47,827 bases of DNA from Gammaproteobacteria bacterium (lineage in GTDB: Bacteria > Pseudomonadota > Gammaproteobacteria > GCA-001735895): the NCBI GenBank assembly GCA_029862125.1, contig JAOTXY010000021.1, positions 1-47,827 on the forward strand. Direction: 5' to 3'. A program made the translations under genes and the position numbers. The notes under the pieces are model-generated. The model worked only from the letters and a program-made list of their open reading frames with translations. It was not told the origin of the DNA and made no database searches. Positions 1-47,827 of this stretch are shown here, piece by piece (position 1 is the stretch's first letter; every line of letters begins with the position of its first letter).

Positions 1-2
1 TC

Positions 3-386
3 AAGCATTTGGCGAATATACTGAAGAACGAGGTACGGACGACAGATATTGTTTTCCGCTACGGTGGCGAAGAGTTCGCGATGATTTTTCCGGAGACCCA
101 CCTGAATCTCGCGGTCAAGGTAGCGGACCGGATCCGAGAGCAAATCGCCAATAGCCCGATAACGATAGACGAAGGTGAAATTAATTTAACCGCGAGTATG
201 GGTGCCAGTGTTTACATGAAAACCAGCATCCTCGACCTGGTTGATTTCGTCGATTCGGTCGATAAGTACCTGTACGAAGCCAAGCAATCGGGCCGAAACT
301 GCATCTGCCATATCGACTACACCGAATTACGCGCCGTCACCGAAGTCGGCTTCGATGAGCGCGCCATGCTCTTCGGCAAAGAGTAA
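3..386 (+). CDS. Diguanylate cyclase, GGDEF domain (5' end missing)
   Basis: C-terminal part of a diguanylate cyclase that makes c-di-GMP from two GTP. The reading frame is open from the window edge, so the N-terminal sensor and the true start lie outside; a TTG at 9 is only an internal codon. The active-site loop GGEEF is present at about residues 20-25 of the fragment. It is preceded by RTTD and five residues, the spacing of the RxxD allosteric inhibitory site, so product inhibition is probably intact. The rest of the domain follows (ASMGAS, then DKYLYEAKQSGRN, the usual end of GGDEF domains) and a tail of about 25 residues. The signal sensed is unknown. It is transcribed towards ppa, and the gap between them carries two palindromic elements. 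Confidence 0.9.
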   Translation, partial: KHLANILKNEVRTTDIVFRYGGEEFAMIFPETHLNLAVKVADRIREQIANSPITIDEGEINLTASMGASVYMKTSILDLVDFVDSVDKYLYEAKQSGRNCICHIDYTELRAVTEVGFDERAMLFGKE

Positions 387-411
387 ATGCCTCACAAATG
401 ACCCTTCGAGC

Positions 412-522
412 GGTGCGGCCACCGGAAGCTCTTTTCAGAATCGCCGTAAATACATCCATGTAGGCTCGCGCGCAACATCCCTGTTGCGCAGCGTTCTGAA
501 AAGAGCTTCCGGTGACCACACC
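412..522. repeat. Palindromic element A (long stem, two inner hairpins)
   Basis: Outer arms 421-440 and 494-513 are perfect 20-bp inverted repeats. They extend to 412-440/494-522 (29 bp) with two mismatches of the C/T type. The enclosed 53 nt holds two perfect hairpins: TACATCCATGTA at 451-462, and GCGCAACA/TGTTGCGC with a TCCC loop at 470-489. As RNA or single-stranded DNA it would fold as a multi-branched junction. Positions 451-494 are identical to 13189-13232 in element C, while the arms differ but stay paired. It lies 25 bp past the GGDEF stop codon, so it could shape the transcript 3' end. There is no T-run, so it is not a classical terminator. Confidence 0.85.
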
Positions 523-581
523 TCAGTAATTTCAGCTGCTGTAAAACAGTTTTCGAATCCTATTCCCGAATATTGGTAAAA

Positions 582-841
582 AACTTGGAAGGCAACCGAG
601 GAGGCTCCTTGTGACGTAAAGGCTGGGTGCCGAAAAAAGCGTTGATTTTGAAGGGTCAGGCCGCAGGGATGCGGTGGTCCGACACATCGGCTGTGGCGAG
701 TCGAGACATGGATGTCGCGGTCCGGCGTCCCGGGTCTCGCCTTGCCCTTTAAAATCAGCGCTTCTTCGGGAAGCCGCAGGCCCGATGCGTCGGACCGACC
801 CAGTCAGTCGCAAGGAGCCTCCTCGGTTGCCTTTGATCGGA
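582..841. repeat. Palindromic element B (nested inverted repeats)
   Basis: Outer arms 589-611 and 811-833 are perfect 23-bp inverted repeats. Nested inside, 630-656 pairs with 744-769 with one bulge and a few transition mismatches. The centre carries small hairpins CCGCAGGGATGCGG (661-674) and GACATGGATGTC, which are reverse-strand versions of the two hairpins of element A. The 17-mer CCGATGCGTCGGACCGA at 782-798 also occurs in element C at 13172-13188. The left flank (AAAAACTTGG) and right flank (GATCGGA) recur around element D. It ends about 60 bp past the 3' end of ppa. Confidence 0.8.
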
Positions 842-903
842 ATGGAACGGTAGCCGCACCGATCGAAGGTCGTTTATTAAGCTTGCGATGAAGGGCGAAG
901 CGA

Positions 904-1440
904 CTACTTGGATTCGGCGTTGTAGCGTTCGATGGAGTCGAGGATTTCCTGCTTGGCTGCGTCGGCATCGACCCAGCCGTCGATCTCGACCCACTTCCCG
1001 GCCTCCAGGTCCTTGTAGTGATCGAAGAAGTGCGCGATCGAATCGAGCAGAGACCTGGGCAGGTCGTGAACGCTGTTCATACCCGAATACAGGTTCGAAA
1101 GCTTATCGATTGGCACTGCGATGATCTTCGAATCCTTGCCAGCTTCGTCGGTCATGCATAGCATGCCAAGCGGCCTGACCTGGATTACCGAGCCACTGAT
1201 TACCGGGATCGGTGTTACCACCAATACGTCGGCTGGATCTCCATCCTCGGACAGGGTTTGCGGGATATAACCGTAGTTACAGGGGTAATGCATTGACGTT
1301 CCCATAAAACGATCAACAAACATTGCGCCGGTGTCTTTATCGACCTCATACTTGACCGGATCGCTGTGCGACGGAATCTCGATTATGACGTTGACGTCAT
1401 CGGGTATGTTGCTACCGCTGTTAACCCGGTCCAGGATCAT
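904..1440 (-). CDS. ppa: Soluble inorganic pyrophosphatase (family I)
   Basis: Cytoplasmic Mg-dependent enzyme splitting PPi into two phosphates and so pulling biosynthetic reactions forward. The 178-residue length matches bacterial family I enzymes (about 175). Family landmarks are visible: an N-terminal EIP segment, [15 protein letters not shown], the [11 protein letters not shown] stretch and the metal-binding signature DGDPADVLV, followed by [13 protein letters not shown]. It is the downstream gene of a same-strand block with pfp and hppA, which places three alternative fates of PPi next to each other. A good minus-strand -10 (TATAAT, + coordinates 1470-1475) lies in the 96-bp gap from pfp, so it probably has its own promoter. 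Confidence 0.95.
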
Positions 1441-1469
1441 GATAATGTCACTCGGCGAAAGGGGTGGAG

Positions 1470-1475
1470 ATTATA
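1470..1475 (-). promoter_or_regulatory. Putative -10 element for ppa
   Basis: On the minus strand this reads TATAAT, 30 bp upstream of the ppa start. The region 17 nt further upstream reads CTGTAA, a poor -35 with 3 of 6 matches, so the promoter is plausible but not strong by sequence alone. Confidence 0.4.
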
Positions 1476-1536
1476 ACTAAACAAGTACTATTTTACAGGC
1501 GAGTAAGTCGTCATTCGGTAAATCCGATCGTATGTA

Positions 1537-2793
1537 TTAGAGATCGAAATCATCGAGTTTTTTATCCGCCAGTTCGTTTTTTAGTACCACGTAACTTGGC
1601 ATGCCGCGTTCATCGTAGTCGGGATAAGCTTCACCCTGGATCAGCGGGTAGAGATAGTCGCGACATTTTTGGGTTATTCCGAAACCGTCCTCGCTGATAA
1701 AGTCGAGTGGCATGGTTTTCTCGACATTAGCGACGTCAGCAAGTGCTGCGCTACCGACCTGCCATTGATAGGGATTGTTCGAAATCCGTTCGATGGTTGG
1801 CATGATTGCATTCTTCCCCGCCAGCGCCATTTCCACGCCGGCCTGGCCCAATGCATATGCCTGTTCGAGGTCACTGGCAGAGGCGATGTGACGTGCCGCG
1901 CGCTGCAGGTAGTCGGCCACGGCCCAATGGAACTTGTAACCAAGCGCCTGCTTAACCATGTTGGCAACGACCGGGGCGACGCCACCGAGCTGCGCATGCC
2001 CGAAAGCGTCCCGGGTACCCTGCTCGGCCAGGAAGCTGCCGTCCGCGTTACGCGCACCCTCGGAAACCACGACCGTGCAATAACCGTGAGTTTCGACCTT
2101 GGCCTGCACCGCCTTTACGAACTTGTCGTGATCGAAGTCCACTTCAGGAAACAGCAGCAATACCGGGATTCCGTAGTCTTCGATCAAGCCACCTGCGGCA
2201 GCGATCCATCCCGCATGGCGCCCCATGACTTCGAGAATGAATACCTTGGTTGAAGTCTTGGCCATCGATTTAACATCGAAGGAAGCCTCGAGTGCAGAAA
2301 CTGCGATGTACTTGGCGACTGATCCAAACCCCGGGCAATTGTCGGTGATCGGTAAATCGTTATCCACGGTTTTAGGTATATGTATCGCCTGCACCGGGAA
2401 ACCCATGGTTTCAGAGAGCTGCGAAACCTTGAAGCAGGTGTCGGCCGAGTCTCCGCCACCGTTATAAAAGAAGTAACCGATATCATGTGCCTTGAACACT
2501 TCGATCAGGCGTTCGTATTCACGGCGGTTCTGTTCCAGGCTTTTAAGCTTGAAGCGGCAAGAGCCGAAAGCACCCGAGGGAGTTTTTTTCAGCGCCGCAA
2601 TATCGGCATCGGTTTCGCGTGAGGTATCGATCAACTCTTCAGACAATGCTCCGATGATACCGTTGCGACCGGCAAATACCTTGCCGACTTTATCGCCGTT
2701 CTGACGACAGGTTTCGATAACGCCACAGGCGCTGGCATTTATGACTGACGTTACACCGCCGGACTGTGCGTAAAATGCATTCTTGGAACTCAT
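1537..2793 (-). CDS. pfp: Pyrophosphate-dependent 6-phosphofructokinase
   Basis: Catalyses the reversible reaction fructose-6-phosphate + PPi = fructose-1,6-bisphosphate + phosphate in the cytoplasm. Two positions that separate PPi from ATP users are visible: GGGDS at 112-116 has Asp at 115 where ATP enzymes have Gly, and PKTVDND at 140-146 has Lys141 where ATP enzymes have Gly. The same motif carries the catalytic Asp144 and Asp146. The 418-residue length and motif spacing resemble, from memory, the Methylococcus capsulatus PPi enzyme. In that lineage and in some sulfur-oxidising symbionts it is proposed to run in gluconeogenic/Calvin-cycle direction and to conserve PPi. It lies downstream of hppA on the same strand, but a strong terminator separates them. 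Confidence 0.93.
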   Translation of the reverse strand: MSSKNAFYAQSGGVTSVINASACGVIETCRQNGDKVGKVFAGRNGIIGALSEELIDTSRETDADIAALKKTPSGAFGSCRFKLKSLEQNRREYERLIEVFKAHDIGYFFYNGGGDSADTCFKVSQLSETMGFPVQAIHIPKTVDNDLPITDNCPGFGSVAKYIAVSALEASFDVKSMAKTSTKVFILEVMGRHAGWIAAAGGLIEDYGIPVLLLFPEVDFDHDKFVKAVQAKVETHGYCTVVVSEGARNADGSFLAEQGTRDAFGHAQLGGVAPVVANMVKQALGYKFHWAVADYLQRAARHIASASDLEQAYALGQAGVEMALAGKNAIMPTIERISNNPYQWQVGSAALADVANVEKTMPLDFISEDGFGITQKCRDYLYPLIQGEAYPDYDERGMPSYVVLKNELADKKLDDFDL

Positions 2794-2927
2794 GTTTTTG
2801 CTTCCACGTGATTCTGGTTATGGGTTCATTCGGTATGTTGGTGTAGTGATCACTTCACTTCCGACCGATTACGGGTTTTGCAGAATAGCGTAAAAAACCA
2901 GAAAAAACATTTACCCAGCGGGGATAT

Positions 2928-2956
2928 AAAAAAAGGGTAGTGCAGGCACTACCCTT
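2928..2956 (-). terminator. Rho-independent terminator of hppA
   Basis: Perfect 10-bp stem AAGGGTAGTG (2933-2942) with CACTACCCTT (2947-2956) and a 4-nt loop. On the minus strand it is followed by a run of seven T (+ coordinates 2928-2934). It sits 23 bp past the hppA stop codon, between hppA and pfp. Confidence 0.9.
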
Positions 2957-2979
2957 AATTTTACTTGCAGGTTATCCGG

Positions 2980-4986
2980 TTAACCAAGTAGCGGGGCGAT
3001 AACCAGGCTGACGATTGCCATGACGTTGATCAGGATGTTCATCGAAGGTCCTGACGTGTCCTTGAAAGGATCACCAACAGTGTCGCCGACCACGGTTGCT
3101 GCATGCGTGTCGGTTCCCTTGCCACCGAGATTACCCTTTTCTACGAACTTTTTGGCGTTATCCCAGGCGCCGCCTGCATTTGCCATCATCAACGCCATCA
3201 GAACACAGCTCAACAAGCCACCAGCCAGCATGCCACCCAAGGCCTCGGCGCCGATGATAAATCCCACCAGGGGAGGAGCGCTCACGGCGATCACACCCGG
3301 AACAATCATCTTTTTCAATGCCGCTGTCGTTGCAATATCGACGCAAGTCGCTGTATCGGGCTCCGCTGTGCCTTCGAGCAGACCGTCTATTTCGCGAAAC
3401 TGACGGCGAATTTCCTTGATCATTTCGAACGCCGCATCGCCCACCGCGGTCATCGTGATCGACGCGATGATGAATGGAATGATGCCACCGATGAAGAGTC
3501 CGATTAACACTTCCGGATTATTCAGTACGAGTTCGAAATTTTCAATGTTGATGGAAACGGTCTCGATATAGGCGGTGATAATCGCAAGCGCTGCGAGTGC
3601 CGCTGCACCGATAGCGAATCCCTTGCCAATTGCCGCAGTCGTATTACCGAGTTCATCGAGCGAATCGGTAATCTTGCGGGTGTCTTCGCCCAGGCCGGAC
3701 ATTTCGGCGATGCCACCGGCGTTATCGGCGACCGGGCCGTAAGCGTCGATCGCCATGGTAATACCGACCGTGGCAAGCATGCCCACGGCAGCGATACCGA
3801 CTCCGTAAAGCCCTGCGAACTCGCTTGCAACCCAGATAATGCCGCATATCGTCAGGATCGGTACCGCAACCGATTGCATGCCGATCGCCAGACCGCTGAT
3901 CATGACGGTGGCCGCCCCGGTTTCCCCAGACTTGGCGATGTGCTCGACCGGCTTGCCGGCAGTGTAATACTCGGTGACCAGGCCAATGATAATACCGCCG
4001 ACTGCACCGGCCAGTACTGCTACCCAGATTCCGCTGCTCAGGTCCAGCATTGAGATCAGGAAATAGGCGAGCGCGATGAACAGTACCGATGAGCCCATGG
4101 TACCCATACGCAGGGCTTTCTCAGGTGATTTGCTCGAGTTGACCTTGACGATCATAATGCCACCGATCGAGCACAGAAGACCCAGCGATGCCAGCGCCAG
4201 CGGCAGGTTCATCATCGCTCCACGGCCGCCCATTGCTTCGGTTGCAGCGACCGCCATGGTCGACGCTATAGCGATAGAGGCGATCATCGAGTTGCAGTAG
4301 GACTCGAAAATGTCGGAACCCATGCCAGCCACGTCGCCCACGTTGTCGCCCACGTTATCGGCGATGACACCGGGGTTGCGTGGGTCGTCTTCCGGTATGC
4401 CGGCTTCAATCTTGCCGACCAGGTCGGCACCGACGTCGGCGCTCTTGGTGAAAATGCCACCACCGACACGCGAGAACAGCGCAACCACCGAAGCGCCCAT
4501 CGCAAAACCGTGGATTGCATGCAGCGAGTCGATATCACCAGAGAATAGAAAAAACACGATTCCCAGCCCGAGCAGACCCAGCGATGCGACCGCAAGACCC
4601 ATGATCGAGCCACCGAAAAAGGCCACGGTTAGAGCAGCGGCGGCACCCTCGTTATGGGCTGCGGTTGTGGTTCTTACATTAGCGCGAGTAGCCGTGTTCA
4701 TGCCGATATAACCGGCGGACCCGGAGGCCAGGGCACCCATCAGAAAGCAAAACGCGGTTCCAAAGCCGAGAAAGATATACAGCAACACCATTAGTACTGC
4801 GGCAAACATGGTCAGCATCTTGTATTCACGCTTCATGAATACCATCGCACCAAGGTGAATCTGATTGCCGATTTCGACAACTTTACCTTCGCCTTCGGGA
4901 TGTTTCTTGACCTGCGCATAGACATATGCGGCCGCTACCAGTCCGAAGGCACCGAAAATCGGCGGCAATAGGTTACTTAACTCCAT
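2980..4986 (-). CDS. hppA: K+-dependent ion-translocating membrane pyrophosphatase
   Basis: Integral membrane pump coupling PPi hydrolysis to H+ (or Na+) export. I chose the ATG at 4986, preceded by GGGGAAAG and starting MELSNL, over an in-frame start 21 codons upstream; this gives 668 residues with many membrane helices. The substrate site shows [18 protein letters not shown] and the DNVGDNVGD repeat. The subclass segment [14 protein letters not shown] has Ala and Gly where K+-independent enzymes have Lys and Thr, so it should need K+. The gate glutamate lies in SDIFESY, as in Thermotoga-type enzymes. That position alone does not settle H+ versus Na+. It heads the PPi block with pfp and ppa downstream and is divergent from mrdA. 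Confidence 0.95.
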
Positions 4987-5189
4987 AATTCTTTCCCCAA
5001 ATATTGTGATGTTTTTTAGGTATTCTTGCCCGATATTTAATGGGGCCACAAAAAAACGCGTGAATGATATCGGTTTTTTGCCTTATATTGAAATTACTTT
5101 ACATATTTCCGACGCTTTTTTTGCTATTTTTCTGCTATTGTCGTCACATCCGCCAATGATCCGCATTTCCAAAGGTTAATTCCGTTTCA

Positions 5190-7031
5190 ATGCCGAAGCG
5201 AGAGCAGTTACAAGACGATTATCTCGAGAGCCGTTTGATTCGGCGCCGCCTGGTGTTATCGGCCATTTTTATCGTGATTTTGTTAAGCCTCGTACTCGGC
5301 AGGTTATACGTGTTGCAGATCGTCGAACATGAGCATTTTTCGACGCTTTCAGATAGTAATCGCGTTCGCATCAAGGCATTGCCTCCAACACGCGGGTTGA
5401 TATTCGATCGCCACGGCGTCGTTATGGCCGACAACTTGCCTGCCTATCGACTGGAAATCGTGCGCGAACAGGTCGAAGACCTGGACAGCACGTTGCAGCA
5501 GCTGCGGCAGTATGTCGAATACAGCGACCAGGACCTGAAACGATTCAAGCAGTCTTTAAAGCGCCGGCGACCATTCGAAAGCATTCCGTTGCGCCTGAAC
5601 CTGAAAGATGAAGAGGTTGCCAGGTTGGCGGTTAACCTGCACCGATTCGAGGGTGTCGAAATTAACGCTCGCCTGACCCGCAATTACCCGCAAGGTTCAC
5701 ACGCGGTGCATGCGCTCGGTTACGTCGGCCGGATCGACGAAAGAGATCTTGGTGAAGTCGACGGAGTTGAATATGCCGGTACCACCCATATCGGCAAGCT
5801 TGGCCTGGAAAAATTCTATGAGCATGAACTGCATGGTACGGTCGGGGTGCAGCATGTCGAGGTCAACGCCAATGGTCGCACCCTGCGCGTGTTAAATGAA
5901 TCTCCCCCGGTGCAGGGTAACAACCTTCATCTGACGATCGATTCCAGTTTGCAGAAGGTGGCCGAGGAGGCTTTTGGTAATAGTTCCGGGGCAGTCGTCG
6001 CTATCGATCCCAATAATGGTGAGATCCTGGCATTGGTATCTATGCCGATTTTTAATCCCAATTTATTCGTCAATGGAATCAGCTTCATCAAGTACAATGA
6101 ATTGCGTGATTCGCACCAGCGGCCCCTGTTTAATCGCGCTCTTTCGGGACAATATCCTCCAGGGTCTACGACCAAACCTTTTTACGGATTAGCAGGGCTT
6201 GAATCGGCATTCGCGAAAAAGGAAGAGGAAATCCATTGCGTCGGATATTATAAGCTTCCCAACGAAGAGCGCAGGTATCGTGACTGGAAAAAGCAGGGGC
6301 ACGGGCCTGTGAATCTGACCGATGCGATAACCCAGTCCTGCGATGTCTATTTTTACGATCTCGCCTTTCGGCTTGGAATAGATCTCATGTCTTCATTCCT
6401 GGGTGAGTTCGGGTATGGAATTGAAACAGGCGTAGACAGTACTGGTGAACGTAAAGGTATATTACCATCGAGGGAATGGAAAAGAGGCCATGACGGTATG
6501 CCCTGGTTTCCAGGTGAAACCCTGATTACCGGCATCGGCCAGGGGTATCTCCTGGTCACTCCATTGCAGCTTGCAAACTCGATTGCAGCTTTTTCGGTCA
6601 GGGGAACCCGCTATCAACCGCACCTGGTCAAATCGGTTGAAAAAGTTCCTGAATACAATCGCATTGAAATTGCGAGCCGCGTAGCGGGACGCTACGAACT
6701 GAAAAGAGAGCATAACTGGGAGCATGTTCATAAAGCCATGATCAACGTCGTGCATGGATTGCGCGGAACTGCGCGTGGTATCAATCAGGGACTTCAGTAC
6801 AAAGTGGCTGGTAAAACCGGTACCGCGCAGGTGTTTGAGGTGGCTCAGGATGAAGAGTACGATGAAGAAACTGTACTTGAGAAACTGCGTGATCATGCAT
6901 TGTTCGTCAGTTATGCACCCGCAGATGATCCGCAGATTGCTGTTGCTGTGATTGTCGAGAATGGAGGCAGTGGAAGTGCGGTGGCTGCTCCGATAGCGCG
7001 TCGTATCATGGACGCGTACCTGCTGGAGTAG
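5190..7031 (+). CDS. mrdA: Penicillin-binding protein 2, elongasome transpeptidase
   Basis: Class B transpeptidase crosslinking peptidoglycan during lateral growth, anchored in the inner membrane with the catalytic domain in the periplasm. One N-terminal membrane helix lies at residues 21-42 after a basic stretch, followed by the pedestal domain with RGLIFDRHG. In the catalytic domain the serine motif STTK is at 326-329 in the PPGSTTK context, the SxN box is SCD as usual in PBP2, and KTG sits in AGKTGTAQV. The 613-residue length is typical. It starts the operon with mrdB two bases after its stop, followed by mltB, rlpA and dacA, the conserved order of gammaproteobacteria. Confidence 0.96.
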   Translation: MPKREQLQDDYLESRLIRRRLVLSAIFIVILLSLVLGRLYVLQIVEHEHFSTLSDSNRVRIKALPPTRGLIFDRHGVVMADNLPAYRLEIVREQVEDLDSTLQQLRQYVEYSDQDLKRFKQSLKRRRPFESIPLRLNLKDEEVARLAVNLHRFEGVEINARLTRNYPQGSHAVHALGYVGRIDERDLGEVDGVEYAGTTHIGKLGLEKFYEHELHGTVGVQHVEVNANGRTLRVLNESPPVQGNNLHLTIDSSLQKVAEEAFGNSSGAVVAIDPNNGEILALVSMPIFNPNLFVNGISFIKYNELRDSHQRPLFNRALSGQYPPGSTTKPFYGLAGLESAFAKKEEEIHCVGYYKLPNEERRYRDWKKQGHGPVNLTDAITQSCDVYFYDLAFRLGIDLMSSFLGEFGYGIETGVDSTGERKGILPSREWKRGHDGMPWFPGETLITGIGQGYLLVTPLQLANSIAAFSVRGTRYQPHLVKSVEKVPEYNRIEIASRVAGRYELKREHNWEHVHKAMINVVHGLRGTARGINQGLQYKVAGKTGTAQVFEVAQDEEYDEETVLEKLRDHALFVSYAPADDPQIAVAVIVENGGSGSAVAAPIARRIMDAYLLE

Positions 7032-7033
7032 TT

Positions 7034-8155
7034 ATGAATCAGGCACTGGATTCCGATACGACTTCGATAACGCGGCGTGTACTGGACGCGCTGCGACTTG
7101 ATCCGGTGCTACTGTCGCTGGTGATTGTACTGGCCCTGTTCGGTAGCATGGTGTTGTATAGCGCGAGTGGCTCAGACCAGGCGGTGGTGATTCGGCAATT
7201 GACCCGCATCATTTTCGCCCTGTTGCTGTTGGTAGCGGCTGCTAATATACCGCTGCGAATGATTCGCAAGATTTCGATATGGTTATACCTCGCCGGGGTA
7301 GCGATGCTAATTGCAGTCATGTTCTATGGCGAAGTTGGCAAAGGTGCGCAACGTTGGCTGAACCTGGGGTTTATCCGGTTTCAGCCTTCGGAAATTCTCA
7401 AGCTCGCGGTACCCATGATTGTCGCAACCTATATTGCTAATCGGGTATTGCCCGTGGGTTTGAAGGAACTCGTGGTTTCGTCGGTATTGGTAGCGGTCCC
7501 GGTGCTGCTGATCGCAAGACAGCCCGATCTCGGCACCGCTATCCTGGTTGGCAGTGCCGGGTTTTTTGTCTTGTTTCTTGCCGGTGTGCGTTGGCGTGTA
7601 ATGATCAGCCTGGGTGTGTTGTTGTCATTGATGGCACCCCTGTTGTGGAAGTTTGCATTGCACGACTACCAGCGTAAACGTATAGCAACCCTGCTGGATC
7701 CGGAAAGCGATCCGCTTGGGTCCGGTTACCATATAATACAATCCAAGATCGCGATCGGCTCGGGTGGTGTTTATGGTAAGGGTTGGTTGAACGGTACGCA
7801 GTCTCAACTGGATTTTATTCCAGAGCGCTCAACCGACTTTATTTTCTCGGTATTTGGTGAAGAATTCGGATTCTTTGGCAGTATTGTCTTGATATTGATC
7901 TATGTGGCAATTATCTTTCGTGGTCTTTACATTGCCGCGAATTCCACGGAAAATTTTGGGCGTCTACTGGCTGGCGCGTTTAGCCTGACATTTTTTGTTT
8001 ACCTGTTCGTAAATACCGGAATGGTAGCTGGCATGCTGCCAGTGGTTGGTGTGCCGTTACCTTTGATAAGCTATGGGGGCACTTCTATGGTGACCTTGAT
8101 GATAGGCTTTGGTTTAATTATGTCGATACGATCGGCAAAGCGATTTATGGTGTGA
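7034..8155 (+). CDS. mrdB: RodA, SEDS peptidoglycan glycosyltransferase
   Basis: Polytopic inner-membrane glycosyltransferase that polymerises lipid II in the elongasome together with PBP2. The 373 residues contain about ten hydrophobic segments. SEDS landmarks are present: GAQRWLNLGFIRFQPSE in the first half, and toward the C-terminus PLPLISYGGTSM, a close match to the family signature. It starts 2 bp after mrdA, and its TGA overlaps the ATG of mltB by one base, indicating translational coupling in the wall operon. Confidence 0.96.
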   Translation: MNQALDSDTTSITRRVLDALRLDPVLLSLVIVLALFGSMVLYSASGSDQAVVIRQLTRIIFALLLLVAAANIPLRMIRKISIWLYLAGVAMLIAVMFYGEVGKGAQRWLNLGFIRFQPSEILKLAVPMIVATYIANRVLPVGLKELVVSSVLVAVPVLLIARQPDLGTAILVGSAGFFVLFLAGVRWRVMISLGVLLSLMAPLLWKFALHDYQRKRIATLLDPESDPLGSGYHIIQSKIAIGSGGVYGKGWLNGTQSQLDFIPERSTDFIFSVFGEEFGFFGSIVLILIYVAIIFRGLYIAANSTENFGRLLAGAFSLTFFVYLFVNTGMVAGMLPVVGVPLPLISYGGTSMVTLMIGFGLIMSIRSAKRFMV

Positions 8156-9150
8156 TGAAAAGATTACTATTTATGCTGGGTTTTTTTACAGCCCCACTGG
8201 TATCCGCGTTGGAAATACCCGGTGGTGATTATCAGGGCCGTGACGATGTAGTAGCCTTTGTGCAGCGCATGGCCTCAGATACCAATTATAGCGAACAGGA
8301 GCTTGTGAGTTTGTTTGCACAGGTGAAAAAACAGAAGCACCTGTTTGAGAAGTTGGATCGACCTGCTGAAAAGGAACTCGAGTGGCACCAGTACCGTGGT
8401 ATTTTCATCAAGGACAAGCGTATAGCTCTTGGAGTTGAGTTCTGGCGAGAGCATCAAGAGCTTCTTGCCGTTGTCAGCGAAAAAACGGGTGTGCCCCCGG
8501 AAATCATCGTCGCAATAATCGGGGTTGAATCTTTTTATGGAACCTACAAGGGTAAAGATCCCGTGTTTGATAGCCTGGTGACACTGGCCTTTGACTACCC
8601 CCGACGGGCCAAATTTTTTATGCGTGAACTGGAAGAATTCCTGCTGCTGTCCAAGGAGCAGGGCTTTGAGGCACGCTCTTTGCGAGGGTCCTATGCCGGC
8701 GCGATGGGTATGCCGCAGTTCATTTCGTCGAGTTATCGTAGCTATGCGATCGATTTTGACGAGGACGGGCAGACCAATTTATTCGATAGCATTCCCGATA
8801 TCGCCGGCAGTGTCGCAAACTACTTCGTAAGGCACGGATGGCAGCGCGATGGACGTGTCGCGCGACCGTTAGTTGCCGGTGAAAACAATTCGGCCGATAG
8901 TCTCGAACCCGGTGTTAAAACTGACTACAAGTGGGCGCAATTGAAACGGAATGGCCTGACTTCGCAGTTTGATATTGGCGAGGAGACGCCGGTAGCCCTG
9001 GTCAGGCTGCAACAGAAAGATCGCCCGGAATACTGGGCCGGTTTTCAAAATTTCTATGTTATTACGCGCTACAACCATAGCGAACTTTACGCGATGGCCG
9101 TATACCAGCTCGCCAAACTGATCAGTCGAGAGTTCAAGAAAACGTCATGA
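8155..9150 (+). CDS. mltB: Membrane-bound lytic transglycosylase B
   Basis: Periplasmic lytic transglycosylase cleaving glycan strands with formation of 1,6-anhydroMurNAc. I chose the ATG at 8155, which overlaps the rodA stop; a GTG one codon earlier is possible. A signal peptide covers about residues 1-18 and ends at VSALE without a lipobox cysteine, so the mature enzyme may be soluble rather than lipid-anchored. The catalytic glutamate is E125 in GVESFYG. Further family blocks are AGAMGMPQFISSSY and FDEDGQTNLF. The 331-residue length fits. Its stop overlaps the start of rlpA. Confidence 0.93.
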   Translation: MKRLLFMLGFFTAPLVSALEIPGGDYQGRDDVVAFVQRMASDTNYSEQELVSLFAQVKKQKHLFEKLDRPAEKELEWHQYRGIFIKDKRIALGVEFWREHQELLAVVSEKTGVPPEIIVAIIGVESFYGTYKGKDPVFDSLVTLAFDYPRRAKFFMRELEEFLLLSKEQGFEARSLRGSYAGAMGMPQFISSSYRSYAIDFDEDGQTNLFDSIPDIAGSVANYFVRHGWQRDGRVARPLVAGENNSADSLEPGVKTDYKWAQLKRNGLTSQFDIGEETPVALVRLQQKDRPEYWAGFQNFYVITRYNHSELYAMAVYQLAKLISREFKKTS

Positions 9151-9938
9151 GACAACATTGCGTTTTCTCATTGCTGGTCGTGCTGATGCTAAGTGCCTGC
9201 ACCTTTGGTGTGCCGATCGGAAATCAGGCGCAACAACGGGATTTGGTGGCTAAGAAAACAATCCCGTCGGAACGGGGAAATCCGTCATCTTATGTCGTGT
9301 TTGGCAAGCGCTACCACGTGCTCGACAGTTACGAGGGGTTCAGGCAACGTGGTGTCGCCTCCTGGTATGGGACCAAGTTTCATGGCCGGCCGACTTCCAG
9401 TGGTGAGATCTACAATATGCATGCCATGACGGCGGCGCATAAGACCTTGCCAATTCCGGTATATGTACATGTTAAAAATCTGGATAACGGTCGCTCGACA
9501 GTAGTCCGGGTTAATGACAGGGGTCCATTTATTGAAGGTCGTATTATCGACCTGTCCTATGCGGCAGCGAGAAAACTGGGTGTCAATGGTCCTGGTACCG
9601 CTAATGTCGAGATCAGTGCCCTGAGGGAAGGGGAAAGCAAACCGGTCCGCGTGGCGCGCAGTATTCCCTTGGCTGATGAAGCCGACTTTAATTTACCGTT
9701 GTTTATTCAAATGGGATCTTTCTCCGATCCGGTGAATGCCAATAACCTGGTTCAGAATCTATTCGAGGCGAACGAGTCCTCGGCCAGGGTATCCCGCCTG
9801 CAAACTGATCAGGGTCTCTATTACCGGGTGCGGGTTGGGCCCCTGTTCGATATCGACGAGGCAAATGCGATTGTCAGGCGTCTCAAGACCAAGGGTTTTC
9901 AGACCGCACGTATCGTGGTAGCGGACGCCACCGAATAA
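9147..9938 (+). CDS. rlpA: RlpA, septal-ring lytic transglycosylase lipoprotein with SPOR domain
   Basis: Lipoprotein that in Pseudomonas cleaves denuded glycan strands at division sites. The signal peptide ends in the lipobox LSAC, with Cys18 as lipidation site. A double-psi beta-barrel spans about residues 68-160 and shows GVASWYG, the catalytic-site glutamate region SSGEIYNMHAMTAAH and VRVNDRGPF. A C-terminal SPOR domain (about 188-263, beginning FIQMGSFSDPVNANNL) should bind denuded glycans. It overlaps mltB by 4 bp in the PBP2-RodA operon. Confidence 0.94.
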   Translation: MRQHCVFSLLVVLMLSACTFGVPIGNQAQQRDLVAKKTIPSERGNPSSYVVFGKRYHVLDSYEGFRQRGVASWYGTKFHGRPTSSGEIYNMHAMTAAHKTLPIPVYVHVKNLDNGRSTVVRVNDRGPFIEGRIIDLSYAAARKLGVNGPGTANVEISALREGESKPVRVARSIPLADEADFNLPLFIQMGSFSDPVNANNLVQNLFEANESSARVSRLQTDQGLYYRVRVGPLFDIDEANAIVRRLKTKGFQTARIVVADATE

Positions 9939-10010
9939 ACCTTGTTAGCAAAGTCGGCGATCGCTACAATCGCGTCTCGTTACGGGTCCCCTTTGCAAAG
10001 TCTGTCTAAT

Positions 10011-11150
10011 ATGAAAATCGTCTCGCTAGTTTTTACTCTCCTTGTACTGCTGTGGTCTGCATCTGGCTGGGCTGCTGCCAAACCGATTCCGGATCCGCCG
10101 GCCCTTAATGCGACGAGCTATATCCTGGTCGACTTTGAATCGGGCAGGGTACTCGCAGAGAGTAATCCCGATGAGCATGTTGAGCCAGCCAGTATTACCA
10201 AGTTGATGACTGCTTACCTGGTTGACAAGGCGATTGCCGATGGGGACATTACCCTGGACGACATGGTGACCATCAGCGAGAAGGCCTGGCGCATGAAAGG
10301 ATCGAAGATGTTTGTCGAAGTAGGCAAGCAGATATCGGTTGAGGAGTTACTAAAAGGCTTGATCATACAGTCAGGGAATGATGCAAGCGTGGCGCTGGCC
10401 GAGCATGTCGCCGGTTCCGAGTCGGCCTTTGCAGGTTACATGAACCACCAGGCGCAGTTACTGGGGATGACTAACACCAATTTCGTTAACGCGACCGGTT
10501 GGCCGGATAAGGATCACTACAGTAGCGCGCGCGATATCGCGACGCTTTCACGGGCTGTAATCCGTGAGTTTCCCGAATCTTATCGTTATTACAAAGAACG
10601 TGAGTATACATTTAACAAGATCCGGCAATTTAATCGCAATCGCCTGTTGTGGCGCGATGAGTCGGTTGACGGGATCAAGACTGGCCATACCTCGGCAGCC
10701 GGATTTTGCCTGGTGGCATCGGCACTGCGCGAGGAAATGCGGCTGATCTCCGTAGTGCTTGGAGCTGAATCCGACAAGACGCGCACTCAAAGTAGCCAAT
10801 CGCTTTTGAATTATGGGTTTCGTTTCTTTGAAACCCACCAACTGTATCGAGCAGAAGAAATATTGAAGGCAGCAAGAGTCTGGTACGGCGACCAGGAGCA
10901 GATCAACATGGGGGTTGGTAAGGATATTCATATCACGATTCCACGGGGACGTTACGGGGATTTAGATGCCACGATGGAAATCGACCGTGAAATTTCGGCA
11001 CCAATTGCTCGTGGACAGCAGCTTGGACGGGTCAGTATAAAGCTCGATGATGAAATGATTCTATCCGAGGACATTGTGGCGATGCAGGCTGTTGCGGCAG
11101 GCAGCTTCTTTGCCAGGGCGATGGACAGAATCAAGTTAATGTTCCGCTAA
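10011..11150 (+). CDS. dacA: D-alanyl-D-alanine carboxypeptidase (PBP5/6 type)
   Basis: Periplasmic low-molecular-mass PBP trimming the terminal D-Ala of pentapeptides. I chose the ATG at 10011, whose product begins MKIVSLVFTL with a clean signal peptide cleaved near AAA23; the open frame extends upstream to a TTG at 9942, but that stretch lacks signal-peptide character. Active-site motifs are SITK (61-64), SGN in IQSGNDAS, and KTG in GIKTGHTSAAG. The C-terminus has a PBP5 beta domain and an amphipathic tail (FFARAMDRIKLMFR) expected to anchor to the inner membrane. Its TAA overlaps the ATG of ybeD. Confidence 0.95.
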   Translation: MKIVSLVFTLLVLLWSASGWAAAKPIPDPPALNATSYILVDFESGRVLAESNPDEHVEPASITKLMTAYLVDKAIADGDITLDDMVTISEKAWRMKGSKMFVEVGKQISVEELLKGLIIQSGNDASVALAEHVAGSESAFAGYMNHQAQLLGMTNTNFVNATGWPDKDHYSSARDIATLSRAVIREFPESYRYYKEREYTFNKIRQFNRNRLLWRDESVDGIKTGHTSAAGFCLVASALREEMRLISVVLGAESDKTRTQSSQSLLNYGFRFFETHQLYRAEEILKAARVWYGDQEQINMGVGKDIHITIPRGRYGDLDATMEIDREISAPIARGQQLGRVSIKLDDEMILSEDIVAMQAVAAGSFFARAMDRIKLMFR

Positions 11151-11437
11151 TGAGCGACGACCAGGCATCCGCTGAATCCGCGCTAGCACTGATTGACTAT
11201 CCGAGCCGATTTCCGCTCAAGGTATTTGGCAAGCAATCCGACGATTTCGAAGCCATAGTGCTGGCGCTGGTGAGGTCTAGATGTCCCCAGGCGGAGCATA
11301 TAGAGGTTCGCCGACGCAATAGCAAAGGCGGCAAGTACCAGGCATTAACGCTCACCTTCACTGTATATAGCCAGCAACAACTGGAAGAGATATACCAGGA
11401 CTTATATGACTGCGATGCGGTCGTAATGTCGTTATAG
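11150..11437 (+). CDS. ybeD: YbeD/DUF493 family protein
   Basis: Small 95-residue protein with an ACT-like ferredoxin fold of unproven function. It is conserved between dacA and lipB in gammaproteobacteria, as here. Visible family features are YPSRFPLKVFG near the N-terminus, RRRNSKGGKYQALTLTF in the middle and an ending close to LYDCDAVVMSL. The start overlaps the dacA stop by one base. A regulatory link to lipoate genes is often guessed from neighbourhood but not shown. Confidence 0.9.
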   Translation: MSDDQASAESALALIDYPSRFPLKVFGKQSDDFEAIVLALVRSRCPQAEHIEVRRRNSKGGKYQALTLTFTVYSQQQLEEIYQDLYDCDAVVMSL

Positions 11438-11549
11438 GCTGCTACGGCATCTGATGCGGTCGCGGTTGATCGCTGGATATTTCTTAAAATAGTGATTGGC
11501 TCTCGTGTACACTCCGATCATTGAATTTAGCCTCCCTGGCGCAGTGCAC

Positions 11550-12197
11550 GTGACAACCTCACCGAATCATATCGAAGTCAAATATCTGGGTATGTCTGAT
11601 TACCGGAAAACCTGGGACGAGATGAAGGATTTCACCAATCGACGTAATTCGGAAACCCGTGACGAACTCTGGATCACTGAGCATGCCCCGGTATTTACCC
11701 AGGGTCTGAATGGACGTGCCGAGCATCTGTTAGATCCCGGTGATATTCCTGTCGTGCAGATTGATCGAGGCGGTCAGGTTACCTACCACGGTCCCGGACA
11801 ACTGGTGCTTTACTGTCTACTTGATATCACGCGCCTCGGCCTCGGGGTTAAGGGGCTGGTAACACGGATTGAAAAATCTGTAATTAGTTTACTCGAAGGT
11901 TACCAGGTAGAGGCGTATGGCCGAAAAGGTGCGCCTGGCGTTTATGTCGGGCAGGCCAAGATTGCCGCGCTTGGTTTGCGCATTCGAAAAGGTTGTTGTT
12001 ATCATGGCTTGAGTTTGAATATTGATATGGACCTGGAACCATTTACGCGCATTAATCCCTGTGGTTACGAGGGTCTTGCTGTTACCCAGTTGCGTGACCA
12101 GGGTATCGCCGACGGGATGGAGCAGGTGGGCCATGATCTGGCCGAAATACTCATTGGAAATATAAGTGAAAAAGAATCAGGTTATTCAGGGCGTTAA
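11550..12197 (+). CDS. lipB: Octanoyl-[acyl-carrier-protein]:protein N-octanoyltransferase
   Basis: Moves octanoyl groups from ACP to lipoyl domains of 2-oxoacid dehydrogenases and the glycine cleavage H protein, the first step of lipoate synthesis. Motifs are [23 protein letters not shown], and GAPGVYV with Lys in AKIAALG (acyl-transfer lysine), then HGLSLNI and NPCGYEG with the catalytic Cys. The start is uncertain: GTG at 11550 gives 215 residues, like E. coli (213); GTG at 11544 and TTG at 11496 are in frame. It overlaps lipA by 32 bp, which implies coupled translation. Confidence 0.93.
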
Positions 12198-13119
12198 GCT
12201 CAAGGGAGCCGACAAGGTAGCCCGCATCCCGATCAAGGTTGTGCCGTCCAGGACGATACAACGTAAACCACCGTGGATTCGTGCCAAGGCCCCCAGCGGG
12301 GACCGCGTAAAACAACTTAAGGCGCGCCTGCGCGAAAACAGCCTGTTTACGGTTTGTGAAGAGGCGTCCTGTCCCAACCTCGGAGAATGTTTTTCCAAGG
12401 GCACCGCGACCTTCATGATCATGGGTGATATCTGTACCCGGCGTTGCCCTTTTTGCGATGTGGGTCATGGCCGGCCCAATCCACTGGATACGCACGAACC
12501 TGCAAACCTGGCGAGGACGATATACGACATGGAGCTGCGCTATGTCGTCATCACTTCGGTCGACCGGGATGATTTGCGCGACGGCGGTGCGGGTCATTTT
12601 GTTGATTGTATTCATGAAACACGCAAGTTGAATCCCGAAATCAAAATTGAAATCCTGACCCCGGACTTCCGCGGTCGCATGGATGTCGCGCTTGAAATCA
12701 TGACCCAGGCGCCACCGGACGTTTTCAATCACAATCTCGAGTCGGTACCCTCGCTATACCGGAAAATACGCCCGGGATCAGATTATGAATGGTCGCTGGA
12801 CTTGCTGGAAAAGTTCAAGCAAATGCATCCGCAGGTGCCGACCAAGTCTGGTTTAATGCTGGGGCTCGGCGAAGAAATCGACGAGGTTAAGCAGGTGTTG
12901 CGTGATTTGCGCGAGCACCAGGTCAATATGCTGACCCTGGGTCAGTACCTGCAACCCAGCCTGGATCATCTCGCCGTCGAACGTTTCGTCACTCCGGATG
13001 AATTTGATGAGCTTGGTGCGTACGCTGAATCTATCGGTTTCGACCAGGTCGCCAGCGGCCCGATGGTACGCTCCTCCTACCACGCCGACCTGCAAGCCGA
13101 ATCCGTCCTCAACGCCTGA
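12166..13119 (+). CDS. lipA: Lipoyl synthase (radical SAM)
   Basis: Radical SAM enzyme inserting two sulfurs into protein-bound octanoyl groups. Both iron-sulfur sites are visible: the auxiliary cluster motif [12 protein letters not shown] and the radical SAM motif CTRRCPFC. The C-terminal RSSYHAD contains the serine that ligates the auxiliary cluster. The GTG start at 12166 gives 317 residues, close to E. coli (321), and lies inside the end of lipB. It is the last gene of the wall-lipoate run; a weak terminator and palindromic elements follow. Confidence 0.96.
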
Positions 13120-13134
13120 TTAATCCATATACCC

Positions 13135-13260
13135 GGCGCGGCCATCGGATTATCTTTGCGGGATCGCCGTACCGATGCGTCGGACCGATACATCCATGTA
13201 GGCTCGCGCGCAACATCCCTGTTGCGCAGCGTCCCGCAAAGATAATCCGATAGCCACGCC
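13135..13260. repeat. Palindromic element C (sister of element A)
   Basis: Arms 13144-13163 and 13232-13251 are a perfect 20-bp inverted repeat, extended to 29 bp (13135-13163/13232-13260) with two mismatches at the same positions as in element A. The core 13189-13232 is identical over 44 nt to 451-494. Seven of the 20 arm positions differ from element A, and each change is matched in the opposite arm. Relative to A there is an extra small hairpin CCGATGCGTCGG at 13172-13183, a module also present in element B. Confidence 0.87.
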
Positions 13261-13276
13261 TTGTTAGAATCGAAGA

Positions 13277-13303
13277 GGAGAAAGTGTCCCTTCTCCGTTT
13301 TTT
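13277..13303 (+). terminator. Weak Rho-independent terminator-like hairpin after lipA
   Basis: A 6-bp stem GGAGAA (13277-13282)/TTCTCC (13291-13296) with an 8-nt loop is followed by G and six T. It lies between elements C and D, about 160 bp after the lipA stop. The stem is short and AT-containing, so termination is possible but not certain. Confidence 0.45.
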
Positions 13304-13366
13304 AAAATTCAATACTCTTCCGGTACCGGGCTTTTATTTTGAAAGTAAACATGTCGAGTCGCCCGA

Positions 13367-13507
13367 AAAACTTGAAGCTACCTCGGGAGGATTCCCGCAA
13401 AAGTGTAGCGAGGCAGGACGCCGAGCTCCAAGCGATTCCATGGATGGACCAACCGGCGTTTACGCCGGTTGGAAGCGGCTTTTGCGGGAATCCTCCCGAG
13501 GTAGCGA
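13367..13507. repeat. Palindromic element D (sister of element B)
   Basis: Outer arms 13377-13403 and 13479-13505 form a perfect 27-bp inverted repeat. The loop contains TCCATGGATGGA and then a perfect 10-bp hairpin with arms CCAACCGGCG/CGCCGGTTGG and TTTA loop. The left flank AAAAACTTG and right flank GATCGGA match the flanks of element B, although the stems differ. It ends about 10 bp past the 3' end of nadE. Confidence 0.83.
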
Positions 13508-13516
13508 TCGGAGGGG

Positions 13517-14347
13517 TTACTGGTCGTAGATGGTGACGATGGGCTGGCGTTTGTGGGCGGTGGTCAGGAAGATGTGGATGATGCGCTGCTCGGCCTCGGG
13601 ATCGATTTTTTTGCCTTCGAGAAAGTCGTCGATCTGGTCGTAGCTTAGTCCGAGTGATTCCTCGTCGGGTTTGGACGGTGCCAGGGACTCGAGATCTGCA
13701 GTCGGAGTCTTGGTGATAATTTTTTCCGGCGCACCGAGTTGGCTGGCCAGTTGTCGCACCTGGCGTTTGTTGAGCCCGAATAACGGGGCAATGTCACAGG
13801 CACCATCGCCATACTTGGTATAGAAACCGGTTACGTTCTCGGCGGAGTGATCGGTACCAAGCACCAGGCCGTCGAGTAAACCGGCGATTTCATATTGCGC
13901 GATCATGCGCATGCGCGCCTTGACGTTGCCCTTGACGAAATCCTGCTTATCGGCTGTCTGGTCAGCCAGTCCCTGCTCGGCGAGTGCGGCCAGCGTTGTC
14001 TCGTGGATTGCATCAGTGCCGGATTGTACGTTGACCGTAACATTATGGCTGGGCAGGATAAAATCGAGTGCCTGTTGCGCGTCAGTCTCGTCTGCCTGGG
14101 AGGCATAAGGCAGGCGTACCGCGATGAAACGATATCCGTTTGAATCCTGATTGAGTTCATCGACTGCAATTTGCGCCAGTCGGCCGCAGGTACAGGAATC
14201 GACTCCTCCACTGATTCCAAGTACAAGCGCTTTTTGGCCGCTCAGTTCCAGTTGATACTTGATAAAGTCGACCCGGCGTCTGATTTCGTATTTGACATCG
14301 ATTTCGGGCATCACCTGCATTTCGGCGACTATGTCAGCTTGATTCAT
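13517..14347 (-). CDS. nadE: NH3-dependent NAD+ synthetase
   Basis: Last step of NAD synthesis: amidation of deamido-NAD with ATP and ammonia. The PP-loop SGGVDS is at residues 46-51. Further family blocks are [35 protein letters not shown] and the KTPTADL region. At 276 residues it lacks a glutaminase domain, so free ammonia is the likely donor. It is followed on the same strand by nothing but element D, and preceded by tas and bamD. nadA lies elsewhere in the window (27323). Confidence 0.95.
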
Positions 14348-14356
14348 GGCTATTGG

Positions 14357-15400
14357 CTAATAGGGTACCGGGTTGAGACGATATACTGACTGTATATCTT
14401 CGAGCACTTCCTCACTCAATTCAAGCTCGGCGGCGCCAATGTTGACCTCGAGCTGGTCAAGGCTGGTGGCGCCAATAATACTCGATGTTACGAAGGGCCT
14501 CTGGTTACAGAACGCAATTGCCATCTGGGCGGGATTGATACCATGTTTACGCGCGATCGATACATATGCGTCTACCACTGGCCAGGTCCCGTCGTTGACG
14601 CGGCCATAAAGATCAGGAGTAATTGTCAGGCGCGAGCCGTCGGGGCTGGTACCATTTTCATATTTTCCGGTCAGCATGCCGCAGGCCAGGGGTGAATAAG
14701 GTAAAAGCCCGACTTTTTCGTGGTGTGAAAACTCCGCCAGGTCAAGATCATGTGTGCGATACATCAGGCTATATTCATTTTGCAACGAGACGACTCGGGG
14801 GAAGCCATTGGCATCCGCAATTTGTAAAAACTGACAGCTGCCCCAACAGGTTTCATTGGAAAGGCCGATTGTGCGTATCTTGCCCGCCGCCACCAATTCG
14901 CCCAGGTATTCAAGGGTCGTAAAAATATGATCGAGGGTTTCCTGTTTATCCTGGTCGGTAGGATCGTAGCTCCAATTGCGTCGAAAATGATAATGCCCGC
15001 GATTTGGCCAGTGCAGTTGATACAGGTCGATATAGTCGGTTTGTAATCGTTTAAGGCTGCCTTCGATACTCACACGTATCTTCTCGGGGCTTATAGCAAT
15101 GCCATCCTGTACATCTGTGCTATCTTTTCCGGCAACTTTACTGGCCAGGATTACCTGGTCACGCTTACTCAATGTCTTTAACCAGGTACCGATTATTTCT
15201 TCGGTTCTCCCGGTAGTTTTCGCGGTCATCGGTATGGCCGGATACAGTTCAGCGGTATCGATGAAATTGACTCCGTGATCGAGCGCATAGTCAATCTGGG
15301 CATGTCCTTCGGCTTCGCTATTCTGGGTGCCCCAGGTCATGGAACCCAGGCAGATCTCACTTACCTGGATATCGCTATGGCCGAGTTGCCGATACTGCAT
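14357..15400 (-). CDS. tas: Aldo/keto reductase, Tas-like
   Basis: NADPH-dependent oxidoreductase with a TIM-barrel fold; the physiological substrate is unknown. Length (347) and the start MQYRQLGHSDIQVSEICLG closely resemble E. coli Tas. The tetrad is visible: Asp and Tyr in NFIDTAELYP, Lys in LASKVAG and His in QLHWPNRG. The C-terminal cofactor-binding part has SSIIGATSLDQLEVN. It overlaps the bamD stop by one base and precedes nadE by 9 bp, so the three genes are probably co-transcribed, although no functional link is obvious. Confidence 0.88.
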   Translation of the reverse strand: MQYRQLGHSDIQVSEICLGSMTWGTQNSEAEGHAQIDYALDHGVNFIDTAELYPAIPMTAKTTGRTEEIIGTWLKTLSKRDQVILASKVAGKDSTDVQDGIAISPEKIRVSIEGSLKRLQTDYIDLYQLHWPNRGHYHFRRNWSYDPTDQDKQETLDHIFTTLEYLGELVAAGKIRTIGLSNETCWGSCQFLQIADANGFPRVVSLQNEYSLMYRTHDLDLAEFSHHEKVGLLPYSPLACGMLTGKYENGTSPDGSRLTITPDLYGRVNDGTWPVVDAYVSIARKHGINPAQMAIAFCNQRPFVTSSIIGATSLDQLEVNIGAAELELSEEVLEDIQSVYRLNPVPY

Positions 15401-16137
15401 CAGGAATCCTGGTTATAGTTCAAATCAATAATGCGCTGCGTATCGCGCGCGAGCTCGTCCAATCCCAGGGCCTGGTAGGCCTGAAGTTGCAATTCGAGCG
15501 TGGATCTGATCACGCTTGATCCCTGGTAATTGCGCAAGATTAACCTGGTGCGATTTGCAACAGCGACCCATGCGTCTCGTGACGCATAATAGTTGGCGAT
15601 ATTGAAATCGGCGCGGGCTAACTCATTGCGCAGGTGGATCATGCGCCTGGTTGCATCGGGGGTATATTTGCTATCCGGGAAGCGTTGCACTAACAGTTTG
15701 AAATCACGGTATGCGTTTAGCAATAGATTCCTGTCGAATTGCGACAAATCGCGCTCCACCAGCACGTCCAGGATAGTGCCACCGCGTTCGAAATTGACCA
15801 GGCCTTTCAGGTAATAGGCGTAGTCTACCGAATCGTCTCGCGGATGGAGTTTAATAAATCGGTCAAGTGCTGTGATCGCTGATTCCGGCTCGTTGAATTT
15901 ATAGTAGGCGTAAGCGACGTCGATTTGCGCCTGGGTGGCGTATTTACCAAAGGGAAACCTGGATTCCAGTGTCTCGTAGTACTCGATTGCAGTCAGGTAG
16001 TTTTCATTGGCGAGTTCAGCACGAGCTTCGAGGTAGAACTTTTCCACGCTCCAGTCCACGGTGGGGTCGATATCCTTACTGGCGGCGCCACAGGCAGCCA
16101 GGCTGATTGCGATTGTAATGTAAATAATGAAACGCAT
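15400..16137 (-). CDS. bamD: Outer membrane assembly lipoprotein BamD
   Basis: Essential lipoprotein of the BAM complex inserting beta-barrel proteins. The signal peptide ends in the lipobox LAAC with Cys16. TPR-type helical repeats follow, including YLTAIEYYETLESRFPFGKYATQAQIDVAYAYY split over two repeats, and the conserved LKGLVNFERG and RRFPDSKYTPDA-like (QRFPDSKYTPDATRRM) segments. At 245 residues it is of family size. Divergent from rluD, as in E. coli. Confidence 0.95.
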   Translation of the reverse strand: MRFIIYITIAISLAACGAASKDIDPTVDWSVEKFYLEARAELANENYLTAIEYYETLESRFPFGKYATQAQIDVAYAYYKFNEPESAITALDRFIKLHPRDDSVDYAYYLKGLVNFERGGTILDVLVERDLSQFDRNLLLNAYRDFKLLVQRFPDSKYTPDATRRMIHLRNELARADFNIANYYASRDAWVAVANRTRLILRNYQGSSVIRSTLELQLQAYQALGLDELARDTQRIIDLNYNQDS

Positions 16138-16202
16138 TGTCGTAACTACTTTGTTAATATCAGGCGACCTGTTGGACGAAAAACGAATAGTATAACGAGC
16201 GC

Positions 16203-17147
16203 ATGAAATTAATTCAGCAAAGTTTCCAGATTGAGAATCAGCAGGCTGGGAACCGACTTGATCATGCTTTGCACCTGCTGCTTCCCGACTACTCGCGTTC
16301 CAGGATTCAACAATGGATTCAGCAGGGACTGGTCACCGTTAACGATGAACTCTGTAAGCCCAGGCAAAAGGTTTACAGCGGTGACCTGGTCGACCTGGAT
16401 GTTTCCGAGCAGGTAATAACTTCAGACCAGCCGCAAGCTATCAAGTTCGATATCCTCTATCAGGATGAAGATATTATCGTGGTGAACAAGCCGTCCAACC
16501 TGGTAGTTCATCCCGCTGCCGGGCATCTCGATGGAACCCTGGTTAATGGGTTACTCGCGCACGATTCGCGGCTGGAACAATTGCCTCGTGCGGGTATTGT
16601 GCATCGTCTGGATAAGGATACTACCGGGGTGATGGTAGTCGCCCGTAATCTGACCGCGCATAGCTGGCTTATCGATCAACTGCAGCAGCGCCTGGTGAGA
16701 CGTGAATATGTGGCGCTAACCCAGGGCGTCATTACCGCGGGTCGCAGCATCGAGACTGGCATCGGCAGACATCCTCAGAATCGTAAAAAGATGTCAGTAC
16801 AGGCAGGCGGTAAATTAGCGATAACGCATTTCCAGGTAGCGCGAAAATTCAATCACTATAGCTTGATAAAAATACAGCTCGAAACAGGACGTACTCATCA
16901 AATTCGGGTGCACTTGGCGCATCTAAACTACCCGTTACTCGGAGATGGCGTTTATGGCGGGCGGGCGCGTATTCCGGCTGGAATTGACAACGCATTGCGG
17001 CCTTTAGTTCAGGACTTTAAACGACAGGCGCTGCATGCGGAACGACTGAGTTTTGAGCATCCGCGCAGTCACGAGATGGTCAGCTTTGAAGCGCCGTTAG
17101 CGGAAGATTTCGAAAGCTTGCTCGAGGCACTGATACGCTATGATTGA
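16203..17147 (+). CDS. rluD: 23S rRNA pseudouridine synthase RluD
   Basis: Isomerises uridines 1911, 1915 and 1917 (E. coli numbering) in helix 69 of 23S rRNA. An N-terminal S4 RNA-binding domain (about residues 17-75, with SRSRIQQWIQQG) precedes the catalytic domain. The catalytic aspartate is D137 in HRLDKDTTG. The motif GRTHQIRVH is present in the C-terminal half. The 314-residue length fits. Its stop overlaps pgeF by 8 bp; the order bamD/rluD-pgeF-clpB is conserved in gammaproteobacteria. Confidence 0.95.
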   Translation: MKLIQQSFQIENQQAGNRLDHALHLLLPDYSRSRIQQWIQQGLVTVNDELCKPRQKVYSGDLVDLDVSEQVITSDQPQAIKFDILYQDEDIIVVNKPSNLVVHPAAGHLDGTLVNGLLAHDSRLEQLPRAGIVHRLDKDTTGVMVVARNLTAHSWLIDQLQQRLVRREYVALTQGVITAGRSIETGIGRHPQNRKKMSVQAGGKLAITHFQVARKFNHYSLIKIQLETGRTHQIRVHLAHLNYPLLGDGVYGGRARIPAGIDNALRPLVQDFKRQALHAERLSFEHPRSHEMVSFEAPLAEDFESLLEALIRYD

Positions 17148-17868
17148 TACCATTAAGCCGGGCTGGGTCGCGCCACCGGGTGTTTGTGCCTGTACGACGA
17201 CTCGCGTAGGAGGTGTTAGTGAGGCTCCGTTCGACAGCTTGGACCTGGCACTGCATGTGGGTGACGATCCTGTTCATGTTGCACGAAATCGCGAGCTGTT
17301 GCGGCAGTTGCTGAACCTGCCAGCAGAACCTTGCTGGATTAACCAGACCCATGGCACCCATGCGGTCACGCTGGAGCTCGACAATAACCGTGATGCTGAT
17401 GCCGCGATCACGCGCCTACCCGGGGTCGTCGCGGTGGTGATGACAGCGGATTGCCTGCCGATCCTGGTTTGTAATCGTGATGGCAGCGAGGTCGCTGCAG
17501 TGCATGCCGGCTGGCGTGGTCTGCAGGCGGGAGTCATTCAGGGTACGCTTGCCAGCATGGAGTCTTGCAGTGAACAACTGCAGGCCTGGATCGGACCAGG
17601 CATTTCGCAGCACAATTTTGAAGTCGGTGGAGAAGTGCGTAGTGCCTTTATTGATTCGGTGCAGGATGCAGAATCCTTCTTTAAGGAGAATCGCAAGGGC
17701 CACTGGCTGTGTGATCTCGCAGGTCTCGCTGAACGGGTGTTGAAAAGGCAGGGTGTAGTCGATGTTTACCGTGATCCCGGTTGTAGTTACCGCGATGCCG
17801 ACCGTTTTTTTTCTTATCGCCGAAATGCGACCACGGGTCGCATGGCATCATTGATCTGGATCAAATAA
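17140..17868 (+). CDS. pgeF: PgeF/YfiH family polyphenol oxidase-fold protein
   Basis: Member of the YfiH (DUF152) family. In E. coli it is implicated in correcting wrongly built muropeptides, and family members also act as purine nucleoside phosphorylases/deaminases. Metal-site motifs are visible: NQTHGTHAV, MTADCLPIL and HAGWRGLQAGV, with a later GPGISQHNFEVG. The 242-residue length is normal. It overlaps rluD and precedes clpB by 80 bp. Confidence 0.9.
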   Translation: MIDTIKPGWVAPPGVCACTTTRVGGVSEAPFDSLDLALHVGDDPVHVARNRELLRQLLNLPAEPCWINQTHGTHAVTLELDNNRDADAAITRLPGVVAVVMTADCLPILVCNRDGSEVAAVHAGWRGLQAGVIQGTLASMESCSEQLQAWIGPGISQHNFEVGGEVRSAFIDSVQDAESFFKENRKGHWLCDLAGLAERVLKRQGVVDVYRDPGCSYRDADRFFSYRRNATTGRMASLIWIK

Positions 17869-17948
17869 TCCATGCGGCTTCGGGGTTGAAAAAACGGGTG
17901 TTGGTCTTATTTAACCCCAAAGATTTTAATGTTTAGAGGACTGATTCA

Positions 17949-20537
17949 ATGCGTATGGATCGCTTGACCAGCAAATTCCAGGAAGCGCTGTCTGACGCGC
18001 AGTCAATTGCCGTTGGCCGCGATCACCAGTTTATAGAGCCGGTACACTTGATGATCGCTTTACTCGATCAGCAGGGTGGGTCGGTACGGCCGTTGTTTTC
18101 GCATGCGGGAGTCAATATAAACCTGCTTCGATCCCAATTGGGTGAATTGCTGGATAAGCTGCCAAGCGTCGAAGGCACTGGCGGTGAGCTGCATATTTCA
18201 AACGCACTCGGGAAATTACTCAATGTCACCGATAAGCTCGCACAGGAGCGAAAAGACCAGTTTATTTCCAGCGAATTGTTTGTGCTGGCAGCGATGGAAG
18301 AAAAAGGACCGCTAAGTGATTTATTAAAATCTGCCGGTGCCAACAAGCAGACTCTCGCCACGGCAGTTGATGCAATTCGAGGCGGGCAGTCAGTGAACGA
18401 TGCCAATGCTGAAGACCAGCGCATGGCGCTGGAAAAATACACCATCGATTTAACCGAGCGTGCCGAGCAGGGCAAACTCGACCCGGTCATCGGTCGTGAC
18501 GAGGAAATTCGACGCGCGATCCAGGTGTTGCAGCGTCGCACCAAGAATAACCCGGTTTTAATCGGAGAACCCGGGGTCGGTAAAACGGCGATTGTCGAGG
18601 GACTTGCCCAGCGAATTATCAATGGTGAGGTTCCCGAGGGACTGAAACACAAACGCCTGTTGTCACTCGATATGGGTTCCCTGATAGCGGGCGCCAAGTT
18701 TCGGGGTGAATTTGAAGAACGCCTCAAGGCCGTGCTGCATGACCTTGGCAAGCAGGAGGGACAAATAATCCTGTTTATCGACGAATTGCACACCATGGTT
18801 GGTGCGGGAAAGGCCGAAGGTGCAATGGACGCCGGCAACATGCTCAAGCCCGCCTTATCGCGTGGCGAACTGCACTGCATTGGCGCGACCACACTGGACG
18901 AATACCGGCAATACCTCGAGAAAGATGCTGCGCTTGAACGACGCTTTCAAAAGGTATTGGTGCAGGAGCCGAGTGTCGAGGATACGATCGCTATATTGCG
19001 AGGTTTGAAAGAACGCTACGAAGTTCATCATGGCGTCGATATAACTGATCCGGCGATCGTTGCAGCGGCGACCCTGTCTTACCGCTATATTGCTGATCGG
19101 CAGTTACCAGACAAGGCTATCGATTTGATTGACGAGGCGGCCAGCCGAATCCGTATGGAAATTGACTCCAAGCCGGAAGATATGGACCGTCTCGAAAGAC
19201 GACTAATCCAGCTCAAGATCGAGCAGGAAGCGCTTAAAAAAGAAAGCGATTCTGCGAGCGTGAAACGACGCACGACCCTGGAAGACGAAATCGGAAAACT
19301 CGAGCGCGAATATTCTGATCTGGATGAAGTCTGGAAGGCCGAAAAGGCCGCACTGCAGGGTACCACTCATATCAAGGAGGCTCTCGAGCGAGCACGGCTT
19401 GATCTCGAAACCGCACAGCGTGCGGGAGACCTCGCGCGCATGTCCGAGCTGCAGTACGGACGTATCCCGGAACTCGAAAAACAGCTCAACCTTGCGGTCA
19501 GCGCTGAAACGCAGGACATGAAGTTGCTGATCAACAAGGTTGGTGAAGAGGAAATCGCGTCGATTGTATCGAGGTGGACCGGTATTCCGGTATCCAAGAT
19601 GCTTGGATCGGAACGGGAAAAACTGCTCAATATGGAAACCATGCTGGCACAGCGAGTAATCGGTCAGGGTGAAGCGGTGAAGGCCGTAGCGGACGCGATT
19701 CGACGCTCACGCGCGGGTCTTTCAGACCCGGCGCGTCCCAACGGCTCATTCCTGTTTCTGGGGCCAACCGGGGTTGGTAAGACCGAGTTAACCAAGGCCC
19801 TGACGAACTTCCTGTTCGATACCGAAGATGCAATGATTCGTATCGATATGTCGGAATTCATGGAAAAGCACAGTGTCGCACGCCTGGTGGGTGCTCCGCC
19901 GGGGTATGTCGGCTATGAGGAAGGTGGATATCTGACCGAGGCAGTGCGCCGCCGTCCCTACTCGGTGATCCTGCTGGATGAGATCGAGAAAGCACATCCG
20001 GATGTGTTCAATATTCTTTTACAGGTGCTTGATGATGGCAGGCTTACCGATGGTCAGGGGCGCACAGTTGACTTTCGTAACTGCGTCATCGTTATGACCT
20101 CGAATCTTGGTTCGACCGAGATTCAGGCCCTGGCCGGTGAACAAAACTATGATCAAATCAAGCAGGCGGTGATGGAGCAGGTTTCAAATCATTTCAGGCC
20201 TGAATTCATCAATCGTATCGATGAGTCTGTCGTTTTCCATTCCCTGACCCAGCAGCAAATACGCGCCATTGCCGAGATTCAGTTGCAGGCATTAACAGCA
20301 CGCCTGAAAGAGAAGGATATCGGCATCTCCTTCAGCGATGCCGCGATGGACCTGCTCGGTGAACTCGGTTTCGACCCGGTATACGGTGCCCGTCCGTTGA
20401 AGCGGGAGATTCAGCAGGCGATTGAAAACCCGGTTGCGATGTCGATATTAGCGGGAGAATTTGAAGCGGGTGATCAGATTTCTGTCGATATTGACGATGA
20501 GCAGCATTTCAGTTTCACAAAACGACGCTTAAACTGA
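17949..20537 (+). CDS. clpB: Disaggregase ClpB (Hsp104 family)
   Basis: ATP-driven hexameric chaperone rescuing aggregated proteins with DnaK. The 862 residues cover an N-domain ([14 protein letters not shown] onward), AAA1 with Walker A GEPGVGKT from residue 206, a coiled-coil middle domain (about 400-520), AAA2 with Walker A GPTGVGKT from residue 605, pore loop GYVGYEEGG and arginine-rich C-terminal part. A ribosome site GAGGA lies 9 bp before the ATG. An internal start for a short isoform, common in the family, is possible but not evident. The upstream gap has heat-shock-like GTTGAAA and CCCC boxes, but with wrong spacing. Confidence 0.97.
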
Positions 20538-20591
20538 AAATTGGTACCAGCAAAATAAGCTTAAGCTGACCTTTTTAGGGTGATTTGCGTC

Positions 20592-20597
20592 TATAAT
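20592..20597 (+). promoter_or_regulatory. Putative -10 element for the HEAT-kinase gene
   Basis: A perfect TATAAT 50 bp upstream of the kinase ATG. The best -35 candidate (CTGACC at 20566-20571) is 20 bp away, longer than optimal, so support is modest. Confidence 0.4.
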
Positions 20598-20647
20598 CCT
20601 GTCGTAGAGGTAGCAGTTGCGCAGATTGAAGGCTAAATTATAAAAAC

Positions 20648-23053
20648 ATGGCGGTGTTAGGCTCAATTCTTTTCAAAAGAACCCTGAAACAATTCCTGGA
20701 TTGTGACGATCTGGAGAGTGCTAAGGGTGCTGCGCTCGTCGAAAAGCTGCGTCAGTCTTCCAGGGATTCGCTGGAACACTTGATCCACATAATCCCGGAG
20801 ACTTCCGGGGTTCATCAGGCAATGCTGACCGAGATTTGCCTGGAGAACGCTGAAGGTACTAACGAAGAGCTGTTTCTTAATAGTCTCGAAAACGATGCCA
20901 CCAAGATTCGCTCGACCGCGGCATCGATACTTTCAAAGTCGGCACAGATCAACCCCAGCAAACTGTTTAAAAAACTGCATGAATCCGATGTTTCCCAAAC
21001 CGAGGTTATCGATATTCTTGCTTTCCAGCGCGAGCGTCTCAAGCCTGAGCAGATAATAACCAATGCACTCAAGCTGGATAAGGGACACGCTGAGCAATTG
21101 CTCAAACTGGCGCCAGATTCGATTGTTCCGCTTGACCTCGAGGTGCTGCACATTGATCCGGAATCGATAGGTAGTCCATCGGTTAAAATATTGCTACTGC
21201 GTTATTTTGGCCAGGTTGATCAGGCACCAGTTGCACATCATATCGCCAAGTTTCTAGCCGATGAAAACAAGACAGTCGTGATCGAAGCGCTGAAGGCTTT
21301 CAAAAGCCTCCCGGTTAAATTTGATGCCTCGGTTTTGCTGCCTTATATCGAATCCATGTCCGAAGTTGAACACGAAATGGCGATCGAAGTGTTAAAGGCA
21401 CAGGCGGATGCTGAACTGGTACCCAGACTGGCCCCCTGGACTTGTGGTAAATCGGAAAAAATTCGCCAGATTTTTATCAGACTCTTCGTCAAATATGTCA
21501 CTGCAGAGGGTTTGGAAAAGTTCCTCAAATTGCTTGAGAATCAGGAATGGTGGGGCAAGGAACAGTCCCTTAAGTGTTTGCAAAGATTTGGTAATGACAA
21601 GCTTTACATTGCGGCAGGTAGTTTGATTGAACACGAAAACGAATTTGTCCGGGAACAGGCGCAGCGGTTTGCCGCACAAAATATCGACCCGGCGGACCTG
21701 GAGCAGCTCTGGGAAAATGCCTTGCACGAAGATTGGCAGGTACGCGATGGCGCGATCGCATCTATTGGCAGATCGAATAAGCGCGAATCGATAGATCTGC
21801 TGAAAAAGGTAATTGTTAAATGGCCTGAGTCGGCACCTGCGGTGCTAAAAGCGGTGGCGGATCTCGGCTTTAGCAAAGGACTTGAAATTTCATTTAACTG
21901 CCTGCGTATGCCCGAGGCGCTGATACAAAGGGAAGCACTCGAAGCGATCGGTAAGCTCACGGGCAAGCGACATGCCAAGACCGTGCGCGACAAGTTAATG
22001 CAAAAAGTCCCGACACTGCAGGCCACGGTACGCGATACTGCGGGCGAAGTCGTCAATCGATTAACCGAAGAATTCGGCTTGCCGCAACTCAATGTTGACC
22101 AGGCAACTTATTTCGATACCCGCCTGATCAAGTTTGAAGATACCCAGTCGGTCGAGCAGGGCACGAATCAAGCTCCGGTTGCACCAGCAGCGCCGCCACC
22201 GCCGCAACAAAACATAGAAGACTTCAAGAAGGGAGACCTGTGGATGGATCGATTTCGTATCGATAAGGAAATCGGACGTGGCGCGATGGGGCGGGTCATG
22301 CTGGCCACGGATGAAATGGTCGGCGAGCCCCTGATATTGAAATTCATGCATCCCGAACTAACCGCCGAGGAATCATCTCGAGAACGGTTTCTGCGGGAAG
22401 TAAAGTACTCGCGCAAAGTGAGTCACCCGAACGTTATTCGAATCCATGATATGTTGTTCAATGACAACCTCAGCGCGATATCGATGGAGTACTTCGAGAG
22501 CAAGGGGATCGACGAGTACCTCAAGGAAACCAAGTTTTTTGGACCCGAGGAAGGGCTTAATATCCTGCTGCAGGTCGCTAACGGTATGGCAGCGGCGCAT
22601 AACCAGGAAGTTATCCACCGCGACTTAAAGCCAAGCAATATCCTGATGGATGATTCAGGACTGGTTAAAATCGTCGATTTCGGTATCGCCTCGGCCTCCT
22701 CGAATGCCGACTCAACCCTGACCAAGACCGGCTCGATCATTGGAACGCCAGCCTACCTGTCGCCGGAACGTGCCAAGGGCCAGGATGCAGATCATCGCAG
22801 CGATATTTATGCGCTTGGCATCATCGCTTACGGGATGTTTACCGGGCAGCTCCCTTATACCGGGGAACCCATGTCACTGCTGTTCCAGCACCTGGAAGGT
22901 AAGGCAATCCCGGTTCATGAGCTCAAGGATGACGTCGATCCAGCTATCGGCAAGCTGGTTCAAAAATTGATGGCGGTAGAACTGGAAGATCGGCTGCAAA
23001 CCATGGAAGATGTCGCCGAAGCGATCAAGGAAGTGCAGCAGCAGTTAAAATAA
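20648..23053 (+). CDS. HEAT-repeat protein fused to a Hanks-type Ser/Thr kinase
   Basis: 801-residue predicted cytoplasmic kinase. About residues 1-500 are alpha-helical repeats of HEAT type (pairs of helices with patterns such as EDWQVRDGAIASIGRSN and MPEALIQREALEAIGKL). A Pro/Ala/Gln linker near 505-525 leads to a complete kinase domain from about 535 to 795. Kinase landmarks: glycine loop GRGAMGRV (543-550), Lys565 in ILKF, HRDLKPSN with catalytic Asp659, DFG starting at D677, GTPAYLSPE and an Arg near the end (LEDRLQTMEDV). There is no membrane helix or extracellular PASTA domain, unlike PknB-type kinases. Substrates are unknown. It sits between clpB and bolA; stress signalling is a guess from neighbours. 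Confidence 0.9.
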   Translation: MAVLGSILFKRTLKQFLDCDDLESAKGAALVEKLRQSSRDSLEHLIHIIPETSGVHQAMLTEICLENAEGTNEELFLNSLENDATKIRSTAASILSKSAQINPSKLFKKLHESDVSQTEVIDILAFQRERLKPEQIITNALKLDKGHAEQLLKLAPDSIVPLDLEVLHIDPESIGSPSVKILLLRYFGQVDQAPVAHHIAKFLADENKTVVIEALKAFKSLPVKFDASVLLPYIESMSEVEHEMAIEVLKAQADAELVPRLAPWTCGKSEKIRQIFIRLFVKYVTAEGLEKFLKLLENQEWWGKEQSLKCLQRFGNDKLYIAAGSLIEHENEFVREQAQRFAAQNIDPADLEQLWENALHEDWQVRDGAIASIGRSNKRESIDLLKKVIVKWPESAPAVLKAVADLGFSKGLEISFNCLRMPEALIQREALEAIGKLTGKRHAKTVRDKLMQKVPTLQATVRDTAGEVVNRLTEEFGLPQLNVDQATYFDTRLIKFEDTQSVEQGTNQAPVAPAAPPPPQQNIEDFKKGDLWMDRFRIDKEIGRGAMGRVMLATDEMVGEPLILKFMHPELTAEESSRERFLREVKYSRKVSHPNVIRIHDMLFNDNLSAISMEYFESKGIDEYLKETKFFGPEEGLNILLQVANGMAAAHNQEVIHRDLKPSNILMDDSGLVKIVDFGIASASSNADSTLTKTGSIIGTPAYLSPERAKGQDADHRSDIYALGIIAYGMFTGQLPYTGEPMSLLFQHLEGKAIPVHELKDDVDPAIGKLVQKLMAVELEDRLQTMEDVAEAIKEVQQQLK

Positions 23054-23071
23054 GTCACAGGTTTATAGCGT

Positions 23072-23386
23072 ATGTCAATCCAGGCCAATATCGAGCATAA
23101 GCTCGCTAGCGAATATGATGCCGATTTTCTGCAGGTCGAAAATGAAAGCCATCTGCATAATGTCGCACCGGGTTCGGAATCCCATTTCAAGGTAACCATC
23201 GTAAGTAAAGCATTCAAGGATCAGATGCTGATCAAGCGCCATCGCATGGTGAACAGTACCTTGCAACAGGAAATGCAGCAGATTCATGCATTGGCGTTGC
23301 ATACGCTAACCCCGGAGGAATGGCAGGAACGATCAGGTAAGGTCGCCGATTCTCCGAAATGTCGGGGTGGTGGCAAAAATCAATAA
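23072..23386 (+). CDS. bolA: BolA family protein
   Basis: Small 104-residue protein of the BolA family, which binds [2Fe-2S] glutaredoxins and, in E. coli BolA, DNA, and affects morphology under stress. The core reads SHLHNVAPGSESHFKVTIVS, then KRHRMVNSTL, HALALHTLTPEEW and the C-terminal SPKCRGG, all typical. Conserved His residues for cluster binding are present. It starts 18 bp after the kinase gene, so the two are probably co-transcribed. Family members IbaG and BolA differ; the C-terminal tail favours BolA proper. Confidence 0.93.
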   Translation: MSIQANIEHKLASEYDADFLQVENESHLHNVAPGSESHFKVTIVSKAFKDQMLIKRHRMVNSTLQQEMQQIHALALHTLTPEEWQERSGKVADSPKCRGGGKNQ

Positions 23387-23395
23387 CACGGGATC

Positions 23396-24175
23396 CTAAA
23401 TCACTCCATGTCCGGTCGGATTGGTGTTGTAAATTACCGATAGCACGCGCATCAAGTCTATCCCAAGTTTTTCAGAAAGACTGGATGCGTAATTTATATT
23501 TTTTGACATGTCGCGCACGGGTCCCGGGGTATGAATACCGTAGGCGATGGTATTTTCAAATCCTTTTACCGGTAGACACAAGGTTTGCTCGTCGAAAACC
23601 AGGCGAAGATTGCGATAGAAGCGCTTGAAGTCATGCTCACTATTGATTAGCAGGTTGTAGGCAAGGGCGCCGTGCCGGGTAAGCAGGCGGTGAAGGTTAT
23701 TAATGCTCTCTTTTTCAAGCAGCCAGGCGGGCGATCGTGAAGCGTTAAAAATATCGACCAGAACCAAGTCATAACTTCGATCGCTATCAGAAATAAAGTG
23801 AGCTGCATCGTCGTAAACATAGCGAAGTCCGGGCTGTGCAGGTGGCAGGATTTCCTTTCTCAACAGTTGCTCAATGAGTGCGGCATCGATGTCGACGGTA
23901 GTAATGTCGGAACGCGGATAATGATGTTTAAGAAAATGCAGTAACGAGCCGGCCGCGGTGCCGAGCATCAATATGCGCTCGGGATCGGGGATGAAAAGTA
24001 GCACTGCCATCAGGTACTCGAGATTCTTGAGTTCAAGGTGGTGGGGATTTGCCAAATTAAGCACACTTTGTAGCGCATTATCGCCACTGCGAAATTCCAG
24101 GCGTCCCTTGTGGTTACAGACATTGATGCGGTTGTAGGGAGTTTCTATCTTGAAGTTTTCTATTTTGTCTTCCAT
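23396..24175 (-). CDS. Spermidine-synthase-like SAM-binding protein
   Basis: 259-residue Rossmann-fold protein of the polyamine-synthase/methyltransferase superfamily. The nucleotide-binding loop is ILMLGTAAGSLLHFL, followed by the acidic residue of strand 2 in TTVDIDAALIE and the motif YDLVLVDIFNA. True spermidine synthases have two catalytic aspartates around the putrescine site; I do not see that pattern, so this is probably not SpeE, and its substrate is unknown. I chose the ATG at 24175 (MEDKIENF) over a start 33 codons upstream that would overlap the divergent gene. Its 3' end meets bolA with a 9-bp gap. Confidence 0.75.
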   Translation of the reverse strand: MEDKIENFKIETPYNRINVCNHKGRLEFRSGDNALQSVLNLANPHHLELKNLEYLMAVLLFIPDPERILMLGTAAGSLLHFLKHHYPRSDITTVDIDAALIEQLLRKEILPPAQPGLRYVYDDAAHFISDSDRSYDLVLVDIFNASRSPAWLLEKESINNLHRLLTRHGALAYNLLINSEHDFKRFYRNLRLVFDEQTLCLPVKGFENTIAYGIHTPGPVRDMSKNINYASSLSEKLGIDLMRVLSVIYNTNPTGHGVI

Positions 24176-24215
24176 ATTACATTTATTGTGACGGTTTTTT
24201 GCATGGAAACGATTT

Positions 24216-24965
24216 TTGATCAAATTTACCAAACCATTACTGATTACCAAGTTAAAAGCAACCGGGATCCACATGAGCCTGAGCCTGGTAGTTTTTATTT
24301 ACCTGGCTTACCAGATTTATTACAACTGGTATCCGCAACCCTATTTTTCAAACGACGGCGGATGGCAGGGAATCCGCCTGGTGGCCGGGGTAGACCTGGT
24401 TTTGGGGCCACTCCTTACCTTTTTGATATTTGATCTGAGAAAAAGTCGCAAGGAAATTGTGTTTGACCTGATGACGATCGCGACAATCCAGTTTGGCGCG
24501 CTTGCTTACGGTATTTATGCGACCTATAGTCAACGACCGGTGGCGATTGTAATAATCGATAATTTCGTCTTATCGGCGATAATGGAGCACTATGGCGGCA
24601 GTTTGAGTTCCGAGGGCGTGTTGAAACAGTATAGCGATGAAAAACCACCGATTATTTACGCCCAGCTTGAACAAAGCAGCGCGGCCTATGCCGAAGCAAA
24701 GCGGAAAATGATCGAGGAAGGGATTGCTGAGCAGGCTCAGCTCAATCTCTACCGACCGCAATCAGAACTCAAAAATGTCCTGCAAGAGCGGCAGGGACTG
24801 TCCAACAGGGAAATTGAATACTACAAAGCCACGGATAAATATAATGATTGGCTGCAACAGAATCAAAAAAACAGGGAAGAGGTTTTGATTGTGCGATTCA
24901 CCGGCCGCTACGGTGCGGCATGGCTGGTTTTTGATCTGGAAGGTAAATATCTGTCATATTTTTGA
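24216..24965 (+). CDS. TfpX/TfpZ-like type IV pilin accessory membrane protein
   Basis: 249-residue inner-membrane protein. The N-terminal part matches the pattern of TfpX/TfpZ accessory proteins: KATGIHMSLSLVVF as first helix, WYPQPYF, then GGWQGIRLVAGVDLVLGPLLTF and a further helix pair, followed by a polar C-terminal domain. In Moraxella and Acinetobacter such proteins help stabilise or process particular pilins, but no pilin gene is next to it here. I kept the TTG start at 24216; the ATG at 24273 would remove the conserved KATGIH segment. Divergent from the spermidine-synthase-like gene with a 40-bp gap. Confidence 0.7.
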   Translation: MIKFTKPLLITKLKATGIHMSLSLVVFIYLAYQIYYNWYPQPYFSNDGGWQGIRLVAGVDLVLGPLLTFLIFDLRKSRKEIVFDLMTIATIQFGALAYGIYATYSQRPVAIVIIDNFVLSAIMEHYGGSLSSEGVLKQYSDEKPPIIYAQLEQSSAAYAEAKRKMIEEGIAEQAQLNLYRPQSELKNVLQERQGLSNREIEYYKATDKYNDWLQQNQKNREEVLIVRFTGRYGAAWLVFDLEGKYLSYF

Positions 24966-25015
24966 TTAATTATGGTTTTACCAGTGTCAGACCAGCGTAT
25001 CGATGAGTTCTGATG

Positions 25016-25044
25016 TTGGAAATTGCTCCAGACTATTATAAAAT
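25016..25044 (+). promoter_or_regulatory. Putative sigma70 promoter for fmdB-type gene and aspS
   Basis: TTGGAA at 25016-25021 (4 of 6) and TAAAAT at 25039-25044 (5 of 6) are separated by 17 bp, about 70 bp upstream of the FmdB-type start. Confidence 0.5.
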
Positions 25045-25112
25045 CCCGTGCCTTTTCAATGAGCTGGTTTGTTTTACGGGCCGATTCGCAGAATAGTTTA
25101 CCGGAGGTTTCG

Positions 25113-25418
25113 ATGCCAATTTACGAGTATGTATGCAACGAGTGTGGGCATGATTTTGAAGCGCTGCAAAAACTGAGCGATGCACCGCTGAGTGACTGCC
25201 CTGCCTGTAAAAAGAGTGCGTTGAAAAAGAAAATCTCTGCACCTGGTTTCAGGTTGAGCGGTTCCGGTTGGTACGAAACTGATTTCAAATCCGGTAACCA
25301 AAAGAACTTGTCGAAAGGCGACAATGTCGATAAGAATACCTCCGACAAGTCGTCGGATAAATCTTCGGCAAAACCTGATGGCAAGGAAAAGGCATCCAAG
25401 AAAGAGGCCGCGGCCTGA
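25113..25418 (+). CDS. FmdB family zinc-ribbon protein
   Basis: 101-residue putative regulatory protein. The start MPIYEYVC at 25113 is fixed by the family N-terminus and a GGAGG ribosome site at 25103-25107; the frame continues upstream but without resemblance. Two CxxC pairs form the ribbon: CNEC near residues 8-11 and CPAC after SDAPLSD. The C-terminal half is a low-complexity Lys/Ser/Asp tail ([19 protein letters not shown]), probably disordered. Function is not established; family members are often found just before aspS, as here. Confidence 0.88.
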
Positions 25419-25479
25419 AAACTCTGTCCTGCGGTCGTGCCGGACGTTTCGTAATTTAAATCTACTCGGATCAATCAAT

Positions 25480-27258
25480 ATGCGTACGCATTATTGTGGT
25501 GAACTCAATCAACAACATATCGATGAAGTGGTCAGCGTTTGCGGCTGGGTCAATCGTCGCCGTGACCATGGTGGAGTCATTTTTGTTGATCTGCGCGATA
25601 AAAAAGGAATTCTGCAGGTCGTATTCGATCCCGATGATGCTGAAATGTTTGCCCAGGCCGAAACCCTGCGTAACGAGTTTGTACTCCGGGTTGAAGGTAA
25701 GTTAAGAGTCCGTCCCGAAGGCACCAATAATCCCGAAATGGCGACCGGAGAAGTTGAATTACTGGCCCATAAACTGGAAATTTTAAATGCATCCGAAACC
25801 CCTCCGTTCCAACTCGACGAGGAAGAGGTGCATGATGATAATCGTTTAAAGTACCGTTATATCGACCTGCGCAAGCCCGAAATGCAATACCGCATGCAAC
25901 TGCGGGCAAAGGTGACTCACTTTCTGCGCAGCTGGTTGGAAAGCAACGATTTCCTCGATATTGAAACGCCGATGTTGACCAGGGCAACTCCGGAGGGTGC
26001 TCGCGATTACCTGGTGCCGAGTCGCACGCATCCGGGCGCATTTTTTGCGTTACCCCAGTCGCCACAGCTGTTCAAGCAATTGCTGATGATGTCGGGCATG
26101 GATCGTTATTACCAGATCGTGCGTTGTTTCCGGGATGAGGATTTGCGCGCCGATCGCCAACCTGAATTTACGCAGCTTGATATCGAGACTTCGTTCATGG
26201 ATGAAGCGAAAATCATGGAAATGATGGAGTCGATGATGCGGGGCTTGTTCAACGAGTTACTCTCGGCTGAGGTCGATAGCGTTTTTCCGCGGATGTCCTG
26301 GGCGGAGGCGATGGAACGCTTCGGGTCGGACAAACCCGATCTGCGTATCAAGCTCGAGCTACAAACCATTTCTGATGTACTCAAGGATGTCGAGTTCAAG
26401 GTATTTTCGGGACCCGCAAGTGATCCTGAGGGCAGGGTGGCGGCGCTACGCGTTCCCGGTGGTAACGAGTTGACGCGCAAGGAAATCGATGACTATACCG
26501 ACTTTGTTGGTCGTTACGGTGCCAGGGGTCTCGCCTATATCAAATGTAACGATATTTCCGAGGGTCGCGAGGGTTTGCAATCACCGATACTGAAATTTCT
26601 ACCCGACGAGGCAATCCAGACGATCCTCGAGCGTACCGGTGCTGAATCCGGTGATTTGATTTTCTTCGGTGCCGATAAGGCAAGCGTGGTGAACGAGTCG
26701 TTGGGCGCATTACGTTTGAAGGTTGGACAGGACCGCGGGCTGGTTGAAGCGGGCTGGCGATTTTTGTGGGTGGTTGATTTTCCAATGTTTGAATACGATG
26801 AGGGTGATAAACGCTGGAATGCATTGCATCACCCGTTTACCGCGCCGGCGACTGACAATCCGGATCAACTTGAAGGCGACCCTGGCGGTACCTTGTCGCG
26901 AGCCTACGACATGGTCCTGAACGGGACCGAGCTCGGTGGAGGCTCGGTGCGGATACACAACCTGGAGATGCAGCATCGAGTCTTCAGGTTACTTGGAATC
27001 GGGGAGCAGGAAGCAGAGGAAAAGTTCGGTTTTCTGCTTACCGCCCTGAAATACGGTTGTCCGCCGCATGGCGGAATCGCCTTTGGCCTCGATCGCCTGG
27101 TCATGCTGATGGCTGGCGCCAGCTCGATTCGAGACGTGATGGCTTTTCCCAAGACACAAACCGCTTCCTGCCTGCTAACCCAGGCACCTGCCGCAGTGAG
27201 CGAGCGCCAGCTGCGCGAGCTATCGATTCGGTTGCGTAAACCTCAAGGCGAAAATTAG
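25480..27258 (+). CDS. aspS: Aspartyl-tRNA synthetase, possibly non-discriminating
   Basis: Class II synthetase of bacterial type, 592 residues: OB-fold anticodon domain ([12 protein letters not shown]), catalytic core with [14 protein letters not shown], the loop [16 protein letters not shown] and GIAFGLDRL (motif 3), plus the bacterial GAD insertion. I chose the ATG at 25480 (MRTHYCGEL), a family-typical start; the frame is open further upstream inside the FmdB-type gene. His30 and Gly81 (in RPEGTNNP) match the residues tied to relaxed Asp/Asn specificity in Pseudomonas, where E. coli has Leu and Lys. It may therefore also charge tRNA-Asn for GatCAB amidation. Confidence 0.95.
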
Positions 27259-27322
27259 CAAGATTGGCAGCTGAGGCTGCAGATGATAGACTTTTTGATT
27301 CGTCTGACAAATAGTATGACTC

Positions 27323-28417
27323 ATGGCTGCTACCGCAATTGATCTACAACCCTACGCGTCTTTGAACGATGAGGATTGCGAAAAACGCATTATCCGCGCC
27401 AAGAAGGCGCTCGGAGATCGCGTGGTTATACTCGGCCATCATTATCAGCGTGACGAAATTTTCAAACATGCTGATTTTTCCGGAGATTCCTTAAAGCTGT
27501 CGCGTCATGCAGCCGATTCCAAGGCCGAGTATATCGTCTTTTGCGGGGTGCACTTTATGGCCGAAGTGGCCGATATTATCTCGCGTCCCGACCAGGTTTC
27601 GATATTGCCGGATCTGTCTGCCGGCTGTGCAATGGCCGATATGGCTGATCTCGATCAGGTAGAGCGAGCCTGGCAGGAACTGAATTCGGTGCTCGATGCC
27701 GATGAATGTATTACGCCGGTGACCTATATCAATTCAGCGGCCAATCTAAAATCTTTTTGTGGCGAGCACGGCGGCATAATCTGTACCTCTACCAATGCGC
27801 AGAAAATTCTCGACTGGTCGTTCGAGCGTCGCGAAAAAGTATTATTTTTCCCGGATCAGCACCTGGGTAGAAACACCGCCTACCGGATGGGTATACCACT
27901 CGAGGAAATGGTGGTCTGGGATTATGACCTGCCGATGGGTGGTCTTAGCGCTGAACAGATCAAACAGGCCAGGATGATCCTGTGGAAGGGATTTTGCTCG
28001 GTGCACCAGATGTTTAAGCCTGAGCAAATTGAAAACTTTCGCCGTGAGTTTCCCGATGGCTACGTGATATCGCATCCCGAAGCCAGTTTCGAAGTCTGCC
28101 AGATGTCAGATTATGTCGGTTCCACTGAATTCATCATCAAGACGATTACCGATGCAGAACCAGGCACACAATGGCTGGTGGGAACCGAGCTCAACCTGGT
28201 CAATCGTTTACACCAGACCTTGGTAAGTGAAAACAAGACGGTGCAATTCATGTCACCCATGGTTTGCATGTGCTCGACCATGTTTCGCATCGATCCCCAG
28301 CACCTTGCATGGGTGCTTGAAAACCTGGTTGAAGGCAACATCGTAAATCAAATCTCGGTCCCCGATGACGTGGCAAATAATGCACGCATTGCGCTGCAAC
28401 GTATGCTCGATATCTAA
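27323..28417 (+). CDS. nadA: Quinolinate synthase A
   Basis: [4Fe-4S] enzyme condensing iminoaspartate with dihydroxyacetone phosphate to quinolinate in de novo NAD synthesis. Three pseudo-repeated domains are visible with GHHYQRDEIFKHADFSGDS, FCGVHFMAEVADI and PDLSAGCAMAD (cluster Cys), TYINSAANLKSFCGEHGG (second Cys), FFPDQHLGRN and, near the C-terminus, the cysteine-rich SPMVCMCSTM. The 364-residue length is that of the longer bacterial form. nadB and nadC are not in the window. It lies 64 bp after aspS. Confidence 0.95.
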   Translation: MAATAIDLQPYASLNDEDCEKRIIRAKKALGDRVVILGHHYQRDEIFKHADFSGDSLKLSRHAADSKAEYIVFCGVHFMAEVADIISRPDQVSILPDLSAGCAMADMADLDQVERAWQELNSVLDADECITPVTYINSAANLKSFCGEHGGIICTSTNAQKILDWSFERREKVLFFPDQHLGRNTAYRMGIPLEEMVVWDYDLPMGGLSAEQIKQARMILWKGFCSVHQMFKPEQIENFRREFPDGYVISHPEASFEVCQMSDYVGSTEFIIKTITDAEPGTQWLVGTELNLVNRLHQTLVSENKTVQFMSPMVCMCSTMFRIDPQHLAWVLENLVEGNIVNQISVPDDVANNARIALQRMLDI

Positions 28418-28458
28418 GCTAGTCGTGGCTCCAGGGAAGTCGATCAAAGGGCCTGTTA

Positions 28459-29604
28459 ATGGCTGATGAAGAAAACGCTTATAGCTTCACCACCAAGGCT
28501 ACTAAGCAAGTAACGCTTGGAAATCTGGGCGCTGATGGTTTCAAGATGTGGCGCGGTGGCCGTTTGTCCGAGGTAACGCTTGCTTACGAATCCTGGGGTA
28601 CCCTGTCCGATACGGCGGATAACGCGATATTGATATTTACCGGCCTGTCGCCGAGTGCACATGCGGCTTCATCGGCACAGGATTCGTCACCTGGATGGTG
28701 GGAATACATGATAGGGCCCGGCAAGGCCATCGATACCAACCAGTTTTACGTGGTTTGTGCCAATACCCTGGGTGGTTGTTACGGCAGTACCGGACCGGGG
28801 TCGATTAATCCCGATACCGATCAGCTGTATGGTGCTGATTTTCCGGATGTGACCGTCGAGGATATTGCAAGTTCCGGGTATTACCTGATGCGTGAGCTCG
28901 GTGTTGAGAAATTGCATGCGGCGGTAGGCTCGTCGATGGGGGGTATGTCATCCATCGCTTACGCGATGCAGTATCCGGACGATATCGAATACCTGGTATC
29001 GATTTCAGCGGCTACCCAGGCGCTGCCGTTGACGATAGCGCTGCGTTCATTGCAACGCGAAATTATTCGCAGTGATCCCGACTGGAACGAAGGTCGCTAC
29101 ACCAGTGACAGTAAACCATTGGTGGGCATGTCATTGGCACGCAAGCTGGGATTGGTGTCTTACCGCGCTGCGGATGAATGGAATTCCAAGTTTGACCGCA
29201 GTCGCCTGCCGGCGGAAAAACTGACCGGCAAACGTTTCGAGCGTGAATTCGAGATCGAGAACTACCTCGAGTACAACGCACAGAAATTCATCAACAGTTT
29301 CGATCCCAACAGTTATCTGTACCTGTCGCGCGCGATGGACTGGTTTGATATTGCCGAACATGGCGAGTCAATCAGCGATGGACTATCGAAACTCAAGGTT
29401 AACAAGGCGCTGGTGGTAGGAGTGACAACGGATATCCTGTTTCCTTCCAGGCAACAGAAAGAGATTGCGGATATTATGCGGGATACCGGCACCAGTGTCG
29501 ATTATGTCGAAATCGATTCGGTAAATGGCCACGATGCTTTCCTCATCGATGACGAGCATTTCTCCCCCGTCGTCAAAAAATTCCTCAACGAATCCATCTC
29601 GTAA
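28459..29604 (+). CDS. metX: Homoserine O-acyltransferase (MetX family)
   Basis: Alpha/beta-hydrolase-fold acyltransferase activating homoserine for methionine synthesis. The nucleophile elbow is GSSMGG with Ser159; the catalytic Asp lies in VTTDILFPS and His in NGHDAFL. The oxyanion/acyl region reads LGGCYGSTGPGSINP. Whether the acyl donor is acetyl- or succinyl-CoA cannot be told by eye, because MetX homologues include both, and some make O-acylserine. The 381-residue length is typical. Usually followed by metW, but here the next gene is convergent and a repeat element intervenes. Confidence 0.88.
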   Translation: MADEENAYSFTTKATKQVTLGNLGADGFKMWRGGRLSEVTLAYESWGTLSDTADNAILIFTGLSPSAHAASSAQDSSPGWWEYMIGPGKAIDTNQFYVVCANTLGGCYGSTGPGSINPDTDQLYGADFPDVTVEDIASSGYYLMRELGVEKLHAAVGSSMGGMSSIAYAMQYPDDIEYLVSISAATQALPLTIALRSLQREIIRSDPDWNEGRYTSDSKPLVGMSLARKLGLVSYRAADEWNSKFDRSRLPAEKLTGKRFEREFEIENYLEYNAQKFINSFDPNSYLYLSRAMDWFDIAEHGESISDGLSKLKVNKALVVGVTTDILFPSRQQKEIADIMRDTGTSVDYVEIDSVNGHDAFLIDDEHFSPVVKKFLNESIS

Positions 29605-29607
29605 AAT

Positions 29608-29707
29608 GTCATCCCCGCGTAAGCGGGGATCTTGCAAAGACACTACGATTGATGTTGCGGCATTATTGAAAGGTCCCGGATAATTGCTGCGTAATTTCCG
29701 GGATGAC
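29608..29707. repeat. Nested hairpin repeat between metX and the GGDEF gene
   Basis: Two hairpins enclosed by a short outer stem. GTCATCCC at 29608-29615 pairs with GGGATGAC at 29700-29707. ATCCCCGC/GCGGGGAT with loop GTAA is at 29611-29630. TCCCGGA with TCCGGGA (29674-29680/29697-29703) is extended by AATT pairs. The GTCATCCCCGCG start is of a kind often seen as dispersed intergenic repeats in proteobacteria. It lies 3 bp past the metX stop and may serve as a bidirectional transcript end. Confidence 0.7.
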
Positions 29708-29742
29708 GCCCACTGGCATTACTTGCGTAGCAATGACGTGAA

Positions 29743-30717
29743 CTAGAAGATTTCTACGCTGGGGGATTTGGGTGGTTTGACTTCCGGTATCAATCCTTTT
29801 TCTAACAGATCATTGTAGCTATGCACCGCGTTGCGGGTGGTTGTCTTGCAGTAATAAAGTGCACTGTCAGCCTGGCCGATCAATTCATCCATCGAAAGGC
29901 CTTTGTCGAATTCGGTAAAGCCGATGCTGACGGTTACCTGTTCGACATTGGGAAAACTGTGGCTCGCGATTTTTTCTCGAAAGCGCTCGAGTGATTGCTG
30001 TGCCTGTTCGATGGTAATATCCATTAGCACCACGGCGAACTCTTCGCCGCCATATCGAAACAGCAGATCGTTTTCGCGGAATGAATCAGACATTTGTTGC
30101 GCCAGCAATAATAAAACCTCGTCACCAAACAGGTGCCCCAGGCTGTCATTGACCGATTTAAACCGATCTATATCCAGCATGACGAAGACCGTGGGCGAGT
30201 AATTTATCGCGCGACGTTTGTGGTTGTTCGAACGCTCCAGCAATTGCAGTATTTTTTCATTGAATGCACGGCGATTGTAAAGACCGGTTAATGCATCACG
30301 ATAAGTACCCTGCAGCATTTGCAGTTGGTGGCAATAGAAATGAAACAGGAATTGCAGGTATTCTTCTTCGATCAGTTTCTTTGAATCGCTGGATTTGACG
30401 AGCAGCACAAAATGCTTGCTGGATAAGGGCCTATAACTGCAAAACCAGCCTTCGATATTGCTGTCGTAGTACCAGCTTCCGGTGTCCTGGGCGCCGAAAT
30501 TCTGTGTTAGTGTCGCCAACATTTGTTCGGGAATGTTCTGGTCGAGACCGCCGCTTCTGGTCAGCCGATTCCAGTGTTTGTCGCCATACTCGAAAACTTC
30601 GATTTCGATTTCATTGGCATGACCCGGTGCGATCTGTTGGCGAAATGCCTCGTATAACAATTCGGGGTCGTGAATCTTTGCGAGCGCGTAGAAAGAATAA
30701 TAATTGCATTCAGCCAT
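29743..30717 (-). CDS. Diguanylate cyclase with N-terminal sensor region
   Basis: 324-residue soluble protein making c-di-GMP. Residues 1-135 form a putative sensor domain that I cannot assign to a family; it has no membrane helix. A short helical connector leads into the GGDEF domain (DALTGLYNRRAF at 141-152, DIDRFKSVND, GGEEF at 223-227). REND at 214-217, five residues before GGEEF, is an intact RxxD inhibitory site. The C-terminal tail ends in KPPKSPSVEIF. It is 133 bp from fdxA on the same strand and converges on metX. Confidence 0.92.
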   Translation of the reverse strand: MAECNYYSFYALAKIHDPELLYEAFRQQIAPGHANEIEIEVFEYGDKHWNRLTRSGGLDQNIPEQMLATLTQNFGAQDTGSWYYDSNIEGWFCSYRPLSSKHFVLLVKSSDSKKLIEEEYLQFLFHFYCHQLQMLQGTYRDALTGLYNRRAFNEKILQLLERSNNHKRRAINYSPTVFVMLDIDRFKSVNDSLGHLFGDEVLLLLAQQMSDSFRENDLLFRYGGEEFAVVLMDITIEQAQQSLERFREKIASHSFPNVEQVTVSIGFTEFDKGLSMDELIGQADSALYYCKTTTRNAVHSYNDLLEKGLIPEVKPPKSPSVEIF

Positions 30718-30850
30718 AATGCCCTTCTGCTCAAATTCCCAGATTTGAAAACAATCCGAGAGGAAGTTTCTGGATCAATGCCGTTCGATTTTAGAGACCG
30801 GTTAGATCAAAGTCAAAGCATTGGCCTGGCTAACAGGGTCACAGTGTCTG

Positions 30851-31174
30851 TCAGCGTTCCAGGTACTGAAGTTTGTCGGGGACACCTTCCCATTCGGCGG
30901 CATCATCGGGTGCAGGTTTGCTGGCTGTAATAACCGGCCATTGCTGGGACAGTTCTTCGTTGAGTTCGAGAAACTTTTCCTGTCCCTCGGGTATATCGTC
31001 CTCCGAGACGATCGCCTCAATCGGACATTCCGGTTCGCACAGGGTGCAATCAATACATTCTTCAGGATCGATAACCAGAAAATTTGGACCTTCGTGAAAG
31101 CAGTCGACCGGGCACACATCGACGCAGTCCATGTACTTGCACTTGATACAGTTTTCGAGAACAATAAATGTCAT
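30851..31174 (-). CDS. fdxA: 7Fe ferredoxin (FdxA, Azotobacter FdI type)
   Basis: 107-residue electron carrier with one [3Fe-4S] and one [4Fe-4S] cluster. Cysteine spacing matches FdI: C9, C17 and C50 for the 3Fe cluster, C21, C40, C43 and C46 for the 4Fe cluster, with C12 and C25 free. The C-terminal extension after residue 55 is typical of this class. It follows mutS by 75 bp, an arrangement known from Pseudomonas. The redox partner is unknown; the Mo/FeS enzyme at 36817 is one candidate within the window, by proximity only. Confidence 0.94.
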
Positions 31175-31249
31175 TGTTTATCCCTGAGCTACTTGTCTTG
31201 GAGTGGGCGCGGTCAAAATTGGCGCCCGGTTGATTATCCTAATGTTGTT

Positions 31250-33820
31250 TCACGATTTGGCAAGGCTTTTCAGGTGGTAAATCAGTTCCAGCGCCTGTTT
31301 AGGGCTTAAATCGTCCGCATCGATTGCTTCAAGTTCGGCAATTAATGCATGCGGCGCCGTATCTTCAATCGGTGTTGCCGCGGTAAACAAATCTCCCTGT
31401 GCCTGCGTCGACTGTTGCTCGAGTTGGTGTAACTTGTGGCGGGCGAGTTTTATCGCCTGCTCGGGAATGCCTGCCAGTCGTGCGACCTGCAATCCGTAAC
31501 TCTGGTTTGCCGGGCCGGGTTTCACGCTATGCATGAAAATTACCTCGTCTCCATGTTTTACCGCGTCGAGGTGAACGTTTTCGATATTTTGATATTGTTC
31601 CGGCAACTGGGTTAACTCGAAATAATGTGTTGCAAACAAGGTCAACGCATTTGATTTTTGTGCCAGATGATCGGCGCAGGCCCAGGCTAACGCCAGCCCG
31701 TCAAAGGTACTGGTGCCGCGGCCGATTTCGTCCATCAATACCAGGCTGTTGGCACTGGCATTATTCAGTATGTTTGCCGCTTCGGTCATCTCCACCATAA
31801 ATGTCGAGCGCCCGCTGGACAGGTCATCGCTGGCGCCGATACGGGTAAACACCTGGTCGATCGGGCCGAGTAGTGCGTTGCGTGCGGGCACATAGCTGCC
31901 CATGTAAGCCAGGATTACGATTAATGCGGTCTGGCGCATGTAGGTCGATTTACCGCCCATGTTGGGGCCGGTAATCAACAGCATGCTGCAATCATTATCG
32001 AGATGTAAGTCGTTGGCGATGAATGCCTGATCGAGCACTTTTTCGACCACTGGGTGTCGGCCTGCCTCGATTTCAAGCAAGCGATCGCTGGTGAGCCCGG
32101 GTTCGCTCCAATCGTTGACACTCGCGCCAATCGCGAAACAGTTCAGCACATCAAGCTGCGCCAGCGCCAGCGCGCAGTGCTGTAGCTGTGCCAGGCTATC
32201 GCCGAGTTGTTTTAACAGGGCTTCGTAAAGGTATTTTTCACGTGTAAGCGCGCGTTCGCGTGCGCTGAGCACCTTGTCCTCGAATGCCTTGAGCTCGGGC
32301 GTGATATAGCGCTCGACTGCTTTCAGGGTTTGCCGACGTACGTATTCGTCGGGTACACCGTTGCTCTGCGTCTTGCTGACTTCGATATAAAATCCATGCA
32401 CCCGGTTATAGGCCACCTTGAGCGAGTTGATCCCGGTCTTCTGCTGCTCCTGCGATTCCAGATCAAGCAGGAATTGATCGGCATTGGCGCTGAGTGCCCG
32501 CAACTCGTCAAGTTCAGGATCAAATCCGGTTTTAATGACACCGCCGTCGCGAATCAACATCGGCGGCTCTTCGATAATCGCGGCATCGAGTAGCGCTACT
32601 ACTTCGGGGTGGGTGCCGATGTCTGTTGATAGTTCCTGCAGCAAGGGACTGTCGAGTTTGGCAAGCAGTTGCTGCAGTGCTGGCAGGGTCTGCAAGGTTG
32701 AGGCGAGGGTTGACAGATCTCGCGGTCGTGCCGACAGTAGCGCTACCCGCGCCAGAATACGTTCGATATCACCGATTTCGACGAGGCTATCGCGCAGGGT
32801 TTCAAACCTGTGATTGTCGAGCAGGCTCGATACGGCGTGATGGCGTCGACGCACACGATCCTGGTCACGCAACGGTTTCTGAATCCAGCGGGTCAACTCG
32901 CGGTGTCCCATCGCCGTACTGCAGAAATTGATGATACTTAGCAGGCTATTTTGTGGCGACTGTTCATTGAATGAGCGGGTCAGCTCCAGGTTACGGCGGC
33001 TATTGGCATCGATCAGTAGCGAATCGCTGATCGCCTCGTAGTGTAAAGGCTGTAGATGATTAACCTCGGTCTTGAGTGTGTCGTTTACATACTGCAACAG
33101 GCAACCGGCAGCACTGACTGCAAGTTTTGTCTCAGCGACGCCAAATCCCTGCAGGCTGGCCGTGCGATATTGTTCGCATAGCAATCGTGTTGCTGTGTCG
33201 AGTTCAAAATACCAGGGTGGCATGGCATGGGCATGTTGCGTGTAGGTCGAATCGAGGGGCAGGTCCTGATCTTCACAAAATATAATTTCAGCGGGATTGA
33301 GTCGTGCGATTTCACTGGCCAGTAATTCATCGCCATCGAGTTCGCTCAAGCTAAAACGACCCGAGCTGATTTCCAGCGCAGCCAATCCCCAGCAGGCCGC
33401 TTGCTGGTAAATACAGCACAGCAGGTTTTCACGGCGATCCTGCAATAGCGCCTCGTCGGTTAAGGTGCCCGGGGTTACCACGCGCACCACCTTGCGTTCT
33501 ACCGGTCCCTTGCTGGTGGCCGGATCGCCGATCTGCTCGCAGATTGCGACCGACTCGCCCTTTCTGACCAGTTTACCGAGGTAGCTCTCGACCGCGTGGT
33601 AGGGCACGCCACACATCGGTATGGGTTCTCCGGAGGATTGACCTCGCTTGGTCAGGGTGATATCGAGCAACCGGGCGGCCTTGCGAGCATCTTCGTAAAA
33701 CAGTTCGTAAAAGTCGCCCATGCGATAGAACAGCAGCGTGTCGGGATGCTCCGCCTTGATGCGCAGGAATTGCTGCATCATTGGTGTGTGTGTTTTATTC
33801 CTGGTATCTAACTGATTCAT
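31250..33820 (-). CDS. mutS: DNA mismatch repair protein MutS
   Basis: Mismatch-recognition ATPase. I chose the ATG at 33820, giving 856 residues (E. coli 853); a TTG four codons upstream is in frame. The mismatch wedge F37-Y-E39 lies in [12 protein letters not shown]. The C-terminal ATPase has Walker [10 protein letters not shown], Walker B in [16 protein letters not shown] and the ATHYFELT loop, followed by the helix-turn-helix dimer part. No clear ribosome site precedes the start. mutL is not in the window. Confidence 0.96.
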
Positions 33821-34032
33821 ATAGGGAAACAATCTGCGCGAGACTCTTTAGTGTTGGTCGCGTCACACCCCCAATTGTACGCACATTGTCTGGATCGCCC
33901 AAATAAAACCGCTAATTGGAGAAGGCTTTTGGTGTACTAATCGCCAACTAATGTGCCGACGGGTTCACCAGGGAACACTCGAACCCGAACCAGGTACGCG
34001 GTTGAATGGAACAGTTTCACCTATGGTACGAC

Positions 34033-35001
34033 TTAGGGCTTCTTTTTGGAGCGTCGCTGCTCCGGGTGAAGGCTTGCGCCGAGAATGTGTTCACTTCGGG
34101 CAATGGCATGATCACTGGAGGTGACGATAAACGGATCGGGTTCGCCAACCGAGTCAAAGTCCTTGTCATCGTAATTTAAAGTCGACAGGAAATGGCGCAT
34201 GCAGTTCAGGCGCGCGCGTTTCTTGTCATCGGACTTAATGATCGTCCACGGTGCATCGGCGGTATCGGTATAGAAGAACATCGCTTCCTTGGCCTCGGTA
34301 TAGTCGTCCCACTTGTCGATCGACGCCTGGTCGACGGGTGATAATTTCCACTGTTTGAGCGGGTCGCTTTTACGTGATTCAAAGCGTTTGCGCTGTTCGT
34401 CCTGGGTTACCGAAAACCAGTATTTGTACAACAGGATGCCGGAGCGGACCAGCATGCGCTCGATCTCGGGGCACTGACGCATGAACTCGAGATAAGCGGT
34501 CGGGTCACAAAACCCCATGACGCGCTCGACCCCGGCGCGGTTATACCAGGAGCGGTCGAGCAGTACGATTTCGCCGGCGGAGGGCAGATGTTTGAAATAG
34601 CGCTGAAAGTACCATTGCGTTTGCTCGGCTGCGGTTGGTTTTTCCAGGGCGACGACCCTCGCGCCACGAGGATTAAGGTGCTCCATGAAACGCTTGATTG
34701 CACCACCCTTGCCGGCGGCATCCCGGCCTTCAAACAGAACCACAATTTTCTTGCCGGTTGATTTAACCCAGCGCTGAACCTTGAGTAACTCGACCTGCAG
34801 CAAGGCCTTTTCCCGCTCGTATTCCGATTTCTTAATCCTGTCCTCGTAGGGATACATGCCGTTTTCAAACCTGCGGATAACGTCCATGCGCTCTATTTCA
34901 TGCTGAGCGATGCCGCTGTCTTCCAACGACTGGATTTTGATTTGCGAACTATCGTCAGCTTCCAGTTCGGGGCTTGAGTCCGGGACTATGGATTCGTTCA
35001 T
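34033..35001 (-). CDS. ppk2: Polyphosphate kinase 2
   Basis: P-loop kinase transferring phosphate between polyphosphate and nucleotides (class I members prefer NDPs; classes differ in substrate). One PPK2 domain follows a roughly 40-residue acidic N-terminus. Walker A reads GRDAAGKGG, Walker B VLLDRSWYNRAGVE, and the lid region includes RKSDPLKQWKLSPVD. I used the ATG at 35001 (322 residues); an in-frame ATG at 35061 adds 20 residues, and neither has a good ribosome site. It is separate from the PPi block, but both concern phosphoanhydride energy. Gap of 212 bp to mutS with nothing recognisable. Confidence 0.9.
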   Translation of the reverse strand: MNESIVPDSSPELEADDSSQIKIQSLEDSGIAQHEIERMDVIRRFENGMYPYEDRIKKSEYEREKALLQVELLKVQRWVKSTGKKIVVLFEGRDAAGKGGAIKRFMEHLNPRGARVVALEKPTAAEQTQWYFQRYFKHLPSAGEIVLLDRSWYNRAGVERVMGFCDPTAYLEFMRQCPEIERMLVRSGILLYKYWFSVTQDEQRKRFESRKSDPLKQWKLSPVDQASIDKWDDYTEAKEAMFFYTDTADAPWTIIKSDDKKRARLNCMRHFLSTLNYDDKDFDSVGEPDPFIVTSSDHAIARSEHILGASLHPEQRRSKKKP

Positions 35002-35065
35002 GTCGGTAGTCACTTTATTTATATTTAACAGTATTATATCACTGCTCTGTCGATAAACCATGCGA

Positions 35066-35086
35066 AGCAGTTAGCAGTTAGCAGTT
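35066..35086. repeat. Three perfect tandem copies of a 7-mer
   Basis: AGCAGTT repeated three times head to tail in the divergent space between ppk2 and pncC. It could be replication slippage or a cluster of binding sites in a shared promoter region. Confidence 0.85.
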
Positions 35087-35114
35087 GATGCAGGTCAAGA
35101 ATTTCACCTTACGT

Positions 35115-35120
35115 TATAAT
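35115..35120 (+). promoter_or_regulatory. Putative -10 element just before pncC
   Basis: Perfect TATAAT ending 6 bp before the preferred pncC ATG. If used, transcription would start at or next to the start codon, giving a leaderless mRNA. No good -35 was found at 16-18 bp. Confidence 0.35.
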
Positions 35121-35126
35121 ACAGGC

Positions 35127-35615
35127 ATGGGTAAAGACAGCGAAGTATTAGTGCGGCAGCTGGCCACGCGGTTGCTAGAGCAACAGCAAAAGCTGTGCAC
35201 TGCGGAATCCTGTACCGGTGGGTTGATCGCCAAGACGTTGACCGACCTGGCGGGTAGCTCGGACTGGTTCGAGCGTGGTTTTGTTACCTACAGCAACCAG
35301 GCAAAAAACGAAATGCTGGCAGTCTCGTCTTCAGTCATCGAGGACTATGGTGCCGTCAGCGAACCGGTTGCAGTGGCGATGGCAACAGGTGCGTTAGGCC
35401 ATAGTTATGCCGATTTCTCAGTCGCGGTCACCGGCGTTGCTGGTCCTGGCGGCGGTAGCGAAGAAAAGCCTGTCGGTACCGTCTGGATAGCGGTTGCTTC
35501 AGCCGATCAGAACATTGCCAGGCGGTTTCAGTTCAGCGGCGATCGAGGGGCCGTACGCGAAGCGACATTGGTTGCGGCGCTACAGGCCGTAATCGACCTG
35601 GTTGATTCAGAGTAA
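35127..35615 (+). CDS. pncC: Nicotinamide-nucleotide amidohydrolase
   Basis: CinA C-terminal-domain protein (162 residues) that deamidates NMN to NaMN, recycling the product of NAD-dependent DNA ligase. Family motifs are TAESCTGGLIAKTLTD, FVTYSNQAKNEML, AVTGVAGPGGGSEEKPVG and the C-terminal REATLVAALQ. It lacks the N-terminal CinA domain. I chose the ATG at 35127; starts at 35088 or 35085 are in frame but add non-homologous residues. In many relatives this gene sits directly before recA; here three minus-strand genes separate them. Confidence 0.92.
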   Translation: MGKDSEVLVRQLATRLLEQQQKLCTAESCTGGLIAKTLTDLAGSSDWFERGFVTYSNQAKNEMLAVSSSVIEDYGAVSEPVAVAMATGALGHSYADFSVAVTGVAGPGGGSEEKPVGTVWIAVASADQNIARRFQFSGDRGAVREATLVAALQAVIDLVDSE

Positions 35616-35630
35616 TTCCACTTTAAAGTG

Positions 35631-36812
35631 CTATTGCCGATTTGATTGCTTGATTGCAAGACCTGTGAATACCGGGCCAATGATCTCGAACACCACGGTT
35701 GAAGCGATTACGATTGGCAGCATGATCTGTCGATACTCGGGAAATTGGTTCGACGCTACCAGCGCCATACCGATCGCCACACCAGCCTGGGGCAGCAGTG
35801 CGACGCCCATCCAGATTTTATAGTCCTGTCCTGACTTACTTAGAAAGCCGCCGATCCAGGCACCCAGGTACTTGCCCAGCGCACGGCACAGAATGTAAAC
35901 CCCGCCAATGATGCCGATGACGCTAAGTGCACCCAGGTCCAGCGAAGCCCCGGCAAGCACGAAAAAAATGATCATGAACAAAGACTCGATGTCTTCAATC
36001 GCGTGGAACGGGTAGTCGTGATGACGTGCCAGGTTGGCAACCACGGCGCCCATGACGATGGCGGCAATTAGAAAAGAAACGTTCAACCACAGCGCAATGC
36101 CACCGCAAAGGAAAACGATGCCGAGTGCTTCGACCAGCATCGGCTTGCCTGCCTTGATGCGACCTGTCAGGTAAGCGGCTGGCAGACCGATTGCGATACC
36201 GAGTATGACGGCCCCACCCAGTTCCCAGGCCACAAGCCCGATGAAACTGGATTCACCAGCGATACCATTCAGCGATGTTACGATCGCCATGCCGACCCCG
36301 AACAGCAACAGTGCCCAGACGTCGTCAAGTACCACGATCAACAGTAGCAATTCACTGAACCTGTTTTTTATACCCGATTCCTGCACCACGTCGAGAATGG
36401 CCGCGGGCGCCGTCGCCGCCGCAAAACAACCGAGCAATACGGCGATCTCGATGGCAACCCCCATGGCAATCATGCCCAGGCAGACCACGAGTGCAGGTAG
36501 CAACGCCGCACAGATTGAAATCGAGAAAGATATGCCGGTGTGGCCTCGTAACGAGGTCCGGGTCAGTTTGCCGCCTAACAGGAAGCCCACCATCAGCAGC
36601 GTTACTTCGGCGATGAGTCCGAAACGGTCGACCAACAGCTTCGGAACCAGGTTCAGCAGATCCTCGCCGATAATCGCACCAAATAGCAGTAGCAGGGTAG
36701 CCCGCGGCAGAAAGGTTCTTTGCGCAACGGTCGACAACAGCAGGCCGACCAGAAAGATTCCGCCGAGGGCTAACAGTAGCTGCGACGAAACATTGAGTTG
36801 CATTGCCTCCAT
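35631..36812 (-). CDS. Cation:proton antiporter (CPA/Na+-H+ exchanger fold)
   Basis: 393-residue polytopic membrane protein with about 12 helices. The transport core shows the paired aspartates in VVLDDVWALLLF, helped by a TAPAAIL loop before it, typical of monovalent cation/proton antiporters. There is no C-terminal TrkA-N or UspA domain. The ATG at 36812 is preferred (4 bp after the upstream stop); a TTG at 36836 would overlap. It follows the Mo/FeS oxidoreductase closely on the same strand and may be co-transcribed with it. Ion (Na+ or K+) is unknown. Confidence 0.85.
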   Translation of the reverse strand: MEAMQLNVSSQLLLALGGIFLVGLLLSTVAQRTFLPRATLLLLFGAIIGEDLLNLVPKLLVDRFGLIAEVTLLMVGFLLGGKLTRTSLRGHTGISFSISICAALLPALVVCLGMIAMGVAIEIAVLLGCFAAATAPAAILDVVQESGIKNRFSELLLLIVVLDDVWALLLFGVGMAIVTSLNGIAGESSFIGLVAWELGGAVILGIAIGLPAAYLTGRIKAGKPMLVEALGIVFLCGGIALWLNVSFLIAAIVMGAVVANLARHHDYPFHAIEDIESLFMIIFFVLAGASLDLGALSVIGIIGGVYILCRALGKYLGAWIGGFLSKSGQDYKIWMGVALLPQAGVAIGMALVASNQFPEYRQIMLPIVIASTVVFEIIGPVFTGLAIKQSNRQ

Positions 36813-36816
36813 GGGA

Positions 36817-39768
36817 CTAATGGGTTGCTTTTTCAACCCGGCAAAGGTGCGTTTTCAGATTTGCCTGTTGTGAAATTGGATCGAGCCTGATACCGGTTAA
36901 ATGGTTGACACTCGAACTCGGATGATAGGGCTGTTGCTCGTCCCAACCGATCGGAATAAATATACAGTTCGGACGGATTCCTCGATGAATCCAGGCACGT
37001 ACCGTAATCTTGCCGTTTTCGGTGACTATGGATACCTGGTCCCCGTCTTTGACATCGAGCGTTGATGCCTTTTGGGGATGAATCTGACAGTATAACTCGG
37101 GCCACATTTCCTGGGCTTGCCAGAAATAATGGGTCCAGGAATGAAAATGAGGCGCGGGTGGGCGACCGGTCACGAGTTCGGTGTCAAAGGCCAGGTCGCG
37201 GGTGACAGGTTTGTTGACGATGTGGCCCGGGTACACCAATGTCTCTTCGCTGAAGAAACTCGAAGTTTTAGGGGTCGTGTCATATTCGATGTGCGGCAGG
37301 TCTATTAACTGTTCGGCCTCGGTATAAAACTCGGGTAGCGCAGATAATCCCATGGCGGTGAATTTCTGCTCCAGCTCGGGGGTCCAGAATTCAAGTTTGC
37401 CGCTCGCAGTGGGATAACTTAGGTTCGCCCCGGGGTTGCTACGCATCAGCTCGGTCACATAAACCGGATCGATTTCTCCCGGCCTGGCATCGAAGTAGGG
37501 TAAGCGCACGGTGCGATTGGATCGAGCGGTCAACTCTGCAGTGGTCGCAGCGCCAAGACCCGGGGTTGCAGCTACCAGCACCTCGTCCCAGAGCTTACGT
37601 GGATCCTTGTAGTCATCTTTTAAAACATCCTCGTAGCCGAATTTCTTACCCAGCTCGATCCAGAACCAGTGATCGGACCTGGCATCCCCGGGAGGGTCAA
37701 TGAACTTGTCATTCCAGACAATACGCCGGTCTTCAGCAAAGCGCGTGGTGCCGCCTTTTTCGATCCCGCTTGCCATCGGTAACACGTAGTCGGCAAAACG
37801 TGAGGTGGCATTTTTGAACAATTCCAGGTGCACCACCAGGTCCAGTGCCTCGATCGCTTTGCGAGCCCGGTTTTGATTGGGCCATTGCGCCAGCGGGTTA
37901 TTACTGGTGATCAGCGCTTTAATCGGGTAGGGCGTGCCGTCGAACATGGCTTCCATCCAGGAGGAGGGATTCTTGCCGACCGCCGCACGCGCATCGGCCT
38001 TGCGCCCGGCGGGAATCAACGGTGGTTTCCAGTTCATTTCCGAGGAAACATTGAAATAACCCCCACCGCGACGCCCCCAGTTTCCGGTCATCGCCGCGAT
38101 GAACATGAACACGCGGTTGGTTTGTGCTGAATTGGTATGTTGATTGACACCGCGACTCAGAAAAATCATGCAGCCGTCGGCTTCTGCGATAGTGTGTGCC
38201 AGCATTTTGAGCTGCTCGACTTCGAGATCGGTAACCTGTGCCGCCCATTCGAGGTCGTAGCCTTGCTGCTTGATATAGTCACGCCATTCGCGCCAGCCAA
38301 CGACCCAGCGCTCGCAGAAAGCTTCGTCGTGGAGCCCGTGCTCGAACAGGTAGTGGATAATGCCGAGTCCAAGCGCCATATCGGTCCCTGAACGAATCGG
38401 TAGCCAGGCATCAGCCTTGCTTGCGGTAGCGGTCAGGCGAGGATCGACGACGATCATTCTGGCGCCATGTTGCAGTCGCCAGTCGTTTAACATGCCGAAA
38501 TTCACCGGTCGGGTCTCGGCCTGGTTATCGCCGATGTAAACATAGGCTTCGGCGCTGCCGATATCTTCCTCGGTATAGACGCTTGCCATAAGTCCGGTGC
38601 CCTGGGTCAGGTTAAGCGCAAGCCCCTTGCCGAGGTCGCAATAAGGTTCGGTTGCAGCCACGTTCGCGGTACCCCAGAGTCCGGCGAAAAGCGGCAGTGC
38701 ACCAATAATATTGAGTACTCCGGTGCGTGAACCGGACTGAATCGCGAGCGCTTCGCTACCATATTGATCACGTACCGCGGACAATTTTTGCGCGATTTCA
38801 GTAAGGGCCTGTTCCCAGCTAATCGACTGAAATGAATCGCTACCGCGCTTGCCGACGCGTTTCAACGGTGTCACCAGTCGATGCGGATTGTTATAAAGCT
38901 GCAGGGTCATCTGCGATTTTGGACAGACACGACCCTGAAATACCGGGTCGTCGTCGTTGCCATAGATATTGAGCACCTCGTCGCCACGCAGGTGAAACTT
39001 GACCGGGCAACCGTTGAAACAGATATTGCAACCCCCGGGGACGATGCGTTCTTCCTGCTGCAGCAGGCTGTTTTTTTCCGAGCGGCGATACGAGCCTCGT
39101 GCGTTATCGGTATCCAGGCTTGCCCGGGTTTGATGATCCTGCATCAGGGCTGGGGTGCTGCGTTCAGGGGCGTTTGCCTCGGTCTGTGCACTGTCACCCA
39201 GGCGTTTCAGATAAATCGTTGCCGGTTGCTGCAGGAAGTGGTCGGTATCGAACGTTTCGCGATGTTCCTGCTGAACCCTGTCGAGAAGTGTTTTGCGGGT
39301 GCCAAAGCTGATCGCGCGGGTCGGGCAGACATGTGCACAGGCGGGTCCAAGGTCGCGGGCCCTGCGTTCGGAACACAAATCGCACTTGACCGCATGGTGT
39401 TGCTCGGCGTTGTAGCCGATGGCGCCGTAAGGGCAGGACAGTGCACATTCACCGCAACCGGTGCAGCGGTTTTCATTGATTTCAACGACCCCGGTGACCG
39501 GGTCCTTGGAGATTGCTTTCGGGTATACCGGGCAGGCACGCAGGCAAGCCGGGCGTTCACATTGCTGGCAGGTAACGGTCAGGAAATCGAGCCGGGCTGA
39601 TGAAACCTCGCTGTTATCGTTGTGTTGCTCGTCAAACCACATGACCCGGTTGCGATAACTGTTGGGGCCGAGCGCATTGGTTTGCTTGCAGGCTGCCTCG
39701 CAGCTCTTGCAACCGGTGCAGCGTTCGAGATCGATCATCAGCGCTAACTGGGTTGACACATCGGTCAT
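36817..39768 (-). CDS. Fused four-cluster ferredoxin / molybdopterin oxidoreductase
   Basis: 983-residue fusion of what are normally two subunits of DMSO-reductase-family enzymes. Residues 1-155 form a DmsB/NrfC-like ferredoxin with 16 cysteines (17, 20, 23, 27; 67, 70, 75, 79; 102, 105, 108, 112; 129, 132, 144, 148), enough for four [4Fe-4S] clusters. After a polar linker (160-240) comes the catalytic part with its own cluster (C247, C250, C254, C282) and a cofactor domain to the C-terminus. Cys377 in EPYCDLGKG may ligate Mo. There is no signal or twin-arginine sequence, so it faces the cytoplasm. The substrate is unknown. The next upstream gene encodes a likely membrane partner; start codons are 3 bp apart from its stop. 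Confidence 0.9.
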   Translation of the reverse strand: MTDVSTQLALMIDLERCTGCKSCEAACKQTNALGPNSYRNRVMWFDEQHNDNSEVSSARLDFLTVTCQQCERPACLRACPVYPKAISKDPVTGVVEINENRCTGCGECALSCPYGAIGYNAEQHHAVKCDLCSERRARDLGPACAHVCPTRAISFGTRKTLLDRVQQEHRETFDTDHFLQQPATIYLKRLGDSAQTEANAPERSTPALMQDHQTRASLDTDNARGSYRRSEKNSLLQQEERIVPGGCNICFNGCPVKFHLRGDEVLNIYGNDDDPVFQGRVCPKSQMTLQLYNNPHRLVTPLKRVGKRGSDSFQSISWEQALTEIAQKLSAVRDQYGSEALAIQSGSRTGVLNIIGALPLFAGLWGTANVAATEPYCDLGKGLALNLTQGTGLMASVYTEEDIGSAEAYVYIGDNQAETRPVNFGMLNDWRLQHGARMIVVDPRLTATASKADAWLPIRSGTDMALGLGIIHYLFEHGLHDEAFCERWVVGWREWRDYIKQQGYDLEWAAQVTDLEVEQLKMLAHTIAEADGCMIFLSRGVNQHTNSAQTNRVFMFIAAMTGNWGRRGGGYFNVSSEMNWKPPLIPAGRKADARAAVGKNPSSWMEAMFDGTPYPIKALITSNNPLAQWPNQNRARKAIEALDLVVHLELFKNATSRFADYVLPMASGIEKGGTTRFAEDRRIVWNDKFIDPPGDARSDHWFWIELGKKFGYEDVLKDDYKDPRKLWDEVLVAATPGLGAATTAELTARSNRTVRLPYFDARPGEIDPVYVTELMRSNPGANLSYPTASGKLEFWTPELEQKFTAMGLSALPEFYTEAEQLIDLPHIEYDTTPKTSSFFSEETLVYPGHIVNKPVTRDLAFDTELVTGRPPAPHFHSWTHYFWQAQEMWPELYCQIHPQKASTLDVKDGDQVSIVTENGKITVRAWIHRGIRPNCIFIPIGWDEQQPYHPSSSVNHLTGIRLDPISQQANLKTHLCRVEKATH

Positions 39769-39771
39769 CGC

Positions 39772-40554
39772 TTAGCCTCCCCAGTCAGTAATATGCCACC
39801 AGTCGATGGCACCGCCTTCGGCAGCATACCCGGCAAAAAACAGCACTACGACGATATGCGATACCAGGCCCAGGTAAAAACCGAGCGCTGCCAGCATGTG
39901 AATGCGGCGCGACCAACCGAGTTCAATTCCAGCGCTCGCACGTGCGCCGATCATGCGCGCTTCGCGCTCGGCCAGCAACAGGTATCTAAAGCTGTTCCAA
40001 GGATGACGCAACCAGTGTTTGAGGGCGGGTGAGAATAAGGCTTCCTCGGCAGCGGGATCGAGATTTCCCAGTAGCTGAGTCTTGGCATCGATAATCCCTT
40101 GTAGCGCTACTTTATCGAGGGTAGCTGGCGCGTTAAATCCACCGGGAGCACTACTGCGCGCAAACAGCAGGCTGAAGCCGCGTGAGAATATGGCGCGCAA
40201 AATGCTGCCTTGCAGGATTAAAAATACTAACAGCAACAGGATGATTCCGGGTGGTGAAAACCAGTCACCCGCGGCGACATGGATAAAGATCAGGCAGGTT
40301 CCAACAGAGGTTGCCAGGACATGGCCGATAAACCATGCGGGTGGACTGTTGGCAAGGCCGGAGCGTTTCATGATGACGAAAGCGAACGGGGCGAATAACA
40401 GCAATGCTCCCAGCGCTCCGCATAATTGGGCCAGCGGCGATCCCGGGGCTGGTGCGTCGGGCCACAGCAGTGTGACCGAGGCGATGACGATTACGGACCC
40501 TGTCAGCATCACAATACTGCGTGCGGAAAGATCGGGGCGATTATTGTTGTCCAC
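39772..40554 (-). CDS. Putative membrane anchor subunit of the Mo/FeS oxidoreductase
   Basis: 260-residue membrane protein. I count about five hydrophobic segments: near 14-30, 40-60, 70-93, 100-120, and 215-242 after a soluble stretch. Histidines lie within or at the ends of helices (WFIGHVLATS, LIFIHVAAG, RRIHMLAALGFYLGLVSH), which would suit b-type haem or quinone binding, but I do not recognise a named family. The stop is 3 bp before the oxidoreductase ATG, so the two genes are coupled. It would pass electrons between the quinone pool and the FeS domain. Confidence 0.65.
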   Translation of the reverse strand: MDNNNRPDLSARSIVMLTGSVIVIASVTLLWPDAPAPGSPLAQLCGALGALLLFAPFAFVIMKRSGLANSPPAWFIGHVLATSVGTCLIFIHVAAGDWFSPPGIILLLLVFLILQGSILRAIFSRGFSLLFARSSAPGGFNAPATLDKVALQGIIDAKTQLLGNLDPAAEEALFSPALKHWLRHPWNSFRYLLLAEREARMIGARASAGIELGWSRRIHMLAALGFYLGLVSHIVVVLFFAGYAAEGGAIDWWHITDWGG

Positions 40555-40648
40555 GGGAATTCCAGTCAGCTTTGTTAAAGACTATCGTTGCATTCCGCCC
40601 GGTTCAACCTATTGCGGTAAATTCTTGTTTTTTCATTTATTTTTATAT

Positions 40649-40665
40649 GGCTCACGCTATGAGCC
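40649..40665. repeat. Small palindrome upstream of recA
   Basis: GGCTCA (40649-40654) and TGAGCC (40660-40665) with a 5-nt loop. No T-run on either strand, so probably not a terminator; it lies 130 bp before recA and 90 bp before the anchor gene's start, in a shared divergent region. Confidence 0.5.
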
Positions 40666-40733
40666 ACTAAGCCAATATAATGCGAGCCAGGTTTATGCAA
40701 AAGTCTATCGGAAATTCAGGGTAAATTTAAAAA

Positions 40734-40768
40734 GTTCTCTTTATGTTCTCGTTGGACTATGTGATAAT
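40734..40768 (+). promoter_or_regulatory. Putative recA promoter with GTTC-N7-GTTC direct repeat
   Basis: An extended -10 (TG, one base, GATAAT at 40763-40768) lies 30 bp before the recA ATG. GTTC at 40734-40737 and GTTC at 40745-40748, with exactly 7 bp between, occupy the -35 position. That spacing is the alphaproteobacterial LexA box. The usual gammaproteobacterial box (CTGT-N8-ACAG) is absent from the 244-bp region. Confidence 0.45.
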
Positions 40769-40798
40769 TCGGCAACTCAACGCAAAGGTAGGTAACAA

Positions 40799-41872
40799 AT
40801 GGACGACAATAAACAAAAGGCGCTCGATGCAGCGCTGGGGCAAATCGAGAAGCAATTCGGCAAGGGATCGGTCATGCGACTCGGTGATTCCGGGGTCGAT
40901 ACGACCATGGGGGTGATATCAACCGGGTCCCTGTCACTCGATGTTGCGTTGGGTATCGGTGGTTTACCACGTGGCCGTGTCATCGAGGTCTACGGGCCTG
41001 AATCTTCGGGTAAAACCACGTTGGCTTTACAGGTCATCGCCGAGTGTCAGAAAAATGGTGGTACCGCTGCATTTGTCGATGCCGAGCACGCGCTTGATCC
41101 AACCTATGCCGACAAGCTGGGCGTCAACATCGATGACCTGCTGGTGTCGCAGCCCGATACCGGTGAGCAGGCGCTTGAAATAACCGACATGCTGGTGCGC
41201 TCGGGGGCGGTTGAAGTTGTTGTCGTCGACTCGGTTGCAGCATTGACGCCAAAGGCGGAGATCGAGGGTGACATGGGTGATTCGCACATGGGCCTGCAGG
41301 CACGCCTGATGTCACAGGCGCTGCGTAAACTCACCGCTAACATCAAACGTTCGAATACCATGGTCATATTTATCAACCAGATCCGTATGAAGATCGGTGT
41401 CATGTTTGGTAACCCGGAAACCACGACCGGTGGCAATGCGCTAAAGTTCTATGCCTCCGTGCGCCTCGACATACGACGCATTGGGGCGATCAAGCGCGGG
41501 GACGAAGTAATTGGCAACGAGACCCGCGTTAAAGTTGTTAAGAACAAGGTGGCGCCACCGTTCAAACAATGCGAATTCGAAATTCTCTATGGTGAAGGTT
41601 CATCGTACGAAGGTGAACTCATCGATCTTGGCGTCAAGCATGGCATGATCGAAAAAGCCGGCGCCTGGTACAGCTATAACGAAGAGCGTATCGGCCAGGG
41701 CAAGGACAATGTACGAATGTTCCTCAAAGAGCATCCTGATATGGCACAAGATATCGATCAACGTTTGCGCACCGAGTTATTACCCAAGGCGAAGGCCTCT
41801 GAGGCCCTCATTGACAGTGAAGCAGCAGACTCTAACCCAGAAGTCGAACCCGAAATGGTGGAAACTCCTTAA
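40799..41872 (+). CDS. recA: Recombinase RecA
   Basis: ATP-dependent strand-exchange protein and SOS co-protease, 357 residues. Walker A GPESSGKT at 66-73, the DNA-binding loop regions with [20 protein letters not shown] split around L1, [21 protein letters not shown] (L2 area) and the acidic C-terminal tail ([16 protein letters not shown]) are visible. Ribosome site AGGTAGG precedes the ATG. Followed by a strong terminator, then recX. Confidence 0.98.
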
Positions 41873-41911
41873 CCTACCTATCCCCTCCACCTCATGTTGT
41901 TAGCTGGCAGT

Positions 41912-41945
41912 CCCTCGGAGATTAATCTCTCCGAGGGTTTTTTTT
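41912..41945 (+). terminator. Rho-independent terminator after recA
   Basis: Stem CCCTCGGAG (41912-41920) with CTCCGAGGG (41929-41937), loop of 8, then eight T (41938-41945). It lies 39 bp past the recA stop, so recX is expressed by read-through or its own promoter. Confidence 0.92.
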
Positions 41946-42065
41946 ATTTGATGTCTTTTTCCGCGATAGCGTTGTCAGGGCCGTGCTCGGAGTGTCATGT
42001 ATTGGCTATACACTCCACTCCTGCGCGCGGCCCTTCCTAGCTCTCGCGAAAAAATCCAATCAAAT
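41946..42065. repeat. Imperfect nested palindrome between recA and recX
   Basis: Outer arms 41946-41970 and 42040-42065 pair at about 21 of 26 positions. Inside, AGGGCCG near 41978 pairs with CGGCCCT near 42034, and GGAGTGT pairs with ACACTCC around a central loop. The architecture (nested stems) resembles elements A-D, but the sequence is not clearly shared. It starts at the T-run of the recA terminator and ends 14 bp before recX. Confidence 0.65.
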
Positions 42066-42079
42066 AATATCTATTTGTT

Positions 42080-42526
42080 ATGACTGAGAAAAAAGTACAG
42101 ACTAGTATTCGCAACAAGGCGATGGACTTGCTCGCACGACGAGAACATTCTGAATGCGAGTTACGTCAAAAATTAAAATCCCGTGATTATGAGGTCGATG
42201 CGATAGACGCGGTCCTGCAAGAGCTAAAGCAAGACCATTTATTATCGGATGCAAGGTTTGCTGAGGCCTATGTCAATCACCGTTTCAACGCGGGGGTCGG
42301 TCCCGTAAAAATACGCCACGAACTACGACTAAAAGGAATAACTGACGCGCTTGCCGACGAGTTTCTCGAACCATTGAGCGATCGATGGGATCAATTAATG
42401 ATGCTACAACGGGTTCGAAAGTATGGTGAAACGATTCCGGCAGGCTATGCCGAACGGATGAAGCAGGCGCGTTTTTTACAAAATAGGGGTTTTTCTCCCG
42501 AGTCAGTCATGCGATTATTTCGCTAG
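42080..42526 (+). CDS. recX: RecA regulator RecX
   Basis: 148-residue helical protein that binds RecA filaments and limits recombinase activity. Typical features are AMDLLARREHSECELRQKL near the N-terminus, LLSDARFAEAYVNHR in the middle, GPVKIRHELRLKGI and the C-terminal ARFLQNRGFSPESVMRLF. Three tandem three-helix repeats are expected. Conserved position after recA. Confidence 0.93.
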   Translation: MTEKKVQTSIRNKAMDLLARREHSECELRQKLKSRDYEVDAIDAVLQELKQDHLLSDARFAEAYVNHRFNAGVGPVKIRHELRLKGITDALADEFLEPLSDRWDQLMMLQRVRKYGETIPAGYAERMKQARFLQNRGFSPESVMRLFR

Positions 42527-42544
42527 TGCTCTTTTAAGAGCACT
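42525..42544. repeat. Perfect hairpin overlapping the recX stop
   Basis: AGTGCTCTT (42525-42533) and AAGAGCACT (42536-42544) with a 2-nt loop; it begins within the TAG stop codon of recX. A second hairpin, the real terminator, follows 3 bp later. This one may stabilise the recX mRNA end. Confidence 0.7.
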
Positions 42545-42546
42545 GT

Positions 42547-42576
42547 ACGCTCGGTTTATACCGAGCGTTATTTTTT
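42547..42576 (+). terminator. Rho-independent terminator after recX
   Basis: Stem ACGCTCGGT (42547-42555) with ACCGAGCGT (42560-42568), loop TTTA-type of 4 nt, then TATTTTTT. It lies only 24 bp before the alaS start, so the alaS promoter must overlap it or expression depends on read-through. Confidence 0.9.
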
Positions 42577-42600
42577 AAAGGGATACCTGACTGAAAATAA

Positions 42601-45204
42601 ATGACGACTAGTGCTGAACTAAGAGAAAAGTTTCTCAAGTATTTCGAAGCGCACGGACACACCATCGTGCCATCAAGTCCGTTAGTGCCCGGGAATGACC
42701 CGACTTTGCTGTTTACCAATTCAGGTATGGTGCAATTCAAGGAGGTATTCCTCGGTAGTGAAAAACGAGGCTATACCCGTGCAACGACTTCGCAGCGTTG
42801 CGTGCGTGCCGGTGGCAAGCATAACGATCTGGAAAATGTCGGCTATACCGCCCGTCATCACACTTTTTTTGAAATGCTCGGCAACTTCAGTTTTGGCGAG
42901 TATTTCAAGCAGGATGCGATCCATTACGCCTGGGATTTTTTAACCAACGTGATCGGTTTGCCCGCGGATAAACTCTGGGTCACCGTTTACGCCGATGATG
43001 ACGAGGCCGCCGATATCTGGCTCAAGGATATCAAGGTAGACCCGGAAAGGTTTGCCCGTATTGGCACCTCGGATAATTTCTGGTCGATGGGTGACACCGG
43101 ACCCTGTGGCCCCTGTAGTGAAATTTTTTATGACCACGGACCTGAGATCGAGGGTGGGCCACCCGGTACACCCGAAGAAGACGGTGATCGTTACATTGAG
43201 ATCTGGAACCTGGTTTTCATGCAGTTTAACCGTGACCAGGACGGAAACATGGAACCGCTGCCCAGCCCGTCGGTAGACACTGGGATGGGATTGGAGCGGC
43301 TTGCGGCGATACTGCAGCAGGTCCATAACAACTATGATATCGACCTGTTCCAGTCGCTAATCACGGCCGCGGCTAAATTGACTGGCACCAAAGACCTGGA
43401 AAACAAGTCGTTACGGGTCATCGCCGATCACATTCGCTCCTGCGCTTTTTTAATCGTCGATGGCGTACTGCCTTCGAACGAAGGTCGCGGTTACGTGCTG
43501 CGGCGAATCATTCGGCGCGCCGCACGACACGGCCACCAGCTCGGTTGCCGGGAGCCTTTTTTCTATAAATTGATAGATGCGCTGGACCAGGAAATGGGAG
43601 AAGCGTATCCGGAGCTACGCCAACATCGTGGCCACGTCGAAAGAGTGCTAAAAACAGAAGAACAGCGTTTTGCCGAAACCCTTGAGCAGGGGATGAGAAT
43701 TCTCGAAGATGCGATTAGCAAAATGAAGGGTGACACTATCGATGGAAAGACCGTGTTCAAGCTTTATGATACCTATGGTTTCCCGGCTGACCTGACTGCC
43801 GATGTGGCGCGTGAAAAGGACCTTCAGATTGACCAGGACGGATTCGATGTCGAGATGGAAGCACAACGGTCGCGTGCGCGTGCTTCGAGCCAGTTCAGTG
43901 CTGCCAGTGATAATTTAAGCCTTGACGCATATTCGGCAAGTGAATTTCTCGGCTACGAAAAGCACTCTGCCGCAGCAAAGGTGGTAGCGATTCTGCAAAA
44001 CGATACTGCGATCGATCAACTTGAAAATGGCGATCAGGCAATCGTCATTCTTGATCATACGCCTTTCTATGCGGAGTCAGGTGGGCAGGTCGGAGATATA
44101 GGCACAATTTCGATCGATGACCAGACTGTGTTCCGAGTTACCGATACACAAAAGCAAAACGACGTTCACCTTCACATCGGTTCATTGATAAGTGGTGAGT
44201 TAAACATCGGCGCAAAGGTGAGTGCCGGGATCGATAAAGATTATCGGCGGGCGGTCATGCTGAATCATTCGGCGACACATTTGATGCACGCGGCGTTAAG
44301 AAAGGTTCTCGGCGAACATGTTCAGCAAAAAGGCTCGCTGGTTGATGCCGAGAAGCTGCGTTTTGATTTTTCACACTATCAACCGGTGGAGCATGAGCAG
44401 ATTGTCGAGATCGAAACCATTGTCAATGATGAAATACGCGGTAACCTGAAAACCAGGGCCGAGACGATGGATATGGAAGCGGCGAAAAAATCCGGCGCGA
44501 TCGCCTTGTTCGGTGAAAAATATGGTGACGTGGTGCGAGTGCTGAAAATCGGTTCCGATTCGATCGAACTCTGTGGTGGAACCCATGTGCCGCGTGCCGG
44601 TGATATTGGCCTTTTCAAGATCGTATTTGAAACCGGAATTGCTTCAGGTGTGCGTCGCATCGAGGCGGTGACGGGTGAAGTCGCGGTTAAGCGTTTTATC
44701 GATAGTGAAGATAAACTCGATCTCATTGCACAAAAGCTGAAGTCGAATCGTGATGATGTGCTCCGGCGCATCGACCAAGTTCTGGCAGAAAATCGATCGA
44801 ATGAAAAAGAACTCGAAACTCATAGGGCAAAAGTTACTTTGGAAAAAGGTGGTGACCTAGCCTCGCAAGCAAAAGAGGTCAAGGGAGTTAAGGTGCTTGC
44901 AGCGAGTCTTGATGGCGCCAATGTTAAAAGCCTGCGTAACACTGTAGATCAGCTTAAAAATAAATTGGGTGCGGCTGCGGTAGTGCTTGCCAGTAGCGAA
45001 GGTGACAAGGTTTTGATCATAGCCGGTGTTACCAAGGCAGAAACAAAACTCATCAGTGCAGGTAACCTGGCTAATATGGTAGCCGAGCAATGTGGTGGGC
45101 GTGGCGGTGGCAGACCGGATATGGCACAAGGCGGGGGCAATCAACCCGAAAATCTCGACGCTGCCCTCGCATCGGTACTGCCATGGGTTAAAACTAAGCT
45201 TTGA
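42601..45204 (+). CDS. alaS: Alanyl-tRNA synthetase
   Basis: Class II synthetase with editing domain, 867 residues. N-terminal catalytic core: [50 protein letters not shown]. The editing domain has [11 protein letters not shown] and, with the zinc-binding CGGTHV, completes the four-ligand HxxxH...CxxxH site. The C-terminal C-Ala domain ends with [12 protein letters not shown]. Length is typical. The order recA-recX-alaS is conserved in gammaproteobacteria. Confidence 0.97.
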
Positions 45205-45209
45205 CCCGA

Positions 45210-45995
45210 TTACCCGATTAACTCCGGGAGCAGGTTGGCTTCATTCATAAACTGATAAATCAATATCATTGCTAACAGCGCCAACAATTTACGCAGGATA
45301 GCCTGGTAAGTGCTGACCTGAATGCGGGTGTGCAGACGCTGCCCCAGCAGCAATGCGATGACAGCGGCCAGCGCCAACGGTGCGGTTTCGACAAGCAGCC
45401 TGAATCCAACGAGGCCCGCGATCGCAAGCACCACGATCTGCGATGCCTTACCCACCAGGAAGCATGAGTTCAACGCAGGCACCATTGTCGAGCGTGGTGT
45501 TTCAAGGGAAAGAAAATAGATTATCAAGATGGCAACCATGACATTGGTGGTACCCGCCGCGATACCCGCGCTCAAACCGAAAAGCGCCATTGCCAGCAAT
45601 GCGTTATTTTCGAGCCATTGCCTGGGGATGCGCAGGTTATTCCACAGGTACAACAGGATCAAGCCTGCCAACACGATGCGAAACGGGGCGGGGTCGACAG
45701 TTGCCAGAACACTGGTACCAATCAAAGTACCCAGTAATGCAAAAAAAACCAGCGGAAAAAACTGTCTCGTGTTTTTCAAGCTAGACTTGCTATTGATGAT
45801 GCTGGCGATATTGACAGCCATGGTTGGGAGTAGTGTGACCAGAATTGCACTACGCACATCCATCATCGTGGCGAGCATCGGGGTTGCCACCATTGGAAAT
45901 CCAAGCCCAAGCGTACCGTGAATAAAACCCGCAAACAGCATCACTGCAATAATTGCCACTAACACGGGTCCATCAAACTGGAACAAAGAAAACAT
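45210..45995 (-). CDS. TSUP family (TauE/SafE) membrane permease
   Basis: 261-residue membrane protein with about eight helices in two related halves; the first half shows GFIHGTLGLGFPMVATPML and the second LSAGIAAGTTNVMVAIL, matching the family's repeated Gly-rich motif. Members export or import organosulfur compounds, sulfite or related anions; the substrate here is unknown. I chose the ATG at 45995 over an upstream start at 46070 that overlaps the lysC promoter. It is convergent with alaS (5-bp gap) and interrupts the usual alaS-lysC neighbourhood. Confidence 0.82.
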   Translation of the reverse strand: MFSLFQFDGPVLVAIIAVMLFAGFIHGTLGLGFPMVATPMLATMMDVRSAILVTLLPTMAVNIASIINSKSSLKNTRQFFPLVFFALLGTLIGTSVLATVDPAPFRIVLAGLILLYLWNNLRIPRQWLENNALLAMALFGLSAGIAAGTTNVMVAILIIYFLSLETPRSTMVPALNSCFLVGKASQIVVLAIAGLVGFRLLVETAPLALAAVIALLLGQRLHTRIQVSTYQAILRKLLALLAMILIYQFMNEANLLPELIG

Positions 45996-46063
45996 GGACG
46001 GATAATCTCGCAAAAGCCAATAGCTGAATTCTATTCGTGATAGTCGACGAATACGAATATCGT

Positions 46064-46092
46064 TATACAAACGAGCCTATTTTTCCTATAAT
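46064..46092 (+). promoter_or_regulatory. Putative sigma70 promoter of lysC
   Basis: TATACA at 46064-46069 (4 of 6) and a perfect TATAAT at 46087-46092 with 17 bp spacing; a leader of about 35 nt would precede the lysC ATG. No lysine riboswitch-sized leader is present. Confidence 0.6.
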
Positions 46093-46134
46093 CCGCGCTC
46101 TTTTTTTCAAGTCGGTAGACCCAGTATTAAGACG

Positions 46135-47364
46135 ATGCCTCTGCTGGTACAAAAATTTGGTGGAACTTCGGTAGGCTCGATAGAGCGGATAGAGGCGGTT
46201 GCCGATAAGGTAATCTCGTACCGAAACGCGGGTAACGACATGGTGGTCGTGGTTTCGGCAATGGGCGGTGAAACCAATCGTTTAGTCGAACTTGCACGGC
46301 AGGTTGACCCGCAGGCGCGCGGACGCGAACTCGATGTTCTGTTGACGACTGGTGAGCAGGTCACGATAGCGCTGCTGGCAATGGCGTTAGAAAAAAGAGG
46401 TTACCCGGCACGCTCCTACACGGGAGCCCAGGCCAGGATCATGACCGATAGCTCGCATAACAAGGCGCGCATCAAGTCTATCGACAACGTGAAAATGACC
46501 GATGACCTTAAACAAGGACGCATTGTAGTCGTCGCCGGATTCCAGGGTGTCGACGAACACAACAACATAACAACGCTCGGTCGCGGCGGTTCTGATACCA
46601 CTGGCGTGGCCCTGGCTGCTGCGTTGAAAGCAGACGAATGCCAGATTTTTACCGATGTCGACGGCGTCTACACGACTGACCCCCGGGTTGAGCCGGAGGC
46701 GCGTCGCCTGGACACCATTACCTTCGAAGAAATGTTGGAACTAGCGAGTCTCGGGTCCAAGGTGTTGCAAATTCGAGCGGTTGAATTCGCTCAAAAATAC
46801 CAGGTGCCATTGCGCGTACTTTCATCATTCGAAGCGAGCGAAGGCACTTTAATAACCACAGAATATGGTACGGATAAAACTATGGAACAAGCCCTGATAT
46901 CGGGCATCGCGTTCAATCGCGACGAAGCCCAGTTAACCATAAACGGTGTATCCGATACGCCAGGCGTCGCATACCAGATAATTGGACCGATTTCAGATGC
47001 CAATATCGAAGTCGATATGATCGTGCAAAACGTCGGTGCTGACGGAACCACAGACTTTACCTTTACGGTTCATCGAAATGATTTCGACACTGCGCTGGAA
47101 GCGCTTGAACAGACTGCAAAGCGGATGAAGGCCCGCGAAGTCTCCGGTAACAACAGGATCGTCAAGATTTCAATCGTCGGTGTCGGTATGCGCTCACATG
47201 CCGGAATAGCAAGTCGAATGTTCGAAATTCTGGCTACAGAGGGCATCAATATCCTGATGATTTCGACTTCAGAAATTAAGATTTCGGTCGTTGTCGATGA
47301 AAAATACCTCGAATTAGGCGTGCGCGCCTTACATGATGGCTTCGATTTAAAAACAAAGTCATAA
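46135..47364 (+). CDS. lysC: Aspartate kinase (monofunctional, two ACT domains)
   Basis: First step of the aspartate pathway leading to lysine, threonine and methionine. Kinase domain: VQKFGGTSVGS at 5-15, VVSAMGGETNRL, LTTGEQV, TLGRGGSDTTGVALA and FTDVDGVYTTDPR. Two ACT domains follow (about 265-405), including the regulatory segments VSDTPGVAYQI and VGMRSHAGIASRMF with STSEIKISVVV at the end. Feedback by lysine plus threonine is usual in this subfamily, but the effector is not readable here. It belongs with metX as an early step for methionine. Confidence 0.96.
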   Translation: MPLLVQKFGGTSVGSIERIEAVADKVISYRNAGNDMVVVVSAMGGETNRLVELARQVDPQARGRELDVLLTTGEQVTIALLAMALEKRGYPARSYTGAQARIMTDSSHNKARIKSIDNVKMTDDLKQGRIVVVAGFQGVDEHNNITTLGRGGSDTTGVALAAALKADECQIFTDVDGVYTTDPRVEPEARRLDTITFEEMLELASLGSKVLQIRAVEFAQKYQVPLRVLSSFEASEGTLITTEYGTDKTMEQALISGIAFNRDEAQLTINGVSDTPGVAYQIIGPISDANIEVDMIVQNVGADGTTDFTFTVHRNDFDTALEALEQTAKRMKAREVSGNNRIVKISIVGVGMRSHAGIASRMFEILATEGINILMISTSEIKISVVVDEKYLELGVRALHDGFDLKTKS

Positions 47365-47372
47365 ATTATTTC

Positions 47373-47395
47373 AACTGGCTTCAGCAAAGCCAGTT
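47373..47395. repeat. Perfect hairpin after lysC
   Basis: AACTGGCTT (47373-47381) and AAGCCAGTT (47387-47395) with a 5-nt loop, 9 bp past the lysC stop. The following bases are GGGTTA, not a T-run, so intrinsic termination is doubtful; Rho or mRNA protection are alternatives. Confidence 0.6.
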
Positions 47396-47451
47396 GGGTT
47401 ACACTCACAAGCGGCTCGGAGAAAGGCCCTTATAACAATAAAAAGTAAGGT

Positions 47452-47505
47452 CCCTGTGAAGGATACAGGGTTAGATTACTGTTATATTGATTTGGAGAGA
47501 TAGGA
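47452..47505 (+). promoter_or_regulatory. csrA leader with candidate CsrA-binding sites
   Basis: Hairpin CCCTGT (47452-47457)/ACAGGG (47465-47470) exposes the loop GAAGGAT, which contains AAGGAT, a match to the ARGGAU core of the CsrA consensus. Two more GGA triplets lie in the ribosome-binding region: 47494-47496 and AGGA at 47502-47505 directly before the ATG. This is the layout of an autoregulated leader. Confidence 0.55.
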
Positions 47506-47706
47506 ATGCTGATATTGACTCGGCGTGTCGGGGAGACCTTAATGATCGGCGACGAAGTGACCGTAACCGTTCTCGGCGTTAAGGGAAACCAGGTAAGGAT
47601 TGGGGTGAATGCGCCTCGGGAAGTGGCGGTGCATCGTGAGGAAATCTACGATCGCATCAAGGCGGAAGAGGGGCAGGAAGAATTGGGAAATACAGCCGAA
47701 GGATAA
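47506..47706 (+). CDS. csrA: Carbon storage regulator CsrA
   Basis: 66-residue dimeric RNA-binding regulator that represses or stabilises target mRNAs by binding GGA in hairpin loops. The sequence begins [18 protein letters not shown], with Arg6-type and the later [19 protein letters not shown] containing the Arg44 position needed for RNA binding. The ribosome region is GGAGAGATAGGA. Position between lysC and tRNA-Ser is conserved in gammaproteobacteria. Confidence 0.97.
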
Positions 47707-47761
47707 ATTTCGGTTCCAGTTAAAGCGGGTTCAATCGCTTTCATACAATCAAATACTTTGT

Positions 47762-47785
47762 AATAGCCTTGTTAAATAGGCTATT
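47762..47785 (+). terminator. Hairpin between csrA and tRNA-Ser
   Basis: AATAGCCT (47762-47769) and AGGCTATT (47778-47785) with an 8-nt loop. No clear T-run follows (GCATTGTAATTT), so it may be a weak terminator or processing site before the tRNA. Confidence 0.4.
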
Positions 47786-47810
47786 GCATTGTAATTTATA
47801 CACTTAATTC

Positions 47811-47827
47811 GGAGAGATGGCTGAGTG
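47811..47827 (+). tRNA. tRNA-Ser, 5' end only
   Basis: The last 17 bases read GGAGAGATGGCTGAGTG, the usual acceptor 5' strand and D-stem start of a bacterial serine tRNA. A serine tRNA downstream of csrA is conserved in this group. The anticodon lies outside the window. Confidence 0.75.

Follow-up and report, generated by a model that had tools for sequence, protein, structure and literature searches.

Inverted palindrome pairs of a gammaproteobacterial contig belong to a superfamily of small mobile repeats and carry twin CsrA-site-like loops

The palindromic elements described here fall within a superfamily of small mobile repeats of the Gammaproteobacteria, to which YPAL/RU-2 of Yersinia also belongs. 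They fold as a three-way junction upon a long, variable and nearly perfect stem, and their GGATG strand forms two hairpins, typically with C-ANGGAY-G loops, which match the CsrA/RsmE site. Judging by sequence, we consider the chances roughly balanced that the elements are mobile, dispersed RNA modules offering a CsrA dimer site. The Yersinia members were already known, while the proposed CsrA role appears to be new to the literature searched. The window referred to below is the whole stretch of DNA that was analysed (contig JAOTXY010000021.1, 47,827 nucleotides).

Elements of the window and their known relatives

The original prediction described two palindromes, A and C, with the same core and with arms whose differences are paired. 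Both have perfect 20-bp inverted repeats as arms (421-440/494-513 in A and 13144-13163/13232-13251 in C), which differ at seven of 20 positions, all seven compensated in the opposite arm, and the core is identical (450-494 and 13188-13232). In a repeat search, A and C each had 29-nt arms with 93% complementarity. It had been overlooked that each is half of a larger inverted pair, A being followed by a palindrome at 589-833 and C by one at 13377-13505, and the two units of the window, each made of two palindromes in inverted orientation, span about 370 and 470 bp. A palindrome of the 13377 type lies downstream in the same relative orientation in 12 of the 16 distinct copies extracted from this genome.

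Composite element A (401-870, no strand assigned) has ends resembling terminal inverted repeats at 401-419 and 853-870, as read by eye, and a motif like that of its left end is also present at other copies. Its P1 element (412-522, minus strand) consists of long stem arms, 412-440/494-522, and the three-way junction, the GGATG strand being the folded one; the covariance model scored 90.5 bits on the minus strand vs 23.7 on the plus strand. In the predicted fold, its loops are AACAGGGAUGUU and UACAUGGAUGUA. The CsrA-site-like hairpin loops are CAUGGAUG (453-460, minus strand) and, with its GGA 20 nt from the other, CAGGGAUG within AACAGGGAUGUU (476-483, minus strand). The partner palindrome (589-833, plus strand) has arms 589-628/794-833 and GGA motifs at 663-672 and 706-715 of the plus strand. 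The P1 element C (13135-13260, minus strand; 63.7 bits vs 26.3 on the plus strand) contains an extra core hairpin at about 13170-13187. Its inverted partner, the P2 palindrome (13377-13505, plus strand), forms two GGA hairpins on that strand, at 13412-13422 (GGCAGGACGCC, a variant loop) and 13438-13447 (CCATGGATGG), and matched the P1 model weakly (15.8 bits, E 0.1). The same window carries csrA (47506-47706, plus strand), which encodes the proposed ligand, a protein of 66 aa that can be aligned with solved CsrA over 58 residues, few of which differ.

A 36-nt stretch of the core was found twice in the window against 0.00 expected from 100 shuffles of it, and the likeness of A and C is not due to chance. 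Far from being confined to these two copies, the stretch has 13 matches in the genome when up to three mismatches are allowed. The arms were scored in 14 of the 16 copies, namely those without an insertion in the scored part of the core; rather than mutating without compensation, they were Watson-Crick paired in 275 of 280 cells, with a mean self-pairing of 19.6/20 vs a cross-pairing between copies of 10.8/20. The original claim that the core outlasts the stem is likewise borne out, as mean pairwise identity is 93% for the 53-nt core (12 copies) vs 54% for the arms (14 copies).

Relatives of the elements were found across the Gammaproteobacteria, and solitary copies also exist outside the window. 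The original prediction knew of no named element of this kind; this does not hold, since they share their core with YPAL/RU-2, and the Rfam family RF02770, Ysr224, takes in some of the copies of Yersinia and Sodalis. All 27 letters of window positions 442-468 (minus strand) are shared with the RU-2/YPAL core printed in PMC2759123. The likeness extends to one ANGGA hairpin within this 27-nt core, a long stem, an intergenic location and reported mobility with empty and filled sites (available parts of PMC2759123 and PMC2229807). YPAL/RU-2 has variable target-site duplications of 3-26 bp. In the available descriptions it is a 168-bp repeat of Yersinia and Erwinia, whereas the window has inverted pairs instead of a single palindrome of about 168 bp. 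These available parts mention no compensated arm variation, inverted pairs, CsrA link or wider spread. Ysr224 was passed by two Yersinia loci and one of two Sodalis loci (126.5, 100.9 and 82.9 bits), while the window copies reached 24 and 22 bits (E 0.0036 and 0.011), below the gathering cut-off of 70; Rfam at gathering scores gave no match anywhere in the window. The RF02770 model differs: it is oriented along the CATCC strand, has another structure and spans only a portion of the element. Element A had no match to plasmids and phages. In E. coli, a partial match to a Yersinia copy was present in five of 5426 genomes, four of the five places being on plasmids. The Yersinia repeat, a Yersinia sRNA family and palindromes of many genera form one superfamily with a fold and a strand.

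Fold, covariation and strand bias

The original prediction offered strong selection on stem pairing as one explanation of the paired arms, and it is supported by departures of the G.U type on the GGATG strand, by covariation far above controls and by compensated changes at orthologous sites. The covariation score was 0.772 for 42 sequences vs 0.194 for shuffles and 0.10-0.22 for slid controls. Arm mismatches, scored in the 152 of 184 elements with at least 15/20 pairs, comprised on the CATCC strand 112 A.C, 25 G.T and 116 others. An A.C on the CATCC strand is a G.U on the opposite, GGATG strand. The bias persisted after clustering of the arms (n = 102; 75 A.C vs 19 G.T, p 5e-9) and when counted per element (44 vs 12, 46 ties, p 2e-5). 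The inner P3 stems are biased in the same direction (39 vs 7), as are the arms of the P2 family, with 29 G.U vs 4 A.C on the GGA strand (40 of 66 matches scored). As the inner stem and the P2 family share the bias, it is the GGATG strand whose fold is under constraint. Although the counts are small, the direction was alike in every gene context (13:1, 10:3, 46:10, 3:1 and 12:4), and this speaks against a mutation bias tied to transcription. Tandem G.A pairs were seen by eye on the GGATG strand.

In this set, chosen for pairing, 91.7% of the arm cells are Watson-Crick and 3.7% are G.U, which is low for RNA helices, so something other than RNA selection may also hold the arms perfect; arm-to-arm correction may help to keep the stems so.

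Orthologous sites and mobility

The copies occupy the same sites in different species. The 38 orthologous comparisons share genomes. Where the arms were alike to 75% or more (25 comparisons, 500 cells), 442 cells were the same, 40 compensated, 14 G.U on the GGA strand, two G.U on the other strand and two other. Arms evolving faster than their flanks were considered and rejected, both averaging 90% identity in these 25 comparisons, with the flank partly coding.

The second explanation of the original prediction, that arms are rewritten as a unit, is upheld in part: in the other 13 of the 38 comparisons the arms differ for the most part but still pair, alike arm alleles recur at different sites, and the whole pair is flipped between species at two sites. 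In these 13 the wobble bias is absent (5 vs 5 G.U), a point against the CsrA reading. At one further locus (L274) the arms are chimaeric, a pattern that recombination between inverted copies would produce; on account of these arms, perhaps a misassembly, the locus was left out of the orthologue counts. The different but paired arms, the recurring alleles and the chimaeric locus, together with the very perfect pairing, would also suit a neutral upkeep of the palindromes, in which template switching or gene conversion copies arm onto arm without selection. We regard this as quite unlikely, because copying has no evident cause for a fourfold excess of A.C over G.T on one strand and does not account for the conserved loops and their 20-nt spacing.

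Filled and empty sites in relatives, as in YPAL/RU-2, were found in the gap behind ppa. In 18 judged genomes it contains P1 in four, only the P2 type in two and no loop motif within 620 nt in 12; five of 23 loci were mis-anchored and left out of judging, two of which (G000 and G008) carry P1. Repeated copies in one genome (G069) are bounded by 19-bp terminal inverted repeats. Terminal inverted repeats and a lack of coding capacity characterise MITEs; in the window, ends resembling such repeats were read by eye.

A link to a REP-associated Y1 transposase, also suggested originally, found no support, as one Y1 transposase gene was detected in the genome and the available stretch around it gave no element match. 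REPs and REPINs with their RAYT genes are likewise dispersed palindromes, often in inverted pairs, but the elements here are larger, form a two-hairpin junction and were not found beside the Y1 gene. The same facts bear on a reading in which the hairpin is single-stranded DNA read on one strand by an HUH/RAYT-like mobility enzyme, with loops and fold as recognition marks. Strand-specific folding, an inverted-pair architecture resembling that of REPINs and the same lowest-energy fold of A as DNA fit it; a DNA hairpin formed by one strand could likewise accommodate G.T and tandem G.A, which counts against the CsrA reading. Nevertheless, we hold it to be quite unlikely, given the Y1 gene with no element match in the available stretch around it, the same sites occupied in different species and the terminal inverted repeats of the G069 copies, which are typical of transposon types other than HUH/RAYT-like ones.

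Twin GGA loops, gene context and a possible CsrA role

The two GGA are 20 nt apart in 107 of 129 elements and 19-22 nt apart in 127. The loop of the P3 hairpin, which was not part of the retrieval pattern used to collect elements, contains GGA in 128 of 131 cases. Among 29 covariance-model elements outside that pattern (L092-L191, near-identical copies included), 22 have two CANGGANG loops, six have one and one has none. The P2 scaffold differs from P1 with little likeness and still has two GGA hairpins; strict CANGGAYG motifs number two in 27, one in 34 and none in five of the 66 P2 matches.

According to the available text of PMC7652899, the CsrA SELEX consensus is RUACARGGAUGU, mostly within six-nucleotide loops with AC pairing GU, the RsmE site is an ANGGAN hexaloop and the optimum for dual sites lies above 18 nt; the available part of PMC6849547 gives the motif as A/U-CANGGANG-U/A. 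P1 has both the ANGGA hexaloops and two sites more than 18 nt apart, and the P2 family has these features only partly. Three observations on the stems and loops speak against the CsrA reading: the SELEX ligands mostly have at most four contiguous pairs (available text of PMC7652899), in the lowest-energy fold of C the inserted hairpin pairs with part of the second loop, and no more than 27 of the 66 P2 matches have two strict motifs. The sponge RNAs CsrB and RsmZ resemble the elements in having ANGGA hairpins able in principle to titrate CsrA, but here the repeats are dispersed, have two sites each and show no promoter signal. As a weak negative, the CsrB model found nothing above its cut-off in this genome.

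The gene ending nearest an element is usually on the CATCC strand, at a median of 48 nt (150 of 184 elements placed with a simple hexamer-scored gene caller), and in gaps with a single element this holds for 45 of 66; the GGA form would therefore often be antisense. The gene on the GGA side has no orientation preference (34 of 66 single-element gaps), and the gene orientations lend no support to the GGA strand being simply a convergent gene's 3' UTR. There is likewise no support for a private promoter, the signal upstream of the GGA strand being 4.35 vs 4.41 when shuffled. The frequently antisense GGA form, without a promoter signal and with few T-runs behind it, and the annotation of Ysr224, the sRNA of the family, on the CATCC strand, weigh against the CsrA reading.

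This context could suit an mRNA 3'-end structure, whose CATCC form is co-transcribed with the upstream gene and protects the message or ends transcription. The elements lie close behind CATCC-strand genes, they are enriched in convergent gaps (67 of 150 placed elements vs 152 of 833 adjacent gene pairs at the same loci), and Ysr224 is annotated on that strand. The available parts of two reports add that several Ysr224 copies are expressed in Y. ruckeri (PMC12112432) and that YPAL might affect upstream transcript stability (PMC2229807). We consider this reading unlikely, however, as the opposite strand is the one with the wobble departures and, by eye, the tandem G.A pairs, T-runs are rare behind the CATCC strand (12/128) as well as behind the GGA strand (10/128), and the two conserved ANGGA loops are left unexplained.

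In the CsrA reading, the unit would be a strand-specific folded module with a long stem of free sequence, enforced pairing and two short hairpins about 20 nt apart. Read-through from a convergent gene, or antisense transcription, would yield RNA of the GGATG strand; this RNA, rather than single-stranded DNA, would be the molecule that folds, and one CsrA/RsmA dimer would bridge both loops. Since the long stem need only hold the two hairpins, its letters would be free to drift through paired changes with G.U intermediates, exchange with other copies and perhaps arm-to-arm copying. Many copies jointly might serve as CsrA decoys, as RNA structures capped by protein at the ends of genes, or as both. 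Among the literature matches listed, no title or abstract start ties these repeats to CsrA.

The strand-resolved wobble test can be used generally to ask on which of a palindrome's strands selection acts, and the proposal names a concrete candidate protein partner, CsrA, for the repeats. More tentatively, and with considerable doubt, chromosomes of Gammaproteobacteria may carry tens of mobile, dispersed CsrA decoys, selfish repeats that would persist by displaying a site for the CsrA dimer on a stem of free sequence and would partly set the free CsrA pool. If this is true, repeats that are usually ignored would buffer a main post-transcriptional regulator of Gammaproteobacteria.

Copies and architecture of the palindromic elements

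The palindromic elements A (412-522) and C (13135-13260), here termed P1 elements, carry GGATG on the minus strand, the opposite strand being referred to as the CATCC strand. Inspection confirmed the original prediction of their positions, their identical core and their perfect 20-bp arms with seven compensated differences; zero occurrences of such a shared core are expected by chance. The element is larger than originally predicted. A 36-nt stretch of the core gave 13 matches genome-wide (up to three mismatches), and 16 distinct copies were extracted from this genome. Among the 14 copies scored, 275 of 280 arm cells were Watson-Crick, the arm identity between different copies averaging only 54%; the 53-nt core was on average 93% identical (12 copies).

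According to the coordinates, a palindrome of the type found at 13377-13505, the inverted partner of C (P2 palindrome family), lies downstream in the same relative orientation in 12 of the 16 copies. The second palindrome behind A is of a different type (589-833), and TIR-like ends of element A were recognised by eye at 401-419 and 853-870. In the A-type and C-type arrangements alike, the GGATG-bearing strands of both halves diverge. Among the other genera examined, multi-copy gaps most often show this inverted order, a single such pair making up 16 of 23 multi-copy gaps. The layout resembles the architecture of REPINs.

Fold, covariation and strand bias

The structural alignment was built from 42 elements selected to have dissimilar arms that pair at 17 or more of 20 positions. 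It yielded a three-way junction of 33 pairs; in 29 of these, both sides had changed in one or more sequences. For these 42 elements, the covariation score was 0.772 compared with 0.194 in shuffles and 0.10-0.22 in slid controls, and paired cells amounted to 88.8% versus 57.3% in the same test. RNA folding of element A gave -74.9 kcal/mol on the GGATG strand and -65.6 kcal/mol on the CATCC strand.

Non-Watson-Crick arm cells were counted in those elements whose arms form 15 or more of 20 pairs (152 of 184) and, read on the CATCC strand, comprised 112 A.C, 25 G.T and 116 others. The bias persisted after clustering to 102 arms (75 to 19) and in a count by element (44 to 12; 46 tied), and it recurred in the inner stem P3 (39 to 7) and in the arms of the P2 palindrome family (29 to 4). 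Its direction was constant whatever the gene context, on counts that were small. Tandem G.A pairs were seen by eye in P3 on the GGA strand of loci L128, L136, L153 and L154. Therefore, the constrained fold is that of the GGATG strand.

Orthologous sites, mobility and distribution

Many intergenic sites are occupied in at least two species of the window's genus. The 38 orthologous comparisons, chosen by alike left flanks, share genomes and are thus non-independent. In 25 of them the arms were at least 75% alike, flanks and arms both averaging 90%, and the 500 cells comprised 442 unchanged and 40 compensated ones, 14 with G.U on the GGA strand, 2 with G.U on the opposite strand and 2 others. The remaining 13, which take in flipped or replaced elements, gave 117 unchanged, 124 compensated, 5 G.U per strand and 9 other cells. 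The arms at the site of A are GGAAGCTC/GAGCTTCC in this genome versus GGAAACTC/GAGTTTCC in genome G030, and similar arm alleles turn up again at unrelated sites. The Watson-Crick share is very high, G.U being scarcer in the arms than is usual for RNA helices; together with the 13 comparisons lacking wobble bias, this suggests that arm copying, conversion or replacement acts too.

The whole pair is inverted between species at two sites (S2 and S13), and the gap behind ppa holds an element in some species and none in others. Locus L274 (G008 C304) combines a left and a right arm of different arm alleles, the outcome expected of recombination between inverted copies within the core; misassembly is also possible, since the G008 genome is fragmented. 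The near-identical repeated copies of G069 (L305-L314) carry the junction in a unit of 209 bp (L305) bounded by 19-bp terminal inverted repeats, which are typical of transposon types other than the HUH/RAYT-like ones, so more than one kind of repeat seems to carry the module; in the near-identical repeats of G096 (L315-L324), the junction lies within nested larger palindromes.

The core-pattern scan of named genomes matched at least 119 stretches, including Stenotrophomonas, Xanthomonas, Marinobacter, Rheinheimera, Yersinia and Methylomonas among the matches listed; 79 of the 80 stretches listed bear names that we take to be gammaproteobacterial, and the remaining one is named only Pseudomonadota. 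A core pattern was present in 23 of 398 Pseudomonadota genomes, all 23 labelled as this genome or the same class, and the reversed-pattern control gave zero matches in the same 398. Covariance model R1 matched 19 of 31 genomes of the genus and, in the class sample, 52 of 276 genomes and 46 of 215 genera (E up to 0.001 in both cases, weak matches included). Two Yersinia loci and one of two Sodalis loci belong to the small RNA family Ysr224 (RF02770). The sequence of the Yersinia palindromic repeat YPAL/RU-2 given in PMC2759123 contains the 27-nt core exactly.

An E. coli plasmid from waste water carries, close to genes of ISKpn26 and Tn5403, an unannotated 72-bp stretch (NZ_CP058751.1, 34768-34839) related to the Yersinia element at 82% identity. 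On contig C1 of G490 (94445-95607), the core is matched six times on the same strand, about every 227 bp, in what looks like a tandem array. Several contigs of the genus (e.g., G008 C438, C49 and C5, G006 C46 and G030 C40) end at a distance of ~70-270 bp from an element; assemblies may thus be interrupted there, and copy numbers may be underestimates.

Hairpin loops and the predicted ligand

The two small hairpins on the junction of P1 elements, P2 (distinct from the P2 palindrome family) and P3, typically end in the loop C-ANGGAY-G. GGA was present in 128 of 131 loops of P3, a hairpin that played no part in element retrieval, and the GGA-to-GGA distance was 20 nt in 107 of 129 elements. The 29 model matches outside the retrieval pattern had two CANGGANG loops in 22 cases, one in 6 and none in 1; in the 22, the junction and bulge letters were altered. 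In element C, RNA folding indicated that an inserted hairpin pairs partly with the second loop. The P2 palindrome family, whose scaffold differs from that of P1 elements, showed the strict CANGGAYG twice in 27 of 66 matches, once in 34 and never in 5, some matches being partial or wrong-strand; its first hairpin often carries AGGAC.

Passages of PMC7652899 and PMC6849547 describe such loops and spacing as features of high-affinity, dual-site CsrA/RsmE ligands. The csrA gene of the window (47506-47706) can be aligned to solved CsrA across 58 residues and is not the only CsrA-like gene of the genome. Besides this canonical one, another lies at C138:5589-5726, and two adjacent CsrA-like pieces at C52:55289-55442 may together form a copy that is broken or frameshifted.

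The gene nearest the element mostly reads the CATCC form, Ysr224 is annotated on the CATCC strand, and the promoter check revealed no apparent promoter signal for a GGATG-strand RNA; a strand-specific DNA hairpin in place of RNA is possible. Because of the conserved loops, the fixed spacing, the free-but-paired stems and the one-strand wobble, the simplest account is a folded GGATG-strand RNA, the predicted ligand of a dimer that has two pockets for GGA, a role for which CsrA is a fitting candidate.
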